Assembly: GCA_017471985.1 (NCBI GenBank)
Contig: JAFURE010000118.1
Location: 1-64,000 of the forward strand
Source of the DNA: Akkermansia sp.
GTDB taxonomy: Bacteria; Verrucomicrobiota; Verrucomicrobiia; Verrucomicrobiales; Akkermansiaceae
Direction: 5' to 3'
DNA length: 64,000 nt
Below are positions 1-64,000 of this stretch, piece after piece (within the stretch, counting starts at the first letter, position 1; each line of letters starts with the position of its first letter). The notes below the pieces were generated by a model. It was not told where the DNA came from, searched no databases, and saw nothing but the letters and a program-made list of their open reading frames with translations. The position numbers and the translations under genes were made by a program.

Positions 1-1
1 A

Positions 2-916
2 CCGAATCGGAGTGCCCACCAAGCCCTCAAGGCAGGCTCTGCGTACGTGGAGCAAGGCTATACAGTAGCCGTAGACCTGGACTTGGAAAAGTTTTTCGAT
101 AAGGTCAACCACGACATCCTGATGTCGAGACTGGCACGGCGAATCAAAGACAAGCGCGTGCTCTATTACATCCGCCAAATGCTCAAGGCGGGCATGATGG
201 ACAACGAAGGCATCAAGCAGAAACGAGAGCAAGGCACACCGCAAGGTGGCCCGCTCTCACCTCTGCTCGCCAACGTACTGCTGGACGACCTTGACGGGGA
301 ATTGGAGAATCGAGGGCTGCATTTCTGCCGCTACGCAGACGACTGTATCATATTCGTGCGAACGATGGAAGCAGGCGAACGCGTGCTGGTAAATATCAGC
401 CGCTACATCGAAGAGGACCTGAAACTGAAAGTCAACCGACAGAAGAGCAAGGTGGACAAAGTGTGGAACTGCATCTACCTCGGCTACATCATAGGAGTAG
501 GAGGGCTGCTACGGATAGCACCGACAAGTGTGAAGAAGCTGAAATCGAAAGTGCGATTGATAACACGCCGAAATCGACCGACGCCTTTACGCGAAGTAAT
601 AGCGGAACTTATCCCCGTGATAAGGGGGTGGACGAATTACTTCAAGCTGGCAGCAATCAATAAGCTATGTCAGGAACTCGATGAATGGACGCGCCGAAAG
701 CTACGGTGCCTGCGCCTCAAACAATGCAAACACCCGAAAGGCATCCGCCGCTTCTTTGAGAGTATAGGATGCAAGCGGAAACTATGGAGTGGAATGGTTG
801 CAATGGGGGCAAGGTGGTGGAGGATGGCCTGCTCGCAACCTGCGAATATCTGCATGGATAACGCATGGCTGCGAGCAGAGGGATATATCTCGTTTTATCA
901 ACTCCTCAAACGCTGA
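2..916 (+). CDS. Group II intron reverse transcriptase/maturase, N-terminus missing
   Basis: This protein drives splicing and target-primed reverse transcription of its host intron. The frame is open from base 2, where codons already read as RT sequence (PNRSAHQALK), so the gene starts left of the window. The part seen has the RT blocks in order: VDLDLEKFFDKVNHD, GTPQGGPLSPLLANV, the catalytic YADD (about 300 bases in), and LGY. Maturase domain X follows (IRGWTNYF, and a basic RRKLRCLRLKQ helix). The C-terminus ends in the usual way without an HNH endonuclease domain. Domains V and VI begin seven bases after the stop, as expected for a maturase encoded in intron domain IV. Confidence 0.93.
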   Translation, partial: PNRSAHQALKAGSAYVEQGYTVAVDLDLEKFFDKVNHDILMSRLARRIKDKRVLYYIRQMLKAGMMDNEGIKQKREQGTPQGGPLSPLLANVLLDDLDGELENRGLHFCRYADDCIIFVRTMEAGERVLVNISRYIEEDLKLKVNRQKSKVDKVWNCIYLGYIIGVGGLLRIAPTSVKKLKSKVRLITRRNRPTPLREVIAELIPVIRGWTNYFKLAAINKLCQELDEWTRRKLRCLRLKQCKHPKGIRRFFESIGCKRKLWSGMVAMGARWWRMACSQPANICMDNAWLRAEGYISFYQLLKR

Positions 917-922
917 TTGGAA

Positions 923-988
923 ACCGCCGTATGCCATAAATGGCACGTACGGTGGTGTGAGAGGGGGACGAAAGTCCCCCTACTCGAT
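923..988 (+). ncRNA. Group II intron domains V and VI
   Basis: Bases 923-956 fold as the 34-base domain V hairpin: ACCGCCGTA pairs with TACGGTGGT, a two-base CG bulge follows, and an upper stem TGCCA/TGGCA is capped by TAAA rather than a GNRA loop. The catalytic triad position reads CGC (925-927). Bases 961-985 form domain VI (GAG-GGGGAC, GAAA loop, GTCCCC-CTA-CTC). A982 is left unpaired and lies seven bases from the predicted 3' end at T988, the usual place for the branch-point adenosine. Confidence 0.85.
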
Positions 989-1005
989 CAATATGATGCA
1001 ATCTA

Positions 1006-2589
1006 TCAATCTTCGCTATCCACGAATTTCACCTTAATAGGACGACCAAGGATACGCTCTGCGGCAGGGATATCCTGCTGAAGACTGAAAGTGTAGTTAA
1101 TCCAGGAACCTTGAGTGGCGCGGAGTTCAACGTCCAGCGCAGCTCTCACGAGCTCATCCTTCGTCAGCACGCTGCTGAAGAATTTGGAGGTACTTTCACG
1201 CTCTTCGGGAGTTGAGTGATTAAACACATATTCCGCGAAAGCCAGATTTTCCTTTTCATCAAATCGACCGATACTGAAGTCGGAGAGTTTAAATTTCCAG
1301 TGCGGGTGCGTGCCGACATACATCATGTTGAGTGTGCCGGCCATACGAGCAGGGGAGTATGCGGTAAAGGTGATACAGGCAAGCACCACTGCACCCAGAC
1401 AGATTTTGGTATACTTCCAGAAGGCACCGTTGGTAGACATGTAGATGACAAGAACAACAAGTCCAATCAGCCCCAGCAGCATGCACTCGGCAGCCTCGAT
1501 ACGACGGGTGGTAAAGCCGAAGTCAGAAATCTGGTAATACAGGCGCATGTAAACACTCACTGCCAGAAGAGCTGTCTGAATGACCAGAACATAGCCCAAC
1601 ACGCGGGAAACGGCAGATGTGCGGGCTACGCCGCGTTGACGGAAGAGAAGCACCAGAAGTCCGGCCGCGAGAACGGAAGCCCAGGTGATGGATTCGGCGC
1701 CTTCGTGGAGGTATGTCGTCTGAGAAATACCCTCGGGAACATTGCCGAACCAGAGATAGGCGATATCGGTCGATGTGGCTACCAGGAAGGCTGCGTTCAC
1801 ACCGAGCAGTACGCAGAGCGGCAGGTAGGGCAGCATCGTTGTGCCTGCGGGAGCAGCCTGTTCAGGAGCAGTTGTTGTTTGCAGCGGCGTGATGCTGCTC
1901 GGGCGCCTGAAACAGTAGATACCGAACCAGAGGAACCCAACAATCCAGAAGAGAACATGGAGCCAGAAATCCCAGCTGATGTGCAGGAACTCCACCAGCT
2001 TGTTCCACCACTCTACAAGCGTATTCCATACAATTTCCACCACCGGGTTACCTGAGGCAAAAATGCAGAGGAAGGCAACGAAACAAACCAACCCGATTAA
2101 AATGCATATGAGCAGAGGCAGGATGGCCCGCAATGCTGCGAAACGCCCTTTCGTCGCTTTTTTCTCGGGTCGTTTGGCAACCCAGAAAGACCACCAGTTA
2201 CGGTAGGAGGTATTGGGCTGAGTCATGTTGTTCTTCGTGGGTAACATAACCACAATGAAAGGCAGCACCAGACTGCTGAACCAACAAATGGGATTACCGC
2301 ACATAATCAGCACCAGACAGTTCAGAATTGCAAGTGCCTGCAGGAACCAGTACTCACCCCGGCTTAAATCCTTTCGCAACAACAGCAAGGCATTGATGGC
2401 AAGGAAACATCCCAGACCGGCACCTATACCGAAACCGTATTCTCGGGGCCAGGCAAGGTCAGCCGCAGCTGCGACCATCAGAAGGACAAAAAAAGGCACA
2501 GCTCCCAGATTCCACCAGGAGGGATCCTCAGGAGCCTTTACAGGTGGCACGGGCGGCAGGTTAGGTTTAGCAGTTGGATTATTGTTCAT
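1006..2589 (-). CDS. DUF4173-like multi-pass membrane protein
   Basis: A 527-residue inner-membrane protein of unknown function. A proline-rich N-terminus is followed by about ten hydrophobic segments. A central YLHEGAESITWASVLAAGLLVLLF stretch (about residues 290-313) resembles the conserved part of DUF4173 proteins. The last 110 residues are soluble and probably lie outside the cytoplasm. It is the last gene of the ogpA operon, 40 bases after the ROK kinase, and no Shine-Dalgarno sequence is clear. The intron end is 17 bases past its stop, so the original operon terminator is not visible. A family call of DUF4153 would also be possible. Confidence 0.7.
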   Translation of the reverse strand: MNNNPTAKPNLPPVPPVKAPEDPSWWNLGAVPFFVLLMVAAAADLAWPREYGFGIGAGLGCFLAINALLLLRKDLSRGEYWFLQALAILNCLVLIMCGNPICWFSSLVLPFIVVMLPTKNNMTQPNTSYRNWWSFWVAKRPEKKATKGRFAALRAILPLLICILIGLVCFVAFLCIFASGNPVVEIVWNTLVEWWNKLVEFLHISWDFWLHVLFWIVGFLWFGIYCFRRPSSITPLQTTTAPEQAAPAGTTMLPYLPLCVLLGVNAAFLVATSTDIAYLWFGNVPEGISQTTYLHEGAESITWASVLAAGLLVLLFRQRGVARTSAVSRVLGYVLVIQTALLAVSVYMRLYYQISDFGFTTRRIEAAECMLLGLIGLVVLVIYMSTNGAFWKYTKICLGAVVLACITFTAYSPARMAGTLNMMYVGTHPHWKFKLSDFSIGRFDEKENLAFAEYVFNHSTPEERESTSKFFSSVLTKDELVRAALDVELRATQGSWINYTFSLQQDIPAAERILGRPIKVKFVDSED

Positions 2590-2629
2590 AACGAGTATTA
2601 GATGTTAGAATGATGGAGTCTGTTCAAAA

Positions 2630-3577
2630 TTATTCCGATAAAAGGCCCTCGGAATAATCTGCCGCCATGAGTCCCGCACCTATCAGGCCTGAATCTGCGC
2701 CGAAATGCGCCGGTTTAAGGCTGAGCGCTTCGTAGTGAACCGGGAACAATTGCTCGCGCAATTTCTCCTGCAATGGCGTAAAAAGTAAATCTCCGGCTTT
2801 GGCAACCCCTCCACCAATAATGACAGCCTCGGGAACAAAGGCATACATGAGATTCATGATAAGGCAGGCCAGTTTCTCGGCAAAGCTGTTATACAGCCCT
2901 TGTGCAATCGGGCAACCCTTGCGGGCAGACTGTTCCAGAAGGTAGGGAGTGCATTGTTCCGGTGTGCGAGCCTGACCGGCTGCCGCGTATGCCTGTACGG
3001 CATCTGCCGCAAACTCATTGTTGCCGATATACTCCTCTATCGCACCACGATTCCCGAAAGGTCCGGTTCGTCCTCGCCAGTTAATGCTGGTTTGCCCCAG
3101 TTCTGCAGCCGAGACGGTACGACCACGGAGCATGCGGTTATGGATGACAATACCGCCGCCAATTCCGGTACCCAGCGTCAGGCAGACCAGGCTTTCCAGT
3201 CCTTTACCGGCACCGAGTTTCCATTCGGCATAGGCCATGCAATTAGCGTCGTTATCCAGCGCCACAGGGAGCCCGAGGGCCTGCTGCATGATATCGCGCA
3301 CAGGCACCTCGTGATTCCAGACGGGGACATTGGTGAGCTGGTACAGCACACCTCGGTGAAAATCCGTCCAGCCGGGCATGCCGAGACCGACAGCCGCGGC
3401 ATCGGGGTGGCGTTGCAGCAGCTCTCGAGCGGTGGTACACATAGCTTTGATGATAGCCGCAGGGCTATCATAGGTTGCAGTGAGCAGGGGCTCTGCCTTG
3501 TGCAAAATGTCAGCCCCCTGCGTTACGCCCATTTTGATGCTTGTGCCGCCGAAGTCTACTGCAATCGCCTTTTTCAT
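2630..3577 (-). CDS. ROK-family sugar kinase (glucokinase-like), zinc motif absent
   Basis: This 315-aa protein has the ROK kinase fold: phosphate loop VDFGGTSIKMG at residues 7-17, sugar/catalytic NDANCMAYAEW, and GTGIGGG plus IIGGGVAKAG for ATP. It should phosphorylate a hexose or amino sugar in the cytoplasm. Most ROK proteins carry a GHxx... CxCGxxGC zinc site after the GELG element; here it reads ELGQ...GPFGNRGAIEEYIG, with all three cysteines and the histidine gone. The start is the ATG at 3577, because it begins directly with the phosphate-loop strand and lies four bases after the upstream stop. The gene follows the O-glycopeptidase, so its substrate may be a mucin-derived sugar. A paralogue is at 33975-34925. 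Confidence 0.9.
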   Translation of the reverse strand: MKKAIAVDFGGTSIKMGVTQGADILHKAEPLLTATYDSPAAIIKAMCTTARELLQRHPDAAAVGLGMPGWTDFHRGVLYQLTNVPVWNHEVPVRDIMQQALGLPVALDNDANCMAYAEWKLGAGKGLESLVCLTLGTGIGGGIVIHNRMLRGRTVSAAELGQTSINWRGRTGPFGNRGAIEEYIGNNEFAADAVQAYAAAGQARTPEQCTPYLLEQSARKGCPIAQGLYNSFAEKLACLIMNLMYAFVPEAVIIGGGVAKAGDLLFTPLQEKLREQLFPVHYEALSLKPAHFGADSGLIGAGLMAADYSEGLLSE

Positions 3578-3581
3578 GTTA

Positions 3582-4793
3582 TCAGTACCCCCTACGGAAA
3601 ACAGGTTGGCCCATATCAATGCTGCCATCGGCAGGCACGTTCTTCAAGTCAAACGGCACTCGCCAGCGGAATCTGCTGCCCTCGTTGGTCTGAATAAGGA
3701 CATCAAGAGCCATAGCACCACCCTCAGTGTTCTTTAGCTCAATGAGTTCAGCCAACGGGATGCTGACAGTTGCTACGGTTTTTCCGTCAGCTGTCTTGCT
3801 CATGCTGCAGGGGAACGGTACGGCATCGTAATCGCGGTTGACTTCAAAGGGCGGGTCCTGAATATAGGCGTTCACATTCACCACTTCAGGAGTGGTGCGG
3901 AGGTAGAGCTCGAGGGTGTCGCCCACACGCTTGAAGCTCGCAGTTTCTACTGTCGGAGCTTCTACTTGCGTGTAGAACTTTGTCGTTGTACCTTTCGAAA
4001 CAAAAAGCTCGGAGTGAGCCAGAATACGGCAGCTGGCCAATGTGAGGTAGGTGGGCCTGAAGCCAAAGGTGTAATTACCGGCGCCCATGAGTGCAGTGCC
4101 GTGAGCCTTGTTGTCACTGGCTGTGCCGAGGTTATGGGGCAGGTTCAGGCCGTGCCCCAGTTCGTGCGCAAAACCACCGTACCATTTGGTCAGCAGGCGC
4201 CCTTCTTTGGTGGGCTGTCCGATGTGCTTAATGTCGAAATGAGCATAGTCCAGAGCAAAGCAGTTCGTGCCGAGTCCATAGAACGGCACTCCACCGGGGT
4301 TAAGGTCGTTATACTCTTCATCATAATGCGTAGGCATAATAACAAAGGTATGCTGGCTGGTGCGGCGTCCGGGTACAGCATCGAGGTAAGCATTGACCTC
4401 TTCCAGGCAGGGATTGTGACCGGTTCCATAAGAATACTCGGTGTGGGGCTTTTTGCCGCGAACCAGGTGAATCTGCACCTCACCGTTATCTTTCATAGAA
4501 AGCCCGAATGAGTGAGCTCCCTGACCATTGCGAACCATTTCCTTACCGTAGTACTGCTGCAGGTAAATCAGCAATTCGCTGATACGGCGCTCGTAGTCAG
4601 CTATCGGTTCTCGGTCATTACCAACGAAGTATATCACGTTGAGCTGATTTTCACTGGGTATCAGCTCAATGCTGTCTGCCAGCAACTCCTTGGCTCGGGG
4701 TTGAAAATGCTCGGGTACAGCACCCATAGCGGCCACGCTCAGCCCAAGGGCACACATCATTACAGTAATGGCTTTCATGCGCATACGCCGCAT
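3582..4793 (-). CDS. ogpA: Secreted O-glycopeptidase, OgpA (OpeRATOR)-like metalloprotease
   Basis: A zinc protease predicted to cut mucin-type glycoproteins N-terminal to O-glycosylated Ser/Thr. It has an N-terminal signal peptide (basic start, then a hydrophobic stretch to about residue 24) and the metzincin zinc site HELGHGLNLPH at residues 210-220, with ALMGAGNYTFG as the Met-turn. Long stretches match my memory of A. muciniphila OgpA (Amuc_1119), such as GGVPFYGxGxNCFALDY, FDIKHxGQ and LLTKWYGG, all in the same order and spacing. At 403 aa it is close to OgpA in length. ATGs at 4793, 4784 and 4778 are in frame; I keep the longest because it gives the best basic n-region. It lies 25 bases after the regulator gene and four before the kinase. 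Confidence 0.9.
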   Translation of the reverse strand: MRRMRMKAITVMMCALGLSVAAMGAVPEHFQPRAKELLADSIELIPSENQLNVIYFVGNDREPIADYERRISELLIYLQQYYGKEMVRNGQGAHSFGLSMKDNGEVQIHLVRGKKPHTEYSYGTGHNPCLEEVNAYLDAVPGRRTSQHTFVIMPTHYDEEYNDLNPGGVPFYGLGTNCFALDYAHFDIKHIGQPTKEGRLLTKWYGGFAHELGHGLNLPHNLGTASDNKAHGTALMGAGNYTFGFRPTYLTLASCRILAHSELFVSKGTTTKFYTQVEAPTVETASFKRVGDTLELYLRTTPEVVNVNAYIQDPPFEVNRDYDAVPFPCSMSKTADGKTVATVSIPLAELIELKNTEGGAMALDVLIQTNEGSRFRWRVPFDLKNVPADGSIDMGQPVFRRGY

Positions 4794-4818
4794 ATTCTGC
4801 CATCAATGTATGATTTTG

Positions 4819-5712
4819 TCAAGTAAATGTGTTACCTGGTCGGGATGCGTAGAGGATTACCAACTCTTTGATTTCACTCTCCCTGATTCTGTTAAAACGG
4901 AGTTCCGGCAGCACTCCTCGCAGCTTGGTGGAGGCGTTGTAGCGTATACGCTCAGCCAGTCGCGAGCTCATGGGGGGCACGTACAGTTCGATACGATGAG
5001 GGGCTAGGGTGCAGGTGATAACTTGTAACAAGCGTGCGGTCATTTCCTCTACCATGACTCGGTCACTGTAATCAAGCGTAATCCAATCTGCCGGCATGGT
5101 CAGAAAGTGCAGGGGTCCGGTTTCATAGACTGCGCCGCCTCGAACAATTGCACAAGATGGATTATCTCCCGGTTGTAAACAGAGAACCACGGTACCATCA
5201 GTTGCTCCCTGTGCTAAAATCGTCGCTGTACCCGGCATGTTGACGGGGCATTTGTATCGGGATTGCAAGTGCGACACCATGCCCTCCGGTATGATGTCGG
5301 CCGGAAATATCAGTGTGATGCTGCGCAAACGATGATTGCGCAGTGTTTCTGACAATATGCCATCAAGGCTCTCTTTTTCCAGATACGCAAATTGAGCTGT
5401 AGCGAATCGACGTTCACGACCATGCAAATCGAGAATATTTACCCGACAGTTCAACAGTGTGCCTTGTCTGTGGCATTCAATCAATGCGTGACGCGCATAA
5501 TTAACGTTGTACCTATACAACATGACCGGGCGACCGCCGCCGGAAGGCACCTCTTCTGCAGCTCTCAACTCTCCATTTTGACACAGATAATCAACGGCTT
5601 TGCAGACAGACACCAGACTAAGGCCCGTCGCCTGTGCCAATTGAGGCCGTGTGGCTTCTCCTCGTTCATGCATTGCCAGTAAAACAGCCTGCTGTGCTCC
5701 TGTTAAGCTCAT
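4819..5712 (-). CDS. ROK-type transcriptional regulator with degenerate kinase domain
   Basis: A 297-aa regulator. An N-terminal winged helix-turn-helix (residues 1-65: LTGAQQAVLLAMHERGEAT... RPQLAQATGLSLVSVCKAVDYL) with a GGGRP wing turn is the hallmark of NagC/XylR-type ROK regulators. The remainder resembles a ROK domain that has lost the phosphate loop and the NDAN motif, so catalysis is unlikely. The start is the ATG at 5712, since residues upstream of it do not fit the family. It is first in the operon with ogpA and the kinase. The promoter just upstream overlaps a perfect palindrome, suggesting autoregulation in response to a sugar. Confidence 0.83.
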   Translation of the reverse strand: MSLTGAQQAVLLAMHERGEATRPQLAQATGLSLVSVCKAVDYLCQNGELRAAEEVPSGGGRPVMLYRYNVNYARHALIECHRQGTLLNCRVNILDLHGRERRFATAQFAYLEKESLDGILSETLRNHRLRSITLIFPADIIPEGMVSHLQSRYKCPVNMPGTATILAQGATDGTVVLCLQPGDNPSCAIVRGGAVYETGPLHFLTMPADWITLDYSDRVMVEEMTARLLQVITCTLAPHRIELYVPPMSSRLAERIRYNASTKLRGVLPELRFNRIRESEIKELVILYASRPGNTFT

Positions 5713-5732
5713 CTTTATTAACTCGGTTAAGA

Positions 5733-5767
5733 AAGTGTAACACTTTTGCATCATCTTTGCAAGTGTT
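5733..5767 (-). promoter_or_regulatory. Promoter and palindromic operator of the ogpA operon
   Basis: Read on the minus strand, TTGCAA (5757-5762), a 17-bp spacer and TACACT (5734-5739) form a sigma70-like promoter. The perfect palindrome AAGTGTAACACTT (5733-5745) covers the -10 box. A further AAGTGTT arm at 5761-5767 mirrors AACACTT at 5739-5745 with 15 bases between. A repressor bound here would block RNA polymerase. The obvious candidate is the ROK-type regulator encoded 21 bases downstream. Confidence 0.65.
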
Positions 5768-5853
5768 TTTATTTGTGATTGAATATCAGTATTATAAGTT
5801 TGTTGTTTTCGAGGGAAATTACAATTCTCGTCGAAGAGTGCAACATGAATTAC

Positions 5854-5882
5854 TCGACAGGTGTCGCGATATCTGGTAGGAT
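5854..5882 (+). promoter_or_regulatory. Promoter of pyrG
   Basis: TCGACA (5854-5859), 17-bp spacer, TAGGAT (5877-5882). The untranslated leader would be about 26 bases, without a clear Shine-Dalgarno sequence. Confidence 0.55.
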
Positions 5883-5915
5883 AAGCTCAACATAACAGAA
5901 ACACCACACAGACAC

Positions 5916-7529
5916 ATGAAATACATCTTCGTAACCGGCGGCGTCGTATCTTCTCTGGGTAAAGGTCTTGCAGCTGCTTCTATCGGCACACTGCTTGAGC
6001 ACTGCGGGCTTGACGTGACCATGCAGAAGTTTGATCCCTATCTGAACATTGACCCGGGCACCATGAGCCCCTATCAGCACGGCGAGGTATACGTGCTTAA
6101 CGATGGCGCTGAGACTGACCTTGACCTCGGTCACTACGAGCGTTTTATTCACTGCCAGCTTTCCCGCCTGAACAATCTGACCAGCGGAAAGGTGTTCGAG
6201 CACGTGCTCGAGAAGGAGCGTCGCGGCGATTATCTTGGCAAGACTGTTCAATACATCCCCCATGTGACGGATGAAATTAAGCAGCGCCTGTATGATTTGA
6301 CCGAGGCAAATAAGGATTGCGACGTCATCATCACCGAAATCGGCGGCACCGTGGGTGATATCGAAGGTTATCTTTTCCTCGAGGCTCTGCGCCAGTTTGC
6401 GCTTGAGGTAGGCCGCAACAACTGCTGTTTCATTCATGTCACCCTGCTGCCGTACATCAAGGCTGCCGGTGAGACAAAGACAAAGCCGACCCAGCAGAGT
6501 GTGGCCAAGCTGCGTGAAATCGGTATTCAGCCCGACATCATCGTGTGCCGCACAGAAATGGATAACCTCACCGATGAAGAGAAGCGCAAGATTGGTATGT
6601 TCTGTAACGTCCCGCCGCGCAACGTAGTGGCCTTCTGCGACGTGAAGCACAGCATCTACGAGTGCCCGCTTGATTTGGGCCGCGACAGAGTTGACCGCAT
6701 CGTTACTGAAGTGCTGGGCATTACTGTTCCCAAGCCCAAGATGGACGAATGGCAGAAGTTTGTGGGTCGTGTGATTCACCCCTCCCACAGTGTACGTATA
6801 GCCGTGGTGGGTAAGTACATTTCCCTGCAGGATGCCTACAAGTCCATCTACGAGAGCTTTACCCATGCCGGTGCAGCCAACGATTGTCGTGTGAATATCG
6901 TCAGAGTGGATGCCGAAGCTCTGGAGAGCGGTGATTGCGAAACTCTGATTGGCGATGTGGACGGTATTCTCGTTCCCGGTGGTTTCGGTGAGCGAGGTGT
7001 GGAGGGCAAGATTAAGGCCGTGCAGTATGCACGTGAGAAGGGCATTCCGTTCTTCGGTATCTGCCTTGGCATGCAGGTGGCAGTCATTGAGTATGCCCGC
7101 AACGTGCTCGGCCTGACGGATGCCAACTCTACCGAGTTCGACAAGTTCAGCGCCAATCCGGTCATCTGCCTGCAGGAGGAGCAGAAAACTATCACCAACA
7201 TGGGCGCAACCATGCGTCTGGGGGCCTATCCCGCCCATATTCAGGAGGGCAGCCTGTGCAGCAAGCTTTACGGCGGTGCCAGGATTATCTCCGAGCGTCA
7301 CCGTCACCGCTACGAGTTCAACGCCGATTTCCGCGAAGCCTGCGAGAAGGCAGGCATGGTTATCTCAGCCGTGAACGATGAACATGGTCTGGTGGAAGTG
7401 GTGGAGCTGCCCGGGCATCCCTTCTTCATTGCCTGTCAGTATCACCCCGAGTTCCAGAGCCGTCCGACCGCTCCGCACCCGCTCTTCAATGGGCTTGTGG
7501 CCGCTGCACTGGAAAAGAAGCAAGCCTGA
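5916..7529 (+). CDS. pyrG: CTP synthase
   Basis: Makes CTP from UTP, ATP and glutamine in the cytoplasm. The 537-aa length is typical. The N-terminal synthetase domain starts with [20 protein letters not shown], contains the P-loop region, and carries [12 protein letters not shown] further on. The C-terminal class I glutamine amidotransferase domain has the nucleophile in FFGICLGMQ and the His-Glu pair in QYHPEF. The ATG at 5916 begins exactly at the conserved N-terminus. A strong hairpin terminator follows, so it appears to be transcribed alone. Confidence 0.98.
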
Positions 7530-7548
7530 TATCATAACTCATTTCACT

Positions 7549-7588
7549 CGGTGGTCAGTTGCGCCCGCACTCTGACCACCGGGTTTTC
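7549..7588 (+). terminator. Intrinsic terminator after pyrG
   Basis: A 10-bp perfect stem CGGTGGTCAG (7549-7558) / CTGACCACCG (7572-7581), loop of 13 bases, then GGTTTTCT. It lies between pyrG and the symporter gene. It ends only 12 bases before the symporter ATG, so it could also influence that gene. Confidence 0.85.
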
Positions 7589-7599
7589 TGTGCTCAGCC

Positions 7600-9198
7600 A
7601 TGATTGATATACTGGTCGTACTGGCGTATTTCTGCGCCATTTTCGGAGTGGGGCTCTACGTGGGCCGCAAGCAGGAGAGTCTGGAGAGCTATGCTCTCGG
7701 CAACCGCAATCTGCCCTGGTGGGCTATTCTTGCTTCCATTCTGGCAGCAGAAATCAGCGCCGCTACTTTCCTGGGGGCTCCCGGGGAAGGCTTTGCTCTC
7801 CGCAATTTTACCTATGCCCAGCTCGCTATCGGCACTATTCTGGGTCGAATTATTGTGGGCAGACTCTTCCTGAAACCCTACTACCAGTATAATGTTGTCT
7901 CCATTTACGAGTACCTTGAGAAGCGTTTCGGTCTGAGCACACGTCGCTGGGCGAGTATCACTTTCCTTATCAGCCGAGTGTTGGCCAGTGGTACCCGCCT
8001 GTTCTTCGCCGGCATTCTGCTTGTCATTGCCTACATGATGGTCACAGGTCAGGAGAGTGCCGGTCAGGTGGAGACCGTTGTCATTTACATTGCTGCTCTC
8101 ACGTTCATCACGATTGCCACGGCGGTGTACACCACGCTGGGCGGATTGAAGGCCGTTGTGTGGACAGACGTGCTGCAGGCTTCTATCCTGGCTATTTCAC
8201 TCATCACCACCATTGGTGTGCTGCTTTTCAGCATCAAAGCCGGTGGCAGTTGGAGCGATGCCTGGGCGAGTATCTGCCACCACCTCGGCAATAAAGACTA
8301 CAACCCATGCGCTATCAACAATCTTAAGCCCTGGGCTTTCTTCGACACCGGTATTACCGGGCAGGGTTTTGTAGCCGATATCAAGAACATTCTCGGCAGC
8401 GAGTACACACTGTGGAGTGCCGTGCTGGGCTCAACCTTCATCACCATGGCTACGCATGGTACCGACCAGGACATGGTACAGCGCATGCTTGCTGCTCCTG
8501 ACAGCAAGAAGGGAGCCCGTGCTGTTATCCTTTCCGGTCTGATGGACATGCCCATCGTGCTGGTGTTTATCTCCTGCGGTATGCTGCTCTTTGTGTATTT
8601 TGCACAGCAGGGTATTACTCCGCCTGAAAAACAGATTGAGATTTTCCCCTGGTTTATTATTCACTGCCTGCCTGTAGGTGTGCGAGGTTTGCTGGTGGCT
8701 GCGCTTCTGGCTACAGCTATGGGCTCTCTTTCCACTGCGCTGAATGCCCTGGCCACAACGGCCACGCGTGACTGGTACGTGGATGTATTCCGTCCGCAGG
8801 CCGGACAGCAGGAACAGCTGCAGGCAGTTCGCTGGCTCACCGTATTCTTCGCTGTGCTGCTTATTCTAGTGGGTGCCGGTACAGCCTGGTTGACTGTAAT
8901 GGATCCCACGGTGCGCATATTGCCGATTGCTCTGGGTATTTTCGGCTACACTTATGGTTCCTTGCTCGGTGTATTCCTGCTCGGCATGCTTACTCGTGGC
9001 CGAGGCAACGACCTCGGCAATATCATTGCCATGCTGGCCGGCTTTGCCACGGTTATCACGCTGGAAATCCTCACTCGTAGTGACCTTATTACCCCGATAG
9101 CGTTCCCCTGGCGTGTGACCATCGGCACCATTGCGACCTTTGTTGTCGGCTGCTGTTTCCGCACTCCGCAGAGTAGTATAGACAATCGAGCTAAGTAA
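7600..9198 (+). CDS. Sodium:solute symporter (SSS family)
   Basis: A 532-aa inner-membrane transporter with about 13 hydrophobic segments. Family features include the N-terminal LGNRNLPWWAILASILAAEISAATFLG region (TM1-TM2), a YLEKRFG segment, and GTDQDMVQRMLAA in the loop that is conserved in SSS proteins. It should bring in a small organic solute with sodium ions. The solute cannot be told from sequence; sugars including sialic acid, or amino acids, are all possible. The gene follows the pyrG terminator and its own promoter is not obvious. Confidence 0.9.
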   Translation: MIDILVVLAYFCAIFGVGLYVGRKQESLESYALGNRNLPWWAILASILAAEISAATFLGAPGEGFALRNFTYAQLAIGTILGRIIVGRLFLKPYYQYNVVSIYEYLEKRFGLSTRRWASITFLISRVLASGTRLFFAGILLVIAYMMVTGQESAGQVETVVIYIAALTFITIATAVYTTLGGLKAVVWTDVLQASILAISLITTIGVLLFSIKAGGSWSDAWASICHHLGNKDYNPCAINNLKPWAFFDTGITGQGFVADIKNILGSEYTLWSAVLGSTFITMATHGTDQDMVQRMLAAPDSKKGARAVILSGLMDMPIVLVFISCGMLLFVYFAQQGITPPEKQIEIFPWFIIHCLPVGVRGLLVAALLATAMGSLSTALNALATTATRDWYVDVFRPQAGQQEQLQAVRWLTVFFAVLLILVGAGTAWLTVMDPTVRILPIALGIFGYTYGSLLGVFLLGMLTRGRGNDLGNIIAMLAGFATVITLEILTRSDLITPIAFPWRVTIGTIATFVVGCCFRTPQSSIDNRAK

Positions 9199-9215
9199 GT
9201 GAGTAGCTTTTTTGC

Positions 9216-9244
9216 TTGCCTTGCTGAGATGAAACAGCTAGAAT
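9216..9244 (+). promoter_or_regulatory. Promoter of the C39-like peptidase gene (leaderless)
   Basis: TTGCCT (9216-9221), 17-bp spacer, TAGAAT (9239-9244). Only seven bases separate the -10 box from the ATG at 9252, so the transcript probably starts at or next to the start codon. This favours 9252 over the in-frame ATG at 9243, which overlaps the -10 box. Confidence 0.65.
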
Positions 9245-9251
9245 GTGCCGT

Positions 9252-10511
9252 ATGAAGCGCATTCTGTTAACTACGCTTTTTTGTGGATTGCTCGCTCCTG
9301 CTTTCGCAGGGGATATTGCCGACATTGTCAAGAGCGGTGAAATCTGGCAGAAGAACCGCCTGCAACTTTCTGCCGGCGCACTCAACGGAGTGCGATATGC
9401 CCCGGTGGATGCCGACACCATACGAGTGCCGCGTAATGGCGGTATTCAGCTGGCTGAGCTCGATTTCGGTGAGACTGTCATTAGTTGGCAGCCGAATAAA
9501 GGCACCACTCAGAGCGTGGTTATCATGGTGTACAATAAGGGGGATGATTCCTCGATTGACCGTGAGAGCTATATGGAAACGCTCCAGCAGACTATCGCTA
9601 CTCTCAATGAGCTGATGCAGACTAAGGGGAGGTCCCGCAAAGCTTCCAAAAAAGATACCGGTGTATCACTACAATCCTGGGTCTGGGAAAGCGAGGGGAC
9701 ATACGTGCGTCTTGATGCCTCCTACACCGGCCGCAAAAAAGATTTTTCCCCGGAGTTCATTCGCCTGAAAATGGGGCCGGATAAGGATTCTGTTGTCGGT
9801 GGCGGTGCCGATGATACAGCGAAGCGCAATGACCTGAAAGCTAACGTGCAGCGTGATGAAGAGAGCGGGGATGTCTGGATTTCCATTCCGATGGTTGACC
9901 AGGGACAGAAAGGTTACTGCGTACCGGCTACTGTAGCCCGGGTATTTGCCTACTATGGCATGGATGGAGTCGACCAGCATGCATTGGCTCAGCTCTGTGA
10001 CAGTTCGGGAGATGACGGCACCTCATACGCGGCCATGCAGGAAGCGCTGGAATCCATAAGCCGTAAGTTCCATATCCGCATGCAGATGTTGGACGGCAAG
10101 GACATACGTTCGACTTACATGGAGTATATAGCCGATTATAACAAAGCCGCCAAAAAGCTCAAAAAACAGCAGGCCACGCCCATGGATTGGATTGAGGTTT
10201 GCAGAGACAGGCAGGTGCTACTGGCAGCTCGAGGTAATAAGAAGTACGTCAAAAAATGGTTCTCGGCCATCAAAAAGAGTCTGGATGTCGGCGTACCGAT
10301 ACTGTGGAGTGTGGAGCTGGGAATTTTCCCCGAAGCCGGCATTCCGCAGGCCGGAGGTGGTCACATGCGATTGATTGTCGGCTACAATGAGGAGGACGGC
10401 ACGATTTACTACAGCGACTCCTGGGGAGCAGGGCATGAGAAAAAGGCCATGAAGATGAATCAGGCCGCGGCGATAACCCGATATCGCTACATCCTGCGCC
10501 CCTCTCGTTAA
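9252..10511 (+). CDS. Secreted C39-like cysteine peptidase
   Basis: A 419-aa exported protein: signal peptide MKRILLTTLFCGLLAPAFA, a 170-residue region of unknown fold, then a papain-like C39-type domain. The domain shows an oxyanion Gln and nucleophile Cys in DQGQKGYCVPATV (Cys about residue 223), the His in GGGHMRLIVGY, and an Asp in YSDSWG. C39 peptidases usually process leader peptides and are fused to ABC exporters; here there is no transporter and no peptide substrate gene nearby. It may act on an envelope or external protein. The neighbouring gene is convergent, two bases away. Confidence 0.75.
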   Translation: MKRILLTTLFCGLLAPAFAGDIADIVKSGEIWQKNRLQLSAGALNGVRYAPVDADTIRVPRNGGIQLAELDFGETVISWQPNKGTTQSVVIMVYNKGDDSSIDRESYMETLQQTIATLNELMQTKGRSRKASKKDTGVSLQSWVWESEGTYVRLDASYTGRKKDFSPEFIRLKMGPDKDSVVGGGADDTAKRNDLKANVQRDEESGDVWISIPMVDQGQKGYCVPATVARVFAYYGMDGVDQHALAQLCDSSGDDGTSYAAMQEALESISRKFHIRMQMLDGKDIRSTYMEYIADYNKAAKKLKKQQATPMDWIEVCRDRQVLLAARGNKKYVKKWFSAIKKSLDVGVPILWSVELGIFPEAGIPQAGGGHMRLIVGYNEEDGTIYYSDSWGAGHEKKAMKMNQAAAITRYRYILRPSR

Positions 10512-10513
10512 GT

Positions 10514-11224
10514 TCAGTGGTGCTTACAATGATGGTCCCGTCCCTCATGTGAATGGCTCTTGTGTTTGTGCCTGCAATTTCGGTGGTATGATCCCTCGAG
10601 CTGCTCACGTTGGCGGATTTCTTCTTCCAGTCTGTTCTCGGCTTCCAAATCGCGTTCAGGAGTAGTGGCAATCTCGTAGGGTTCCTTGTACTCCGGCGGT
10701 TCGGTGGGATTCGGCTGCAGTGCAATGGAACGACTGCTGCTCACTTTCATGAGCACATGCCATGCAGCAGCCTGCGTGGGTGAAAGACACAGGCGAGCTC
10801 CCTCGGCATAGCCCTGCGAGCTGAGCATGTTTTGAGAAACGACATCAGTGTATAGCACCTGAGCCAGACAACGCCCCTTGGCGTCCAGCAGTTCCAGCCG
10901 AGTGTTCACTCCACTGTAAGGATAGAGAGAGGGTGCTTGCTTAACGGCACTCATGTCGGCAATGAGACGGCGCAGTTGATTGATGTCGTAGTCAGAAAGC
11001 GTAAGTCGCTGCGGCTTGATGGGTCCCTGAGGCCCATGAATAACGTACAGACGCATGCTATGGCAGACCTTTGCGGCCTGTTGCAGGCGTGCAAGCTGCT
11101 TTTTGCCGGTATTGAGGTTTGCCTGTTGCTCACGAGGACTTTCGTACACAACGGGCCCGAGATACCAGGCCGCGGCGGGCAGGGGACTGAGCAGCAGCGC
11201 GAGGATGGTAATCAGCGTTCTCAT
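10514..11224 (-). CDS. Secreted protein with histidine-rich tail, CHSMR family
   Basis: I do not recognise this 236-aa protein. It has a signal peptide (MRTLITILALLLSPLPAAA), then a domain with KVCHSMRLYVI also found in the upstream gene product, and a charged helical stretch (EAENRLEEEIRQREQLEG). Residues 217-236 are rich in His, Lys and Cys, which could bind metal. Its start codon overlaps the stop of the upstream gene by four bases (ATGA), so the two are translated together. Both may be domestic members of one exported family. Confidence 0.7.
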   Translation of the reverse strand: MRTLITILALLLSPLPAAAWYLGPVVYESPREQQANLNTGKKQLARLQQAAKVCHSMRLYVIHGPQGPIKPQRLTLSDYDINQLRRLIADMSAVKQAPSLYPYSGVNTRLELLDAKGRCLAQVLYTDVVSQNMLSSQGYAEGARLCLSPTQAAAWHVLMKVSSSRSIALQPNPTEPPEYKEPYEIATTPERDLEAENRLEEEIRQREQLEGSYHRNCRHKHKSHSHEGRDHHCKHH

Positions 11225-11649
11225 TGTCCGGGGATGTACATAGTTGCACGCCTGTTATAGCGACCGTCAGGCAGCTCGCTTTCCTTCACCACCCAATCCA
11301 ACGGCATCGTGTAGTAGACTTCGCCCTGCTCATTCAGCATTTGAAGGTAGAACATGGAGCGGGGAAGCTTCATCTTGCTCCCTTTCTGCTTCAGAGGTTT
11401 AAGAGATGAAATAATATGTCGCCAATGGTTCTGCTCTTCAGCAGTTAGCTCCATATAGCTTGTGCGGCCTTCATCCTTACCTCGTACTACGCGCTCGTAT
11501 ATTCGCATAGAGTGGCACTCGGGCAATGCTTTTTGCAGCGTTGCAACACGGCGGGTGTTCTGTTCATAAAAATCCCCCTCTGTTGGGGCGGCAGCCTGAA
11601 CCAATGGGGTACAGAAAAGCAGAGGTATAATAAAATCAACGGAGTTCAT
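11221..11649 (-). CDS. Small secreted protein, CHSMR family
   Basis: A 142-aa protein with a signal peptide (hydrophobic MNSVDFIIPLLFCTPLVQA) and a mature part that shares its layout with the next gene: a helix, PECHSMRIYERVV, then a segment with WRHIISSLKPLK that matches RRLIADMSAVK there, and a strand-rich end. It lacks the histidine-rich tail of its partner. No known domain is recognised. It lies just downstream of the RND pump terminator. Confidence 0.68.
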   Translation of the reverse strand: MNSVDFIIPLLFCTPLVQAAAPTEGDFYEQNTRRVATLQKALPECHSMRIYERVVRGKDEGRTSYMELTAEEQNHWRHIISSLKPLKQKGSKMKLPRSMFYLQMLNEQGEVYYTMPLDWVVKESELPDGRYNRRATMYIPGQ

Positions 11650-11670
11650 AGAGTAATCAGTTGTGTGAGG

Positions 11671-11706
11671 AAAGCCCGGCCTGCGAAGCTCACTGCAGGC
11701 CGGGCT
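11671..11706 (-). terminator. Intrinsic terminator after the RND pump operon
   Basis: Perfect 12-bp stem AGCCCGGCCTGC (11673-11684) / GCAGGCCGGGCT (11695-11706) with a 10-base loop. On the minus strand it is followed by TTTCC. It is positioned 12 bases after the stop of the RND gene. Confidence 0.8.
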
Positions 11707-11718
11707 ATGTGAAGTACA

Positions 11719-14700
11719 TCAACCCTTCTTCTTATCCACCCCGATGGTACGCGCTGTCCAGTCGCGCATGCGGGCGAAGATGGAGTAGAGACCGGGTACC
11801 ATAAAGATACCGAAGGCAGTTGCCAGCACCATACCGCAGAAGGTTGTGATACCGATTTCCTGACGGCTGGCTGCACCGGAACCGGTCGCTATCACCATGG
11901 GGAATACACCAAAGATGAAGGAAATGGCAGTCATGAGCACAGCTCGGAAGCGGATGCTTGCACCATTCAGCGCAGCTACCTGAACGGGGTTGCCGGCTGC
12001 ATGGTCTTCCTTACTGAACTCCACCATCAGAATGGCGTTCTTAGCAGCAAGACCGATGAGCATCAGTATACCCAGCTGTACGTAAATCGACATGGACAAG
12101 CCGAAGAGCTGAGCACCCATAAGGGCACCCAGTGTTGCCACGCTGACAGAAAACATGACCGGCACGGGTGTGGTCCAGCTTTCATACTGAGCCACGAGGA
12201 AGAGGTAGGCAAAGAGCATGGCCAGACCGATAAGGATGCCGATTTTGCCGGTATTCTGACGCTCCTGATAGGAAAGGTCTTTCCATTCCACAGCCCACTG
12301 GCGGTCGAGCCCCTTAGCGCGCTCCTCCTTGTTAATCTGAGCGATTGTGTCCTCGATAAGCTTCATGACCTGACCGGAACCGACACCGGCCTGGGGCATA
12401 ACCGTTACGTCAGCACTCATGTACTGGTTAAAGCGACCATAGTTGGAGGGGCCGAGTCTGTAAGAGAGGGTGCACACTGCCGAGAGCGGCACCATGGCGC
12501 CCTTCTCATTGCGCACCATCTGGTTGAGGATATCATCTGCCGTGCGGCGATCCTTCACATCACCCTGAATCTTCACCTTGAAGTTGAAGCCGTTCAGCGT
12601 GAAGTCATTGACGTAGGACGATGCCATCACACTCTGCAGGGTCGTGAAGATGCTCTTTACATCAACATTCAGCGCCTGAGCTTTTTCTCGGTTGATTTCC
12701 AGTCGAATCTGGGGAGTTTCGGCGTTGAACTCAGAGCGCACCATCATGATGAGCTCCGGGTGAGCCTGCAGACGCTTGCGAATTTCTTTCACCATGTCAC
12801 CGAGGTCATTCGGTGTGGCGCTACCACGGCCTTCCAGTACCATGGAAACGCCGCCGTACAGGCCGAGGCCCTGAATGGCGGGCGGAGTTGTGGCCATGAT
12901 GGAAGCCTCGGGGATATCCTTACAGGCCTCACTGATTTTCTTTGCCATGGCGGTGGCGTGCAGATCAGGAGTTGTACGCTCGGACCAGGGCTTGAGCATG
13001 ATGATAACCATACCGTTACCCTCACCGGAACCCGATGCGAAGCTGAAACCACTGGTGGATGTCACCATGTCGATACCCTCGAGCCTGGAAATGCGCTCTT
13101 CAATCTGACGCATAACCTTATCGGTACGCTGCTTAGCGGTAGCAGAACCCTCGAGGTTCACGATACAGAAGATTGCGCCCTTATCCTCAGTGGGAATGAA
13201 GGAGCTGTTGAGCATTTCCGGGGCGATGAGGCTCAGGAAGTCGTACTGGCTCTCACTGGCAGATTTACCCTTGGCCATCATCATGGCGGCGCCGGGCTGA
13301 GGAGCAGGGCGCCAGATATTGTTCCACCAGGCCGGAGCGCCGGCGTAGAAGGCGTAGTTCAGGTACAGGACAGCAGCGAGCGTCAGGACAGTCAGCCAGG
13401 CATTGCGCACCAGAATACCGGCACCCCACAGATAGAAGGAGCGGCACTTTTCCAGACACCAGTTGAAAGGACGGAATACCCAGTAGGAGAACTTGGTTTG
13501 CTTGACATTGGCCGGGCGCAGAATAAGAGCACAGAGTGCAGGGGAGAGTGTGAGTGCATTGAAGGTTGAGATACACAGAGCCACGCACATGGTGACAGAG
13601 AACTGCGTGTAAATCACACCCACCATACCACCATAGAAAGCAATGGGAACATATACGGCAAGCGTTACCAGCGTGGTTGCAATAATAGCTCCGGTAATCT
13701 GCTGCATGCTCTTGATTGTGGCCTCTTTCGGGGAAAGTTTTTCCTCCTGAATCAGGCGCATGACGTTTTCCACAACCACGATAGCATCGTCCACCAGTGA
13801 ACCAATCACCAGAATAAGGCCGAACATGGTCAGCACGTTAATGGAGTAGCCCAGCACGTACATGAAGGCAAAGGCGCCCAGCAGCGACACAGGAATGGCC
13901 AGAGCCGGTATAAGTGTAGCACGCCAGTCCTGCAGGAAAATGAATGTCACAAGAACAACAAGGAAAAGAGCCAGCACCAACGTGATACCGATTTCTTCCA
14001 TCGTGGCGGAAATAGCCTGAGTAGGATCGTAACCCATGGTCCAGGTGACACCATCCGGAAGCATGGGCTCAATCTCTTTCATCTTGGCCTTCAGAGCCTC
14101 CACTGTAGCGAGGGCATTTGCATCGTTATTACGCTGTACCATCATACCCACGGCATTCTTGCCATTCAGGCGGCTGTAGCCGGAGTTGTTCTCTGCGCCC
14201 AGCTCAATGGTAGCAATGTCCTTCAGCTTCGTGACGTGACCGGCTTCACCTCGTTTGACGACTATATTGCCGAACTCCTCAACTGTCTTGAGTCGGCCGG
14301 AGGCAGTCACCTTATACGTAGCATAAGCTCCTTCGTCCTGCGAACCCACGGAACCGGCAGCGGCCTGAATATTCTGCCCGGCAATGGCATTGCGAACATC
14401 CGCCGGCGTGATATTAAGGGCGTTCATACGCGTGGTATTCATCCACACACGCATGGAGTAGTTGCGGCTGTGCATGATATCAGCTACCGATACGCCATCA
14501 ACCTGCGTGAGCGGGTCTTTCACATTCATGCGCAGCCAGTTGGTAAGCTCGAGAATATCCATCTTATTCTCGTCGCACATGAAGCTCAGGAAACAAAGCA
14601 TGTCGCTGGAGCGCTTACGCACGCTGTAGCCCATCTGTTTGATTTCCTCAGGCAGCTTACTCTCCACCTGCTTAATGGCATTGGAGACGTTCACCATAGC

Positions 14701-15009
14701 CATGTCATCATTGGTACCGGTCTCGAATATCAACGTGAGGGAATAGGAGCCGTCATTGGTACAGGATGAGTAGAAGTACAGCAGGTCATCCATACCAATC
14801 AGGTTTTCTTCTACAGGGGCAGCAACTACCTGAGCCAGTTCTTCAGCACTGGCACCGGCGTAGGTCATACGAACCGAAATGGTGGGCGGGGATACCTCGG
14901 GGTATTCCGACACAGGCATTTTGGTCAGGCAAAGGAAGCCCGCCAACATCATCACGATTGAGACAACGAAGGCGAACTTGGGACGGTGAATGAAGAATTG
15001 TGAAAACAT
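11719..15009 (-). CDS. RND efflux pump, inner-membrane transporter (HAE-1/AcrB type)
   Basis: A 1096-aa proton-driven exporter of the AcrB group. It begins with FFIHRPKFAFVVSIVMMLAG (TM1) and has the porter domain repeat and the TM4 pair in GSLVDDAIVVVENVM (the two Asp of the proton relay). TM10 has AAKNAILMVEF, with the matching Lys. Twelve transmembrane segments are expected. Between TM7 and the second porter half there is an insert of about 50 residues containing Trp- and Pro-rich sequence and GAAMMMAKGKSAS, which is not in typical AcrB proteins. The adaptor gene ends 17 bases upstream, but no TolC-like gene is near. Substrates cannot be predicted. Confidence 0.95.
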   Translation of the reverse strand: MFSQFFIHRPKFAFVVSIVMMLAGFLCLTKMPVSEYPEVSPPTISVRMTYAGASAEELAQVVAAPVEENLIGMDDLLYFYSSCTNDGSYSLTLIFETGTNDDMAMVNVSNAIKQVESKLPEEIKQMGYSVRKRSSDMLCFLSFMCDENKMDILELTNWLRMNVKDPLTQVDGVSVADIMHSRNYSMRVWMNTTRMNALNITPADVRNAIAGQNIQAAAGSVGSQDEGAYATYKVTASGRLKTVEEFGNIVVKRGEAGHVTKLKDIATIELGAENNSGYSRLNGKNAVGMMVQRNNDANALATVEALKAKMKEIEPMLPDGVTWTMGYDPTQAISATMEEIGITLVLALFLVVLVTFIFLQDWRATLIPALAIPVSLLGAFAFMYVLGYSINVLTMFGLILVIGSLVDDAIVVVENVMRLIQEEKLSPKEATIKSMQQITGAIIATTLVTLAVYVPIAFYGGMVGVIYTQFSVTMCVALCISTFNALTLSPALCALILRPANVKQTKFSYWVFRPFNWCLEKCRSFYLWGAGILVRNAWLTVLTLAAVLYLNYAFYAGAPAWWNNIWRPAPQPGAAMMMAKGKSASESQYDFLSLIAPEMLNSSFIPTEDKGAIFCIVNLEGSATAKQRTDKVMRQIEERISRLEGIDMVTSTSGFSFASGSGEGNGMVIIMLKPWSERTTPDLHATAMAKKISEACKDIPEASIMATTPPAIQGLGLYGGVSMVLEGRGSATPNDLGDMVKEIRKRLQAHPELIMMVRSEFNAETPQIRLEINREKAQALNVDVKSIFTTLQSVMASSYVNDFTLNGFNFKVKIQGDVKDRRTADDILNQMVRNEKGAMVPLSAVCTLSYRLGPSNYGRFNQYMSADVTVMPQAGVGSGQVMKLIEDTIAQINKEERAKGLDRQWAVEWKDLSYQERQNTGKIGILIGLAMLFAYLFLVAQYESWTTPVPVMFSVSVATLGALMGAQLFGLSMSIYVQLGILMLIGLAAKNAILMVEFSKEDHAAGNPVQVAALNGASIRFRAVLMTAISFIFGVFPMVIATGSGAASRQEIGITTFCGMVLATAFGIFMVPGLYSIFARMRDWTARTIGVDKKKG

Positions 15010-15026
15010 AGTGTGGTGAAATAGTT

Positions 15027-17204
15027 TTACTTGGTTTCTTCCTCGGTGGTGGATTCTGCAGAGTCAGGCTCAGGGGCCGGGGTTACAGGTGTACCATCTT
15101 CGATTTCAGCCAGCGGCGAGGTGATGCAACGGTCACCCTCGCGAAGGCCGGCGAAGATGGGGGTAAGGCCGTTTTCATCCGGCGACCCGGTCAGAACCCT
15201 GACCTGTACAGCTCGGTTATGGCGCATGGCGTAAACGTAATGTCCGCTCGTGTCGGTCAGGATAGCACGGGAGTCAACAGCCGGAACTTTACGGTCAGTC
15301 TTGCGCGTCACGCGAATGGTAACCACGCCACCGGGGCGCAACTCGCCATCCTCATTCTTGAACACGGCCCAGAAGTTCTGAGTGTCCGTGGCCGGTTGAA
15401 TGACGTTGTCGCTGAAGTAGACGCTGCCTTTTTCGTGGTACACATTACCATTGGCCGTCACGAGGGTGACTTCCGTGTTGTCCTTCAGTCGGTCATCTGT
15501 ACCGTAATTGGACAGGATTGCGTTCTCGCTGAGGGAGAAACGCACATAGATTGGGCTGACCTGCACCAGAGTAGCCAGCGGTGATTTGAGGTCGGAGATA
15601 TAAGTACCCTCAGAGTGAGTCACACGACCGATTCGGCCGGTAATGGGAGCCCTCATCGTGCAGCGGGAAAGGTCGTCTTCTGCCACAACAAGAGCCGCCT
15701 GTGCTTTCTTTCGCTGAGCAACCAATTCATCGAGAGTGGCCTTGGCGCTCTCCATATCATCCTTACTCGTGGCATTTGTCTGCGAGAGGGCAACCTGACG
15801 TTCATACTTACGCGTGGCATCCTTAATTTTGACGTCAAGCTGAGCGACTGCCGCACGGCGGGCATCTACCACCGCCTGATAGCGTGTGGGGTCAATCTTG
15901 AACAGCTCAATGCCCTTATGCACTAAGTCACCCTCGGTAAATCGAGGCTCTGCCAGCACGCCCTGAACGAGCGGGCGCAGCTGCACCTTGTTGATGGCCT
16001 CCAGACGAGCACCCTGACATACCAGCACTGTCTTATCCTGAGCCATAACCACGGGAGTGGTAACAACCTCGGTGGGTTTCGCTTCATTCACTACGTTACC
16101 GCTGGAATCGAGCTGATTATCAGATTGTGCCAGAACGGGAATCACCGTATCACCCACGCGGATTTTGTGTGCGCCGTCTGTAATGATGGTCTGACCTTCT
16201 GTGAGCCCACTGTAAACAGATTGCAAACGCCCCTGAATGGAACCCACATACACATCCTGTCGGGAAACAACGTTGTCATCGCTCACAACATACACGTATG
16301 CGCCATCACCATCGTAATGGACGGCAGTGAGGGGAACCATACAAACCTGCTGCGTATCGGTTAACGAGATATGCATGGCGCCGATACCCATCGGGGTAAG
16401 CATGTTATCCTTATTGGAAAACTCTGCCCAAAGGGTGTAAGTATCTGTTCCGGATGTGAGAAGATTGTCGACAATAGACACCTTGCCGGCATGTTCATAA
16501 CGGCGACCGTTGGCCGTAGTCAGGCGCACATCGGCAACGTGGCCGATTTCTTTGGGGCCGCGGAAAATGCCGTTTACATCGGATTGGCTGAGAGGGAAAC
16601 GTACATAAATGGGGTCCATCTGCTTGATGGTGGCCAGAGTTTCGCCACGAGTAATATAGTTTCCCTCAGAGAATTCCACGCGCCCGATTCTGCCGGTAAT
16701 TTCGGCTCGAATGGTGCAGTCTTCCAAATCTTTTCTGGCTTTTACAAGGTCAGCCTGAGCACCGGCCAGACTTGCCTTGAGTTCCTCCAATCGGGCAAGG
16801 GCACTTTCTGTCGTTTCAACTGATGTTGCCTGAGCCTCCGCCAGTCGGGCGAGTCGTTTGTAGCTCTTCTCTGCGTAAACGATGCGCGCCTGAATTTCTT
16901 CTACGACAGCCTCTGCCTGCTGAACTGCAGCCTGATAGCGAATAGGAGAAATCTCAAACAAAACATCACCGGCCTTAACGATTGAACCTTCGCGGAACTT
17001 CGGTTCGCGCAGAAAGCCCTCCACCGCAGATTTAACGGCTACCGAGCGAATGGCTTCCACGTGACCTATACTTTTGCGGGTAATCCTATCTTTGCCAAAC
17101 GTAACTTTTTCTACCTGAACATGTTCCATGCCACCCGGACGCTGTGCTACAGCAGTCCCCGCAATCAGTGGCAACAGGGCGAGTGAGAAAAGAGACAGTC
17201 TCAT
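15027..17204 (-). CDS. Tandemly fused RND adaptor (two AcrA-like units in one chain)
   Basis: A 725-aa periplasmic adaptor with one N-terminal signal peptide (MRLSLFSLALLPLIAGTAVA). It holds two complete membrane-fusion-protein units, about residues 25-370 and 385-700. Each has a lipoyl half-motif (EPKFREGSIVKAGDVLFEISPIRY; EPRFTEGDLVHKGIELFKIDPTRY), a coiled coil, the second half-motif (RAEITGRIGRVEFSEGNYI; RAPITGRIGRVTHSEGTYI) and a beta barrel. Normal adaptors are 350-420 aa. There is no lipobox. A promoter with its -10 box seven bases before 17204 supports this ATG over ATG 17213 or TTG 17222. It is cotranscribed with the pump. Confidence 0.92.
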   Translation of the reverse strand: MRLSLFSLALLPLIAGTAVAQRPGGMEHVQVEKVTFGKDRITRKSIGHVEAIRSVAVKSAVEGFLREPKFREGSIVKAGDVLFEISPIRYQAAVQQAEAVVEEIQARIVYAEKSYKRLARLAEAQATSVETTESALARLEELKASLAGAQADLVKARKDLEDCTIRAEITGRIGRVEFSEGNYITRGETLATIKQMDPIYVRFPLSQSDVNGIFRGPKEIGHVADVRLTTANGRRYEHAGKVSIVDNLLTSGTDTYTLWAEFSNKDNMLTPMGIGAMHISLTDTQQVCMVPLTAVHYDGDGAYVYVVSDDNVVSRQDVYVGSIQGRLQSVYSGLTEGQTIITDGAHKIRVGDTVIPVLAQSDNQLDSSGNVVNEAKPTEVVTTPVVMAQDKTVLVCQGARLEAINKVQLRPLVQGVLAEPRFTEGDLVHKGIELFKIDPTRYQAVVDARRAAVAQLDVKIKDATRKYERQVALSQTNATSKDDMESAKATLDELVAQRKKAQAALVVAEDDLSRCTMRAPITGRIGRVTHSEGTYISDLKSPLATLVQVSPIYVRFSLSENAILSNYGTDDRLKDNTEVTLVTANGNVYHEKGSVYFSDNVIQPATDTQNFWAVFKNEDGELRPGGVVTIRVTRKTDRKVPAVDSRAILTDTSGHYVYAMRHNRAVQVRVLTGSPDENGLTPIFAGLREGDRCITSPLAEIEDGTPVTPAPEPDSAESTTEEETK

Positions 17205-17211
17205 GCCGAGC

Positions 17212-17240
17212 ATTCTACTCAAGAGCGTGCCCTAAATCAA
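17212..17240 (-). promoter_or_regulatory. Promoter of the RND adaptor-pump operon (leaderless)
   Basis: On the minus strand TTGATT (17235-17240), 17-bp spacer, TAGAAT (17212-17217), then seven bases to the ATG at 17204. The alternative ATG at 17213 lies inside the -10 box, so it cannot be used on this transcript. Confidence 0.65.
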
Positions 17241-17282
17241 CTCTATTTTTGTGAAGATTGAGACATGCGCTGTGTTATTTTT

Positions 17283-20200
17283 TTAACCGCCCCGGCAAAT
17301 AGAGCGCAGGCGCGCAGCAGCAACCAGAATCGGGCAGATTCCCATGATGAGAAGGTAGACTGCGTTTCTCCAGATTGTAGAAACGGAGCCCTCATCAGTC
17401 TCCTGATCAATCTGACTGAAAGCTCTGGCTTGTCGAGGGGCAAGGAAGAAGCCGCGGTGTTCATTTTTACGGCCGTCCTTACGCGCTGTTTTAACTCCTT
17501 CACGAACGACATTAAGCTTACGGTTGGAAAAGAAGAACTCCACCGGCTGGTCTGTCTCGTACTCCTGTCGCTCTTCGAGCTGTGTGGTAAGGCGCTCGAG
17601 ATATTCTTCATCCTGACTGAGAGCAGCTTTTCTCACCCAGCGAAGTATGTCCTTGGCCTCGGAGGCATCTCTGGCCGAGGAATTGAGCAGTAGGGCAGCG
17701 CGTTGAATAAAACGCAGCTCGTCAAGGTTACCATGCTCTTTCAGGTATTCTCGCTGATTGTTGACGCGCCCGCTTTCAACCTCCCACAAATTGCTGTCAG
17801 TCTGCGTGACAAACATCATTTCAAAGGCGTAGCGCAGAGGACAAAAATCGGCAATCAAAGGAACGGGTTTTGAGGAAATATTGTGAGTGTGCTCATCCTG
17901 ATAAGCAACACGATGTCGAAGATTGGAAAGTCGCAGATCAACGGAGGCAGGAAGGAAAGTAGGGATATCCGGACAAAACTCATTCATCTCCTCAAACCGT
18001 ACGAGTGCTCCGGCCAACAGAATCTGCGGAACCAGCAGAAGCGGCACGATGTTGAGAGCCGTTCGTTCTGAACGAACCAGGGCCGACACCATCAACGACA
18101 GGGCGATACCAACAAAAGCAGTAAGCGTCATGACCCCCATGTGTTGCCAGAACATCAGTTCTATACCAAGTATGGCATTGCCGACCAAAAGGTAAAGGGC
18201 GCATTGCAAAGAGGCTATTCCCGTGAGCACAAGAATCTTTGCCAGCAGGTACCCGGGAATGAAAAGTTTGTAGTTACTCTCTCGGCGTATGAGAGGACGG
18301 TCGCGTATAATCTCGCATGCGGAATCCGTCAAGCCGAAGAACATTGCCAATACCAACGATAAAAACAGATATTCGTTGATATGCAGAGATTTGTAAAAGG
18401 TATACGTATCCTCGCCTGTCGCACGTAAAGTCCCGGCAATGAGCAGCGCTAACACCGGCCCCTCAAGCAGCAAGGCGTATAGTCCCGTTCGACTGCGAAC
18501 TCTGCTCAGGAAGGTGCGATTCATCCACAACATGAACAGGCGCCAATGTTCCAGCAGACTGCGCCTGGGAAGGGGCGGGACCGTCTTAACTGCCGTTTCG
18601 CCCACCTCTGTGCTTTCAACCGCTTTGCGTCGGTAACTGTAGTTCTCGAAACGCTCCTGCCACATGGCCGGACTGGGCTTCTGAATAAATCCAAGTCGCG
18701 TGTAGGGAGCTTCCAGCACCTCAAACACATAATCCGCACCGCCGGCAGCAACCGCTTCGCGGGAAACATGCAGCCCCATTTCCTGAGCAGACTTGCGGAA
18801 ATAATTAACCATTTCGGATGGCGAGCCCCAGAATGCCATCTGGCCGTTGGCGTTGAGAACCATCACTTTTTTGAAACGATTGAGAATGACTTGCGCAGGG
18901 CGATGTAAGGTGCAAAGCAGTATGCGAGATGTCGACATGCTCTCCAATGTTTCAATTACACGCTCGGCGTCACCGGATGACAGACCGCTGATGGGCTCAT
19001 CTATCAGGAACACCTCGGCCGTGCCGGTCAGGTCAAGCCCCAGATTCAGACGCGTGCGCTCACCGTCGGATAACATACGAGCCCCGGCTCTGCCGACATT
19101 TCGATTGGCCAGAGCACCGAGCCCAACGTAGTTGAGGATGGATAAAACCCGCCGCTTACGGTCAGCTTCGTTCAGTCGGGGCCGACGGGCGATAGAAGCA
19201 TGATAGACATGCTCACCTACCGTCATCGACTCATCCAGGATATCCTCCCTGGGAATATATGCGATATGACGCCGCAGATTGGTAGCGTGCGGAGTCATGC
19301 GCTCATTGTTGTAATGAATAGAACCTATCGATGGCTGAAGGTGCCCGGCCAGCATGGCCAGTAAGGTGCTTTTACCGGAACCGCTGGGGCCAAGGATGCA
19401 AGCCATTTCACCACGTTTCAGGGTAAAGTCAATATTATCGACGACACGCCCGGCTCTCACAAAATCACGAGAAAGCCCCTGAACTCTCAACGAATCAATC
19501 AGAGAAGATTCCTCATCGAGCACGCCGGCTGAAAATCGGCAACGCAGGGATTGAATAAGGCTCAAGCCGATGAGGTCGCCATCGCGCAATTGGGTATCTC
19601 CCTTAACGATCGTACCATTGACAGTAAGATTTGCGCCACCCTCAATCACTCGCAGAGTGCCGGTACTGTCCGTACGAGAATAGCTAACTTCGAAAACAAC
19701 AGCACCGGCAAGTCCCGGAGTCAGCATAAGAGCCGTTGTGCTATTGATGTAGGGTAGATTGGTAACCAGAAGTTTTCGGGAATCCGGAGCCAATTGATAA
19801 CTACGCCCCGGAGCCTCAATGTTGTGAAGCTCGGCAAATCTGTAAGGACCGAGCCCTTTGAGCGTAAAAGGTGTGTAGTACGTCGTACGCACGACATCAC
19901 CGGGAGCAAGCTCGGCGCCATCCAGTCTGAGCTGGGCCTCTCTACTGAGCACTTCAATTTCCACCTGTAGGCTGAAACTCACTCGTGCAAGCGGATTTCG
20001 GGGGCGTTGTCGGGTAATACAGACTTCTCCATTCTCGCTATACAGGTAACTGGCGTAGCTTACGCCGCTGTATCTGTTCTGAATAAGAGCGCGGATTGTG
20101 CTGTATCCCAGCGACCATTCGGTGAGTTCAATTGTCTGTCCCGGCGACAGAATTTGCATATCCCCCCGGTGCAATATGCGGCCCGATATAACAAACGGTT

Positions 20201-20849
20201 TGCTGGAATCATTGATTATAAGCAGAACATGAACACAATGCAGCGCCCGAAAACTGATTTCTCCCTCATCTCGCGACAGCGTGACCATATTCTCGCCTTT
20301 CCGGTGAGAAAAACAAAGGCTCTGAATGGGCGCGGGAGCATCCATCCCCGGCGTATGAAGGAGCTCCTCAAGTACTGCCGATGTTCCCGGAAGGTTAAGC
20401 CCATTAGTCACACGTTCAAACAAGGTCGGATTGGTAAGATCGCCACCGACACGATGAAGCATGGTAAAAATTTCGAGAGCCAAGGCCATGCGCTCCTCTT
20501 CCGTACGCGGAGCTGCTGCTATTCTCAGCATGTCGTCGAGAGGATAGCGGGCAATGTAGGCGGACTGAAAGCGCTCGGCCAACCAGCTGTGCTCCACATT
20601 CGGGAAATCGTAGCGAAGCATATCCATGGTAGTGTCCATGTCCTCAATCCCAATACCATCCACTCGAACCATAATGGATGCAAAAAGGTCAACGACCACA
20701 CCTGCATGGCTGCGCCGGGATTCATCTCGTGCTGCCAGTCGACGAGGAGCACGAGATAAAAACTCAGCAAAAAAACGACGCAATGCCAACATTTGACGTC
20801 GGCATGCCAGTATCAATTTGAGACCGTTCTTTTTTAATCGATTTATCAT
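17283..20849 (-). CDS. ABCG-type transporter with N-terminal TerB and FHA-like domains
   Basis: A 1188-aa half transporter. Residues about 48-165 resemble TerB (an acidic helical domain). Residues about 190-440 look like two or three beta-sandwich modules with FHA-style turns (LTVNGTIVKGDTQLRDGDLIGL), though canonical phosphopeptide residues are not clear. The ABC domain has Walker A GPSGSGKST (487-495), the signature LSDGERTRLNLGLDL, Walker B VFLIDEP and switch His in LCTLHRP. An ABC-2 membrane domain (about 800-1010) and a last helix near 1165 follow. The layout recalls mycobacterial Rv1747 (FHA-FHA-ABC-TM), with TerB added. Its start overlaps the upstream stop by four bases (ATGA). Cargo is unknown. 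Confidence 0.83.
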   Translation of the reverse strand: MINRLKKNGLKLILACRRQMLALRRFFAEFLSRAPRRLAARDESRRSHAGVVVDLFASIMVRVDGIGIEDMDTTMDMLRYDFPNVEHSWLAERFQSAYIARYPLDDMLRIAAAPRTEEERMALALEIFTMLHRVGGDLTNPTLFERVTNGLNLPGTSAVLEELLHTPGMDAPAPIQSLCFSHRKGENMVTLSRDEGEISFRALHCVHVLLIINDSSKPFVISGRILHRGDMQILSPGQTIELTEWSLGYSTIRALIQNRYSGVSYASYLYSENGEVCITRQRPRNPLARVSFSLQVEIEVLSREAQLRLDGAELAPGDVVRTTYYTPFTLKGLGPYRFAELHNIEAPGRSYQLAPDSRKLLVTNLPYINSTTALMLTPGLAGAVVFEVSYSRTDSTGTLRVIEGGANLTVNGTIVKGDTQLRDGDLIGLSLIQSLRCRFSAGVLDEESSLIDSLRVQGLSRDFVRAGRVVDNIDFTLKRGEMACILGPSGSGKSTLLAMLAGHLQPSIGSIHYNNERMTPHATNLRRHIAYIPREDILDESMTVGEHVYHASIARRPRLNEADRKRRVLSILNYVGLGALANRNVGRAGARMLSDGERTRLNLGLDLTGTAEVFLIDEPISGLSSGDAERVIETLESMSTSRILLCTLHRPAQVILNRFKKVMVLNANGQMAFWGSPSEMVNYFRKSAQEMGLHVSREAVAAGGADYVFEVLEAPYTRLGFIQKPSPAMWQERFENYSYRRKAVESTEVGETAVKTVPPLPRRSLLEHWRLFMLWMNRTFLSRVRSRTGLYALLLEGPVLALLIAGTLRATGEDTYTFYKSLHINEYLFLSLVLAMFFGLTDSACEIIRDRPLIRRESNYKLFIPGYLLAKILVLTGIASLQCALYLLVGNAILGIELMFWQHMGVMTLTAFVGIALSLMVSALVRSERTALNIVPLLLVPQILLAGALVRFEEMNEFCPDIPTFLPASVDLRLSNLRHRVAYQDEHTHNISSKPVPLIADFCPLRYAFEMMFVTQTDSNLWEVESGRVNNQREYLKEHGNLDELRFIQRAALLLNSSARDASEAKDILRWVRKAALSQDEEYLERLTTQLEERQEYETDQPVEFFFSNRKLNVVREGVKTARKDGRKNEHRGFFLAPRQARAFSQIDQETDEGSVSTIWRNAVYLLIMGICPILVAAARLRSICRGG

Positions 20850-21196
20850 GAAACCGGTCCGGAAGTTTTACCTGCGCCGGGACAACGTTGTTCCCAGCCG
20901 GGGAAGTTCCATTTGTAGGGAAAATCTCGACATTGTTGCGGTTTAACCGGTTGAATACGACAGCCTGTGTCTGTCAGCATGCAGCACGGGCCGTCTCCAT
21001 TGTCAGCATCAATGAGAGAAAGTCCACGCCTATTCCTTTGCAGACGGCAATACTGCTCAATGAAGGCCTCCTCCGTCATGTCGAGGAATGCAGCGATAGC
21101 CGTTATATCGTCATCTGTCAGGCATACATCGCCTTCCCAGCGACAACAGGCACCACATCGCTGGCAGGTGTGAACGATAGTAGGTTCTTCACTCAT
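20846..21196 (-). CDS. YkgJ/UPF0153-type CxxCxxCC metal-cluster protein
   Basis: A 116-aa cysteine-rich protein. The N-terminal motif CQRCGACCRW, then CCMLTDTGCRI and PQQCRDFPY, match the YkgJ family, thought to hold iron or zinc. The ATG at 21196 starts just ahead of the motif; the longer frame upstream overlaps tsaB and has no family resemblance. It lies between tsaB (one base gap) and the ABC gene (four-base overlap), so all are in one transcript. Its role is not known. Confidence 0.82.
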   Translation of the reverse strand: MSEEPTIVHTCQRCGACCRWEGDVCLTDDDITAIAAFLDMTEEAFIEQYCRLQRNRRGLSLIDADNGDGPCCMLTDTGCRIQPVKPQQCRDFPYKWNFPGWEQRCPGAGKTSGPVS

Positions 21197-21197
21197 A

Positions 21198-21830
21198 TTA
21201 TTGACTGATTTCCCAGGGTTTGCGCTTAGCTTCGGTAATATGAGGCGGTCGAACGTAAATAGGTTCAGCCGGCTTATCGGCAAGAGCAGACTGTTGTTCG
21301 GGGGTGAGTTGAAGCCAACTGTCCACCAGACCGGTGGCTGTCGGTACAAGTCCGGACTTTGCGGCTGAAATCCCCCTGTTGATTAACAGGTCACTCGTCT
21401 CAATGGAGTACACTAATAGCCCCTGTTCAATTTCACGATGAAGTTCCTCTGTCGAGAGTACTGAAATCGCCCCATCGGGGCGACGAATGGTCCAGCCCCC
21501 GCGCCGAGCATCGGAAATAATGGCGGCTCCGTCTGTAGCAAGCGAATCCCATGAGCCGATGGCGACTACCCGAGCCTTCCTGACAGTAGCAATACCGACT
21601 GCAGCAGCTAGTGCTACACGCACTCCGCCGTAACTACCGGGGCCGGCACCGACAAGTACCAGGTCCAGTTTATCTGTAGCCAGCAGTGAAAGTGCTTTTT
21701 CCAGGGCAGGAAACAGGAAAGAATCGTGATTGCGAGCAGCCTTCCACTCGGTCGAGAACTTAATATCACCGTCTGACGAAAGACAAAGAGACGCCGAGGG
21801 TTGCGAACACTCAATGGCCAAAATATTCAT
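21198..21830 (-). CDS. tsaB: tRNA threonylcarbamoyladenosine protein TsaB
   Basis: A 210-aa protein of the t6A pathway that pairs with TsaD. It begins MNILAIECSQPSASLCL, the nucleotide-fold start of the family, and has GAGPGSYGGVRVALAAAVGIA, the usual GPGSFTGLR-type turn. The C-terminal half is divergent, as is common for TsaB, and lacks ATPase residues. The ATG at 21830 overlaps the prmA stop by four bases (ATGA), which fixes the start. Confidence 0.9.
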   Translation of the reverse strand: MNILAIECSQPSASLCLSSDGDIKFSTEWKAARNHDSFLFPALEKALSLLATDKLDLVLVGAGPGSYGGVRVALAAAVGIATVRKARVVAIGSWDSLATDGAAIISDARRGGWTIRRPDGAISVLSTEELHREIEQGLLVYSIETSDLLINRGISAAKSGLVPTATGLVDSWLQLTPEQQSALADKPAEPIYVRPPHITEAKRKPWEISQ

Positions 21831-22675
21831 GCAATGGAGAGCTTGGCGGTAGTCCATTTACCGCGGGATACGACTTTTGTTACCTTAAGTCCGGCTGCTT
21901 CTGCCGCTGCTAGAGTTTCATCCTTCTGGGTATTGAGAATACCGGAGATAATGAGAACGCCATCAGATTTCATAGCCGCAATTAATCGGGGGAATGCCTT
22001 CTGCAGAACGGTTGAGAATAGGTTGGCAAGTACGATATCGGCCTGCTGCCCGGGAGCAGGGGTCCACTCAAAAACATCGGCCTGAAACAGTTCCAGATTA
22101 TCAGCTCCGCCGTTTCGCTCAATGTTACGGGCAGCTACCTCAACAGCTACCGGGTCAAAGTCAAAACTGATTGCATGTTGAGCGCCCAGTCGAAGTCCGG
22201 CAAGAGCCAACACACCGGTACCACAACCAATATCTGTGAGAGTCCACGGAGCCCTGCGAGCCTTTACTTCGTCGCACAGCATGCGCAGACAGGTCGAGGT
22301 GGTTGCGTGATTTCCCGTACCGAAAGCTCTTTCCGCCGGGAAGGTCAGAATAATACGCCCTGAATATTTCTGCTGAAGCTCTGCCAGCACTTCGCGATCC
22401 GCACTGGCAGATATAACCAGTCTGTCGCGAATAATCAGCGGTGGTGTGTTCTCGGGCGCAGTGGCTGCAACCCAGTCAACCGTTTGTACGGCTTCTGCCT
22501 TGCCGCCATAACAGGCTACCAGTACCAGAGTTTCCTCCTCGGTTTCTGTATAGACCTCTATATTCATGCGCTCTGCGTGGAACGCTTCCGAAAACACGGC
22601 ACCCGACAGCGAGCCGACCCGCTGCTGCCACTCTTCCTCGTTAGCCTTAGCTATTGTCTTTTTCCAGACCCACAT
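21827..22675 (-). CDS. prmA: Ribosomal protein L11 methyltransferase (PrmA)
   Basis: A 282-aa SAM-dependent methyltransferase that modifies ribosomal protein L11. Seen motifs are the family block FGTGNHATTSTCLRML, SAM loop DIGCGTGVLALAGLRLGA, acidic strand ISFDFDP, and DIVLANLF (the NPPF-like motif). The first 100 residues form the L11-binding region and are less conserved. It begins 17 bases after the DUF4340 gene and continues directly into tsaB. Confidence 0.93.
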   Translation of the reverse strand: MWVWKKTIAKANEEEWQQRVGSLSGAVFSEAFHAERMNIEVYTETEEETLVLVACYGGKAEAVQTVDWVAATAPENTPPLIIRDRLVISASADREVLAELQQKYSGRIILTFPAERAFGTGNHATTSTCLRMLCDEVKARRAPWTLTDIGCGTGVLALAGLRLGAQHAISFDFDPVAVEVAARNIERNGGADNLELFQADVFEWTPAPGQQADIVLANLFSTVLQKAFPRLIAAMKSDGVLIISGILNTQKDETLAAAEAAGLKVTKVVSRGKWTTAKLSIA

Positions 22676-22692
22676 AAGTTCAATACGATAAA

Positions 22693-24963
22693 TTACATGT
22701 CAAGTATGCTGCCGGCAAGCCCCTGTGCATCATCAAAGGGAATAATAAATAACTCACCGGTTTCAACAACTCGCCCATAGAAGAAAGGCTTATCCGAGGC
22801 CTCTTCCGATGGAGCTACTTCGATAGTGATTGTCTGTCGATGCGTGCTACGCTCCATCAGAGCGGCATCTCTCAACGCTGCATCTGTTTCGGTCCTTTCG
22901 GTCAGAGCATCCTCAGCCTTATCTTTGCGGGAATCCCCGAACTCCGGAGTCAGAGAATCGTGATCAAGCTCAGAGGAATCCATCACTACAGCTTCTGCAT
23001 CAGAGTAATCTGTAAGCTCCAAATCAATCTTCACAGAGAAAACTGGGTTTTGAAGGCTGTGCAGGGCATATTCGTCGTCCTTGTCCAGCCATTCCGATAC
23101 CTTGAGTTTCTGAAGTTGGCGCACATAATATTGAGCTCTGTGCGGATTGATACGAGGAGTGACATCTTCCTCTCCCAGCTTACCTTCCCAACTTTCACCA
23201 ATATAATCGTACGTAAGGCGCAAAGGAGCTTGCGAAAAGCCCAGGGTAAGATGACGCAGGGCCGAAATGGGGAAGTTTACAAGATTACGGGCACGCCAGC
23301 TGTTAGAGTCGAGCGAGAATGTACGGGTCAATCGTGTGCTCAACCAGTAAATGGTGTTTCCCCCTCGCTCCATGCCGACCCATTTGAACTTACCGGTAGC
23401 GGGGTCTTTATAGCGAGATATGTAGAAGATTCGAGCGTCTCGGTCTTTTACAAGGGGTAAGTCAATTCCAAAAAGCATGGCCCTGTATTGGCATGATTTC
23501 GGGCGAATGTACAGGCTATAGAAAGGATTATCAAGTCCGTAGCGTGCAATGAACTCCTTGTAATTCTCTCCGGGAGCCAAATCCGCCTCAACGCCTCGCA
23601 CGGGAATGTTGCTCAGGCCGTTCAGGAAACGTCGCACAACAACCTCCTCGGCCTTTGCGTAGGGCTGATTGCCGAGAGCATACATCCAGACGTCATTCAC
23701 CTCGTTCTCTACGTCGCCGGGAATGAGCAGCATCTTCAGAGAATCATTGCTGTCATGCACCCGCAGCACAACTCGCTCGACATCGCGGTCAATAATGTCA
23801 GAGAACTTCAAGGAGCGGAGCTCTGCAAGAGACAGGGGCAATTCGGAGGTATATACCGTGCCTGAACCGGATTTGATCTGAGCCATGGAACGGGCCGGAA
23901 GGACAGGCAGGTTGCAGATACTGTTCACGATTCGGGAATAGCTGCCTTTGCGGCTTACCCTGGGCTCAGCCTGAAGAGTAAATACTACGGGGCGATTATT
24001 GACGGTTGCATGACAGAGTGGCTGACCATCAGCAGCCGAGGAAAAGCTGCTGTACAGTTTCATAACGACCGGTTCAGCGCCCTCTGTAATAAACTCGATT
24101 GTATGCCGAAGCTCTCCCTGAGGTGTTACCTGACTGTTATCTTCAACCTTTACGGCGGTCATGCCAACAAAGGAGGCGGCCATGTTATTGACTTTATCCT
24201 GATCTGCTGCAGTTATACAGGGGGCAGTGATATTCCACGGAGTCTCTGCACTGATACGGCGCAAAATAACAGTTGATTCACCTTCTGACTGATGGGATAT
24301 AATACGCATTTCGCGCAGAGCTTCGGGGGCAAAGAGCAGGGGGCGCGGATCTCGCAGCGAAAGAAGCCCCTCGCGGAATAGACTCAGTATATTGCCACTG
24401 ACAACGTGTATGCGTTTATCCTTGCCGTAAAAATCCGTGCGCAAATATGTGGTGGGTATCACACTCTTACCGTCGCCGGCGTCTGCCAGCCAGGGAGATG
24501 CACTGCCAAGTGTATAGCGAGCAATGGTTGTCAGGTCATTTCCGCCGGGAGTTTCGGGTGCTTTCAGCGTAATGGTATGGGGTTTCGATTGCACGCCGTA
24601 CTCACGCATACGGCTGCGCGTAACTTTGTTATACGGCAGAGTGTCAACTACGCGGGCCTTTTCTGTGAATGCCAGAATTGTAGCTGCTACAGTGGGATTG
24701 AGTCGATCGCGGAAAGGATGGGTTATCCACCATGTGCCGTCAGTTTCCCTGCTGCACTCTATGGTATCGTGCAGGTCTTTGATACGCATCCATTGAACAG
24801 AATCGAGCCGCTGGGTATTCTCCGCCGTAAACAGGGGCATACCGGGTTTAAAGCTATACCAGCCTGTGATTCTGGCAAGATTACCATCCACGGTCAGAAA
24901 GACCGCCGCTGTCACAGTCAGAATGGCACAAAGTACCAGCAACGCTGTAGAAATAATTCTCAT
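22693..24963 (-). CDS. DUF4340-like membrane-anchored protein of the Gld-type ABC module
   Basis: A 756-aa protein with one N-terminal membrane anchor (MRIISTALLVLCAILTVTAAVFL) and a long extracytoplasmic part made of repeated DUF4340-like beta/alpha modules (for example WWITHPFRDRLNPTVAATILAF and WNITAPCITAADQDKVNNMAASF). The C-terminal 120 residues are acidic. DUF4340 proteins are commonly encoded beside GldG-like ABC accessory proteins, as here. The start at 24963 is chosen because it begins the membrane anchor and lies seven bases after the gldG-like stop. Its precise job is unknown. Confidence 0.8.
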   Translation of the reverse strand: MRIISTALLVLCAILTVTAAVFLTVDGNLARITGWYSFKPGMPLFTAENTQRLDSVQWMRIKDLHDTIECSRETDGTWWITHPFRDRLNPTVAATILAFTEKARVVDTLPYNKVTRSRMREYGVQSKPHTITLKAPETPGGNDLTTIARYTLGSASPWLADAGDGKSVIPTTYLRTDFYGKDKRIHVVSGNILSLFREGLLSLRDPRPLLFAPEALREMRIISHQSEGESTVILRRISAETPWNITAPCITAADQDKVNNMAASFVGMTAVKVEDNSQVTPQGELRHTIEFITEGAEPVVMKLYSSFSSAADGQPLCHATVNNRPVVFTLQAEPRVSRKGSYSRIVNSICNLPVLPARSMAQIKSGSGTVYTSELPLSLAELRSLKFSDIIDRDVERVVLRVHDSNDSLKMLLIPGDVENEVNDVWMYALGNQPYAKAEEVVVRRFLNGLSNIPVRGVEADLAPGENYKEFIARYGLDNPFYSLYIRPKSCQYRAMLFGIDLPLVKDRDARIFYISRYKDPATGKFKWVGMERGGNTIYWLSTRLTRTFSLDSNSWRARNLVNFPISALRHLTLGFSQAPLRLTYDYIGESWEGKLGEEDVTPRINPHRAQYYVRQLQKLKVSEWLDKDDEYALHSLQNPVFSVKIDLELTDYSDAEAVVMDSSELDHDSLTPEFGDSRKDKAEDALTERTETDAALRDAALMERSTHRQTITIEVAPSEEASDKPFFYGRVVETGELFIIPFDDAQGLAGSILDM

Positions 24964-24970
24964 TTCAGTC

Positions 24971-26497
24971 TCAGTGGCGGCGAGTATTCCAGATTCCAAG
25001 AGCCATCAACAAAGCCAGCAGTGGCATGATAATGAGAGTAATATGTTCAACTGCACTGCGAGTATGGCGATTGAGGTCAATTTTGACTGTTAAATCCTGA
25101 TTGGAGCTCTTACCGGCATACTCCGGGCGGTGCACCATCCAGGCCCAGAGTGATCGCAGGTAATCAGTCTGCTCTTTTCTGGCGTTCTCTCTGTTGAGCA
25201 TGTCAATATTACCGGTCACAATCATGGTGGAGAGATTGTTGGGGTCATTGTTACTGCCGCGGGTAACAGCAGCCTGCAGGCAAAGAGGGCCTTCCAAATC
25301 TTCTTTCGGATCAAACGTTGGCTCCAAATCACGGCTGGTTTCACCGTAATACTCAGCTGTTGACAGAAGTAGGGGATATATAGTTAACTTGCGGAAAGCT
25401 GCCATATTTTCATCGCCATGCTCCAGTGTCAGCGACATGGACTGACCATCTACCTGAGTCGTGTTATTCCAGAACGCTTTCGTACAGAGGAGCCCCTTGG
25501 GCATGACTGCAGAGATGTTGTAATAGGCTCGCTTGCGATTGCGCAACAATACGCGGTCGGCGTTCGGTCGTATACCTTGCTCACGCAGGAATCGATACAG
25601 CATGGGAAGTTTAGTGTTCGTCGGGTCCAATGCTATGTAGACAGCATGACGCCCTTCGCGCTCCCAGAACTCACGAACCACGCGCATTTCATCTTCGGTG
25701 AAGTCAGTCTGGGGTGAGATGATAACCAAACCTTCAGCATTCTCCGGCAGCATTTCAATCTCGCTCAGGTTAACCCAGGAAAGCTGGATATTGAGTGATG
25801 AGGTAATTAGCCCAAGGTTTTCCAGGAGCGATTGGTCATCGCGCGACACCCCGCCTTTACCTTCCACCACATACATGCGGCGCATATCACCCTCAACAGC
25901 CTCGGTGATGGCAGAGCAAAGCACCTCGTCCATCATGAGAGCCACAATTCGCTTACTTTCATCGGGCAGCACCTCATATTTCATGAATGATGCACCGGGG
26001 CGAATACGCACATGCTTGCGATCGCTGCGATCTTTGTCCTCAAAGGTCTTCAGGGGAATCATGTGGTTGTCGCGGGCATCCACCACGCAAAGGTTCTGGT
26101 CGAACTCCACCCCGTAAATTTGGGAGATTTCGCGCGCCCGATTTGGCTCTCTCAGCGGGTCAAAGCACTCCACCACAACCTTTCCCTTACTGTGGCGCAT
26201 ATATTCCTCGAGCAGAGAGTACATGCGAGTATACCCCGTAGCTGTACGCTGGAATGCAAAAATGATATGGATAGGTTTCTCTCGATTTTGAATACGCTCA
26301 CTGGAAAGCACATTGATTGTGCGCTCCGATATAGAGTAACTCTCCTGCTCGGAGAGGTCAAAACGGGCATATTCCCGACAGCCGATGTAGTTACAGGCCA
26401 GTACGATAATGGAGAGTAGCAGCAGGTTGATCCAAGCCAAAGGATTTCCCTTGGGTTGACGGGCATCCGGATGTCCTGTAATTTTCTTATTGCTCAT
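24971..26497 (-). CDS. GldG-like ABC accessory protein (ABC_transp_aux type)
   Basis: A 508-aa protein with a transmembrane helix near residues 20-42 and one close to the C-terminus (HITLIIMPLLALLMALGIW). The middle matches the GldG/ABC auxiliary domain: FDLSEQESYSISERTINVLSS, an IHIIFAFQR strand, VECFDPLREPNRAREISQIYGV, and GLVIISPQTDFTEDE. It probably works outside the membrane with the neighbouring ATPase and permease. Genes on both sides are within 35 bases on the same strand. Confidence 0.88.
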   Translation of the reverse strand: MSNKKITGHPDARQPKGNPLAWINLLLLSIIVLACNYIGCREYARFDLSEQESYSISERTINVLSSERIQNREKPIHIIFAFQRTATGYTRMYSLLEEYMRHSKGKVVVECFDPLREPNRAREISQIYGVEFDQNLCVVDARDNHMIPLKTFEDKDRSDRKHVRIRPGASFMKYEVLPDESKRIVALMMDEVLCSAITEAVEGDMRRMYVVEGKGGVSRDDQSLLENLGLITSSLNIQLSWVNLSEIEMLPENAEGLVIISPQTDFTEDEMRVVREFWEREGRHAVYIALDPTNTKLPMLYRFLREQGIRPNADRVLLRNRKRAYYNISAVMPKGLLCTKAFWNNTTQVDGQSMSLTLEHGDENMAAFRKLTIYPLLLSTAEYYGETSRDLEPTFDPKEDLEGPLCLQAAVTRGSNNDPNNLSTMIVTGNIDMLNRENARKEQTDYLRSLWAWMVHRPEYAGKSSNQDLTVKIDLNRHTRSAVEHITLIIMPLLALLMALGIWNTRRH

Positions 26498-26530
26498 GAA
26501 TGTGGAAAAGTTTGGAATTAGAGGTAATAA

Positions 26531-27352
26531 TCAGCGGGTCCAGCGTCTGTAGTCAACCACTCGTTTAGTCAGAGCCAGCGTAAACACAGTCAGTGATGTA
26601 TAGAGGATAAGAGGACGCGTGTCGATAACACCGCTTGCAAAGGATTTCACTTGTTCCGTGCAGGAGAGGTAATGGAAAATCGGAGCCGCCGGGAACTCCC
26701 CCCACAACTCGGTTACACGCCCCATGAAATAGTACATAATCATAAGGCAGGTGCAAAGGATGGCCGCAATAATCTGGCTGCGTGTCATGGCTGAGCAAAG
26801 TATACCCAGTGCGACAAAGAAAGACCCGGACAGAGCAAGAATAGCGTATGGGCCAACCCAGTCAGCCAGCATGTAGGTGATGGAGCCTTCCGGCTGTATC
26901 CCATAGCGGAGCTCAGTATAGAAGTTGCCGATATCGCTCACAAGCGGGTAAAGGAGCATGGGCAACCAGAGCAGCAGATAGAAGGTGTATGCGGCGAAAT
27001 ATTTGCCGAGAATAATCTGAGTCGTCGTAACAGGGGCGGTCAACAGGCCTTCCAGCGTACCCTGTCGTTCCTCCTCGGCCAGACAGCGCATGGTGATAAG
27101 GGGGAATATGAAGATGAAATAGAACCAGAAATTAAGGTTATCGAGCATGTGGTACATCACACCATTGCCGGTGGCATGCGTCATAACCTGCAGAACAGCT
27201 TGCAGTATGAAGCCTTGTAACGCCATGGTGCAACCGAGGATAACCCAACCGAAAGGTACGCCCAGGTATCCTTTGAGCTCTTTGTTATAGATGGTACGCA
27301 ACGTAGCAAAGTAGCTGGTGGAGCGTGTTATCGTATTGGTTTTGGAATCCAT
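26531..27352 (-). CDS. ABC-2 type permease (GldF-like)
   Basis: A 273-aa inner-membrane protein with six predicted helices. It starts with the KELKGYLGVPFGWVILG segment typical of GldF/ABC-2 permeases, and LITMRCLAEEERQGTLEGLLTAPVTTTQIILGKY, the conserved cytoplasmic coupling region. It should form the membrane channel with the ATPase encoded just upstream. It lies between the ATPase gene (41 bases) and the GldG-like gene (33 bases). Confidence 0.9.
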   Translation of the reverse strand: MDSKTNTITRSTSYFATLRTIYNKELKGYLGVPFGWVILGCTMALQGFILQAVLQVMTHATGNGVMYHMLDNLNFWFYFIFIFPLITMRCLAEEERQGTLEGLLTAPVTTTQIILGKYFAAYTFYLLLWLPMLLYPLVSDIGNFYTELRYGIQPEGSITYMLADWVGPYAILALSGSFFVALGILCSAMTRSQIIAAILCTCLMIMYYFMGRVTELWGEFPAAPIFHYLSCTEQVKSFASGVIDTRPLILYTSLTVFTLALTKRVVDYRRWTR

Positions 27353-27393
27353 TTTGAGAGAAGGTGATTAGCTGTATTTTCAGAGCAGGGGGG

Positions 27394-28332
27394 TTAATCG
27401 CGTCTGGTCATCTCTACGAAGACATCTTCCAGACTCGGAATATGACGGTAAATATGGCGCATGGGATACCCATGAGCTACTATGATAGCGGCAGCCTTTT
27501 CCCGGGTATCAGTACCGGGTTCTGCACGGACCAGCAGGCGGTTCCAACCGTCCTCGGGCTCCTCGAGTATAACTTTCTTCACAGGCGCAAAGGCCTCGAG
27601 CTCAGCGACCACGGGAGTAGCATCGCCCTTGAACTCAATTGATACACGCCCGGCTGCACGCAGGTTGCGCGTCAGGTTTTCAGGAGTATCGGCGGCTTTT
27701 ATCTCGCCCTGATCAATAATAATCACTTTGTTACAAATCATTTCCACCTCGCTGAGAATGTGCGTGGAAAGTATGACGGTGTGATTTTCAGAGAGTGCGC
27801 GAATCAGCTCTCGAATCTGGCGTATCTGATTCGGATCCAGACCATTAGTCGGTTCATCGAGAATGAGTAAATCCGGATTACCCAGCAAGGCATCTGCAAG
27901 CCCTACGCGCTGACGATAGCCTTTGGAAAGTGTGCTGATGAGGTTTTTGCGCTTCGGTTCCAGTCCACATTTGTCGATAACGTCACCAAGCTGCTGGCGC
28001 ACAGACTTGCCGCAGATTCCTTTCAGGCGAGCGCGATACTCCAGATATTCAAATACGCGCAAGTCATCATACAGCGGAACGTTTTCCGGCATGTAACCCA
28101 AGTGGCGACGGGCTTCCAACGGTTTGTCAATGATGTCGTAGCCGGCTATTGTGGCCGTGCCGGCTGTCGGTGGCAGATAGCCGGTCAGCATTTTCATTGT
28201 TGTCGTTTTACCGGCTCCGTTCGGCCCCAGAAAGCCCACAATCTCGCCTTTGTCTATCGAGAAACTTGCGTCTTTAACGGCTGTAAAACGTCCGAACGTC
28301 TTGTGTAAATGTTCTGCAGTCACCATGCTCAT
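27394..28332 (-). CDS. ABC transporter ATPase (GldA-like)
   Basis: A 312-aa ATPase with Walker A GPNGAGKTT (about residues 35-43), Q-loop region, the signature LSKGYRQRVGLADAL, Walker B LLILDEPTNGLDPNQ, and switch His in STHILSE. The DEPTNGLDPNQI and C-terminal extension fit the GldA/NatA class. It is first in the module with permease, GldG-like and DUF4340 proteins. ATGs at 28332 and 28326 are both possible. In Bacteroidota GldAFG takes part in gliding, but such modules are widespread, so motility is not implied here. Confidence 0.9.
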   Translation of the reverse strand: MSMVTAEHLHKTFGRFTAVKDASFSIDKGEIVGFLGPNGAGKTTTMKMLTGYLPPTAGTATIAGYDIIDKPLEARRHLGYMPENVPLYDDLRVFEYLEYRARLKGICGKSVRQQLGDVIDKCGLEPKRKNLISTLSKGYRQRVGLADALLGNPDLLILDEPTNGLDPNQIRQIRELIRALSENHTVILSTHILSEVEMICNKVIIIDQGEIKAADTPENLTRNLRAAGRVSIEFKGDATPVVAELEAFAPVKKVILEEPEDGWNRLLVRAEPGTDTREKAAAIIVAHGYPMRHIYRHIPSLEDVFVEMTRRD

Positions 28333-28343
28333 ACGCGTTTCTC

Positions 28344-28371
28344 ATTCTACCAGCTTTTCGGAGCTTTTCAA
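28344..28371 (-). promoter_or_regulatory. Promoter of the Gld-type ABC module
   Basis: On the minus strand TTGAAA (28366-28371), 16-bp spacer, TAGAAT (28344-28349), then 11 bases to the ATG at 28332. The predicted leader is only a few bases. Confidence 0.55.
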
Positions 28372-28497
28372 GTTGAAAGTACGTTATCTCGCCTTTGCTG
28401 TCAGATTCAGCAATCGCATTTTGCATTACACGTATTATGCGTAGTTGTAAAATTGTGTGGAAAGTCAGAGTTTTGGTGTCAGAATCGAGATTCTACC

Positions 28498-28526
28498 TTG
28501 ACGCCCCTGCTTGCAACGTGTAGAAT
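28498..28526 (+). promoter_or_regulatory. Promoter of the osmC-like gene (leaderless)
   Basis: TTGACG (28498-28503), 17-bp spacer, TAGAAT (28521-28526), then six bases to the ATG at 28533. This is one of the best matches to consensus in the window, and the expected transcription start falls on the start codon. Confidence 0.72.
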
Positions 28527-28532
28527 GCTCGC

Positions 28533-28940
28533 ATGGTAAAATGCACGATGACATATAGGGGCGGCCTGCGCTGCGAATTGCAACATGGACCCAGCGGCGC
28601 AACGGTAAGCACCGATGCGCCTGTTGACAATCATGGCAAAGGCGAAGCGTTCTCTCCGACAGATTTGATGTGTTCAGCAATGGCTGCTTGTATGGCCACT
28701 ATCATGGGTATCTATGCCGAGAAAGAGAAACTTGACCTCAATGGTCTGAAAATTGAAGTTGGAAAAATCATGAGCGCTAATCCCCGTCGGATTGCCAGGA
28801 TAGAGACAACCATCAACGTACCGCTTCCGGCCGACACACCGCATCGCGAGGCTCTGCACGAGTGTGTGGTCGGCAGTCCTGCTATGCGCAGCCTTCACCC
28901 GGATATCGAGGTACCCATCATCTGGAATTGGCTTGGCTGA
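28533..28940 (+). CDS. OsmC-family protein, second cysteine replaced
   Basis: A 135-aa OsmC/YhfA-type protein. OsmC proteins are thiol peroxidases for organic hydroperoxides. The helix with the peroxidatic cysteine is present (FSPTDLMCSAMAACMATIMGIYA). At the second conserved position, normally xCPVxxSLHP, this protein reads GSPAMRSLHP, with Ser for Cys; a Cys four residues earlier (HECVVG) might stand in. It starts at the conserved N-terminus. A membrane protein gene follows three bases downstream. Confidence 0.88.
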   Translation: MVKCTMTYRGGLRCELQHGPSGATVSTDAPVDNHGKGEAFSPTDLMCSAMAACMATIMGIYAEKEKLDLNGLKIEVGKIMSANPRRIARIETTINVPLPADTPHREALHECVVGSPAMRSLHPDIEVPIIWNWLG

Positions 28941-28943
28941 GAA

Positions 28944-29402
28944 ATGAAACGCCTCAATTTCATTTACAGCGCGGTACCGTTATTTGTACTGCTCAGCTGT
29001 GGGCCATTACTGGTCGGCTTGCTCGGAGCTTCAGCTTTGATGTTGGCAGTAGTGTCTCTACTCATAATCATTGCCTGGGGCGTGGTGTGGATGCGTTTAT
29101 ATACCGGCGGCCGCCTACGCCCCGAGTTCGGCATTCTCAGCGTTCTTCCGCATTCTATATATTACCTTTCGGTATATACGCAAACCAAGGTCTTCACAGA
29201 TCCCACCTGGCAGAATATATACGGTCTTTCATGGCTGGCATTTGTGGGCGTCATGCTGATAGCCCTTCGCCCCGGCAGGCCTGACGAAAATCACAGCAGA
29301 ATGGCTAAAGACCGCACATTCATCATGATGGCAATCCTCACGATTGCCTATGCTTGGTCAACAATGGCCTCTTTTGCATCCCAACTCTTTTACATTCAAT
29401 AA
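28944..29402 (+). CDS. Small four-helix membrane protein, unknown
   Basis: A 152-aa protein with four hydrophobic segments (about residues 8-28, 32-50, 88-106 and 126-146) and no recognised family. It is three bases after the osmC-like gene and four bases before the lipoprotein gene, so the three are probably cotranscribed. No catalytic motif is seen. Confidence 0.7.
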   Translation: MKRLNFIYSAVPLFVLLSCGPLLVGLLGASALMLAVVSLLIIIAWGVVWMRLYTGGRLRPEFGILSVLPHSIYYLSVYTQTKVFTDPTWQNIYGLSWLAFVGVMLIALRPGRPDENHSRMAKDRTFIMMAILTIAYAWSTMASFASQLFYIQ

Positions 29403-29406
29403 CACA

Positions 29407-30111
29407 ATGAAATACACACCTCTCTCATGTGCCGCTATAGCAGTTGCATCTGCAATCCTGTGCTCCTGCAGTTCCGACGAGGGCTGGGGCAGCCCTCGCG
29501 TTCACGGTCGCCACGTACCGACTCTAACACCATTACCACCTGAGCTGGATCCCGAGGTTCAACGCAGAGAGGCCGCTCGCGCAGAACGTAAACGACAGGC
29601 TGCTCTTGCACAGAATCAGCCATCCCCGGCATCTCAATCAGCTGTAAGCCAGCCACAGCCGACAGCCAAGGTCCAGACGGCAGCTGCAGCACCCGTTAAT
29701 GAGACCGTGACCCCGGCTCCTGTACAATCTAAACCCGTTCAGATGATTCCACCGCCTGAGCCGAAGCCGATAGCAACGCCAGCGGTACAACCCAAAAAAG
29801 CGCCTCAGGCATCCGTCGCTCAGACTCAGCCCAAGACTCAGGTTCAGACTCCTAAGCCACAACCTGTAGCAGCTCAGTCAGCACCGCAGAAAAAAGCGCC
29901 TCAGGTAACGGCTGAGCAAACTCAGCCTAAGCCCACAGTGCAGGCCCCTGCCCCCAAACCGGCTACGCAAGCTCCGACGCCTAAACCGGTCGCCCGCCCT
30001 GTAGTTCAGCCGGTTGAGAAACCGCAGCCGAGCCCGGTCTCCTCGCCGGCAAAGAAGAAACGCTACCCGGTCATGCCCGGCCAGAACCGAGGTTTGAAGT
30101 TACGCGATTAA
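29407..30111 (+). CDS. Pro/Gln/Ala-rich lipoprotein
   Basis: A 234-aa predicted lipoprotein with lipobox AILC followed by SCSSDEG. After a short Arg/Lys-rich region the chain is low-complexity, rich in Pro, Ala, Gln, Lys and Thr, with imperfect repeats such as KKAPQASVAQTQPK and KKAPQVTAEQTQPK. It ends with a basic segment (KKKRYPVMPGQNRGLKLRD). It may span the periplasm or bind peptidoglycan, but there is no SPOR, TonB or LysM domain. The start at 29407 puts the lipobox at the right distance; an upstream in-frame ATG at 29344 lies in the previous gene. Confidence 0.75.
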   Translation: MKYTPLSCAAIAVASAILCSCSSDEGWGSPRVHGRHVPTLTPLPPELDPEVQRREAARAERKRQAALAQNQPSPASQSAVSQPQPTAKVQTAAAAPVNETVTPAPVQSKPVQMIPPPEPKPIATPAVQPKKAPQASVAQTQPKTQVQTPKPQPVAAQSAPQKKAPQVTAEQTQPKPTVQAPAPKPATQAPTPKPVARPVVQPVEKPQPSPVSSPAKKKRYPVMPGQNRGLKLRD

Positions 30112-30119
30112 CTTAGTAT

Positions 30120-30848
30120 ATGCCAAAGCAAAGACTGGATGTCCTCGTTGTATCTCTTGGGCTGTGCGACTCCCGCGAACAGGCCCAGCGGCTCATTATA
30201 GCGGGCGAGGTTCTCGTTAAAGGCCAACCCGTAACAAAACCGGGCACAAAGGTCGATGACACCCTGCCCATTACAGTTAAGAACAAGCCCAAGTATGTGA
30301 GCCGTGGCGGACTGAAACTCGAAGGTGCACTCAAGGCATTCCCTGTTAAGGCAGAAGGAAAAGTTTGCCTGGACATTGGTTCTTCCACCGGCGGGTTTAC
30401 AGACTGCCTGCTCCAGAACGGAGCACTGAGAGTTCATGCAGTGGATGTCGGCACCAATCAGCTGGTATGGAAACTGCGCAATGACCCTCGCGTGATTGTA
30501 AAGGAGCAATTCAATGCCCGTTACATGACCCCGGCTGATTTAGGTGAAAAGGTACAATTAATAGTGAGCGATGTTTCTTTCATTTCTCTCACCAAGATTC
30601 TGCCTGCGGCCTACGATTGCCTGGAGGACGGCGGCGATTTGCTTGTTCTCATCAAGCCCCAGTTTGAGTTACAACCGGAGGATATCGGCCCCGGCGGAAT
30701 TGTAAGGGATGCGGCTTTGCACCGGCGAGCTGTCGACAAAATTCACGATTTTGTTGTCAACGAACTTCACCGGGAATGGATGGGGGTGGCAGATTCTCCC
30801 ATTACCGGTATGGAGGGGAATAAGGAGTTTCTGGCCTGGCTGCGCTGA
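30120..30848 (+). CDS. tlyA: TlyA-type rRNA 2'-O-methyltransferase
   Basis: A 242-aa protein with an N-terminal S4 RNA-binding domain (RLDVLVVSLGLCDSREQAQRLI) and a FtsJ-type methyltransferase domain. Seen are YVSRGGLKLEGAL, the SAM loop DIGSSTGGFTDCLLQ, VHAVDVGTNQL, and IKPQFE with the conserved Lys. TlyA proteins methylate ribose in 16S and 23S rRNA. It is the last gene of the osmC-led run and converges on aroK seven bases away. Confidence 0.93.
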   Translation: MPKQRLDVLVVSLGLCDSREQAQRLIIAGEVLVKGQPVTKPGTKVDDTLPITVKNKPKYVSRGGLKLEGALKAFPVKAEGKVCLDIGSSTGGFTDCLLQNGALRVHAVDVGTNQLVWKLRNDPRVIVKEQFNARYMTPADLGEKVQLIVSDVSFISLTKILPAAYDCLEDGGDLLVLIKPQFELQPEDIGPGGIVRDAALHRRAVDKIHDFVVNELHREWMGVADSPITGMEGNKEFLAWLR

Positions 30849-30854
30849 CGTGCG

Positions 30855-31418
30855 TCAGGCAAAGAACTTCAAAGCGGCCTCGTGAATGAGCGGTACTGTG
30901 TCCTGAATACTGATGTTGGAAGAATCCAACCGTAAATGCGCAGCCTCGGCATAAAGCGGAGTTCGCTCACGGTGGAGACGCGTCAGAATATCAAACCTGT
31001 CCGGCGACTGTAGTAACGGTCTGTTCTGGCTGCGCGATGTACGCTCGAGCAGAGTCGGCACATCAACATTGAACCATACCACAAACCCCATACGGTGCAG
31101 AATTTCACGATTAATAGCCTTGAGAACCACGCCGCCACCGGTGGAAATAATCACAGCCCCCTTGCCGGAAACGATTGTGTCGTCCTCGATATAGCGCAAC
31201 AAAGCCGTTTCGAGCGCGCGAAAATGGCCTTCACCCTCATCCCTGAAGATATCTGAAATCTTCTTACCGATTTGCTCTTCAATGATTGAGTCCATATCAA
31301 TGAGCGGCATACCGGTCATTTTACTAAGCTCCTTGCCGATGGTCGTCTTACCACTTCCCATCAAACCAATCAGTATGATAGGGCGACCCTTGGTATCTAT
31401 GGGCATGCAGGGCTCCAT
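30855..31418 (-). CDS. aroK: Shikimate kinase
   Basis: Phosphorylates shikimate in aromatic amino acid synthesis. It has Walker A GLMGSGKTTIG, shikimate-binding IDMDSIIEEQ and FR residues (GHFRALE), STGGGVV, and the lid RPLLQ. Length 187 aa from the ATG at 31418; ATG 31406 would give 183 aa and also fits. The longer TTG start at 31430 is less likely. The upstream gap has no promoter I can place with confidence. Confidence 0.93.
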   Translation of the reverse strand: MEPCMPIDTKGRPIILIGLMGSGKTTIGKELSKMTGMPLIDMDSIIEEQIGKKISDIFRDEGEGHFRALETALLRYIEDDTIVSGKGAVIISTGGGVVLKAINREILHRMGFVVWFNVDVPTLLERTSRSQNRPLLQSPDRFDILTRLHRERTPLYAEAAHLRLDSSNISIQDTVPLIHEAALKFFA

Positions 31419-31584
31419 GTCAGTAAGCAACTCAGACTAAAAACTTAACAATTCATTTCCTTCGCTATTGACAATACTGCCCCAATCATCCTTTCGTCGG
31501 TTGCAGAGTCCCATTGTTGGTAAGCGAAGCATCATATCAGGGAGATTTTACCAGATTTTTTGAGTCTTGGCAAGCGTGTAGTAC

Positions 31585-31613
31585 TTGAAATCCGCGCGCT
31601 GCTGTGCTACACT
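31585..31613 (+). promoter_or_regulatory. Promoter of the 64-aa membrane protein gene (leaderless, GTG)
   Basis: TTGAAA (31585-31590), 17-bp spacer, TACACT (31608-31613), then six bases to GTG 31620. The pattern equals that of other genes here and is the main support for the small gene and its start. Confidence 0.6.
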
Positions 31614-31619
31614 CGCTGC

Positions 31620-31814
31620 GTGATACAAGAGGAGCTCCCCAAAAACGACGACATTATTTATGGTAAGCAGACCAAGAAGGTCATGAATCACCAGCGCAAT
31701 GCCTCCCGCCATCAGGTCAGACCCGCGGTAATTATATTCTGGTACCTGCTTGCTCTTGTATCTATTTGTTTGTGGACCCTGCAACTGCTGGGATATTTGC
31801 CGACTCTGTGGTAA
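31620..31814 (+). CDS. Small single-pass membrane protein, 64 aa
   Basis: An unrecognised 64-aa protein with a GTG start. It has a charged N-terminal half (IQEELPKNDDIIYGKQTKKV) and one transmembrane helix near the C-terminus (PAVIIFWYLLALVSICLWTLQLLGYL). Support comes from a promoter six bases before the GTG. A shorter version from ATG 31683 would keep only the helix. Its last 53 bases overlap the 3' end of the lipoprotein hydrolase gene on the other strand. Confidence 0.55.
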   Translation: MIQEELPKNDDIIYGKQTKKVMNHQRNASRHQVRPAVIIFWYLLALVSICLWTLQLLGYLPTLW

Positions 31815-32535
31815 TTAACTGCCTACGCAACAAATCAAACAAGGAAACACCTTGTTTACAGCCTCTGCTGAGCAACAGGGACAGAGCGTTGTCATGGATA
31901 TAATGAAGTCCTGCTTCATCTCTGTTTCGCCCATCGAATCTCAGGTTAGCATCCGCTTGTCTGCAGGAGTTCCATCTTCCCCCCATGACCGCAATATAAT
32001 CGTGACTTGAAAGTGAGTTGACCACATAGGCATTACCCCACCATTTCACGGCAGACGGGCGACTGGGGGTATATCCTCTATCGGCAGGGTCAAGTGTAAT
32101 GAGGTACACGCCACCATCTTCATAATTGAGCAAGTGCGCAGTTCTCAGCGCCATCGAGGCTCCCATGCTATGTCCGATAAGGATAACTGCGGCACCGGGA
32201 TTGTTGCGGCGATAAGTTGCTATATGATTGCAGATTTCTGCAGCCCCCTGCTCCATATTGTCCGGCCGACCGGCATGCCAGTGATAATAGGCTCTTGTTT
32301 CAGGGCCATCTTCCAGAGCCGGCAGCCTGAGCATGACATACGGCATAATTCTGCTGATTTCATCTCCAAAGCCGCCAATAAATATGACTGCCGGCCCCTT
32401 ACCTTGCTCCGGGAGGGGTGACTGTGGCAGGGGTTGTCGAAACTCCTCGCTGACTACAGTGGCAACAGGCTGTTCTGCCATAACAACAGAACAGCCTGAC
32501 AGTAAAGAAATAATTCTGAACCAATTAGCGAGCAC
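31762..32535 (-). CDS. Alpha/beta hydrolase lipoprotein
   Basis: A predicted 257-aa lipoprotein with an alpha/beta hydrolase fold. From the GTG at 32535 the chain reads LANWFRIISLLSGCS, a good lipoprotein signal with Cys at about residue 15. Catalytic features are an oxyanion strand VIFIGGFGDE, nucleophile elbow IGHSMGAS, an Asp in ITLDPADRG, and a His in LHYIHDNA. The substrate may be a lipid or ester. The start is uncertain because the frame is open into the upstream gene; GTG 32535 overlaps that gene's end by 11 bases. Confidence 0.72.
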   Translation of the reverse strand: MLANWFRIISLLSGCSVVMAEQPVATVVSEEFRQPLPQSPLPEQGKGPAVIFIGGFGDEISRIMPYVMLRLPALEDGPETRAYYHWHAGRPDNMEQGAAEICNHIATYRRNNPGAAVILIGHSMGASMALRTAHLLNYEDGGVYLITLDPADRGYTPSRPSAVKWWGNAYVVNSLSSHDYIAVMGGRWNSCRQADANLRFDGRNRDEAGLHYIHDNALSLLLSRGCKQGVSLFDLLRRQLITTESANIPAVAGSTNK

Positions 32536-33040
32536 GGCGCATAAGGGGCATGACAGGGTGAGATTCCTCTTCTGATGCAGGGACCTCGGCCTTACCTTCC
32601 AGTTTTTCAATTTTGGTAACAGGGCGGAACGGCTCCATTACCTGTCCGAAATCACCATAGTAATGGTCCTGAGTCATACGTACCTGATCCCCCGCGCTGA
32701 GGGTAGAAATCAGTTTTTGCACGTCCTCATTCTGTCCGGGAACATCGCGGAGCATGTCAACCATGATGACGGAACCGGCCTCGGCCTTGTCATCCCCGTA
32801 CTTACCGGGCTTTTTGTAATCTTCGTTCGTTACCACACGGAAGGTAGCGACCTTGGCAGCGTGACCGCAACGGTTGGGGCAAAGGGCTGTGCGGAACATG
32901 CAGGGGCGCTCTTTGGTGCCAACATATACGGCCACTACAGTATTGCTGGCCAGTAGGTCAGCTTTCGCCGGCATGGGGGCAGCAAATAAGGTAGGAACTG
33001 CCAACACTGCCATTGTTATGATTGAGTTAATGAGTTTCAT
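32525..33040 (-). CDS. Secreted protein of unknown function
   Basis: A 171-aa protein with a signal peptide (MKLINSIITMAVLAVPTLFA) and a compact mature domain of about 110 residues with three cysteines in RPCMFRTALCPNRCGHA, followed by strands (VATFRVV, SVIMVDML, DQVRMTQDHYYG). The tail is charged. No family is recognised. It begins 32 bases after the methyltransferase gene and overlaps the hydrolase gene by 11 bases. Confidence 0.72.
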   Translation of the reverse strand: MKLINSIITMAVLAVPTLFAAPMPAKADLLASNTVVAVYVGTKERPCMFRTALCPNRCGHAAKVATFRVVTNEDYKKPGKYGDDKAEAGSVIMVDMLRDVPGQNEDVQKLISTLSAGDQVRMTQDHYYGDFGQVMEPFRPVTKIEKLEGKAEVPASEEESHPVMPLMRRAR

Positions 33041-33047
33041 ATTATTT

Positions 33048-33076
33048 GGGTTATGTGAGAAAGTTTATGAGTTCAA
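33048..33076 (-). promoter_or_regulatory. Possible promoter of the 33040 secreted protein gene
   Basis: On the minus strand TTGAAC (33071-33076), 17-bp spacer, TAACCC (33048-33053), seven bases before the ATG. The -10 match is poor but the geometry equals that of the leaderless promoters elsewhere. The -35 box overlaps the end of the upstream gene. Confidence 0.35.
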
Positions 33077-33975
33077 TAATCCTTTTGCAGCAGACAACAG
33101 AAGCCGCCTGCTCCGAACCCGTGCGCCGGCAAGAGCCTGTAACACGGGAAATCTGCCAATCCGGAACGAAAATCTGCAAGCAGAGGGACCTCCACCGCAT
33201 GCCATCCGGGAACACGTCGCAGAAGGTATGCCATGACCTTCTCGTTTTCATCCGGGTCATAAGTACATGTGGAGTACAGCAGGTGGCCACCGGGATTCAC
33301 ACACTGTACAGCTGCGAGCAGAATACCCTTCTGGCGCTTGGCATTACCATTCACCATCTGCTGCCCCAGGCAGCCGGGATTTTTTATCCCTTTACAGAGC
33401 AATGATTGACCGCTGCATGGGGCATCCGCCAGCAACAAATCAAAGGTTCTGCCATCGCTTGCCCATTGGTCGGGGCGCAAGCCTGTCACTTCAACATTCG
33501 GCAGGGAACATTGCTGGATGTTCTGGCGCAGAATGCCACGGCGGGAGGAATTTACCTCATTGGCTATGTGATTCTGCGGAAGATAGCGCGCTGCCATCAG
33601 CATAGTCTTTCCTCCGGGGGCTGCACATAAATCGAGACTGCAAGACGGAGCCGGCACGACAGATAATGGTGCAGATTCCCAGCAGGAAGATAAATCGAGC
33701 GAGTAATACATACCCTCTCTATAATCCGGATAAACCGTTGGTCGTTCCCCTTCAGCCGGCACATATACCCGTGGCGGCAGCCACCCCCAACCGGAGGTAT
33801 CGACACAGGCAAATGGCAGCCTGTAATCCAAGGGAGCCAGAGGTGAGAGCACAACAGCCGAGCGAGAGGATTTCCCCTCGCGCATGGCTGTCAGGAACTG
33901 CAGCGCTTCCTCACCGCTCAGCCCCAGACGCCTGCACAGACGCAACTCTGCTTTGGCCGGCTCAATCTCAGACAT
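33073..33975 (-). CDS. RNA m5C methyltransferase, RsmB/RsmF (NOL1/NOP2/sun) family
   Basis: A 300-aa SAM-dependent RNA cytosine-5 methyltransferase. It has SAM loop DLCAAPGGKTMLMA, ANEVNSSRRGILRQN, and the two cysteine motifs: ADAPCSGQSLL (motif IV, resolving) and YSTCTYDPDENE (motif VI, nucleophile). It lacks the N-terminal NusB-like domain of RsmB, so it resembles RsmF or a stand-alone family member. The target base cannot be told. Its start overlaps the stop of the ROK gene by one base (TAATG). Confidence 0.88.
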   Translation of the reverse strand: MSEIEPAKAELRLCRRLGLSGEEALQFLTAMREGKSSRSAVVLSPLAPLDYRLPFACVDTSGWGWLPPRVYVPAEGERPTVYPDYREGMYYSLDLSSCWESAPLSVVPAPSCSLDLCAAPGGKTMLMAARYLPQNHIANEVNSSRRGILRQNIQQCSLPNVEVTGLRPDQWASDGRTFDLLLADAPCSGQSLLCKGIKNPGCLGQQMVNGNAKRQKGILLAAVQCVNPGGHLLYSTCTYDPDENEKVMAYLLRRVPGWHAVEVPLLADFRSGLADFPCYRLLPAHGFGAGGFCCLLQKDY

Positions 33976-34925
33976 TACGAATCCTCGTTATTAGCCACAC
34001 TGAGAGCCAGTCGAGCAGCTCCGATTATACCGGCATCATTGCTGAACATGGCAGGCAGAATCTTTATCTTTTCATAATGCGGGGGATAAAGCTGCGCTTT
34101 AAGATAGCGGCGAGTCGGTCCGAACAATAAATCACCGGCCTTGGCAACACCTCCGCCTATAATAAAAGCCTCGGGGTTCAGGATGTAATGGCAATTCATC
34201 AGACAGGCAGCAAGCTTGCGACCGATGTCATCCCACAGGGCAAGCGCAATCGGGCAACCGGCCTTCGCTGCGTTCTCTATATCGATAGGCCCGCAGTTAT
34301 CAAGCGAGCGAGGTTGACCAGCGGCAGCGTAGGCAGCCTGAGCCTCGGCGGTAATTTCACGGTGGCCGATATAGTCTTCAATAGCTCCCTGATTACCGTA
34401 GTAACCAATGCGGCCCTTATAGTCAATCGTCATCTGCCCCAACTCCCCGGCCGCACTCAGGTGCCCGCGCACAAAATGCCCACCGGCAATCACACCGGAA
34501 CCGATGCCGGTGCCAAGCGTCAGACACACCAAATCGTTCATGCCGCGACCGGCGCCGAGTTTCCATTCGGCATAGGCCATACAGTTGGCATCATTATCCA
34601 CAGCAGCAGGCAGACCGGTAGCATTGCTCAGGATATCGCGGATGTGGATATCATACCAACCGGGAACATTGGTAAGGGAATCGACCACACCGGCCTTGTG
34701 GTCAACAAAACCGGGCAGCCCCATGCCCACGGCCTTTACGGTCGGGTAGAGCTCCATGATGCTGCGCAGGCGATTTCCTATTTCATCCACTATACAATCC
34801 GGGGAAGGATAATCCCCCGTCTGCATCGGCTGACCTTTGTAAATAATCTCTGTTCCCTGTACAACGGCAAACTTGATAGTCGTGCCGCCCATATCCACAC
34901 CAATAGAAAGTTCCTCTGCTGCCAT
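33975..34925 (-). CDS. ROK-family sugar kinase, second copy, zinc motif absent
   Basis: A 316-aa paralogue of the kinase at 2630-3577. It shares VDMGGTTIKFAVVQG, GMGLPGFVDHKAGVV, the long identical block DNDANCMAYAEWKLGAG, and GGGVAKAGDLLF. The zinc region reads GELGQMTIDYKGRIGYYGNQGAIEDYIG, so the His and three Cys of normal ROK kinases are absent here too. The ATG at 34925 is supported by a TAGAAT box eight bases upstream. It is followed by the RNA methyltransferase gene. Glucokinase activity is the simplest guess. Confidence 0.9.
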   Translation of the reverse strand: MAAEELSIGVDMGGTTIKFAVVQGTEIIYKGQPMQTGDYPSPDCIVDEIGNRLRSIMELYPTVKAVGMGLPGFVDHKAGVVDSLTNVPGWYDIHIRDILSNATGLPAAVDNDANCMAYAEWKLGAGRGMNDLVCLTLGTGIGSGVIAGGHFVRGHLSAAGELGQMTIDYKGRIGYYGNQGAIEDYIGHREITAEAQAAYAAAGQPRSLDNCGPIDIENAAKAGCPIALALWDDIGRKLAACLMNCHYILNPEAFIIGGGVAKAGDLLFGPTRRYLKAQLYPPHYEKIKILPAMFSNDAGIIGAARLALSVANNEDS

Positions 34926-34933
34926 ATGCGTGC

Positions 34934-34962
34934 ATTCTATCACACTCAGCAAGCCGATGAAA
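34934..34962 (-). promoter_or_regulatory. Promoter of the second ROK kinase gene (leaderless)
   Basis: On the minus strand TTTCAT (34957-34962, weak), 17-bp spacer, TAGAAT (34934-34939), eight bases to the ATG at 34925. Confidence 0.5.
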
Positions 34963-34988
34963 GCACTAAATACCCGAAAGTAGTAATT

Positions 34989-36878
34989 TTATTGCGACTG
35001 GAACTTGCGAGCCAGCTCGTTGAGCGATATCGGCACCATCGTCGGCTTACCGGCCGGGGTACAGTACGGAATTTCGCAGTTCAGCAGGTCATTGAGCAAA
35101 GGTATGGGAGCCTGCATCCATGGGCGCAAATCCTCGCGTGCCGCATAATGCCGAGCCAGCTGAATGGCGTATGGCTCGAAGGGGTTGCGCGAGCGCTTAA
35201 GCCTCAATTCGCCACTCGAGAAAGTACGTATCAGCTCATGCAGGAATTCGTCCACCTTCGGTAAACTGAGCATCATAGGCACAGCGTCCACTCGCAATGT
35301 TCGCTGACCGAAGTGAGAGATACGGAACCCGGCTTTCTCCAGCTGCCGACTCACTTCCAGCGCAACACCGACATCGCGGGCGTCCAAATCAAGCATAACG
35401 GACTGCAGCAATCGTTGTGAGTGCAGCGGGCGGTCGTGACTGGCCAGTAAACGCTCAAAAAGAATACGCTCCCGAGCAGCTCTGGGCGACAGCAGTACAA
35501 GACCCTCCGTATTTTCAAATAATAGATAACGACCGGCACATGTGCCAACATAGCGGAACTTATTGGCCCGGGAATTATCCTGAGGTTGTTCCTGGTTTAT
35601 TCTCGGCTCGGAGATGTGCTCAGCAGGAGGCGCTAACACCACCGGAGCCGGGTCGGGTTGCTCTTGCTTGGCAACAGGTTTCGATTTCTCCTCTTCCTTT
35701 CTCTCAGGTAATTCCAACTCACGCTGTACCGGTTCAAGCACCGGGCGAAGTACCAGCGGTTGTACAGGTCGCGGCTGCTGAGGTTTAGGCTGCGCTGGGG
35801 AGGAGGCCGGTTTCGGAACCGAGGCCGGCGGCGACACCGTGCTGCCAAGTTGTGGCTCTTGCTGTTCACCTCGAGCATGGGTAGACAGAGTAGCCGATAC
35901 GGCGTCTATAATAGTATTGGTAATGTCTGAGGGGCGCAGAAATCGCACCTCCTTTTTAGCCGGGTGAACGTTGACATCCACCAGCGCGGGCTCAACCTCC
36001 AGGTAGAGAAAAAGCGCAGGGTGCAAACCTGTCGGGAACCCACCGTAACCATCGCGTATGGCACGCGCCACAATCTTATCTTCTATCGGGCGCGTATTCA
36101 GGAACACAAATTGAAGGCGGCGGTTACGCTTAGCTTCGCTCAGCGGCATCAGGAATCCGCTCACATGGACTCCCGGGCCGAGTTGGGGCTTAATTCTGAG
36201 CAACCCGGCAGCAAGCTCGCGACCGGCATAGTCGGCAATGCGCTGTCGCAAATCTGCGGTTCCCGGCCAGTCAAACACCAGCTGACCATCTCGCACGTAT
36301 ACAAAACGCAGTGCAGGATATGCCAGCGCATGCAGTTTAATTTCATGCTCAATGTGACCGGCCTCAGTCTCATTGCTTTTCAGGAACTTCCGTCTGACAG
36401 GCGTATTGTAGAACAGATTACGAACCGAAATATCGGTACCGGGAGCGCAGCCGACACTGGCAGGCTCCTGATTAATACCCCCGCAGCAGCAGATGAGCGT
36501 GCCCTCAACGTCCTCCTCACGTCGTGTTGTAATACTCAGTTCCGCAATGGAGGCGATACTCGGAATTGCCTCCCCACGGAACCCGAGTTTATCAATACAG
36601 GAAAGGTCATCGAAGTTGACTAACTTACTGGTAGCGTGTCGTTCCAGGCACATGAGGGCATCTGTGCGGCTCATGCCGCAGCCATTGTCAATCACTCTGA
36701 TGAGAGAACTGCCGCCGCGTATGATTTCCACGCGAATCATCGTTGCGCCGGCATCGATACTGTTCTCTATCAGTTCCTTCACAACAGAAGCAGGGCGCTC
36801 CACCACCTCACCGGCAGCCACCTGACTGGCCAGCACATCGCTCATGCGGTGAATCAGCTGTTCTTGTTTGTCCTCCAT
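34989..36878 (-). CDS. mutL: DNA mismatch repair protein MutL, endonuclease motifs lost
   Basis: A 629-aa mismatch repair protein. The N-terminal GHKL ATPase is intact: ELIENSIDAGAT, DNGCGM, ATSK and GFRGEAIPSI. A proline-rich linker spans about residues 345-440. In the C-terminal domain the nuclease motif normally written DQHAx2Ex4E reads SPRAARERILFE (from residue 464), and the CPHGRP-type metal motif reads CTPAGKP (about 606). The usual metal-binding Asp, His and Cys/His are therefore missing, which suggests no intrinsic nicking activity. It has its own promoter and is divergent from def. Confidence 0.95.
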   Translation of the reverse strand: MEDKQEQLIHRMSDVLASQVAAGEVVERPASVVKELIENSIDAGATMIRVEIIRGGSSLIRVIDNGCGMSRTDALMCLERHATSKLVNFDDLSCIDKLGFRGEAIPSIASIAELSITTRREEDVEGTLICCCGGINQEPASVGCAPGTDISVRNLFYNTPVRRKFLKSNETEAGHIEHEIKLHALAYPALRFVYVRDGQLVFDWPGTADLRQRIADYAGRELAAGLLRIKPQLGPGVHVSGFLMPLSEAKRNRRLQFVFLNTRPIEDKIVARAIRDGYGGFPTGLHPALFLYLEVEPALVDVNVHPAKKEVRFLRPSDITNTIIDAVSATLSTHARGEQQEPQLGSTVSPPASVPKPASSPAQPKPQQPRPVQPLVLRPVLEPVQRELELPERKEEEKSKPVAKQEQPDPAPVVLAPPAEHISEPRINQEQPQDNSRANKFRYVGTCAGRYLLFENTEGLVLLSPRAARERILFERLLASHDRPLHSQRLLQSVMLDLDARDVGVALEVSRQLEKAGFRISHFGQRTLRVDAVPMMLSLPKVDEFLHELIRTFSSGELRLKRSRNPFEPYAIQLARHYAAREDLRPWMQAPIPLLNDLLNCEIPYCTPAGKPTMVPISLNELARKFQSQ

Positions 36879-36890
36879 GTTTGTCGCGCT

Positions 36891-36919
36891 ATGTTAGCAC
36901 GCCGGAGAACGAAGGTCAA
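36891..36919 (-). promoter_or_regulatory. Promoter of mutL
   Basis: On the minus strand TTGACC (36914-36919), 17-bp spacer, TAACAT (36891-36896), 12 bases to the ATG at 36878. Confidence 0.6.
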
Positions 36920-36960
36920 CTATTTCACCTTGTTAAGTGTGACTGCATGCCGAAAATGAC

Positions 36961-36989
36961 TTGACTTACATCGGTCAAATGGGCAGAAT
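36961..36989 (+). promoter_or_regulatory. Promoter of def
   Basis: TTGACT (36961-36966), 17-bp spacer, CAGAAT (36984-36989), 26 bases to the ATG at 37016. It is separated from the divergent mutL promoter by 41 bases. Confidence 0.6.
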
Positions 36990-37015
36990 AGCGAACACGA
37001 AGAATTTGTAACACC

Positions 37016-37573
37016 ATGCTGCTTTCCATTACAAAATACGGCAACCCGGTACTGCGCGCAGTCAGCGCGCCGGTCGAACACGTCGATGATGCCATTAAAG
37101 CTCTGGCCTCCAACATGATTGAAACCATGTATGCCGCCAACGGAATTGGCTTGGCAGCCCCTCAGGTCGGCGAAAATCTGCGACTGGTTGTTATCGATAT
37201 CCCTGAGGATGAGGAAGAAGGAGCCGAGCCGGAAATGGCAACCATTAATGGCGAGCTGCGCCCCATCCGCGACATCATGCCGCTGGTCTTCATCAATCCT
37301 GTTATTGAACCCTACGGCAAGGAGTACCTCTTCACCGAAGGGTGCCTGAGTGTGCACAATATCCGCGCCAATGTATCCCGCCCGGAGTTTGTAAAAGCCA
37401 CCCTGCCCCAGCTCGATGGTTCTGTGCTCGAGATTGACTGCGGTGGCCTGCTGGCTCGCTGTCTGCAGCACGAGTGCGATCACCTTAACGGCTTCCTTTT
37501 CACTGACCGCGTATCCTCGGCCGCAAAAATCACTTTGGCTAAAAAGCTTAAGAAACTCGCGCAACAAGGCTGA
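37016..37573 (+). CDS. def: Peptide deformylase
   Basis: Removes the formyl group from new proteins. The 185-aa chain has the three family motifs: GIGLAAPQ, EGCLSV (metal-binding Cys) and QHECDHLNG (two metal-binding His and catalytic Glu). An acidic insert (PEDEEEGAEPE) follows the VVIDI strand. The 3' end overlaps the end of the convergent prenyl synthase gene by 26 bases, and its terminator lies inside that gene. Confidence 0.96.
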   Translation: MLLSITKYGNPVLRAVSAPVEHVDDAIKALASNMIETMYAANGIGLAAPQVGENLRLVVIDIPEDEEEGAEPEMATINGELRPIRDIMPLVFINPVIEPYGKEYLFTEGCLSVHNIRANVSRPEFVKATLPQLDGSVLEIDCGGLLARCLQHECDHLNGFLFTDRVSSAAKITLAKKLKKLAQQG

Positions 37574-38456
37574 GCCAGACAGCTTTCAGCATGCAAGCGT
37601 AAACAGCCCTGCGAGGGATTTTTACCCGCCCGTCTTCCGGCCTTGCTCTGCGGAGCAAGGCTATTGTTTTCTTCCCAATGAGAGCCGGCAGCATACTGGC
37701 AAATCGCAGCCGGAATCCACGTAAACGGAGGCAGTAATCAATGCCATCATTCATGTAGTAATCGGCCCGGTTAAGCCACTTTACTGGCTCAGAGCAAAGG
37801 TAGGAGCGCCCACGCTGTAAATCCTCCTCGCGGTCTCTCAATATATTGATAAGCTGCAATCCCCGACCATAACGAATACCGGCTTGGGTCATAAGCTCCT
37901 GTTGTTGAGGGTCACAGAATTTCTCCCCCATGGCTGCATAGCCCAGTTCAGTCCAGAACTCGCCTACGCAACCGGCTACTCTGTAGGTATACAGTTCGGT
38001 ATCAGCATCTGATCGAACGGTAGGAGTGTGTTGAAAATACGAAATATCCCACAACTGACCTTCTACGATAGTAGCAAGAACCTTGCGAATACAGGCCTGT
38101 TGAGCAAGGGGGAATGACTTCAGGGCAGCCAAACAATCCCCGAATCGCTTTAACAGTGTGCGCTCTGCCGGTGATGACTGAGCCGCAGCCATCTCCTCAG
38201 ACAGCCGAGAAAGAAGTTCTTGCTTTTCGTCATCACCGGCAGTACCGGCAACGGCCCTTCCCATGGCCTGGAGGACAGACGCCCGGACATTGAGTGCAGC
38301 ATCGGAGGTATCTGCCACGCTATCAGTAGCACGAGCCAGCATATACCCCAGAGCCACACCGGGACGCATCTGCGACGGCAACCAATAGATAGTGAGATAA
38401 AAGGAACGGGATACCGATTTCAGAAGTTCGCCTGTCAGATCTTTACCCTGGCTCAT
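37548..38456 (-). CDS. Squalene/phytoene synthase family protein
   Basis: A 302-aa trans-isoprenyl diphosphate synthase (head-to-head). Both aspartate-rich motifs are present: ATDSVADT (first, about residues 43-50) and INILRDREEDLQRGRSYL (second), plus YTYRVAGCVGEFWTELGY. It joins two C15 or C20 diphosphates to form squalene or phytoene, probably at the membrane. No other isoprenoid or hopanoid gene is in the window, so the product is open. The ATG at 38456 follows a promoter by six bases. Confidence 0.9.
   Translation of the reverse strand: MSQGKDLTGELLKSVSRSFYLTIYWLPSQMRPGVALGYMLARATDSVADTSDAALNVRASVLQAMGRAVAGTAGDDEKQELLSRLSEEMAAAQSSPAERTLLKRFGDCLAALKSFPLAQQACIRKVLATIVEGQLWDISYFQHTPTVRSDADTELYTYRVAGCVGEFWTELGYAAMGEKFCDPQQQELMTQAGIRYGRGLQLINILRDREEDLQRGRSYLCSEPVKWLNRADYYMNDGIDYCLRLRGFRLRFASMLPALIGKKTIALLRRARPEDGRVKIPRRAVYACMLKAVWLSLVARVS
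37640..37670 (+). terminator. Intrinsic terminator of def, inside the convergent gene
   Basis: Perfect stem GCCTTGCTC (37640-37648) / GAGCAAGGC (37653-37661), loop TGCG, then TATTGTTTTC. It sits 67 bases past the def stop codon and within the 3' coding region of the squalene/phytoene synthase, where it encodes part of IALLRRARPE. Confidence 0.75.
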
Positions 38457-38462
38457 GCCGTC

Positions 38463-38491
38463 ATTATGCTATACTTTATACCTCATGGCAA
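38463..38491 (-). promoter_or_regulatory. Promoter of the squalene/phytoene synthase gene (leaderless)
   Basis: On the minus strand TTGCCA (38486-38491), 17-bp spacer, CATAAT (38463-38468), six bases to the ATG at 38456. Confidence 0.6.
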
Positions 38492-38543
38492 GGTAAATAT
38501 GGTTAAAAAAGCCGTACAACCTGCATGAGGAGCTGCTTTTCAC

Positions 38544-38572
38544 TTGCAAAAGCGCACAAAATAAGCTATATA
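38544..38572 (+). promoter_or_regulatory. Promoter of the 38598 secreted protein gene
   Basis: TTGCAA (38544-38549), 17-bp spacer, TATATA (38567-38572), 25 bases to the ATG. The region is AT-rich, so the exact -10 register is uncertain. Confidence 0.45.
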
Positions 38573-38597
38573 GTACTAAAAGTCGCTATCGAATAAC

Positions 38598-39353
38598 ATG
38601 CTGAAATCTGTACTTGCCACCATTTTTCTCTGCTGCGCAGGCCTGCTGCAAGCCGCACAGGATAGAGTGACTGTACAGTTACGCAGTTGTCGCACAGAAT
38701 ATCGAACTCATAACAACTCTACAGCACCCGGTCTGGTCTGCACACTGGAACTTATTCCGCCAAGCGGTACGTTCATGTGCGAAAGCGCCAGCCTGACCGG
38801 CACTATTCGTGTGAAAGATACAGCCGGAACAACTCGCATAGCGGATAAGCGCAGCGTAGAAATCTGCAACGACAATCGCGCCTATACGACATTTTCTATT
38901 TCTCAGCGGCCGACCGGCAGCAATATTGAAATTCAGGGAGAGCTTCTTGTAACAGTCGCTCAGTCCCGCACATCCCATCCCGTAGCGGCTGTAAGTCTGG
39001 TAGAAAAATCCAGGCTCAGTATCGGCAAGGATGAAAACATACTCCTGACTCCCTCACCGGCTAACAACTCCTCCCGCAACCGCGAAGGCACAAAGATTCG
39101 CCGTGGGGAGCTCGAACTGACAAGCCCTCAGGGTATTACGATTCGCAGGGTCGAACGGGTGTGGAGAGGCATGAATAATGAGGAGTTTTCCCAGCCGGTT
39201 GAACTCAATCAGACAGGGAAATCCACATACGAAATTGAGCTCTGGGATGCCAATCCGAGTGAGTATCTACGTATTGTTACAGTCAGAAAACCCCGCCGTG
39301 AAAAGGTGAACTTCCGGCTCAACGTCTCGCTGGGCGAGGTCAAATCAAAGTAA
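38598..39353 (+). CDS. Secreted beta-rich protein, unknown, first of a pair
   Basis: A 251-aa protein with a signal peptide (MLKSVLATIFLCCAGLLQAA). The mature part is rich in beta strands and carries four cysteines in the first half. It ends in a segment (VERVWRGMNNEEFSQPVELNQTGKSTYEIELWDA) that reads like an immunoglobulin-like module. No family is recognised. The neighbour ten bases downstream has the same size, export signal and layout, so the two may be diverged duplicates. Confidence 0.72.
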   Translation: MLKSVLATIFLCCAGLLQAAQDRVTVQLRSCRTEYRTHNNSTAPGLVCTLELIPPSGTFMCESASLTGTIRVKDTAGTTRIADKRSVEICNDNRAYTTFSISQRPTGSNIEIQGELLVTVAQSRTSHPVAAVSLVEKSRLSIGKDENILLTPSPANNSSRNREGTKIRRGELELTSPQGITIRRVERVWRGMNNEEFSQPVELNQTGKSTYEIELWDANPSEYLRIVTVRKPRREKVNFRLNVSLGEVKSK

Positions 39354-39362
39354 CTCCCGTTC

Positions 39363-40106
39363 ATGAAGCACATTTTGATAAGTTTAGCCGTTTTGGGCAT
39401 CCTTGCCGACCGAACTCAGGCAGACGAACCCACCGTCAAGGCTTCACCCCAAAGTGTTGAGTGCTTTTTCCCCGACCGGGATAACGATGAGGTGCTCTGC
39501 ACGGTGCGAGTGCACCTCACCCCTGCCCCCGGCCATATTATTCGCACACGCAGCGAGACCGCACGTCCAAAGAATGCACTGACAGCTACTGATGGCACGG
39601 GACAGAAACTCGAGGGTTTTTTCCGCGAATGGGAACTCTGTTACGACTCTGACAGCAACTGTGTGATAGCTGTTTATGATTTCAAAATGAGACCTCAGGG
39701 CGGAGAACTTCGCGTTGATACAGTGTTGGATATTCCTGCAAGCGGCGAACTGGTGACTCATGTGCCGGTGACATTCACTCCGACGGCAGCAGTCACCCTG
39801 ACATCGGGTAATCAAGTCTTCCACATTACCCCGACAGAGTCAGGAGCGCAAGACCCCGACAACACGGTGCTGCATATCGAGTATGACAACACGCCGGATA
39901 TCGCAGATATCACCATCAGAAACGAGAAAAATGAGCAGCTGCCGACTGAAATCATAGATGGATACATCCACTCTGACAACGGGAAAGCCAACGCACTCTA
40001 TATCCTGACCGGCAAATACACAACCCTTCAATTCTGCCTGCGAACCTACAAACAATGCGACAAAATCGAGGTGCCCCTCAAGTTCAGGGCGACTATAGGT
40101 CGATAA
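39363..40106 (+). CDS. Secreted beta-rich protein, unknown, second of a pair
   Basis: A 247-aa protein with a short signal peptide (MKHILISLAVLGILADRTQA). Like its upstream partner it has an N-terminal half with VECFFP... LCTVRVHLTPAPGHIIRTRS and paired cysteines, a middle strand region with MRPQGGELRVDTVLDI (compare QRPTGSNIEIQGELLV in the partner), and a C-terminal beta module. The shared order supports duplication, though identity is low. Function is unknown. The cmk promoter begins 24 bases after its stop. Confidence 0.72.
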   Translation: MKHILISLAVLGILADRTQADEPTVKASPQSVECFFPDRDNDEVLCTVRVHLTPAPGHIIRTRSETARPKNALTATDGTGQKLEGFFREWELCYDSDSNCVIAVYDFKMRPQGGELRVDTVLDIPASGELVTHVPVTFTPTAAVTLTSGNQVFHITPTESGAQDPDNTVLHIEYDNTPDIADITIRNEKNEQLPTEIIDGYIHSDNGKANALYILTGKYTTLQFCLRTYKQCDKIEVPLKFRATIGR

Positions 40107-40129
40107 GCCGAAAATGCGGTAGAATTAGC

Positions 40130-40158
40130 TGGACATCCGTTTATTTGACTGTTATAAT
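40130..40158 (+). promoter_or_regulatory. Promoter of cmk (leaderless)
   Basis: TGGACA (40130-40135), 17-bp spacer, perfect TATAAT (40153-40158), eight bases to the ATG at 40167. Confidence 0.7.
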
Positions 40159-40166
40159 ACCGCTGT

Positions 40167-40802
40167 ATGAATCCTCCCGCCATTGCGATAGACGGCCCGG
40201 CAGCTTCCGGCAAATCCACAGTAGCAAAACTAATTGCCCGGGAGTTGGGCTACACCTTCATCAATACCGGTGCGATGTATCGTGCCGTGACGTGGTACGC
40301 TCTGCAGCAAGGTGTAACACCAACAGATACTGAAGCAGTAAAAGCTCTGCTCGGCGGCATTCCTCTGTCTTTCGGCAAAGACGGTGCTGCCTCCACAGTA
40401 ATGTGCGAAGGGCGTGTGCTGGGCGAGGAGCTGACGCAGACAGCCGTGAATGACAATGTATCTGCCGTAGCTGCAATTCCGGAGGTTCGAGCTCTTCTTG
40501 TCGAAAAGCAGCGCGAATACAACACAACAGAGCCCGTAGTAATGGAGGGGCGAGATATCGGCACGGTGGTATTCCCTAACACTCCTTTCAAATACTTTGT
40601 TACCGCGTCTGAGGAAGTTCGTGCCGCACGTCGTGCAGCTCAGGGGCTCACCGACTCCATTGCAGAGCGCGACCGCAAAGACTCCGCCAGAGCCTGTGCC
40701 CCCCTTACCATGGCTGATGACGCAACACTGGTTGACACCTCGGACCTTACAATTGAGCAGGTAGTGCAAAAGATTGTGGCTGACATTAAAAGCAGAATTT
40801 AA
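40167..40802 (+). CDS. cmk: Cytidylate kinase
   Basis: Phosphorylates CMP and dCMP. The 211-aa protein has P-loop DGPAASGKSTVAK, NTGAMYRAVTWYA, VVMEGRDIGTVVFP, RAARRAAQ and a C-terminal LVDTSDLTIEQVV, all standard for bacterial Cmk. It leads a run with plsC (20 bases on) and recF, a gene order also seen in part elsewhere (cmk-plsC). Confidence 0.97.
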   Translation: MNPPAIAIDGPAASGKSTVAKLIARELGYTFINTGAMYRAVTWYALQQGVTPTDTEAVKALLGGIPLSFGKDGAASTVMCEGRVLGEELTQTAVNDNVSAVAAIPEVRALLVEKQREYNTTEPVVMEGRDIGTVVFPNTPFKYFVTASEEVRAARRAAQGLTDSIAERDRKDSARACAPLTMADDATLVDTSDLTIEQVVQKIVADIKSRI

Positions 40803-40822
40803 AAGGAAAGGAGTTTCGAGCT

Positions 40823-41455
40823 ATGGAAATCAAAATGAACCCCATCTACTTCATCGTCATTACTATAGCCAAGGCTATGGCCAAGTCCCTTTTTGACGTG
40901 AAGGTTATCAATCGCGAAAAGCTCATTGAGCACGGTCCCTGCGTATATGTAGCCAATCACCAGAGTTTTCTGGATCCGCCCATGATTGGTCAACTCTTTG
41001 AGCGCGAGATTTATTTCCTGGCTCGAAAGACCCTGATGGACCACCCTGTTATGAACTTCGGCCTGCCTTACTGCAACGTTGTTCCGATTGATCAGGAGCG
41101 ACCTGACCCCGGCAGCATTCTGAAAGTGCTGCGACTGGTGCGTAAGGGAGAGAGTATCATCATCTTCCCCGAAGGCTCTCGTAGTGAAGACGGACAGATT
41201 CACGAAGCCATGCCCGGTATTGGGCTTATTCTCGGTCGCCTGGCAGGTGTGCCTGTACAGCCTATTCGCATTGAAGGTGCCTATGACTGCCTGCCTCCCC
41301 ACAGAAGCAAGATGGAACTTCACCCCATCACACTGAGTGTTGGCGATCCCATTCACTTTACCGAGGCTGAGCTCAAGGCAAAAGGCCGTGAAGGGCAGCT
41401 CGCTATCGGCCGAAAGATTATGGATGCCATTAAGGCCCTGCCCCTGCAGCCCTGA
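40823..41455 (+). CDS. plsC: 1-acyl-sn-glycerol-3-phosphate acyltransferase
   Basis: Adds the second acyl chain to lysophosphatidic acid in phospholipid synthesis, at the inner membrane. The 210-aa protein has the HX4D catalytic motif (VANHQSFLDPP), the acceptor-binding FPEGSRSEDG, and a PVQPIRIEGAYD strand. An AAGGAG Shine-Dalgarno sequence at 40807-40812 lies ten bases before the ATG, one of the few clear examples in the window. Confidence 0.95.
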   Translation: MEIKMNPIYFIVITIAKAMAKSLFDVKVINREKLIEHGPCVYVANHQSFLDPPMIGQLFEREIYFLARKTLMDHPVMNFGLPYCNVVPIDQERPDPGSILKVLRLVRKGESIIIFPEGSRSEDGQIHEAMPGIGLILGRLAGVPVQPIRIEGAYDCLPPHRSKMELHPITLSVGDPIHFTEAELKAKGREGQLAIGRKIMDAIKALPLQP

Positions 41456-41474
41456 CGCTTTTTCTTAAGAGCAC

Positions 41475-42521
41475 ATGTTGCGCACGCTGCGACTCAGGCA
41501 TTTCAGATGCTATCAGGCCCTCAACTGGGAAATACCGGCTGAGGGCGCTTTGCTGCTTGGGGCAAATGCCGAGGGAAAAACCAGCCTGCTGGAGGCGATA
41601 TGCTTTGCGCTGACCCTCCACACGCCGCGCGCTCATAAGCTCGACAGACTTGCTATGCACGGCTGCAATGATTTCGGTATATCGCTCTCTTTGCAAGATG
41701 GATATCGACGTATTACATGGCAGGAGCGCAAGCTCAACATGCAAGTCAACGGGGCTGTACGAAAAGATTACAGCGATTACCTGGCTGACGCACCACCAGT
41801 CGTCTGGCTCGGTAACGGTGACATGGCTCTGGTAACAGGTGGAGCGGAAGAGCGCCGCAGTTATCTTGATTTTCTCGGGGCTCAATGGCACCCTGCCTAT
41901 AGAGGAGCCCTGCGAGAATACCGAAAAGCCCTCAAAAGCCGCAACCTACTGCTGCGAAACCCGAGACACAATGCAGCAACCCTGCGCAGCTATGCTGTAC
42001 TTCTGAGCAGATACGGTGAAATTCTGGTTGAATTGCGACGTCAATTACTTAACCTCCTGCAACCTCACATTTGTGACTATCACGCACGAATTTCGGATGG
42101 CAGGGAGATTGTAACATTATTATACGCACCTTCTACCGAATTACCTCTGGCCGAGGCTATGGAACAAGCCCTTGCAGCCGATGAACGAGCAGGATTCACG
42201 ACCGTCGGCCCGCATCGGGATGACTTCAAACTACTTATTGGCGGAGCAGCCGCCGCTGATTACGCATCAGAAGGCCAACAGCGCACACTTGCCACGGCGC
42301 TTGTTCTGGCGCAAGCCGGTCTGCTGCTGGTGGAGACAGGGCACGCACCCATACTGCTGATAGACGATATCTTCGGGGAACTGGATCCGCAGCGCCGCAA
42401 GGCTTTGCTCGCCATGCTGCCGTCAGACTCTCAGGTTTTCATTACTACCACACATCTCGACTGGCTGGGGGCCGCTCCTGCTCCCCTGCCCGTCATTCGT
42501 ATTGGCGATGTGAGGAAATAA
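41475..42521 (+). CDS. recF: DNA replication and repair protein RecF
   Basis: A 348-aa SMC-like ATPase that helps load RecA at gaps. It starts with MLRTLRLRHFRCYQ (family LxLxNFRNY start), Walker A GANAEGKTSLLEA, the signature YASEGQQRTLATAL, and Walker B ILLIDDIFGELDPQRR with D-loop. It is the third gene after cmk and plsC. Its usual neighbours dnaN and gyrB are not here. It converges on the MFS gene with only four bases between. Confidence 0.96.
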   Translation: MLRTLRLRHFRCYQALNWEIPAEGALLLGANAEGKTSLLEAICFALTLHTPRAHKLDRLAMHGCNDFGISLSLQDGYRRITWQERKLNMQVNGAVRKDYSDYLADAPPVVWLGNGDMALVTGGAEERRSYLDFLGAQWHPAYRGALREYRKALKSRNLLLRNPRHNAATLRSYAVLLSRYGEILVELRRQLLNLLQPHICDYHARISDGREIVTLLYAPSTELPLAEAMEQALAADERAGFTTVGPHRDDFKLLIGGAAAADYASEGQQRTLATALVLAQAGLLLVETGHAPILLIDDIFGELDPQRRKALLAMLPSDSQVFITTTHLDWLGAAPAPLPVIRIGDVRK

Positions 42522-42525
42522 CCCC

Positions 42526-43701
42526 TTACTTCATCTTACGTGCCAGCAAGCCGGCACCTACCACAGCCAGGCCACCGGTCAGGAAAACTAGCTGGGGACC
42601 ACCGGTGTGAGCCCAGATAAGCCCACCCACAATACCGTAGGCGATAGAAGCAACATGGTTAATGGCAATGCCGGTATAAATGCAAGGGGTAATATCGCTG
42701 CGACGATCACCGCAAATTCGGGCAATATAAGTCGTGCGTGCCATTCCCATGGCAAAAAGTACCTTGTCGAGCACAAAGCAACAGCCCACGGCTACCACAG
42801 TCCAATGCGGCGGCAGAATATCCGGTGCAAAAGCATATACCAGACAGAGCACAGATAACGCTATGCTGTCGAATATCGTTATCTTCTTTTCTCCGTAGCG
42901 CTTTATGCACCATCCTATCAGCGGTTGAACAAACAAGCCGATAATCCCCGAACAGAGCACAATCATACCTATGCGGCTCGGTGGTTGCTGCAGGGTATTG
43001 ACCAGCAGCCAGAAACCGAAGGTCATATAGAGCTGTTTACGAATACCATGCAGGGTCTCAATGCCGTAATACACGGCATATTCACGACGCAGAATGAAGT
43101 TCTCGCGCACGCTCTTACGGCGTGGGAACTCAGGCGATTTCATGATGAACAACAGAAGCGCAGACACGATAAACACGCCAATCACCAGGGCGTAATCCCA
43201 CGCAAAATCATGATTGAACTTCCACTTCACCCAGATAAACAATGCTCCAATCAGGGATGCCGCCGTACCAAGGGCACGCATCTGCCCCAGACGCAGGCTG
43301 CGGTTTTCCGGGCGGGCTGTGTGCATGACGATTGAATCTACCGTGCCCATGAGAATGTGCAGACCAAGGCTCGCCGTGGTAACACAGAGGCTCAGCTGCC
43401 ACATGCCACTCCCCTCGCCTAATTGCATCATGAAATAAGTACCAAGGGCAGCCAGCAGCACAGATACCGCCGCCAAGCGAACCTCATTCAGGAAGTAGAG
43501 AGCCCCCATGACAAACAGGCTCAACACGCCCGGTAGCTCACGAGGTAATTCCATGAAACCACGCTGCTCAGCATCCAAATGCAGCACATCACTCAGGTAA
43601 TTACTGAACAGCACATCATACAGACCTCCTCCCAGCTGAGCAAGAAACAGTGCAGCCAGCACCACTACCATCACTTTCCTTATTCCAACACCTTCGCTCA
43701 T
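42526..43701 (-). CDS. Major facilitator superfamily permease
   Basis: A 391-aa membrane protein with about 12 hydrophobic segments and an MFS-like layout. Features are QRGFMELPRELPGVLSLF after TM1, a HTARPENRSLRLGQMRALGTAASLIG loop between the halves of the first bundle, and RYGEKKITI in the second half. The substrate is unknown. The start at 43701 is nine bases after a TATTCT box. Confidence 0.83.
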   Translation of the reverse strand: MSEGVGIRKVMVVVLAALFLAQLGGGLYDVLFSNYLSDVLHLDAEQRGFMELPRELPGVLSLFVMGALYFLNEVRLAAVSVLLAALGTYFMMQLGEGSGMWQLSLCVTTASLGLHILMGTVDSIVMHTARPENRSLRLGQMRALGTAASLIGALFIWVKWKFNHDFAWDYALVIGVFIVSALLLFIMKSPEFPRRKSVRENFILRREYAVYYGIETLHGIRKQLYMTFGFWLLVNTLQQPPSRIGMIVLCSGIIGLFVQPLIGWCIKRYGEKKITIFDSIALSVLCLVYAFAPDILPPHWTVVAVGCCFVLDKVLFAMGMARTTYIARICGDRRSDITPCIYTGIAINHVASIAYGIVGGLIWAHTGGPQLVFLTGGLAVVGAGLLARKMK

Positions 43702-43710
43702 CGCACGCTC

Positions 43711-43739
43711 AGAATAGTATATTGCAACTCATTTTGCAA
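43711..43739 (-). promoter_or_regulatory. Promoter of the MFS permease gene (near-leaderless)
   Basis: On the minus strand TTGCAA (43734-43739), 17-bp spacer, TATTCT (43711-43716), nine bases to the ATG at 43701. Confidence 0.55.
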
Positions 43740-43788
43740 TAAAAAAGCGTGTTATATCTGTTATTCCCACCTTTTTACTATATATTGC

Positions 43789-43817
43789 TTGACAGCGGCA
43801 CCATAATGGGCTATATT
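43789..43817 (+). promoter_or_regulatory. Promoter of the secreted ankyrin gene
   Basis: Consensus TTGACA (43789-43794), 17-bp spacer, TATATT (43812-43817), 30 bases to the ATG at 43848. A purine-rich GAAAGGA lies 16 bases before the ATG, too far for an ordinary ribosome site. Confidence 0.7.
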
Positions 43818-43847
43818 CATGCCGCAAACAGAAAGGATACCACCGAG

Positions 43848-44315
43848 ATGAACATTAAGACACCCCATATCGCAGCTGTAGCGCTGCTTGTTGTCGGCAT
43901 TCTGACCCCACAGGCCGCGGCTGACACTCCGTACAATGCACCTCAGCGCGTTATTCTGAGAGCAGCAGATGACAGCGCAGAAGCCCTGAAGAAGGCTATT
44001 GACAGTGGGTTGAATGTCAATGCAACAGACGATGATTACGAAACAGCGCTAATGAAAGCGGCTGACGACGGTCGCCGAACAGCGGTAAAAAATCTGATTG
44101 CAGCCGGCGCCGATGTCAACCTGCAGGATGAAGACGGCGAAACGGCATTGATGAAAGCAGCCGATGAAGGGTACGCAGACATTGTGCAACAGCTCATCAA
44201 CGCCGGGGCAAACGTCAATCTGCGAGATGAAGACGGCGAGACAGCCCTGCAGAAAGCCCGTAAGGAACGCCACCGCAGGGTCGTTGAAATCCTGCAGCAG
44301 GCAGCTGCCAGATAA
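43848..44315 (+). CDS. Secreted ankyrin-repeat protein
   Basis: A 155-aa exported protein: signal peptide (MNIKTPHIAAVALLVVGILTPQAAA), then three ankyrin repeats with near-identical units (NVNATDDDYETALMKAADDG, DVNLQDEDGETALMKAADEG, NVNLRDEDGETALQKARKER), each followed by the usual helix pair. Ankyrin repeats bind other proteins; an exported one likely acts in the periplasm. The ATG at 43848 is chosen because it opens the signal peptide; longer frames cross the promoter. The gene stands alone and ends at a strong terminator. Confidence 0.85.
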   Translation: MNIKTPHIAAVALLVVGILTPQAAADTPYNAPQRVILRAADDSAEALKKAIDSGLNVNATDDDYETALMKAADDGRRTAVKNLIAAGADVNLQDEDGETALMKAADEGYADIVQQLINAGANVNLRDEDGETALQKARKERHRRVVEILQQAAAR

Positions 44316-44340
44316 CTCTGCTGCGTAATATTACAAGAGC

Positions 44341-44376
44341 GAGCCCGGGACAAGTAGCACCCGGGCTCATTTATTT
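44341..44376. terminator. Bidirectional terminator between the ankyrin gene and bioD
   Basis: Perfect 9-bp stem GAGCCCGGG (44341-44349) / CCCGGGCTC (44360-44368) with a 10-base loop. On the plus strand it is followed by ATTTATTT. It serves the ankyrin gene and probably also the convergent bioD gene. Confidence 0.78.
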
Positions 44377-45014
44377 CAGCTCAAAATCTCAACAGCATCA
44401 ATATAATCCTGGCCGTGAATAAGCTCAGCAATCACAGGCACACCGGTCAGCTCAGAAATCACTCGGGAATTGGTAACGGAGGCCGTGCTCCACTCTTCCC
44501 CGATATGATTGAGGATAATCCCCTTGCAAACCAGACCTCGTTTCTGAATAGCCTCAATTGTCAGCTTGCTCAGTCCGGCTGCCCCGGGGCGATTATTTAC
44601 CACGAGAATCACAGGCAATCCAAATTCTGCAGCAACATCAGCCATGCTAAATCCGGGAGCCAGCGGCGTTTCCCAAGGGCCGCAACCATCTACCAGTACA
44701 GTGCTATGCACAGCAGTCAATTGCTCATAAGCCTGCACAATAGACGACTTCTCAATGGGCTTGCGCTCCATTTCGGCAGCCATTATCGGCTCCGCCAAAG
44801 TACGGAGATAAATCGGATTAATGGACTCCAGCTTATATGTGGGCTGCCCGACAGCGTTTCGAATATCCCGAGCCTCGGTTCTATCCCCACAAGCCACAGG
44901 TTTAAAACCCATGACATTGATACCCTGTTCACAGAGACTGCGCAGCAGAGCACAGGTCACGTATGTCTTGCCCACACAGCTATCGGTTCCGGCAATAAAG
45001 TAATTCTCAATCAT
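44376..45014 (-). CDS. bioD: Dethiobiotin synthetase
   Basis: Closes the ureido ring of dethiobiotin in biotin synthesis. The 212-aa protein has P-loop GTDSCVGKTYVTCAL, substrate Lys in GFKPVACG, VDGCGPWETPL (family GAGGxxVP region), and VNNRPGAAG near the adenine site. A GGAG sequence lies about ten bases before the ATG. No other bio gene is in the window. It follows the CdaR stub by five bases. Confidence 0.92.
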   Translation of the reverse strand: MIENYFIAGTDSCVGKTYVTCALLRSLCEQGINVMGFKPVACGDRTEARDIRNAVGQPTYKLESINPIYLRTLAEPIMAAEMERKPIEKSSIVQAYEQLTAVHSTVLVDGCGPWETPLAPGFSMADVAAEFGLPVILVVNNRPGAAGLSKLTIEAIQKRGLVCKGIILNHIGEEWSTASVTNSRVISELTGVPVIAELIHGQDYIDAVEILS

Positions 45015-45019
45015 AAAAT

Positions 45020-45217
45020 TTACTCCGGTATGGAGAGCCGGATTTCATCCAACCCCCACTCATCGCTTCCACTCACATAGCGGGTCTGTACCCAGAACCA
45101 CACAAAAATGGCAATCAGCAGGCAAATCAGCTTAGCCTTCCAATTATTGGTAATGCGCGAGCGCAGACTGCGCTGCTCAGGATTGAACAGACGTCGGATT
45201 TTTTTCAGTAGAGGCAT
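45020..45217 (-). CDS. CdaR-like membrane stub without YbbR domains
   Basis: A 65-aa protein with a basic N-terminus and one transmembrane helix, SRITNNWKAKLICLLIAIFVWFWVQTRYV. This matches the start of CdaR (YbbR) proteins, which regulate CdaA and normally carry three or four extracytoplasmic YbbR domains. Here the chain ends about 20 residues after the helix and has none. It overlaps the end of cdaA by 41 bases. It may be a reduced regulator or a relic. Confidence 0.65.
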   Translation of the reverse strand: MPLLKKIRRLFNPEQRSLRSRITNNWKAKLICLLIAIFVWFWVQTRYVSGSDEWGLDEIRLSIPE

Positions 45218-45971
45218 GGCTGTAAATAAGTTCTGTTAATCGTGTTTCGAGCATCTGAACGGAAAGGTCACGCTGAACCACGTTACCTACCACAAGAGAG
45301 ACTGAACCGGTCTCTTCGGAAACAATAATAACCACCGCGTCAGAGGCTTCTGCCAAACCAATGCCGGCACGGTGCCGCAAGCCGAGAGAGCGGTCCTTCA
45401 ATTCACGATTCGATACCGGCAGAATGCAGGCGGCTGCTACAATTCGCTCATTGTTGATAATAACCGCACCATCATGCAGCATCGTTTTGGGCATGAAAAT
45501 CGTACCGATAAGTTCGCGGCTACAGATGGAATCGAGTTCGGTTCCCGTTTTGGCATACTCCGAGAGCTTGTTATTGCGACAGATGGCAATAAGTGCACCA
45601 TAACGTTTGCTTACCAGAAATGATACAGACTCGCAAATGCAGGAAATAAAATCCTCGTTACGCTCACGTGACCAAAGGCTGCCCAGCACCCGGTTTGCCC
45701 CCAGTTTGGCAAGAGCTGTACGCAATTCCGGATGGAACAGAATGAACAGAATAACAAGGATAGTACCAGGCCCCACAAATGAACCGGCGATCTGCTGCAG
45801 CACTGCGGCATGAGTCAGCTCAAGCAACACGGTTGCCAGGCCGATAATCACCACCAGGCCGGCCATGATAGCCGCAGCACGAGAGTCCTTGAATGCCCTG
45901 TAGAGCTGGTATAAAACCAGCCAGAGCACGAAAATCTCAAATACGGCTCTCAATATGAAGAGAACATCCAT
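45177..45971 (-). CDS. cdaA: Diadenylate cyclase CdaA
   Basis: Makes the second messenger cyclic di-AMP from two ATP. The 264-aa protein has three N-terminal membrane helices (about residues 4-80) and a DisA_N-type domain with the DGA motif (TMLHDGAVIINN) and the RHR motif (LGLRHRAGIGLAE). The length fits CdaA. The ATG at 45971 is seven bases after a TAATAT box. It is followed by a shortened CdaR and bioD. Confidence 0.95.
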   Translation of the reverse strand: MDVLFILRAVFEIFVLWLVLYQLYRAFKDSRAAAIMAGLVVIIGLATVLLELTHAAVLQQIAGSFVGPGTILVILFILFHPELRTALAKLGANRVLGSLWSRERNEDFISCICESVSFLVSKRYGALIAICRNNKLSEYAKTGTELDSICSRELIGTIFMPKTMLHDGAVIINNERIVAAACILPVSNRELKDRSLGLRHRAGIGLAEASDAVVIIVSEETGSVSLVVGNVVQRDLSVQMLETRLTELIYSHASTEKNPTSVQS

Positions 45972-45978
45972 GGCGCAG

Positions 45979-46007
45979 ATATTACTCCTTTTCCCGCCTT
46001 ATGGCAA
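45979..46007 (-). promoter_or_regulatory. Promoter of cdaA (leaderless)
   Basis: On the minus strand TTGCCA (46002-46007), 17-bp spacer, TAATAT (45979-45984), seven bases to the ATG at 45971. Confidence 0.6.
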
Positions 46008-46018
46008 GCTTAAACATC

Positions 46019-47002
46019 TCAATCCTCATGCTCCAGAACCTGTTGTAATCGCTCAGAACCGTAGCAGGGCGGCTGAACTTCCTCCTGCAGATAGTGGGTA
46101 ATGCGATCCATTATATGAACCAGAACCTCCAGTTCCGGCGAGGCCAGGAACAAATCCTCCTCAAAACTGCGGCTCAGGCCATTCTCTGCTGCCGTGTCGC
46201 GCAACATGCCTTGCAGGCGATCCAGCTGAATAGCCGCTGCCGTTGCGCTGTCTCGGTCACGCACCAGAGAAATAACGGCTATCCACTGGCGCATGAGCGG
46301 CTTAAACTTATCTGCCGCAGACATGACATCGCCAATCACCTCCGGGTCGACACGCATATCCATATTTTCCAGAACATCGCGCACGCTCAGCAGGGATTCC
46401 ACTATGCGCTCAGACTGATAATACTCAGCATCCCTGCTCTCCAGCGCGGCCCAGGACTGAAGAAAACGCGATGTGCTGCGACGAATACCCATCAGATAAC
46501 GCATTCGTAATTCCATACGAGTCTCTTCCTCTTCAGGGAGAGGCAGTTCTGCAATTTTATCAGAACATGAAGTCATGTAGGCAACAAATGATTCCAGCAT
46601 CTCTGAGGCATCATCTGCCGTTGTCTTATCCTTCACCTCCTCCAGAGTTACCGACAAGTCCTCCATAGCCTGACACATATCTGTAAGTATGCTCAGGTGA
46701 GGTTTCAATTCCATCAGTACACCGGAGGTCGGCTTGGGGATAAATGGCTCCATGACCTGCTGTAACTCGACAGAGCCGAAACAGGATGTCCCGTGCAGCA
46801 GCATAATGTCTGCGGAATCAACAGTAATACCGGCAACTCCCTTTTGCTGAATCAAAGCAGCAATGCGAGGTGCTGCGGCATCTGCACTGTTGCGATCAGC
46901 CACATACATGAGAATGGGCGAAAGTGATACATGCTCCTGAGATTGAGCCGGGAGCGGAGTTGCTGATATAAGCAAGGCAGAGAGAGCAATAGCGTTCTTC
47001 AT
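46019..47002 (-). CDS. Secreted helical protein, unknown
   Basis: A 327-aa protein with a signal peptide (MKNAIALSALLISATPLPAQS). The mature chain is mostly helical and acidic, with four scattered cysteines (including CFGSVE and MTSCSDK) and no recognised domain. It begins five bases after the ankyrin membrane protein gene, so the two are likely made together. Confidence 0.7.
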   Translation of the reverse strand: MKNAIALSALLISATPLPAQSQEHVSLSPILMYVADRNSADAAAPRIAALIQQKGVAGITVDSADIMLLHGTSCFGSVELQQVMEPFIPKPTSGVLMELKPHLSILTDMCQAMEDLSVTLEEVKDKTTADDASEMLESFVAYMTSCSDKIAELPLPEEEETRMELRMRYLMGIRRSTSRFLQSWAALESRDAEYYQSERIVESLLSVRDVLENMDMRVDPEVIGDVMSAADKFKPLMRQWIAVISLVRDRDSATAAAIQLDRLQGMLRDTAAENGLSRSFEEDLFLASPELEVLVHIMDRITHYLQEEVQPPCYGSERLQQVLEHED

Positions 47003-47007
47003 ATTCC

Positions 47008-48201
47008 CTATTCTTCGGTTAGATAATTAATTGAGTGGCCGAATTCTTGATATACCTTTTCTGCAGACAGTCGATTACCCTCATTCTCCCATTCGGCAGG
47101 AAAAGGCTGAGGTGTTGCTCCGTATTGCAACAGAATGCGAATTGTCGATAAAGCTGATACGGCAACTTCTGAATCAGACTCCTCCAGCTCAGAGAAAGAC
47201 TCCAGAGCCAACGCAAGCGGCGTTTGTTCAACGGAACCATACTCCTCGCCATCAGCTGCAGTTTCACTATACTCTTCGGGCAGCAAATCAGGCTTCGCTC
47301 CCATTTTCAGCAACCACTCGGTGACATCCGCCCTCGGAGTACCTGTTTGAAGCAGCTGGAGATAGGTCCAGTTGGCACGACGGTCATTTACATCTATTTT
47401 TCCCTCTTTAATCAGGCGTTCGATAACAGTGAGCCCACGACCTTGCTGAATAAACATGTCAAATGGCAAACCGCGTAGCACACCGCATTTCCACGGTTCC
47501 GGAGAAACGTCATGAGCTAACAACCACTCCAGAATGGCGGTATCTTCTTCAGACCAAGCCATCTTTAACATGGAGTCATAGGTAAGAGCATGGTCCAGTG
47601 TGGCACCTTTGGAAAGTAACCACTCGGCCAACTCAAACACCCGAGCCGATTCATGTCTGTCCAAAGCAGTCAATACCCGAGCCAGCAGGGTATTTCCCTG
47701 AGCATCTTTCATCTGAATCATCGTGTCATCATGCTCAACCAGAGCCTTAACCGCTTCGAAATGCCCCATATATGCCGCGACATGGGCCGGACTGCCATAT
47801 GCAGAAGAGGGTAATTCAGAGGATTCTGATGAACCCGAAACAATCGTCCTTATACGCCTATCAATTGCTTCAGCAAACTTCATGCTGTGTACATCATCGA
47901 GTAGAGATGCATCATCCGGCAACTGTTCCGCATTTAGGAAAGCAACATAGATTAATTTTGCTTCCTGAGGCAGATTTTTTCTAAACTCTTCAATTGCTTT
48001 TTGTTGCTCCGGCGTCCATGCTGCACTATAAGTAACCGCATCGTTGAGCAACCATCCATAGCGCTCGTGCAACTTGATAAGCCCGCCCACGCCCATTATT
48101 ATAAAGAGCATGACGTACATGCTCATCATGGCGTAGGAGGTCACACACAGCATCACCCTCAAGGAAGATAATCCAGATGAGCCTGTTCCGACATTATTCA
48201 T
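47008..48201 (-). CDS. Membrane-anchored ankyrin-repeat protein
   Basis: A 397-aa protein with one or two hydrophobic segments near the N-terminus (about residues 15-42), then degenerate ankyrin repeats: SPAHVAAYMGHFEAVKALVEHD, GNTLLARVLTALDRHESARVFELAEWLLSKGATL, and further units ending LLKMGAKPDL and LLQYGATPQP. It may hold partner proteins at the inner membrane. ATG 48201 is favoured over the longer start at 48207 because a TATAAG box lies nine bases before it. Confidence 0.78.
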   Translation of the reverse strand: MNNVGTGSSGLSSLRVMLCVTSYAMMSMYVMLFIIMGVGGLIKLHERYGWLLNDAVTYSAAWTPEQQKAIEEFRKNLPQEAKLIYVAFLNAEQLPDDASLLDDVHSMKFAEAIDRRIRTIVSGSSESSELPSSAYGSPAHVAAYMGHFEAVKALVEHDDTMIQMKDAQGNTLLARVLTALDRHESARVFELAEWLLSKGATLDHALTYDSMLKMAWSEEDTAILEWLLAHDVSPEPWKCGVLRGLPFDMFIQQGRGLTVIERLIKEGKIDVNDRRANWTYLQLLQTGTPRADVTEWLLKMGAKPDLLPEEYSETAADGEEYGSVEQTPLALALESFSELEESDSEVAVSALSTIRILLQYGATPQPFPAEWENEGNRLSAEKVYQEFGHSINYLTEE

Positions 48202-48210
48202 TACCACTCA

Positions 48211-48239
48211 CTTATACCACAATCACAGGCCACATGCAA
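48211..48239 (-). promoter_or_regulatory. Promoter of the ankyrin membrane protein gene (near-leaderless)
   Basis: On the minus strand TTGCAT (48234-48239), 17-bp spacer, TATAAG (48211-48216), nine bases to the ATG at 48201. Confidence 0.55.
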
Positions 48240-48252
48240 GCGGAATCCGCTT
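48238..48252. repeat. Perfect 15-base palindrome
   Basis: AAGCGGAATCCGCTT has seven-base arms around one central base. It lies just past the stop codon of the GTPase gene and touches the -35 box of the next promoter. It could be an operator, or by folding a poor terminator. Confidence 0.4.
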
Positions 48253-48254
48253 TA

Positions 48255-49898
48255 TTACATTCGCGGAGCTGCAGCATTCAGCTGCATATTGATGTCCTTA
48301 TGCTTGTGCTGCAGCGGACCAAGACTGGCCTCATGTCTGGCAACTTTTTCACGTGGCTCAGTATAAAGACGACGGTATGCGGCCACTCGAGAAACAAGCA
48401 AACGCTCCACGGCATTGCCTATGCTACTCTTAATTTTATCCTGAAGCTCAAGGGAATACTGCACAATCTCACTACACAGGCGACGTGCCACAACGTAATG
48501 AATAACAGAACCCAACACCCATACCAAACCGGCAAGAGCGACAGAAAGAATGGCAAAGAATTGTAGCCCAAAGATACCAAGTATGCCGGCCAAAATAAAG
48601 AACAGGCAAATAAAAATACAACAGGCACTCATCCACCCCACATGGGCATTGAATGTCTTATTGAAACTGCTGCGAAGCTTGATATCCGCGAAGGGCTTAT
48701 AAAGTTCACGCCCCATGCGCACCCTCAACTCTTCCAAATCAGCCCTGAGCGTTTCATCCGGGAACTCACCGATTTCACACTCCAGAGTTTTCTTCATGCG
48801 TGGGCGCACACTTCGCCAATGGCTCATGCATGACAACACAAAATTGCCATCACTGGTTTCCTGTTGGAAAAGAACCTCGCTTCGCAAAGCTCTGTAATAG
48901 AAGCGCTCCGTACCGGCCCCCATGAGCTCCAGACGCAGGAGCGTGACGGGAGAAAGGAACCAGCCGAGCGTTTTCTGCAACTTATTGATGGTGGAAGGCA
49001 GAGCCCTCATGGCCGCCTCGGCATAGGATTCCGTGCAACTCTCCAGGCTGTCGCGCTGGCGCTCCAGGAAATAGTCAATTTCCTGCTCAATACCGGCCAG
49101 GAACCCACTATCCGTACGGGCCACACGTTCACGAGCCACAAGGATTGAGCCCTGTTTGCGAGTCAATTCCTTAGCGCATTCCAGCAGATGTCGGATTGCA
49201 GAACGTACGCCACCTGGTTGCCCAAGAGCATCCTTAACCAGCTGCAGGAACGACTCCATGTTTTCACTGCTACTGTTGGGATTAACAAAACAGATAGGAA
49301 GAGGCCCGCCTACCTGAGTTCGGCTGAATTCACGCAGCGCATCCTTCAGTTTAAGGGCAGCCTCTGCCCCCAGAGCTTCCGTATGGGTAACCGCGACAAG
49401 ACACGATGCGCGCTGGGTATCTTTGAGCGCTGCCATCTGTGGCCACACGGGAGAAGCCTCGTAGCTGCGCCCATCCACCACGGCTATGACAACATCGGCA
49501 CCTTTCAACAAGCGGCCGACGGTCGAAGCAACGGCTTCGTCAGCACAGGATTTAGTATCGACCAATTCAAGCCCACAGAGATTTTCGAGTGGAATGAAGC
49601 GCGAACAAGTAGCATCCCCATCCTTGCATCGATAGCGCCAGCATACATAATCCTCGGTCAGCGGTACCCTGGCTATGAGCGGGTACTCCGCAATAGCCGC
49701 CAGAAGAGCGGACTTACCGCAATTTTCACCACCGATTACCATAATGCGACGGTCTCTATCCAGAGCACGGTCTGCGGCAATCACAGCGTCTACCAACTCA
49801 TTAAGGGATTCATCCTCAATGTCTGAGCATAGTTCAACAGCCTGTTGCGCCCAGTAGCGTGCACGGCTCTCTTCAGTTCTGAAACTACGACTCAGCAT
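48255..49898 (-). CDS. Dynamin-like GTPase with C-terminal membrane helices
   Basis: A 547-aa P-loop GTPase. It has G1 GGENCGKSALLAAI (about residue 57), a G3 strand ending LVDTKSC where DxxG is expected, and VAVTHTEAL in place of NKxD. A long helical region (about 250-430) follows, then two adjacent transmembrane helices (MSACCIFICLFFILAGILGIF and LSVALAGLVWVLGSVIHYVV, about 440-490) and a C-terminal coiled helix. The layout is that of bacterial dynamin-like proteins. Start 49898 is chosen because a TATAAT box precedes it by ten bases; ATG 49943 is also in frame. Confidence 0.72.
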   Translation of the reverse strand: MLSRSFRTEESRARYWAQQAVELCSDIEDESLNELVDAVIAADRALDRDRRIMVIGGENCGKSALLAAIAEYPLIARVPLTEDYVCWRYRCKDGDATCSRFIPLENLCGLELVDTKSCADEAVASTVGRLLKGADVVIAVVDGRSYEASPVWPQMAALKDTQRASCLVAVTHTEALGAEAALKLKDALREFSRTQVGGPLPICFVNPNSSSENMESFLQLVKDALGQPGGVRSAIRHLLECAKELTRKQGSILVARERVARTDSGFLAGIEQEIDYFLERQRDSLESCTESYAEAAMRALPSTINKLQKTLGWFLSPVTLLRLELMGAGTERFYYRALRSEVLFQQETSDGNFVLSCMSHWRSVRPRMKKTLECEIGEFPDETLRADLEELRVRMGRELYKPFADIKLRSSFNKTFNAHVGWMSACCIFICLFFILAGILGIFGLQFFAILSVALAGLVWVLGSVIHYVVARRLCSEIVQYSLELQDKIKSSIGNAVERLLVSRVAAYRRLYTEPREKVARHEASLGPLQHKHKDINMQLNAAAPRM

Positions 49899-49908
49899 AT
49901 CCGCGCAC

Positions 49909-49937
49909 ATTATAAGCACTTCCCCCGCGGTTGTCCA
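49909..49937 (-). promoter_or_regulatory. Promoter of the dynamin-like GTPase gene (near-leaderless)
   Basis: On the minus strand TGGACA (49932-49937), 17-bp spacer, perfect TATAAT (49909-49914), ten bases to the ATG at 49898. Confidence 0.6.
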
Positions 49938-50019
49938 TACCAAAAATCATCTAATTGCGTCCGCATTTTATCAGGGCTTACTGAACGAGCTCTTTTCAAG
50001 TCATGCAGCAACAGCAGAG

Positions 50020-50048
50020 TTGCAGCCGGCAACGAAATATGCTAGACT
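50020..50048 (+). promoter_or_regulatory. Promoter of oppABC (leaderless, GTG)
   Basis: TTGCAG (50020-50025), 17-bp spacer, TAGACT (50043-50048), seven bases to the GTG at 50056. Confidence 0.62.
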
Positions 50049-50055
50049 CCCCGCC

Positions 50056-51681
50056 GTGAATGTAAGACTGGCCATCTTAGCGGTTGTCATGAGCAGCCTG
50101 CTGACATGTTGCGGTGAGCGTAAAAGCTCGGCGCAGCGATTTGCCGAAGATGGTATTCTGCTGATAGGTAACAACTCCGAACCTCAGAGTCAGGATCCTC
50201 ACAAGGCCACCTCAGTAGCTGACGGGAAAATTATAGCGGCATTGCTCGAGGGTCTGGTGCGTCCGTCTGCGCAGAAAGACGGAGATGTGCTACCCGGTAC
50301 GGCTGAACGCTGGGAACACAATGAGCGTGCGGATGTGTGGACCTTTCACCTGAACCCGGCGGCTCAATGGAGCGATGGTACTCCGCTGACGGCGCAGGAT
50401 TTTGTTTATGCATACAAGCGACTTCTTCACCCGCAATTTGCCGGTCGATATGCCGAGATGCTTTACCCCCTGCTCCATGCCGAAGACTTCAATAAAGGCC
50501 TATGCCCGTGGGATGACGTCGGTGTTAAAGCTCTTGATAATCACACGTTACAGCTGACACTTATCGGGCCGACACCTCACTTACCCCGCTTGCTGCTGCA
50601 CTTCACCTGGTTCCCTGTACCGGCTCACAAAGTGGAAGAGATGGGAGGCATGCTGGACCGACGCAGCCTGTGGACACGCCCCGAGTGCTGGGTCGGCAAC
50701 GGGGCCTATGTGCTGGATACGCACCGATTCAACGACTACCTGAGTGTCAGGCCGAACCCGCTCTATCTGCGTGCCGCCGATGTCAGAAATAAGGGAGTGC
50801 GCTTTCTCCCCATCGTCAATGGATATACAGAAACCCGCATGTACAAGGGTGGCAAACTGCACATTACCAACAATGTCCCCCCTGAAATGCTGGCGCACGC
50901 CCGCACAGAATGCACCGGTGATTACTGTCAGGACCCCTATTACTGCACCATTTTTTATCGATTGAATACCACACGGGCACCACTCAATGACCTGCGAGTA
51001 CGCCGCGCCCTCCATCTGGCTATCAATCGGCAAGCCCTTGTAGGTAAAGTGGTGCGAGGTGCAGGTAAGCCCACAAGTACCTTCACTCCGCCGGGGGCCG
51101 GTTATTCGGTAACGCCCCCAACCGAACCAACCACTCAATCAGAACGGGAAGAGTTAGCTCGTCAATTACTGGCAGAGGCAGGCTATGAGGGTGGCAAGGG
51201 ATTCCCCGTGCTGGAACTCATGACCACATCGCGCGATGTGCAGCGAGTCATGGCAGAAACCATACAAGCCATGTGGGAGGAAGTGCTCGGCATACACGTT
51301 GACATTCGTTCCTGCGAATGGACGGCCTACAAGGCCGCCCAGCAGAATATGGAGTACGACATCTCCTCCTCCTCGTGGAGTGGCGACTACCTCGACCCGG
51401 CCACCTTCGTGGAACTGTGGCGCACAGGCGGCGGCAATAACTGCACCGGCTGGGGCTCCGCTGAGTGCGATAATGCTCTGGCTGCAGCACGCTCCACCGG
51501 CAATGCCGATGAACGCCGAGCCCACCTGCGACGAGCAGAAGAAACCATGCTGAGGGAAATGCCCGTTCTCCCGCTCTACCACAGCGAGCGCACCTATCTG
51601 CGTTCATCCCGTCATATCAGTGGCTGGCAACCGCGCCTGCTCGACAATTTCCCCCTCGATGCCGTTGAAGTTAAACCATGA
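50056..51681 (+). CDS. oppA: Peptide ABC transporter substrate-binding lipoprotein
   Basis: A 541-aa SBP_bac_5 family protein that captures peptides. From the GTG at 50056 it has a lipoprotein signal ending LLTCC (lipid Cys about residue 18). The family shows in SEPQSQDPHKATSVADGKIIAALLEGLV, WSDGTPLTAQDFVYAYKRLL, VGNGAYVL and LNTTRAPLNDLRVRRALHLAINRQALV. The WSGDYLDPATFVELW region near residue 430 is typical of OppA from the group that includes E. coli OppA. Two permease genes follow. Confidence 0.93.
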   Translation: MNVRLAILAVVMSSLLTCCGERKSSAQRFAEDGILLIGNNSEPQSQDPHKATSVADGKIIAALLEGLVRPSAQKDGDVLPGTAERWEHNERADVWTFHLNPAAQWSDGTPLTAQDFVYAYKRLLHPQFAGRYAEMLYPLLHAEDFNKGLCPWDDVGVKALDNHTLQLTLIGPTPHLPRLLLHFTWFPVPAHKVEEMGGMLDRRSLWTRPECWVGNGAYVLDTHRFNDYLSVRPNPLYLRAADVRNKGVRFLPIVNGYTETRMYKGGKLHITNNVPPEMLAHARTECTGDYCQDPYYCTIFYRLNTTRAPLNDLRVRRALHLAINRQALVGKVVRGAGKPTSTFTPPGAGYSVTPPTEPTTQSEREELARQLLAEAGYEGGKGFPVLELMTTSRDVQRVMAETIQAMWEEVLGIHVDIRSCEWTAYKAAQQNMEYDISSSSWSGDYLDPATFVELWRTGGGNNCTGWGSAECDNALAAARSTGNADERRAHLRRAEETMLREMPVLPLYHSERTYLRSSRHISGWQPRLLDNFPLDAVEVKP

Positions 51682-52607
51682 TTAAGTTACTGTTCAAGCG
51701 TATAGCACAGGGCGTGCTCGTGGTTTTCGTGCTCGAAACGATTACCTTCTTTCTGGTGCGCATGCTGCCGGGAAATCCGTTCCTGGGGGAAAGAAAACTG
51801 CCGCAGCACGTCATGGAGCAGCTCAATTCCCTCTACGGACTTGACCAGAGTGCTCTCGTGCAATACTTCAACTATTGGAAAAATATCCTCATCGCCGGTG
51901 ACTTCGGGCCTTCGCTTGTGCGCGAGGGACTGCAGGTGAGTGATATTATTGCGGAGGCCTTCCCCGTCTCACTCTGGCTGGGTATACTCGGCATGGCCAT
52001 CGCCATCGTCGTGGGAATACCTGCGGGCATGCTCGCAGCTTGGTGGAAAAACCGTTGGCCCGATGCCGCCCTGATGTTTGCAGCCATGTTGGGTATCTGC
52101 ATGCCGGCATTTGTGATTGCGCCGATTTTCGGCAAGACTCTTGGTATGCACGTACCGGGGCTGAGTGTGGCCGGGTGGGATGACCCGCTCTGTGCCGTAC
52201 TGCCTGCACTGACGCTGGGGCTTATCAACGCGGCCTATCTGGCACGTCTTACCCGTGGCGGCATGCTCGAGGTGCTCTCACAGGATTTCATGCGCACCGC
52301 ACGAGCCAAGGGAGCGGGGCCGGTTCGTATGCTGTTTGTACATGCTCTGCGCAGCGGGTTGCTGCCTGCAGTGTCGTATCTCGGTCCGGCTTTTGCAGCC
52401 CTCATCACCGGTTCTTTTGTTGTAGAAACATGTTTTCAGGTACCGGGCATGGGTTTGCACTTTGTGAATGCCACAACTGACCGAGACTACTTCCTCATTC
52501 AGGGGCTTGTGCTCTGTTACGGTGTTCTGATTGTGACCGCCAACCTGGTGGTTGACCTTGTATTAGTGGCTCTTAACCCCCGACTTCGCACACAAGGTGC
52601 GGCTTGA
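51678..52607 (+). CDS. oppB: Peptide ABC transporter permease OppB
   Basis: A 309-aa permease with six helices. It starts LLFKRIAQGVLVVFVLETITFFLVRMLPGNPF and has the coupling EAA loop (TRAKGAG in a family form: DFMRTARAKGAGPVRMLFVHALRSGLLP). Its ATG overlaps the oppA stop by four bases (ATGA). It should pair with OppC in the inner membrane. Confidence 0.95.
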   Translation: MIKLLFKRIAQGVLVVFVLETITFFLVRMLPGNPFLGERKLPQHVMEQLNSLYGLDQSALVQYFNYWKNILIAGDFGPSLVREGLQVSDIIAEAFPVSLWLGILGMAIAIVVGIPAGMLAAWWKNRWPDAALMFAAMLGICMPAFVIAPIFGKTLGMHVPGLSVAGWDDPLCAVLPALTLGLINAAYLARLTRGGMLEVLSQDFMRTARAKGAGPVRMLFVHALRSGLLPAVSYLGPAFAALITGSFVVETCFQVPGMGLHFVNATTDRDYFLIQGLVLCYGVLIVTANLVVDLVLVALNPRLRTQGAA

Positions 52608-53557
52608 TGAACATGGCAGCTCAATCATACACGCAAGGTAATTCTCTGTGGAAGGACGCTTGGCTGCGCCTTTCCCGCAACCGTGCGGCGATGGCCTCGC
52701 TGAGTTTCCTTATCCTCATGGTGATGGCCTGTTTTGTGCTGCCCCTGTTCCCCTGCATTGCAAACCCCAATGCCACTGATCTGAACAACATTGCAGGCCC
52801 CTGCTGTTGGGAGCACCCCTTCGGTACAGACCAACTGGGACGTGATTTACTGGCTCGCGTGCTCTATGGTGGCCGTATTTCCCTGTTGGTGGGTCTGGTA
52901 GCTACGGTTGTGGCGCTCATTATCGGTCTGGTATACGGGCTGATTTCCGGGTACGTCGGCGGGCGGACAGATGCACTGATGATGCGAACTGTCGATGTGT
53001 TGTTTGCTCTCCCGTTCATCGTTCTTGTTATTGTATTCTCACTCAGTATTGAAGAGCCCAGCCGACAGCTTACGGCCTCTATCGTTGAACTGACCGGGTG
53101 GCGCCGTGAGGCCGTGGCCCCCATTCTGGGACTGGTACCGCTCTTCATTGCTATCGGTGCACTCGGCTGGCTTACACTGGCGCGTATTGTCCGCACGCAA
53201 ACTCTGGAAATTAAATCTCAGGAGTATATCATGGCAGCTCAATCGCTCGGTCTGGGGCACATGAACATTCTGTTCCGTCACATTGCCCCCAACCTGCTGG
53301 GAACGGTCGTCGTCTACACCACGCTGGCCGTGCCGGGCATTATGCTCACCGAGTCCACCCTTTCCTTTATCGGGTTGGGTGTCAAGGCGCCGAATTCCTC
53401 TTGGGGGACACTCATCAAAGAAGGAGCTGACCGCATGGAGGTCACCCCGGAACTCCTGATATTCCCCGCTGTATTCTTCTGCCTGACTCTGCTGGCACTC
53501 AATTTCCTGGGTGACGGGCTGAGAGATGCCATCGACCCGAAGTCTGCTAAAGATTAA
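52607..53557 (+). CDS. oppC: Peptide ABC transporter permease OppC
   Basis: A 316-aa permease of the OppC/DppC type. Features are WLRLSRNRAAMASLSFLILM, HPFGTDQLGRDLLARVLYGGRISLLVG, and the coupling loop QEYIMAAQSLGLGHMNILFRHIAPN. ATG 52607 overlaps the oppB stop (TGATG). No ATPase genes (oppD, oppF) follow; the next gene has its own promoter. The ATPases must come from elsewhere in the genome. Confidence 0.95.
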   Translation: MNMAAQSYTQGNSLWKDAWLRLSRNRAAMASLSFLILMVMACFVLPLFPCIANPNATDLNNIAGPCCWEHPFGTDQLGRDLLARVLYGGRISLLVGLVATVVALIIGLVYGLISGYVGGRTDALMMRTVDVLFALPFIVLVIVFSLSIEEPSRQLTASIVELTGWRREAVAPILGLVPLFIAIGALGWLTLARIVRTQTLEIKSQEYIMAAQSLGLGHMNILFRHIAPNLLGTVVVYTTLAVPGIMLTESTLSFIGLGVKAPNSSWGTLIKEGADRMEVTPELLIFPAVFFCLTLLALNFLGDGLRDAIDPKSAKD

Positions 53558-53575
53558 ACAGTTTGACCTAACTTC

Positions 53576-53604
53576 TTGTCGGGGAGAAAGTAATATTGCA
53601 CAAT
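53576..53604 (+). promoter_or_regulatory. Promoter of the gcvT-like gene (leaderless)
   Basis: TTGTCG (53576-53581), 17-bp spacer, CACAAT (53599-53604), eight bases to the ATG at 53613. Confidence 0.5.
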
Positions 53605-53612
53605 GGCGGCGT

Positions 53613-54668
53613 ATGAAAAAATCGCCGCTTCACTCCCTGCACCAACGACTCGGCGCCAGTATGGCTCCCACAGCCGGGTGGAATATGCCCCGGCAATATA
53701 CTGATTTGATTCGTGAACATCTCGCTGCACGCGCGGCCTGCGGATTGTTTGATATCTCTCACCTCGGCAAGTTCCGCGTAGTGGGTAAAGAGCTGCCTGC
53801 CTGGCTCGATGCTCACCTGAGTAACAGTATAGCAGATTGCAGGGATGGGCAGATTCAACGGACACTCATGCTCCGACAGGATGGCGTTATTCTCGACCGC
53901 ATGACGCTGCTGCGCGAAAATCAGGAGCGTTTCTTTCTCATCGGCTCAGCCTCTCTGGCAGATGCTGATTTTGACATCCTCAGCAGACAAGTGCAGAACG
54001 CCGCTGTTGAAATCACGAACGAGACGGATTCGCTCTGCATACTTGCCCTCACAGGGCCGGACAGTAAACGAGTATTAGCGTCAACCTGGCATGAAATACC
54101 TATTCCGGCTCAAGGGGCATTCTGCACGTTTCGCCGGGGAAATCAGCGCTGTATGTTACTGCGAAGCGGTTTGATGGCGCCTGATAGCTTTGAGTTGATA
54201 TGTCCGGCCTCGGCCGGTATTGCCTGGTTTGAACAACTCATGGTTGCCGGAGCCGTGCCCTGTGGACAAATTACCGGCGAATACCTGCGCATTCGCAATG
54301 CACGGGCGAATATGGAAAATGACATCAATCACCTTACCCCCGCTGCAGGTTCACTGCATCATTTATGCTCAGAAAATAAAAATTTCAAGGGAGCAGATGC
54401 CATACGGAACGACTCACCACCGACTCACAGAATCATATCCCTGCGAAGCACTGCACCCGGCATGACATTCGAACCCGGTAGCGAAGTTCGTAATCTGGAC
54501 GGGTATGTGGTGGGTAATGTCACCAGCGCGACTCAGGCCGCAGCCGGTGGTCACAGCTACGCTATGGCCTATGTCAGTACCACTCATACAGCCCCCGGTA
54601 CCAGACTGCACGTAACAAGTGGGGGCAGTTCTGTCCCGGCAATGGTCGAAGATACCGAAGTTTGCTGA
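53613..54668 (+). CDS. Aminomethyltransferase (GcvT-like)
   Basis: A 351-aa folate-dependent protein that matches GcvT, the T protein of glycine cleavage. The start KKSPLHSLHQRLGASMAPTAGWNMP and HLAARAACGLFDISHLGKFRV are clear. The usual GGIIDD stretch reads DGVILDR, and ITGEYLRIRNARANMENDI holds a changed form of the RxExG region. The C-terminal barrel is recognisable (GNVTSATQAAAGGHSYAMAYV). No gcvH or gcvP is near. It could be true GcvT or a related folate protein of the YgfZ kind; the former is favoured by the N-terminus. Confidence 0.8.
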   Translation: MKKSPLHSLHQRLGASMAPTAGWNMPRQYTDLIREHLAARAACGLFDISHLGKFRVVGKELPAWLDAHLSNSIADCRDGQIQRTLMLRQDGVILDRMTLLRENQERFFLIGSASLADADFDILSRQVQNAAVEITNETDSLCILALTGPDSKRVLASTWHEIPIPAQGAFCTFRRGNQRCMLLRSGLMAPDSFELICPASAGIAWFEQLMVAGAVPCGQITGEYLRIRNARANMENDINHLTPAAGSLHHLCSENKNFKGADAIRNDSPPTHRIISLRSTAPGMTFEPGSEVRNLDGYVVGNVTSATQAAAGGHSYAMAYVSTTHTAPGTRLHVTSGGSSVPAMVEDTEVC

Positions 54669-54681
54669 GCCGGCTTGAATG

Positions 54682-54716
54682 AAAAACCGGGGCGAAGCCA
54701 AAAGGCCTCGCCCCGG
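54682..54716 (-). terminator. Intrinsic terminator of proS
   Basis: Read on the minus strand, CCGGGGCGAGGCC pairs with GGCTTCGCCCCGG (one mismatch), followed by TTTTT. It lies 16 bases after the proS stop and just after the convergent gcvT-like gene. Confidence 0.8.
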
Positions 54717-54731
54717 GGTGTTGAAACAAAA

Positions 54732-56252
54732 TCAATAGCTGCGAGCCCAGAGCACTCGGCGCGTGGTAGGACGCCCGGTAAGGATACAGGGAGCCTCGGG
54801 ACCGGAGCCCATTTCGCCGTGGGGGATACAGCGAATGGAGATACGCAGGCTCTTGCCAAGCTCCTCTTCCTCCTCGGGGGAACCATCCCAGGGGCAGAGC
54901 AACCAGTCCGCATCGGTACCTGCGCTGAAGTTAGCCTTGAGGTCCTCAAGGTTATCACAGGGGCGAATGTGACTGTCACGGAAGTTGAGCTGACGCTGCA
55001 ACAGGCTGTTCTGCACATCCTCGAGCAGTTCAACAGCACCGGCCACAAACTCATCCTCAGAGATGAAGCTCTTGTCGTTGCTGGCCTTATCGCGGCGGGA
55101 AATACAGACGGAGCCCTTCTCAAGGTCACGCGGGCCGATTTCCACACGTACGGGCACGCCCTTCTTCACCCACTCCCACTTCTTGGTACCACCATTGAGG
55201 TCGCGGGTGTCCACCTGCACACGCACTGGCAGACCATGGAAAGTCTGAGCGATGAGTTTATCGGCCAAAGCCTGGCAATGGTCGAGAATTGCCTGCTTCG
55301 TGTCGGCCTTGGGTGTGACGGGAATGATGACAATCTGACGGGGAGCCACACGGGGCGGGCAAACCAGACCGTCATCGTCGGAATGAGCCATAATGAGAGT
55401 GCCAATCATGCGGGTCGATACGCCCCAGGAGGTTGTCCAGGCATACTGGCGCTCATTGGTGCGACCGGCAAAGGAGATGTTCTGAGCCTTGGCAAAGTTC
55501 TGCCCCAGGAAGTGGGAGGTACCGGCCTGAATAGCCTTGCGGTCCTGAACCATAGCCTCAACCGTATAGGTACGCACGGCACCGGGGAATCGCTCGTGGG
55601 CAGTCTTTTCGCCGGGGATGGAGGGCACAGCAAGCACATCGCGCTGGAAGTCCTCGTACACCTTGTGCATGATGGCAGTTTCCTCTTCAGCCTCCTGCTG
55701 AGTTTCGTGAGCGGTGTGCCCCTCCTGCCACAGGAACTCGGCCGTACGCAGGAAAATACGCGGGCGCATCTCCCAGCGCATGACATTGCACCACTGGTTG
55801 ACTTTGAAAGGCAGGTCACGATAGCTCTCGAGCCAGCGGGAGAAAGCTGCACCAATCACCGTCTCGGAAGTGGGGCGAATCACATACTTGTCTGTCAGCT
55901 CGCCGCTGGGAATCATCCTGGTCTTGCCGGTTTCCGGGTCCTTAACAGCCTCCAGACGGTGGTGAGTCACCACGGCACACTCGGTAGCGAAACCTTCAGC
56001 ATGCTCAGCCTCCTTCTCAAGATAAGAAACCGGGATAAGCATGGGGAAGTAAGCATTGGTGTGACCTGTGCGCTTGAACTCAGCATCCATCTGCTGCTGA
56101 ATGAGCTCCCAGATAGCATAGCCCCAAGGCTTAATGACCATGCAACCGCGCACCTCGGAGTTTTCTGCGAGGTCGGCGGCTTTGATTACCTGCTGATACC
56201 ACTCGGGGAAATCCTCTGCGCGAGTGGGTGAGATTGCGTTCTGTTGTGCCAT
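54732..56252 (-). CDS. proS: Prolyl-tRNA synthetase, short archaeal/eukaryotic-like type
   Basis: Charges tRNA-Pro. The 506-aa chain is the short form without the editing insert found in most bacteria. Class II motif 2 (KVNQWCNVMRWEMRPR IFLRTAEFLWQEGHTAH) and motif 3 (GTLIMAHSDDDGLVCPPRVAP) are present, as is the anticodon domain and a C-terminal domain ending in Tyr (RRVLWARSY), as in type 3 enzymes. A leaderless-type promoter precedes the ATG. Confidence 0.96.
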   Translation of the reverse strand: MAQQNAISPTRAEDFPEWYQQVIKAADLAENSEVRGCMVIKPWGYAIWELIQQQMDAEFKRTGHTNAYFPMLIPVSYLEKEAEHAEGFATECAVVTHHRLEAVKDPETGKTRMIPSGELTDKYVIRPTSETVIGAAFSRWLESYRDLPFKVNQWCNVMRWEMRPRIFLRTAEFLWQEGHTAHETQQEAEEETAIMHKVYEDFQRDVLAVPSIPGEKTAHERFPGAVRTYTVEAMVQDRKAIQAGTSHFLGQNFAKAQNISFAGRTNERQYAWTTSWGVSTRMIGTLIMAHSDDDGLVCPPRVAPRQIVIIPVTPKADTKQAILDHCQALADKLIAQTFHGLPVRVQVDTRDLNGGTKKWEWVKKGVPVRVEIGPRDLEKGSVCISRRDKASNDKSFISEDEFVAGAVELLEDVQNSLLQRQLNFRDSHIRPCDNLEDLKANFSAGTDADWLLCPWDGSPEEEEELGKSLRISIRCIPHGEMGSGPEAPCILTGRPTTRRVLWARSY

Positions 56253-56261
56253 ACGGAATTG

Positions 56262-56290
56262 ATTATGCTATGTTGTTCAAAAAATGTCAA
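56262..56290 (-). promoter_or_regulatory. Promoter of proS (near-leaderless)
   Basis: On the minus strand consensus TTGACA (56285-56290), 17-bp spacer, CATAAT (56262-56267), nine bases to the ATG at 56252. Confidence 0.65.
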
Positions 56291-56295
56291 TGATT

Positions 56296-56991
56296 TTAAT
56301 CAGGTTGATTCTGCATGCAGCGGTAATTGAAAAGCGCCAGAGCTCCCATGACGAAAACCATCCACAGCGAGCCCAGAATCAGGAAAAAGAATGTCAGAAA
56401 ACACGCAAAGGCAAGACTTAAGCGGTGCATGGACTGAGCAGAGCGCATAAGACCGTGCATAATCTGCCCTCCGTCCAGCGGGAACACAGGCAGCAGGTTC
56501 AGCAGGCTCCACCATACGCTTATCTGCACCAGATAAAGCGCAAATACCATCACCATGGGCGGATACATCTCCATGAATACAGCAGGAATCTGCCCCTGCA
56601 GGAGTCCGCCCAGCACAGCAAGGGCATCCGCAGGATTGCCAAGAATAAAGGTGAGAACGATAGTCACCAGCATCACCGGCAACAGAGAAGCGAGAGGCCC
56701 GGCTGCCGTCATTAAAATACCCTGCGTACGGGTCAAACGTGCACTCTCATTGCAGGAATCAGCTCCGAGCCATGCCAAATAAATCTCCGGCTGACCACCA
56801 CCAAGACATCGCCCCACCAGCGAGTGCCCCATTTCATGTGTCAGCAGACAAAGGAAAAGAGCCACAGCAAACAGCGCCACCCCCGGCACACCCGCAGAAA
56901 AACCGGTAAAGAGGGCACCCAAAAGTAACAGCATCACCCACAGCGAGGGATGAATGGTAACCTGTACCCTGAATAAAGTGAAGCTAATCAT
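56296..56991 (-). CDS. Site-2-type (M50) membrane metalloprotease
   Basis: A 231-aa membrane protein of the M50 group, which cut proteins within the membrane. It has the zinc motif LLTHEMGHSLVGR (HExxH) in the second hydrophobic segment and the third ligand in LLPVFPLDGGQIMHGL. Six hydrophobic segments are seen and there is no PDZ domain, fitting the small SpoIVFB/YwhC-like class. Its substrate is unknown. Confidence 0.88.
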   Translation of the reverse strand: MISFTLFRVQVTIHPSLWVMLLLLGALFTGFSAGVPGVALFAVALFLCLLTHEMGHSLVGRCLGGGQPEIYLAWLGADSCNESARLTRTQGILMTAAGPLASLLPVMLVTIVLTFILGNPADALAVLGGLLQGQIPAVFMEMYPPMVMVFALYLVQISVWWSLLNLLPVFPLDGGQIMHGLMRSAQSMHRLSLAFACFLTFFFLILGSLWMVFVMGALALFNYRCMQNQPD

Positions 56992-57002
56992 GTGTGCTGC
57001 TT

Positions 57003-57031
57003 ATTTTATGCCGCGTCAAGTCAGTAAACAA
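57003..57031 (-). promoter_or_regulatory. Possible promoter of the M50 protease gene
   Basis: On the minus strand TTGTTT (57026-57031), 17-bp spacer, TAAAAT (57003-57008), 11 bases to the ATG at 56991. Confidence 0.45.
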
Positions 57032-57115
57032 GCCACACGCACGCCATACAGCCCATCATGTCAGAAAAAACAGACATTATGAGCCGGATTTTCTCTTAAC
57101 TGCGCAGAAACAGAG

Positions 57116-57757
57116 TCATCGCAGCAGAGCATAGGCCAGAATATTGGCGTTTATCTGCCGGGCATTTCCAAGCTCACTTCCACCGCAACAACAGCAGTTG
57201 CGGGAATTGGCGCTGTCGTTTAAGCCATCTGCTGAGTAAATGATAACCAGCTTTCCATTGTGAGTCACGCCCTCCAGATGACCGGCTGTCGGTCGAGCCC
57301 CGGCCTGAAGAGCCGTGATGGGAAAAACGGTTGAAAATACCGGGTGAGACATGGCAATGGGTTGCAGGGACTGCTCACCGAACAGGGCTGACATCTCCCT
57401 CCGGAACGCCCTGTCCCACTCTGCGCTGGAGCAACCGGCAGATGCGAGCAGAAAACCGCCGCCCTCCACGAACTTTTTCAAGTTCTCACGTTCCTTTGCC
57501 GTCAGCGTGAAATTACCTTCTCCCGTCATTACGACAAAAGGAAAACGGAACAACTCGTCATTATCCATACGCACGGCACGAAAGCTACGAGAGGTATTGA
57601 TACCCGTGCGTTGCTGAACTGTACTCAGAAACTCGTCACTGAAGCAGCGCGAGGTCTTGGTGCCTGCGTAAATGAGGTTGCCACACTGAACCACTCCCTC
57701 CTTTGCTATCAGAGGAAGGGCCATCACTAAGAATAAAATGATAATGAGCTGTTTCAT
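57116..57757 (-). CDS. DUF4159-type secreted protein
   Basis: A 213-aa exported protein (signal MKQLIIILFLVMALPLIA). It resembles DUF4159: a glutamine amidotransferase-like fold with FVVMTGEGNFTLTAKERENLKKFVEGGGFLLASAGC, and a cysteine cluster NCCCCGGSELGNARQINANILAYAL at the C-terminus. The cluster of four adjacent cysteines could bind a metal. It is the last gene of the BatA-type cluster, two bases after the DUF4175-like gene. Confidence 0.8.
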   Translation of the reverse strand: MKQLIIILFLVMALPLIAKEGVVQCGNLIYAGTKTSRCFSDEFLSTVQQRTGINTSRSFRAVRMDNDELFRFPFVVMTGEGNFTLTAKERENLKKFVEGGGFLLASAGCSSAEWDRAFRREMSALFGEQSLQPIAMSHPVFSTVFPITALQAGARPTAGHLEGVTHNGKLVIIYSADGLNDSANSRNCCCCGGSELGNARQINANILAYALLR

Positions 57758-57759
57758 TG

Positions 57760-60408
57760 TTAATGAGAGAAATATGAACGTACGGCGTCACGGTAAGGTG
57801 CCGGTACTATTTCAGAGCCGGAATTGAGATATGCAGGAGCCTCTGCGTGCGGAGAAACGACTGATGAGCCGACAGGGGTAGCCCCCTGCTTTGTCGGCTG
57901 CCGGCTCCCCGCCGAAGGGCCTGTGCTACGTCCACGGGATTGCCGCTGCGACATGCGCGAGCGCGATGGCCCTATCAATTTGCCACCAGGCGCATTGGGC
58001 ATGTACGATGAACCATTGCCACTACCCACACCGTAACCGGGGCTCTTGCCCTGGCTGCGGTTCTTCATAGCATCGAGAAGTTGTTGCAGAGTGTTACCGG
58101 CCGCCGAGCACATATTGCTGCGGCATTGCTGCGCGGCATTGGTGCAACTTTCGGCGGAACATTCCTGGCTCTGCAATTGCTGCATTCCTTCCAAAGCCTG
58201 TCGAGCATAGGAATGAGCGTCTGCCGGGTGGTGAGCGGAACTTTCAGCGACAGCCTGATCCATGAGCCCTTCCACCCCTGCCTGCTCGCAGGCATGACGC
58301 ATAGCGAACACCTGTTGATACATGGGCAGTAGGCTCTCATGTCGTCCCAGTTCCTCCAGCAGAGGGCTCAGGGAATCCTCCCACTCGATATACTCCTGCA
58401 TGATGGTGGCCTGTTCAGCCCCCAGTCCTTCCAATTTACCGGGTTCCGACGTCGAGGCTGCGCCATATTCATCCATAAACAGGCGATAAAGCCGAACCTG
58501 CTCTGACTGCCGCTCCAGCAACTGAGCAAATCGCAATCTCGCCTCCATGGCACGTGCAATCAAGGCCACCTCAGCCGCCTGCTGAGTTTCGGCCTTCAGC
58601 TCAGCACTGAATTGCCCCAAACGGGATAGCATGCGCTCCACTGCCGCTGAATCAGGAGCCGTCATCTCACTGAGATTTTCATCGAGCACACTGACAATCT
58701 GCCGCGAAAGCTCGGAAAGCTTGCCATCCATATCAAAGACAGGGAAATCCGCGGCAAAGGTGCGGGCTAAGTCTCTCGCCTGTTCCATTTCCCTGCGCGC
58801 CGCAGACAAATCTCCTGATTTAAGCGCCTCAACCGCTGCTGCGATAGCGGCCTCGAGCTCTACGTAGCGAGAGAGGAATTCATCATAGGAGAGCTCCATT
58901 TGCAGAATACGGGCATATTCGCTCTCGGAAATTACGGTTACTCTGGTGGTAGGAGACGAAACAATGTTGAATCGGAAAGGATTATCATCCCCCACCTCAG
59001 CACGCAGTTCCAGCACATCACCGGCTCTTAAGCCCAGAGCAACGGTATCGTATGTTTGTGTGGCTGTATGTGAGCGAGCATTTTCCGGCAGAACGGAGAT
59101 TCCGTGCTGACGATAGGGAGCCAATGCTTTGTAGAGGTTAAAGCGATTGAGAGCATAATCATCCTCAGCCTTCACCTCAACTGCCAGAGGCTGCCCCACA
59201 ACAAGATAAGAGCCATCCTCGGGTTTGTTGATACTGACCGATGGCGGCGTGTCCGGCAGAACAGCCAGACGAATATGAACAGGGGTATCGGCTTCACGAC
59301 CGGCGGCATCTTTCACCTGCAGGGTCAGCGTGCCGGCCTGTCGCAGTGGAAGCTCAGCAGTCAATGATTTACCCGAGACACGAACCTTGACTTGTTTCTG
59401 CTCAGATTCTCCTGCCGCTGAAAAGTAGCCATAGCCCCCCGTAATTTCAGAGCTGCAGTTCAGAGTAAACGCAACAGTTGAACCGTCGGGAACTCGAATT
59501 TCGCTACCACCCAGCACATGCTCTGTCGGTTGAAGTCCGGTGTATGGTAAAGGTGTAACCACAGCTTGTCCAGACAGGATTCGCGGGCTGTAACTCACCT
59601 GAACAGGCACATAATGGCTGCGTGCCCGACCGTCAGCTGTTGCAAAAGCGACCTCACAGGGGGCTGTTACTTTCTCGAGAACACGCACAAAACTGCCATC
59701 CTGAGCACGGAACACCGGCAGTACCTGCAACGGTACTCCATCCGCTCGTAACAATAATCGCAATTCGGATGGTGGCGTATCACCCTCCACACGACAGGAA
59801 AGCGAGATATCCTCACCGAAATGCACAATCGGCTTAGTTGGCAGCAAAGAGAAACGGTAGGGAGAATAGGGCGGAACGTCCTCGTGCGGTTGTAACAGGC
59901 GAGCCGCAAGCGTGCTGAAGATTACCGGTGATACGCTGTATAGGCCAATGAAAACTGCTGCTGCCACTGTTGGCACCAGAACCGCTATCAGATAACGCCG
60001 CAGAGCCGGATAATGCCCCCGTGCTCGGCGAACGGCCTTTGCAGCCTGTTGTTGAGCCTGCTCAGTCAGCCAATCTGTCAGTTCACCCCGGGATTGTAAC
60101 GGAAGTTGCAGTGTGCTGCTGATGGTATGACGCTCATCCTCATTGAGCGCATCAAGCTCCATGGGAAGCCGATATGCTGTATGTACAGCCTTCCACAGCA
60201 CAGGTAACAACAGAACGCCTGGAACCCACAGAGCGTACTCATACAGAGCTTCACGGGTGGAATCACTCAGAACAAATCCCCAGTCCACCAGAGCGGCCAA
60301 TACCAATAGCCCTCCCATAATAGCAAGAACCCAGCTCAGCCCACAAAAGAATTGAGCCACAAAACAGGCCAGACGCGCCCAATTTAATTCTCTGCGAAAC
60401 TTCTTCAT
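57760..60408 (-). CDS. DUF4175-like large membrane protein
   Basis: An 882-aa protein with three membrane helices in the first 170 residues, then a long extracytoplasmic part. Two or three Ig-like beta modules (about 190-490) are followed by a helical, Ala/Glu-rich coiled-coil region (about 510-770) and a low-complexity Gln/Ser/Gly tail. The arrangement resembles DUF4175 proteins found beside VWA genes in Planctomycetes and Verrucomicrobia. The ATG at 60408 overlaps the upstream stop by four bases (ATGA). Confidence 0.75.
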   Translation of the reverse strand: MKKFRRELNWARLACFVAQFFCGLSWVLAIMGGLLVLAALVDWGFVLSDSTREALYEYALWVPGVLLLPVLWKAVHTAYRLPMELDALNEDERHTISSTLQLPLQSRGELTDWLTEQAQQQAAKAVRRARGHYPALRRYLIAVLVPTVAAAVFIGLYSVSPVIFSTLAARLLQPHEDVPPYSPYRFSLLPTKPIVHFGEDISLSCRVEGDTPPSELRLLLRADGVPLQVLPVFRAQDGSFVRVLEKVTAPCEVAFATADGRARSHYVPVQVSYSPRILSGQAVVTPLPYTGLQPTEHVLGGSEIRVPDGSTVAFTLNCSSEITGGYGYFSAAGESEQKQVKVRVSGKSLTAELPLRQAGTLTLQVKDAAGREADTPVHIRLAVLPDTPPSVSINKPEDGSYLVVGQPLAVEVKAEDDYALNRFNLYKALAPYRQHGISVLPENARSHTATQTYDTVALGLRAGDVLELRAEVGDDNPFRFNIVSSPTTRVTVISESEYARILQMELSYDEFLSRYVELEAAIAAAVEALKSGDLSAARREMEQARDLARTFAADFPVFDMDGKLSELSRQIVSVLDENLSEMTAPDSAAVERMLSRLGQFSAELKAETQQAAEVALIARAMEARLRFAQLLERQSEQVRLYRLFMDEYGAASTSEPGKLEGLGAEQATIMQEYIEWEDSLSPLLEELGRHESLLPMYQQVFAMRHACEQAGVEGLMDQAVAESSAHHPADAHSYARQALEGMQQLQSQECSAESCTNAAQQCRSNMCSAAGNTLQQLLDAMKNRSQGKSPGYGVGSGNGSSYMPNAPGGKLIGPSRSRMSQRQSRGRSTGPSAGSRQPTKQGATPVGSSVVSPHAEAPAYLNSGSEIVPAPYRDAVRSYFSH

Positions 60409-62594
60409 GCCAGGCCTTTCCTTCTGCGAATGAACCACATAATACCCAGGCAGCCAACCATGAAGGTCAGCACCTGCCATTCTGCCCAGATCGGGCAATA
60501 AACATCTTCCATCGCACTGACGCCGGGCGGCATAGCAAATATAGTGGCAATCTGTTCCTTGCTGAGTAGCGCAGGCAATACCTGACCACCGGTACGCTCC
60601 GCCACCTGAGCAGGGAGCTCCGGATTAGCATTCAGATTATCGGCCTCGGTGGGCAACGCGCGCACCGACAAACGACATTCAGGTGACGGAGTCCCCTCAG
60701 CCGCGGTTCTCATGAGATATTCCCCGGGCGGCAACGGCTCAAAGGCACATTCAAACCTCGGTAGTGATGCGGTGGCTACCGGTACAGCCGTCTGATTTCC
60801 CACGACTTGTCCATCCGACAGATTGATGACCTGAACATTGACATGTCCGGGAGTTCCCAATCCTCTCCATGCCAGACGGCAACGAACAGCTTCTCCCTGC
60901 TGAACGGCGGAACGGTCTGCATGAATCGACAAATCGTAACCGGGCATGAACTCAGCAGCGGTCTGAACCCAGGGGAGGAATCTTCGCCAGAACTCACGAT
61001 ACATGTTGCCATGGATACGGGCATCGGGGTAAAAATCCCATTTCCACAGACCTTCACCATTCAGGCAGGCAACAGCCCCAAGTCCCAGCGGCATCATTGC
61101 CAGCATGGGTGTATCTCCCCCATCAGCAGCAGCCAGCACCTGAGCCTGCGGCCGCAATGCCTTAACGGGGCAGACATCCTCCAGTTCCGGCAGTTCCCGC
61201 CATACTTTGTGGGCAGATTCAGGTAACAGGCGCCCAAAAAGTCCGGCTACTTCTCCTTCAGCAGTCGGGCGCAGGCGGTGAACGGTAGCGGGTTCATCAC
61301 TCCATTCGAAGGGAGAAAGCTCGTTGAGCGGAGCCAGATTCCCGGCATGACAGCGACCACGAGCCAAAACCAGTATACCGCCCTGCTCCCGAACCCAGGA
61401 AACAAGAGCTTGCGCAGCTTCCTCATCGAGCAAGTGTTCCATTCCCTTGCCGAGTACCACAATGTCATAGCGCCGCAGACCTTCTGAGGTCATAGGCATA
61501 TCGGGAGTTTCGGCGGGCGCAGCGTCATCATCACCACTGTTAATGTGGTAAAAACGTTTCTCATTCAGTCTGTGAACGGAACGGACATCAAATACGCTCT
61601 GTTCACGCAGGTACTGAGCCAGGAACTTGCTGTCCCAGTACGGCGCGCCCTCGGCCAGAAAGACTCTTATACGGGAGTTAACCTCTCTGACGGTTATCAG
61701 AGCAGAGTTGTTATCAGTGCGGGATTCTCCCTGCTGAGGAGCAACTCGCACCCTGTACTCCCCGGCTGCAGCTGTAAGGGGAAAATCAACAGATTGCACC
61801 TCATTTTCCGACAGATTGAGTGTTTTCTGCAATACAACGGTTTCATCTTTCCCTATCAGCTCCACCTGAACCTGCAGATTCCCCATGCGTGTATTGCGCA
61901 CTGTGGCAGTCAGAATGGTTTGAACTCCGGGATATGCCTGCACAAAGGGGTGAGGAGTCGTCACTATAATATCAGGAGCCTGCCATGTGCTCCCCAGCGG
62001 GACGGTGTGAACCGGGCATGACGCAGCACCGGCCCGAGCCACAAGTTGTTGCAGTGTCTGAGGTTGGGTATCGCGGCCATCTGTAATCATCACAGCACCC
62101 GCTACGGTTCTGCCACTTCGACGCAGACTTTCTATGCTGCCGGCCATGGCTGACATCACGGCAGATGCCTCCCCCTCAGCCGGTTGAGCCGCCAGTTCCT
62201 CGGCAGATGTGAAAGTACGAGCAGCCCCATCAAGTGCCACCCAGCGAACATCTCGCTCAGGAACATCGGCCAATTGTTGTACCACGCGAGCAGCGACAGC
62301 AGAGCGAGGCTCTGCCTGTGGGTCATCTGCCACAGGAGCAGCCATCGAGGCTGACACGTCAAGGCCGACCAGCCATACGGGCGCATTTGCTGAGGGGCGT
62401 TGCTCCACGTGACCGGGATTGAGCAGAAGAGCCAATCCCGCGGCTGTGCTCAGGATGGCCATCGTCAGACACACCCCGCCCCACAGAATGCCCAATCCAC
62501 GAGCAGCGCGGATGCAAAGGCCCCCCACTACCACAAGCACGATAAGAGCCAGCGGCAACAATACAGGCAGTGGAAGTAAGGGCTGTATAATCAT
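60405..62594 (-). CDS. VWA and amidotransferase-like domain membrane protein
   Basis: A 729-aa protein with two N-terminal helices, then a VWA-like domain with VWLVGLDVSASMAAP (MIDAS-type DxSxS) and VMITDGRDTQ, an Ig-like module, and a domain like class I glutamine amidotransferases (RIRVFLAEGAPYWDSKFLAQYL... GGILVLARG) without a catalytic Cys. A final helix sits at the C-terminus. It is part of the cluster with the BatA-like gene upstream; its ATG overlaps that stop by four bases. Confidence 0.78.
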   Translation of the reverse strand: MIIQPLLPLPVLLPLALIVLVVVGGLCIRAARGLGILWGGVCLTMAILSTAAGLALLLNPGHVEQRPSANAPVWLVGLDVSASMAAPVADDPQAEPRSAVAARVVQQLADVPERDVRWVALDGAARTFTSAEELAAQPAEGEASAVMSAMAGSIESLRRSGRTVAGAVMITDGRDTQPQTLQQLVARAGAASCPVHTVPLGSTWQAPDIIVTTPHPFVQAYPGVQTILTATVRNTRMGNLQVQVELIGKDETVVLQKTLNLSENEVQSVDFPLTAAAGEYRVRVAPQQGESRTDNNSALITVREVNSRIRVFLAEGAPYWDSKFLAQYLREQSVFDVRSVHRLNEKRFYHINSGDDDAAPAETPDMPMTSEGLRRYDIVVLGKGMEHLLDEEAAQALVSWVREQGGILVLARGRCHAGNLAPLNELSPFEWSDEPATVHRLRPTAEGEVAGLFGRLLPESAHKVWRELPELEDVCPVKALRPQAQVLAAADGGDTPMLAMMPLGLGAVACLNGEGLWKWDFYPDARIHGNMYREFWRRFLPWVQTAAEFMPGYDLSIHADRSAVQQGEAVRCRLAWRGLGTPGHVNVQVINLSDGQVVGNQTAVPVATASLPRFECAFEPLPPGEYLMRTAAEGTPSPECRLSVRALPTEADNLNANPELPAQVAERTGGQVLPALLSKEQIATIFAMPPGVSAMEDVYCPIWAEWQVLTFMVGCLGIMWFIRRRKGLA

Positions 62595-64000
62595 GAGGAG
62601 ATATGATTTTTCTTTACCACAGGTCGACGACAGATAAGAAGTTCCATCATAAAGAACAGAAGAGCCGATGCCAACAACCAGGGCCAGAGCGGAATACGCC
62701 CGGTAAAGGCGGAATTATCGGTGGCGGCCCGGGCTTCCATGACGGGAGCATTGACAGATGGCGTGAAGGTCTGCAGGTCAGACTCGGTAGCCGGAAAATT
62801 CACGGCAACGGTGTGCAGAACAGTATCCCCGGCAACCCAGCGGTACACTCCGGGCATGGCCGGCTGTTCAGACTGAAGTTGAGCAGCATAAGACTTCACG
62901 GGCAGTTCTGAGCCATCTTCGGCAAGCAGTCGCACGATTGAAGGATCCGCCCCAAGGGGAAGCTCAAACAGCAGAAAGTCACGTCCGGCAATAAGCTCCG
63001 AATCATTCGTGCTGCTGCGGGCGTGAAGAAGTTGCTCGGCCAACAGGGGCAGAAACATGGGTGAAAAGCCCAGTCTGCTATATCGAGCCGTCACCGGCAT
63101 ATTCCATATCAACAGGTTGGAGCACCCCATAGGTACACGAACCAGAGCAGGAACGGAGTCTCGATAGGAAAGCAGTACTTTGGCAGACGGCGGCAGCAAC
63201 TTCTGAATATCAGCACCCAATCTCGAGTACATACCCGCTTTCTGCAATTCCTGAGCAAGTGCATTTTCATCGAAGAGAGAGAACGAATCATCGTTGATGT
63301 CACCCTTGCTGACCTGCCAACTTTCGCCATCAGTGCGAGTCTCACCTGACAGATATCCCTGTTCTCCCTTCAAAAGCGGAGTCAGCGCAGCATCTTTCTG
63401 CATGTCAGGTACAATCAGAACGGTTTCCCCGGCGGCTAACCTGCGCTGAATAGCCGCAACATCATCTGCTCCGGGGGCATGCCACACCACGAAATCAGCC
63501 CCATTTTCAGGAATGGCCGGCAAATGCAGAGTGCGCAGGAAGGGTGTATTTTCCAACGCTCGCTGCATGAAACCTAAATGAGCACGATCCGCAGCAATAG
63601 TCACACAATCCAGCTTGTCTGCCACCGGAACCACCAAATGGCGAACATTATCACCGGAATAGGAATCCGGCTCGATTCCTGCACTGAGAAGCCAATCGCC
63701 GGAAGTTTCGGGAGCAACCAACTCAAATTGCACGACACTGTTACTGCCGCAGGTTAACTCACAGGGGTGAGAAAGGCGAACATTACCCGCCGACAGCGAC
63801 ACATTAAGCGGTACTGTGCCGCGGCGAGGAGCCGCTCCCTGATAGTGACGCAGCTCTACCCTCAGCGTAACCTTCTGCCCGGGCAACGGCTTAGCCGGGG
63901 TCATGCGCATGGCCGCCACAGATGTATTTTCAACTGACGAGGTTTGCGCCACATTGACACAGCAGAGTTCACCATCTCGAATTTCCAGAGCATCCAAAGC
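62591..64000 (-). CDS. BatA/VWA-cluster membrane protein, N-terminus outside window
   Basis: The frame is open at the right edge, so only the C-terminal 469 codons are seen. The visible part has an Ig-like module (VTLRVELRHYQG, NVSLSAGNVRLSHPCELTCG), a Rossmann-like amidotransferase-type domain (FVVWHAPGADDVAAIQRRLAAGETVLIVPD), a beta region, and a final membrane helix (WPWLLASALLFFMMELLIC). This fits the back half of BatA-type proteins, whose N-terminal helices and VWA domain would be off the edge. Confidence 0.72.
   Translation of the reverse strand, partial: ALDALEIRDGELCCVNVAQTSSVENTSVAAMRMTPAKPLPGQKVTLRVELRHYQGAAPRRGTVPLNVSLSAGNVRLSHPCELTCGSNSVVQFELVAPETSGDWLLSAGIEPDSYSGDNVRHLVVPVADKLDCVTIAADRAHLGFMQRALENTPFLRTLHLPAIPENGADFVVWHAPGADDVAAIQRRLAAGETVLIVPDMQKDAALTPLLKGEQGYLSGETRTDGESWQVSKGDINDDSFSLFDENALAQELQKAGMYSRLGADIQKLLPPSAKVLLSYRDSVPALVRVPMGCSNLLIWNMPVTARYSRLGFSPMFLPLLAEQLLHARSSTNDSELIAGRDFLLFELPLGADPSIVRLLAEDGSELPVKSYAAQLQSEQPAMPGVYRWVAGDTVLHTVAVNFPATESDLQTFTPSVNAPVMEARAATDNSAFTGRIPLWPWLLASALLFFMMELLICRRPVVKKNHISS

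Follow-up and report, generated by a model that had tools for sequence, protein, structure and literature searches.

The doubled adaptor gene and its product

The adaptor gene described here lies on the minus strand of the window, the whole 64,000-nucleotide stretch of Akkermansia sp. DNA that was analysed. The gene at positions 15027–17204 (stop codon included) encodes a doubled RND periplasmic adaptor of 725 residues, counted from the ATG start; an alternative TTG start at 17222 would give a protein of 731 residues. The NCBIfam profile TIGR01730 (RND_mfp) has two matches within the single adaptor frame, with a whole-protein E value of 1e-130 and a score of 435 bits against a curated cut-off of 94.9, and the Pfam family HlyD_D23 also matches two stretches in the same frame. 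When the protein is cut in two, the N and C halves align with each other at 39% identity over 311 residues (E = 6e-65).

The chain starts with a signal peptide covering approximately residues 1–22 (17139–17204; MRLSLFSLALLPLIAGTAVAQR), which is of the SPase I type with no lipobox cysteine and falls in a stretch of low pLDDT (residues 1–24). No signal peptide is seen in the sequence before the C half. The N-terminal adaptor unit comprises residues 27–358 (16131–17126) and the C-terminal unit residues 378–709 (15078–16073), as delimited by an AlphaFold2 model, by alignment with AcrA and by the position of the RLS motif in 18 orthologs. The model, built from these 18 orthologs, has a mean pLDDT of 85.4 and a pTM of 0.70. 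Each half folds into a membrane-proximal domain, a β-barrel, a lipoyl domain and a hairpin of about 75 residues, the hairpins being residues 88–163 in the N unit (modelled with high confidence) and 440–515 in the C unit. The best matches of the model in the PDB, as found by Foldseek, are AcrA, TMexC1 and MexA, each of which spans one half. The linker between the units (residues 359–377; 16074–16130), delimited by its low pLDDT (below 50 at residues 360–374), its length and its conservation, joins the two membrane-proximal domains and is disordered in the model at about residues 360–377. Its sequence is poorly conserved across orthologs, while its length is nearly constant, with 30–35 residues between V357 and D390.

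The initial annotation had proposed a single polypeptide with one signal peptide and two complete AcrA-like units, each with its own lipoyl, coiled-coil and barrel parts. The two profile matches in one frame, the lone signal peptide and the full set of domains modelled in each half bear this out. Both the barrel and the membrane-proximal domain are present in the modelled C half, which rules out an incomplete second copy.

The permease partner and neighbouring genes

The cognate RND permease (1096 residues; 11719–15009) is encoded on the same strand after the adaptor gene, at a distance of 17 bp, and is recognised by ACR_tran (E = 2.5e-287), RND_permease_1 and TIGR00915. Comparison of permeases shows an insert of about 50 residues between TM7 and the SSFIPTEDKG motif (residues ~541–591; approximately 13235–13388, minus strand), which by topology would lie at the periplasmic membrane surface. 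An insert of about 25–50 residues after TM7, often rich in Ala, Gly and Pro and variable in length, is found in all 52 permeases that adjoin a fused adaptor and in none of the five that adjoin a single one. Since each of the two features goes back to one clade, this association counts as a single event rather than as 52. In some relatives, open frames of 2049–2069 residues were considered as adaptor–permease fusions and rejected, as the adaptor ORF stops before the permease start.

No outer-membrane channel gene is present in the adaptor operon; genes for such channels lie on other contigs of the genome, and a channel encoded elsewhere thus probably serves the pump. Directly upstream of the adaptor gene, at 17283–20849 on the minus strand, is the gene for an ABC transporter of 1188 residues, whose long N-terminal region precedes an ABC ATPase and an ABC-2 membrane domain; this gene order is kept in the related locus L052, not in L050 or L051. 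Downstream of the permease, two small secreted proteins with no Pfam match are encoded at 10514–11649 (minus strand); in L052 the permease gene is likewise followed by one for a comparable small secreted protein (MKKLIIILSW...). A C39-like peptidase domain (PF13529, E = 7.7e-11) is present in the secreted protein encoded at 9243–10511.

Occurrence and conservation of the doubled gene

The same doubled gene, in one frame and 53–77% identical to that of the window, is present in about 31 of 36 genomes of the same genus. A separate scan of species genomes found full-length orthologs, matching nearly all of the query, in 56 Akkermansia assemblies, at 53–85% identity and from many hosts and studies; the closest relatives of the window sequence are assemblies from sheep and buffalo gut. 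Most of the pairs tested show purifying selection on each half: dN/dS is 0.03–0.065 in both halves in four of the five pairs with measurable dS, the outlier being the pair L034/L035, with values of 0.34–0.38 in both halves.

That the doubled frame might be a sequencing or assembly error joining two genes was raised in the initial annotation, together with a search for the same fusion in related genomes. Most of the genomes are metagenome assemblies, in which such a join could arise; nevertheless, the recurrence of one open frame in 56 independent assemblies at 53–85% identity, with purifying selection acting on both halves, makes an artefact vanishingly improbable.

In one genome, G030 (L051:6211–8373), the doubled adaptor is interrupted by an in-frame TAG codon near the start of its second half, while the remaining frame is well conserved; this represents either a sequencing error or a recent loss.

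Origin of the doubling

Five of the 36 same-genus genomes have a single adaptor of about 370–405 residues before the same permease. The genomes with an ordinary single adaptor at this pump belong to the Akkermansia muciniphila group and to two deeper lineages, and one of the single-adaptor Akkermansia genomes is a closed contig. In a sample of 289 Verrucomicrobiota genomes, in which three candidates were scored per genome, the doubled form was found in Akkermansia alone (8 of the 22 Akkermansia listed, the window included), with single adaptors elsewhere. Other doubled RND adaptors in Verrucomicrobiota were recognised neither among the matches listed nor among the three candidates per genome of this sample. 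Candidate doubled adaptors on plasmids were discarded, as the best matches there are single adaptors, both halves of the query landing on the same 1 kb. Elsewhere in the phylum, RND adaptors at G149:C8:28133–29131 and G069:C92:14240–15220 lie in open frames of 1149 and 806 residues, with one listed TIGR01730 match each; these are possible further adaptor fusions.

In the phylogenetic tree, the N halves and the C halves each form a monophyletic group, and the two groups are sisters (support 100/94), with the single-adaptor Akkermansia diverging successively below them. The sister relationship is retained in a tree of the near set, from which long branches were left out (98/94.6). On the near set, AU tests reject an origin from outside for the C half (p 0.025) and for the N half (p 0.014), while on the wide tree, which includes distant long-branch rows, the tests are borderline (p 0.0485 and 0.069). 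The stem branch of the C half is longer than that of the N half (1.16 vs 0.62).

The sister position of the two halves, together with the single adaptor of the muciniphila group and the two deeper lineages, points to one in-frame tandem duplication of a single adaptor gene within Akkermansia, which would be the simplest history and is well supported. The alternative, that two different pre-existing adaptor genes in the manner of TriA and TriB were fused, could draw on the mere 39% identity of the halves and on the wide-tree AU test, which falls short of excluding an origin of the C half from elsewhere (p 0.069). It is nonetheless very unlikely, given that the halves are sisters at 98–100% bootstrap, that the alternatives are rejected in the near tree and that the single-adaptor relatives carry only one adaptor at this pump. 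A fusion of two unrelated adaptors is likewise disfavoured by the trees.

Divergence of the two halves

The TolC-binding motif at the hairpin tip of adaptors is RxxxLxxxxxxS (PMC3391258). Both halves of the doubled chain have this RLS triad at the tip of the hairpin (R117, L121 and S128 in the N unit; R469, L473 and S480 in the C unit), where it aligns with R128, L132 and S139 of AcrA and shows no variation in either half across all 18 orthologs.

Elsewhere the halves have diverged unequally. At 11 sites, a residue that is fixed in both the single adaptors and the N halves has been lost from the C halves, while none shows the reverse pattern at this threshold. The membrane-proximal domain holds six of these sites, where about two would be expected (p ~0.01, with the shared ancestry of the 18 orthologs uncorrected). 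The lost sites include the equivalents of AcrA G363 and K366, which are G344 and K347 in the N unit and P697 and E700 in the C unit; this anchor is absent from the C unit in 18 of 18 orthologs. In AcrA, G363 is an ultra-conserved residue of box 9, and its mutation is equivalent to loss of the adaptor (PMC6975555). Conversely, three fixed positions are ancestral in the C unit and changed in the N unit (E560/Q207, L564/N211 and T629/A276, C unit given first). All three are in the barrel region, and the last aligns with AcrA R294 in box 5. We read these differences as a reciprocal specialisation, in which the N unit would keep the membrane-proximal anchor and alter its barrel residues and the C unit would do the reverse; the diverged residues may be expected to affect binding to the permease. 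The fused pair of non-equivalent halves envisaged in the initial annotation is in this respect well supported, the two halves having specialised differently in sequence.

The direction of these losses has also to be weighed against the longer stem branch of the C unit, which makes losses there likelier in general. Taken with the missing G363/K366 anchor in all 18 orthologs and the six ancestral membrane-proximal residues that are gone, that longer branch could indicate that the N unit alone is a true adaptor, and that the C unit, no longer anchored on the permease, serves as a spacer in the ring or as a regulatory module. We regard this as improbable, however, as the C unit retains the RLS tip and all of its domains, keeps the ancestral barrel residues that are altered in the N unit, and is under comparable purifying selection.

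A second doubled adaptor in the genus

The same genome encodes a second doubled adaptor of about 990 residues (G000 contig C99; L036:4841–7813), with two TIGR01730 units and placed before another RND permease. It differs in carrying a lipoprotein-type signal; both of its membrane-proximal regions contain insertions, and a series of short helices lies towards the C terminus (approximately residues 811–925). Three or more units were considered for this protein, but the HMM gives two. Its model is poor (pLDDT 57). The post-TM7 insert is absent from its permease. In L036, the adaptor is preceded by two small genes (3634–4823) that match neither NCBIfam nor Pfam, and the same order is seen in L044 and L046. 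This larger adaptor occurs in most of the fused-clade genomes, and the A. muciniphila group has a single form of it or none. Since it falls in a different paralog lineage of the tree from the 725-residue adaptor, at least two separate doublings seem to have taken place in this genus.

Proposed architecture of the pump

RND pumps contain six adaptors arranged as three pairs, and in most pumps these are identical chains. In the proposed model, a tripartite RND efflux pump uses the doubled chain as its periplasmic adaptor, which is made as a covalent dimer. The second copy, with no signal peptide of its own, is tethered by the short flexible linker between the membrane-proximal domains. Six adaptor units, contributed by three chains, would then ring the trimeric permease, as in the usual 3:6:3 pump, and at each permease protomer the N unit would take one of the two non-equivalent positions and the C unit the other. 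Both hairpins may dock tip-to-tip on a TolC-type channel through the RLS motifs present in each. The fusion would keep the two units paired 1:1 and in a set order, with the linker of near-constant length holding the pair. This three-chain hexamer is the most likely architecture; its stoichiometry, the positions of the units and the efflux activity of the doubled adaptor are what we infer from the features above. Taken together, a covalent-dimer adaptor of a tripartite pump, arising by tandem duplication, assembling as a three-chain ring and having specialised halves, is in our view the probable reading of the locus.

It is also conceivable, though rather less probable, that the two units of one chain bridge neighbouring pairs and so staple the ring together, in which case the identity of the unit at each site may differ. 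The N- and C-terminal ends of an adaptor both sit in the membrane-proximal domain, so the linker, which is disordered and nearly fixed in length, could reach either neighbour. Either arrangement still amounts to three chains and six units, as in the proposed hexamer.

A more far-reaching version of the covalent-dimer model can be offered tentatively. Here, covalent doubling would have fixed the two non-equivalent positions, and the halves and the permease insert would have co-evolved, with each half dedicated to one site. The chain would then be a genetically encoded PAP1/PAP2 pair, in a genus where doubling took place at least twice. On balance we do not favour this version in full.

Where all six chains are identical, as in most pumps, it is difficult to test what each position contributes on its own. 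How the adaptor ring assigns roles to its positions was still described as unclear in a 2026 review (PMC13328181). In the doubled adaptor the two units are tied together and have diverged, so that each position could be altered separately within one gene. The doubled adaptor of many gut Akkermansia species may thus offer a natural way to study unequal connector pairs in pumps, and the reciprocal loss of known permease-contact residues yields specific, testable predictions.

Comparison with known systems

By profile, fold and RLS motif, each half is a full member of the AcrA/MexA/MexC-type adaptors (TIGR01730), and an RND permease adjoins the gene as expected for these. The Akkermansia chain differs from them in having two units behind one signal peptide, no lipid anchor and diverged permease contacts. 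A closer parallel is the TriABC pump of Pseudomonas aeruginosa, in which two non-identical adaptors, TriA and TriB, serve one RND pump; these are 36% identical, compared with 39% for the halves described here. TriA and TriB are, however, separate genes in nature, whereas the Akkermansia halves form one natural frame that appears to derive from duplication. A single chain bearing both adaptor names, TriA and TriB, is found in PDB entry 6vej, and this linkage was reportedly engineered (by Fabre et al., in 2021).

Published reviews (PMC4446572, PMC4338810) cite DSY0927 of Desulfitobacterium hafniense, a fused dimeric adaptor that occurs naturally, works with an ABC transporter and has no coiled coil in its N half. 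It resembles the Akkermansia protein in that both join two adaptors in one chain without engineering, but it comes from a Gram-positive organism, has an ABC-type partner and joins two different adaptor types, while the partner in Akkermansia is the adjoining downstream RND permease. The N half in Akkermansia also has a hairpin (residues 88–163), modelled at high confidence. An ABC gene does lie upstream of the doubled adaptor, but the single-adaptor relatives keep the RND permease alone beside the adaptor. Engineered tandem AcrA–AcrA fusions work as a functional unit, according to a review citing Xu et al. 2011; these too are covalent dimers, but artificial and built from identical units.

In the literature searched, which takes in few subscription journals, no RND (AcrA-type) adaptor was found to be described that is naturally doubled and has both hairpins complete. 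The suggestion in the initial annotation that this fusion is not a described form is thus partly right: with DSY0927, the AcrA–AcrA fusions and 6vej, covalently doubled adaptors had already been described as an idea, while for a naturally occurring double of the RND type, complete in both hairpins, no earlier example was found in the papers searched.
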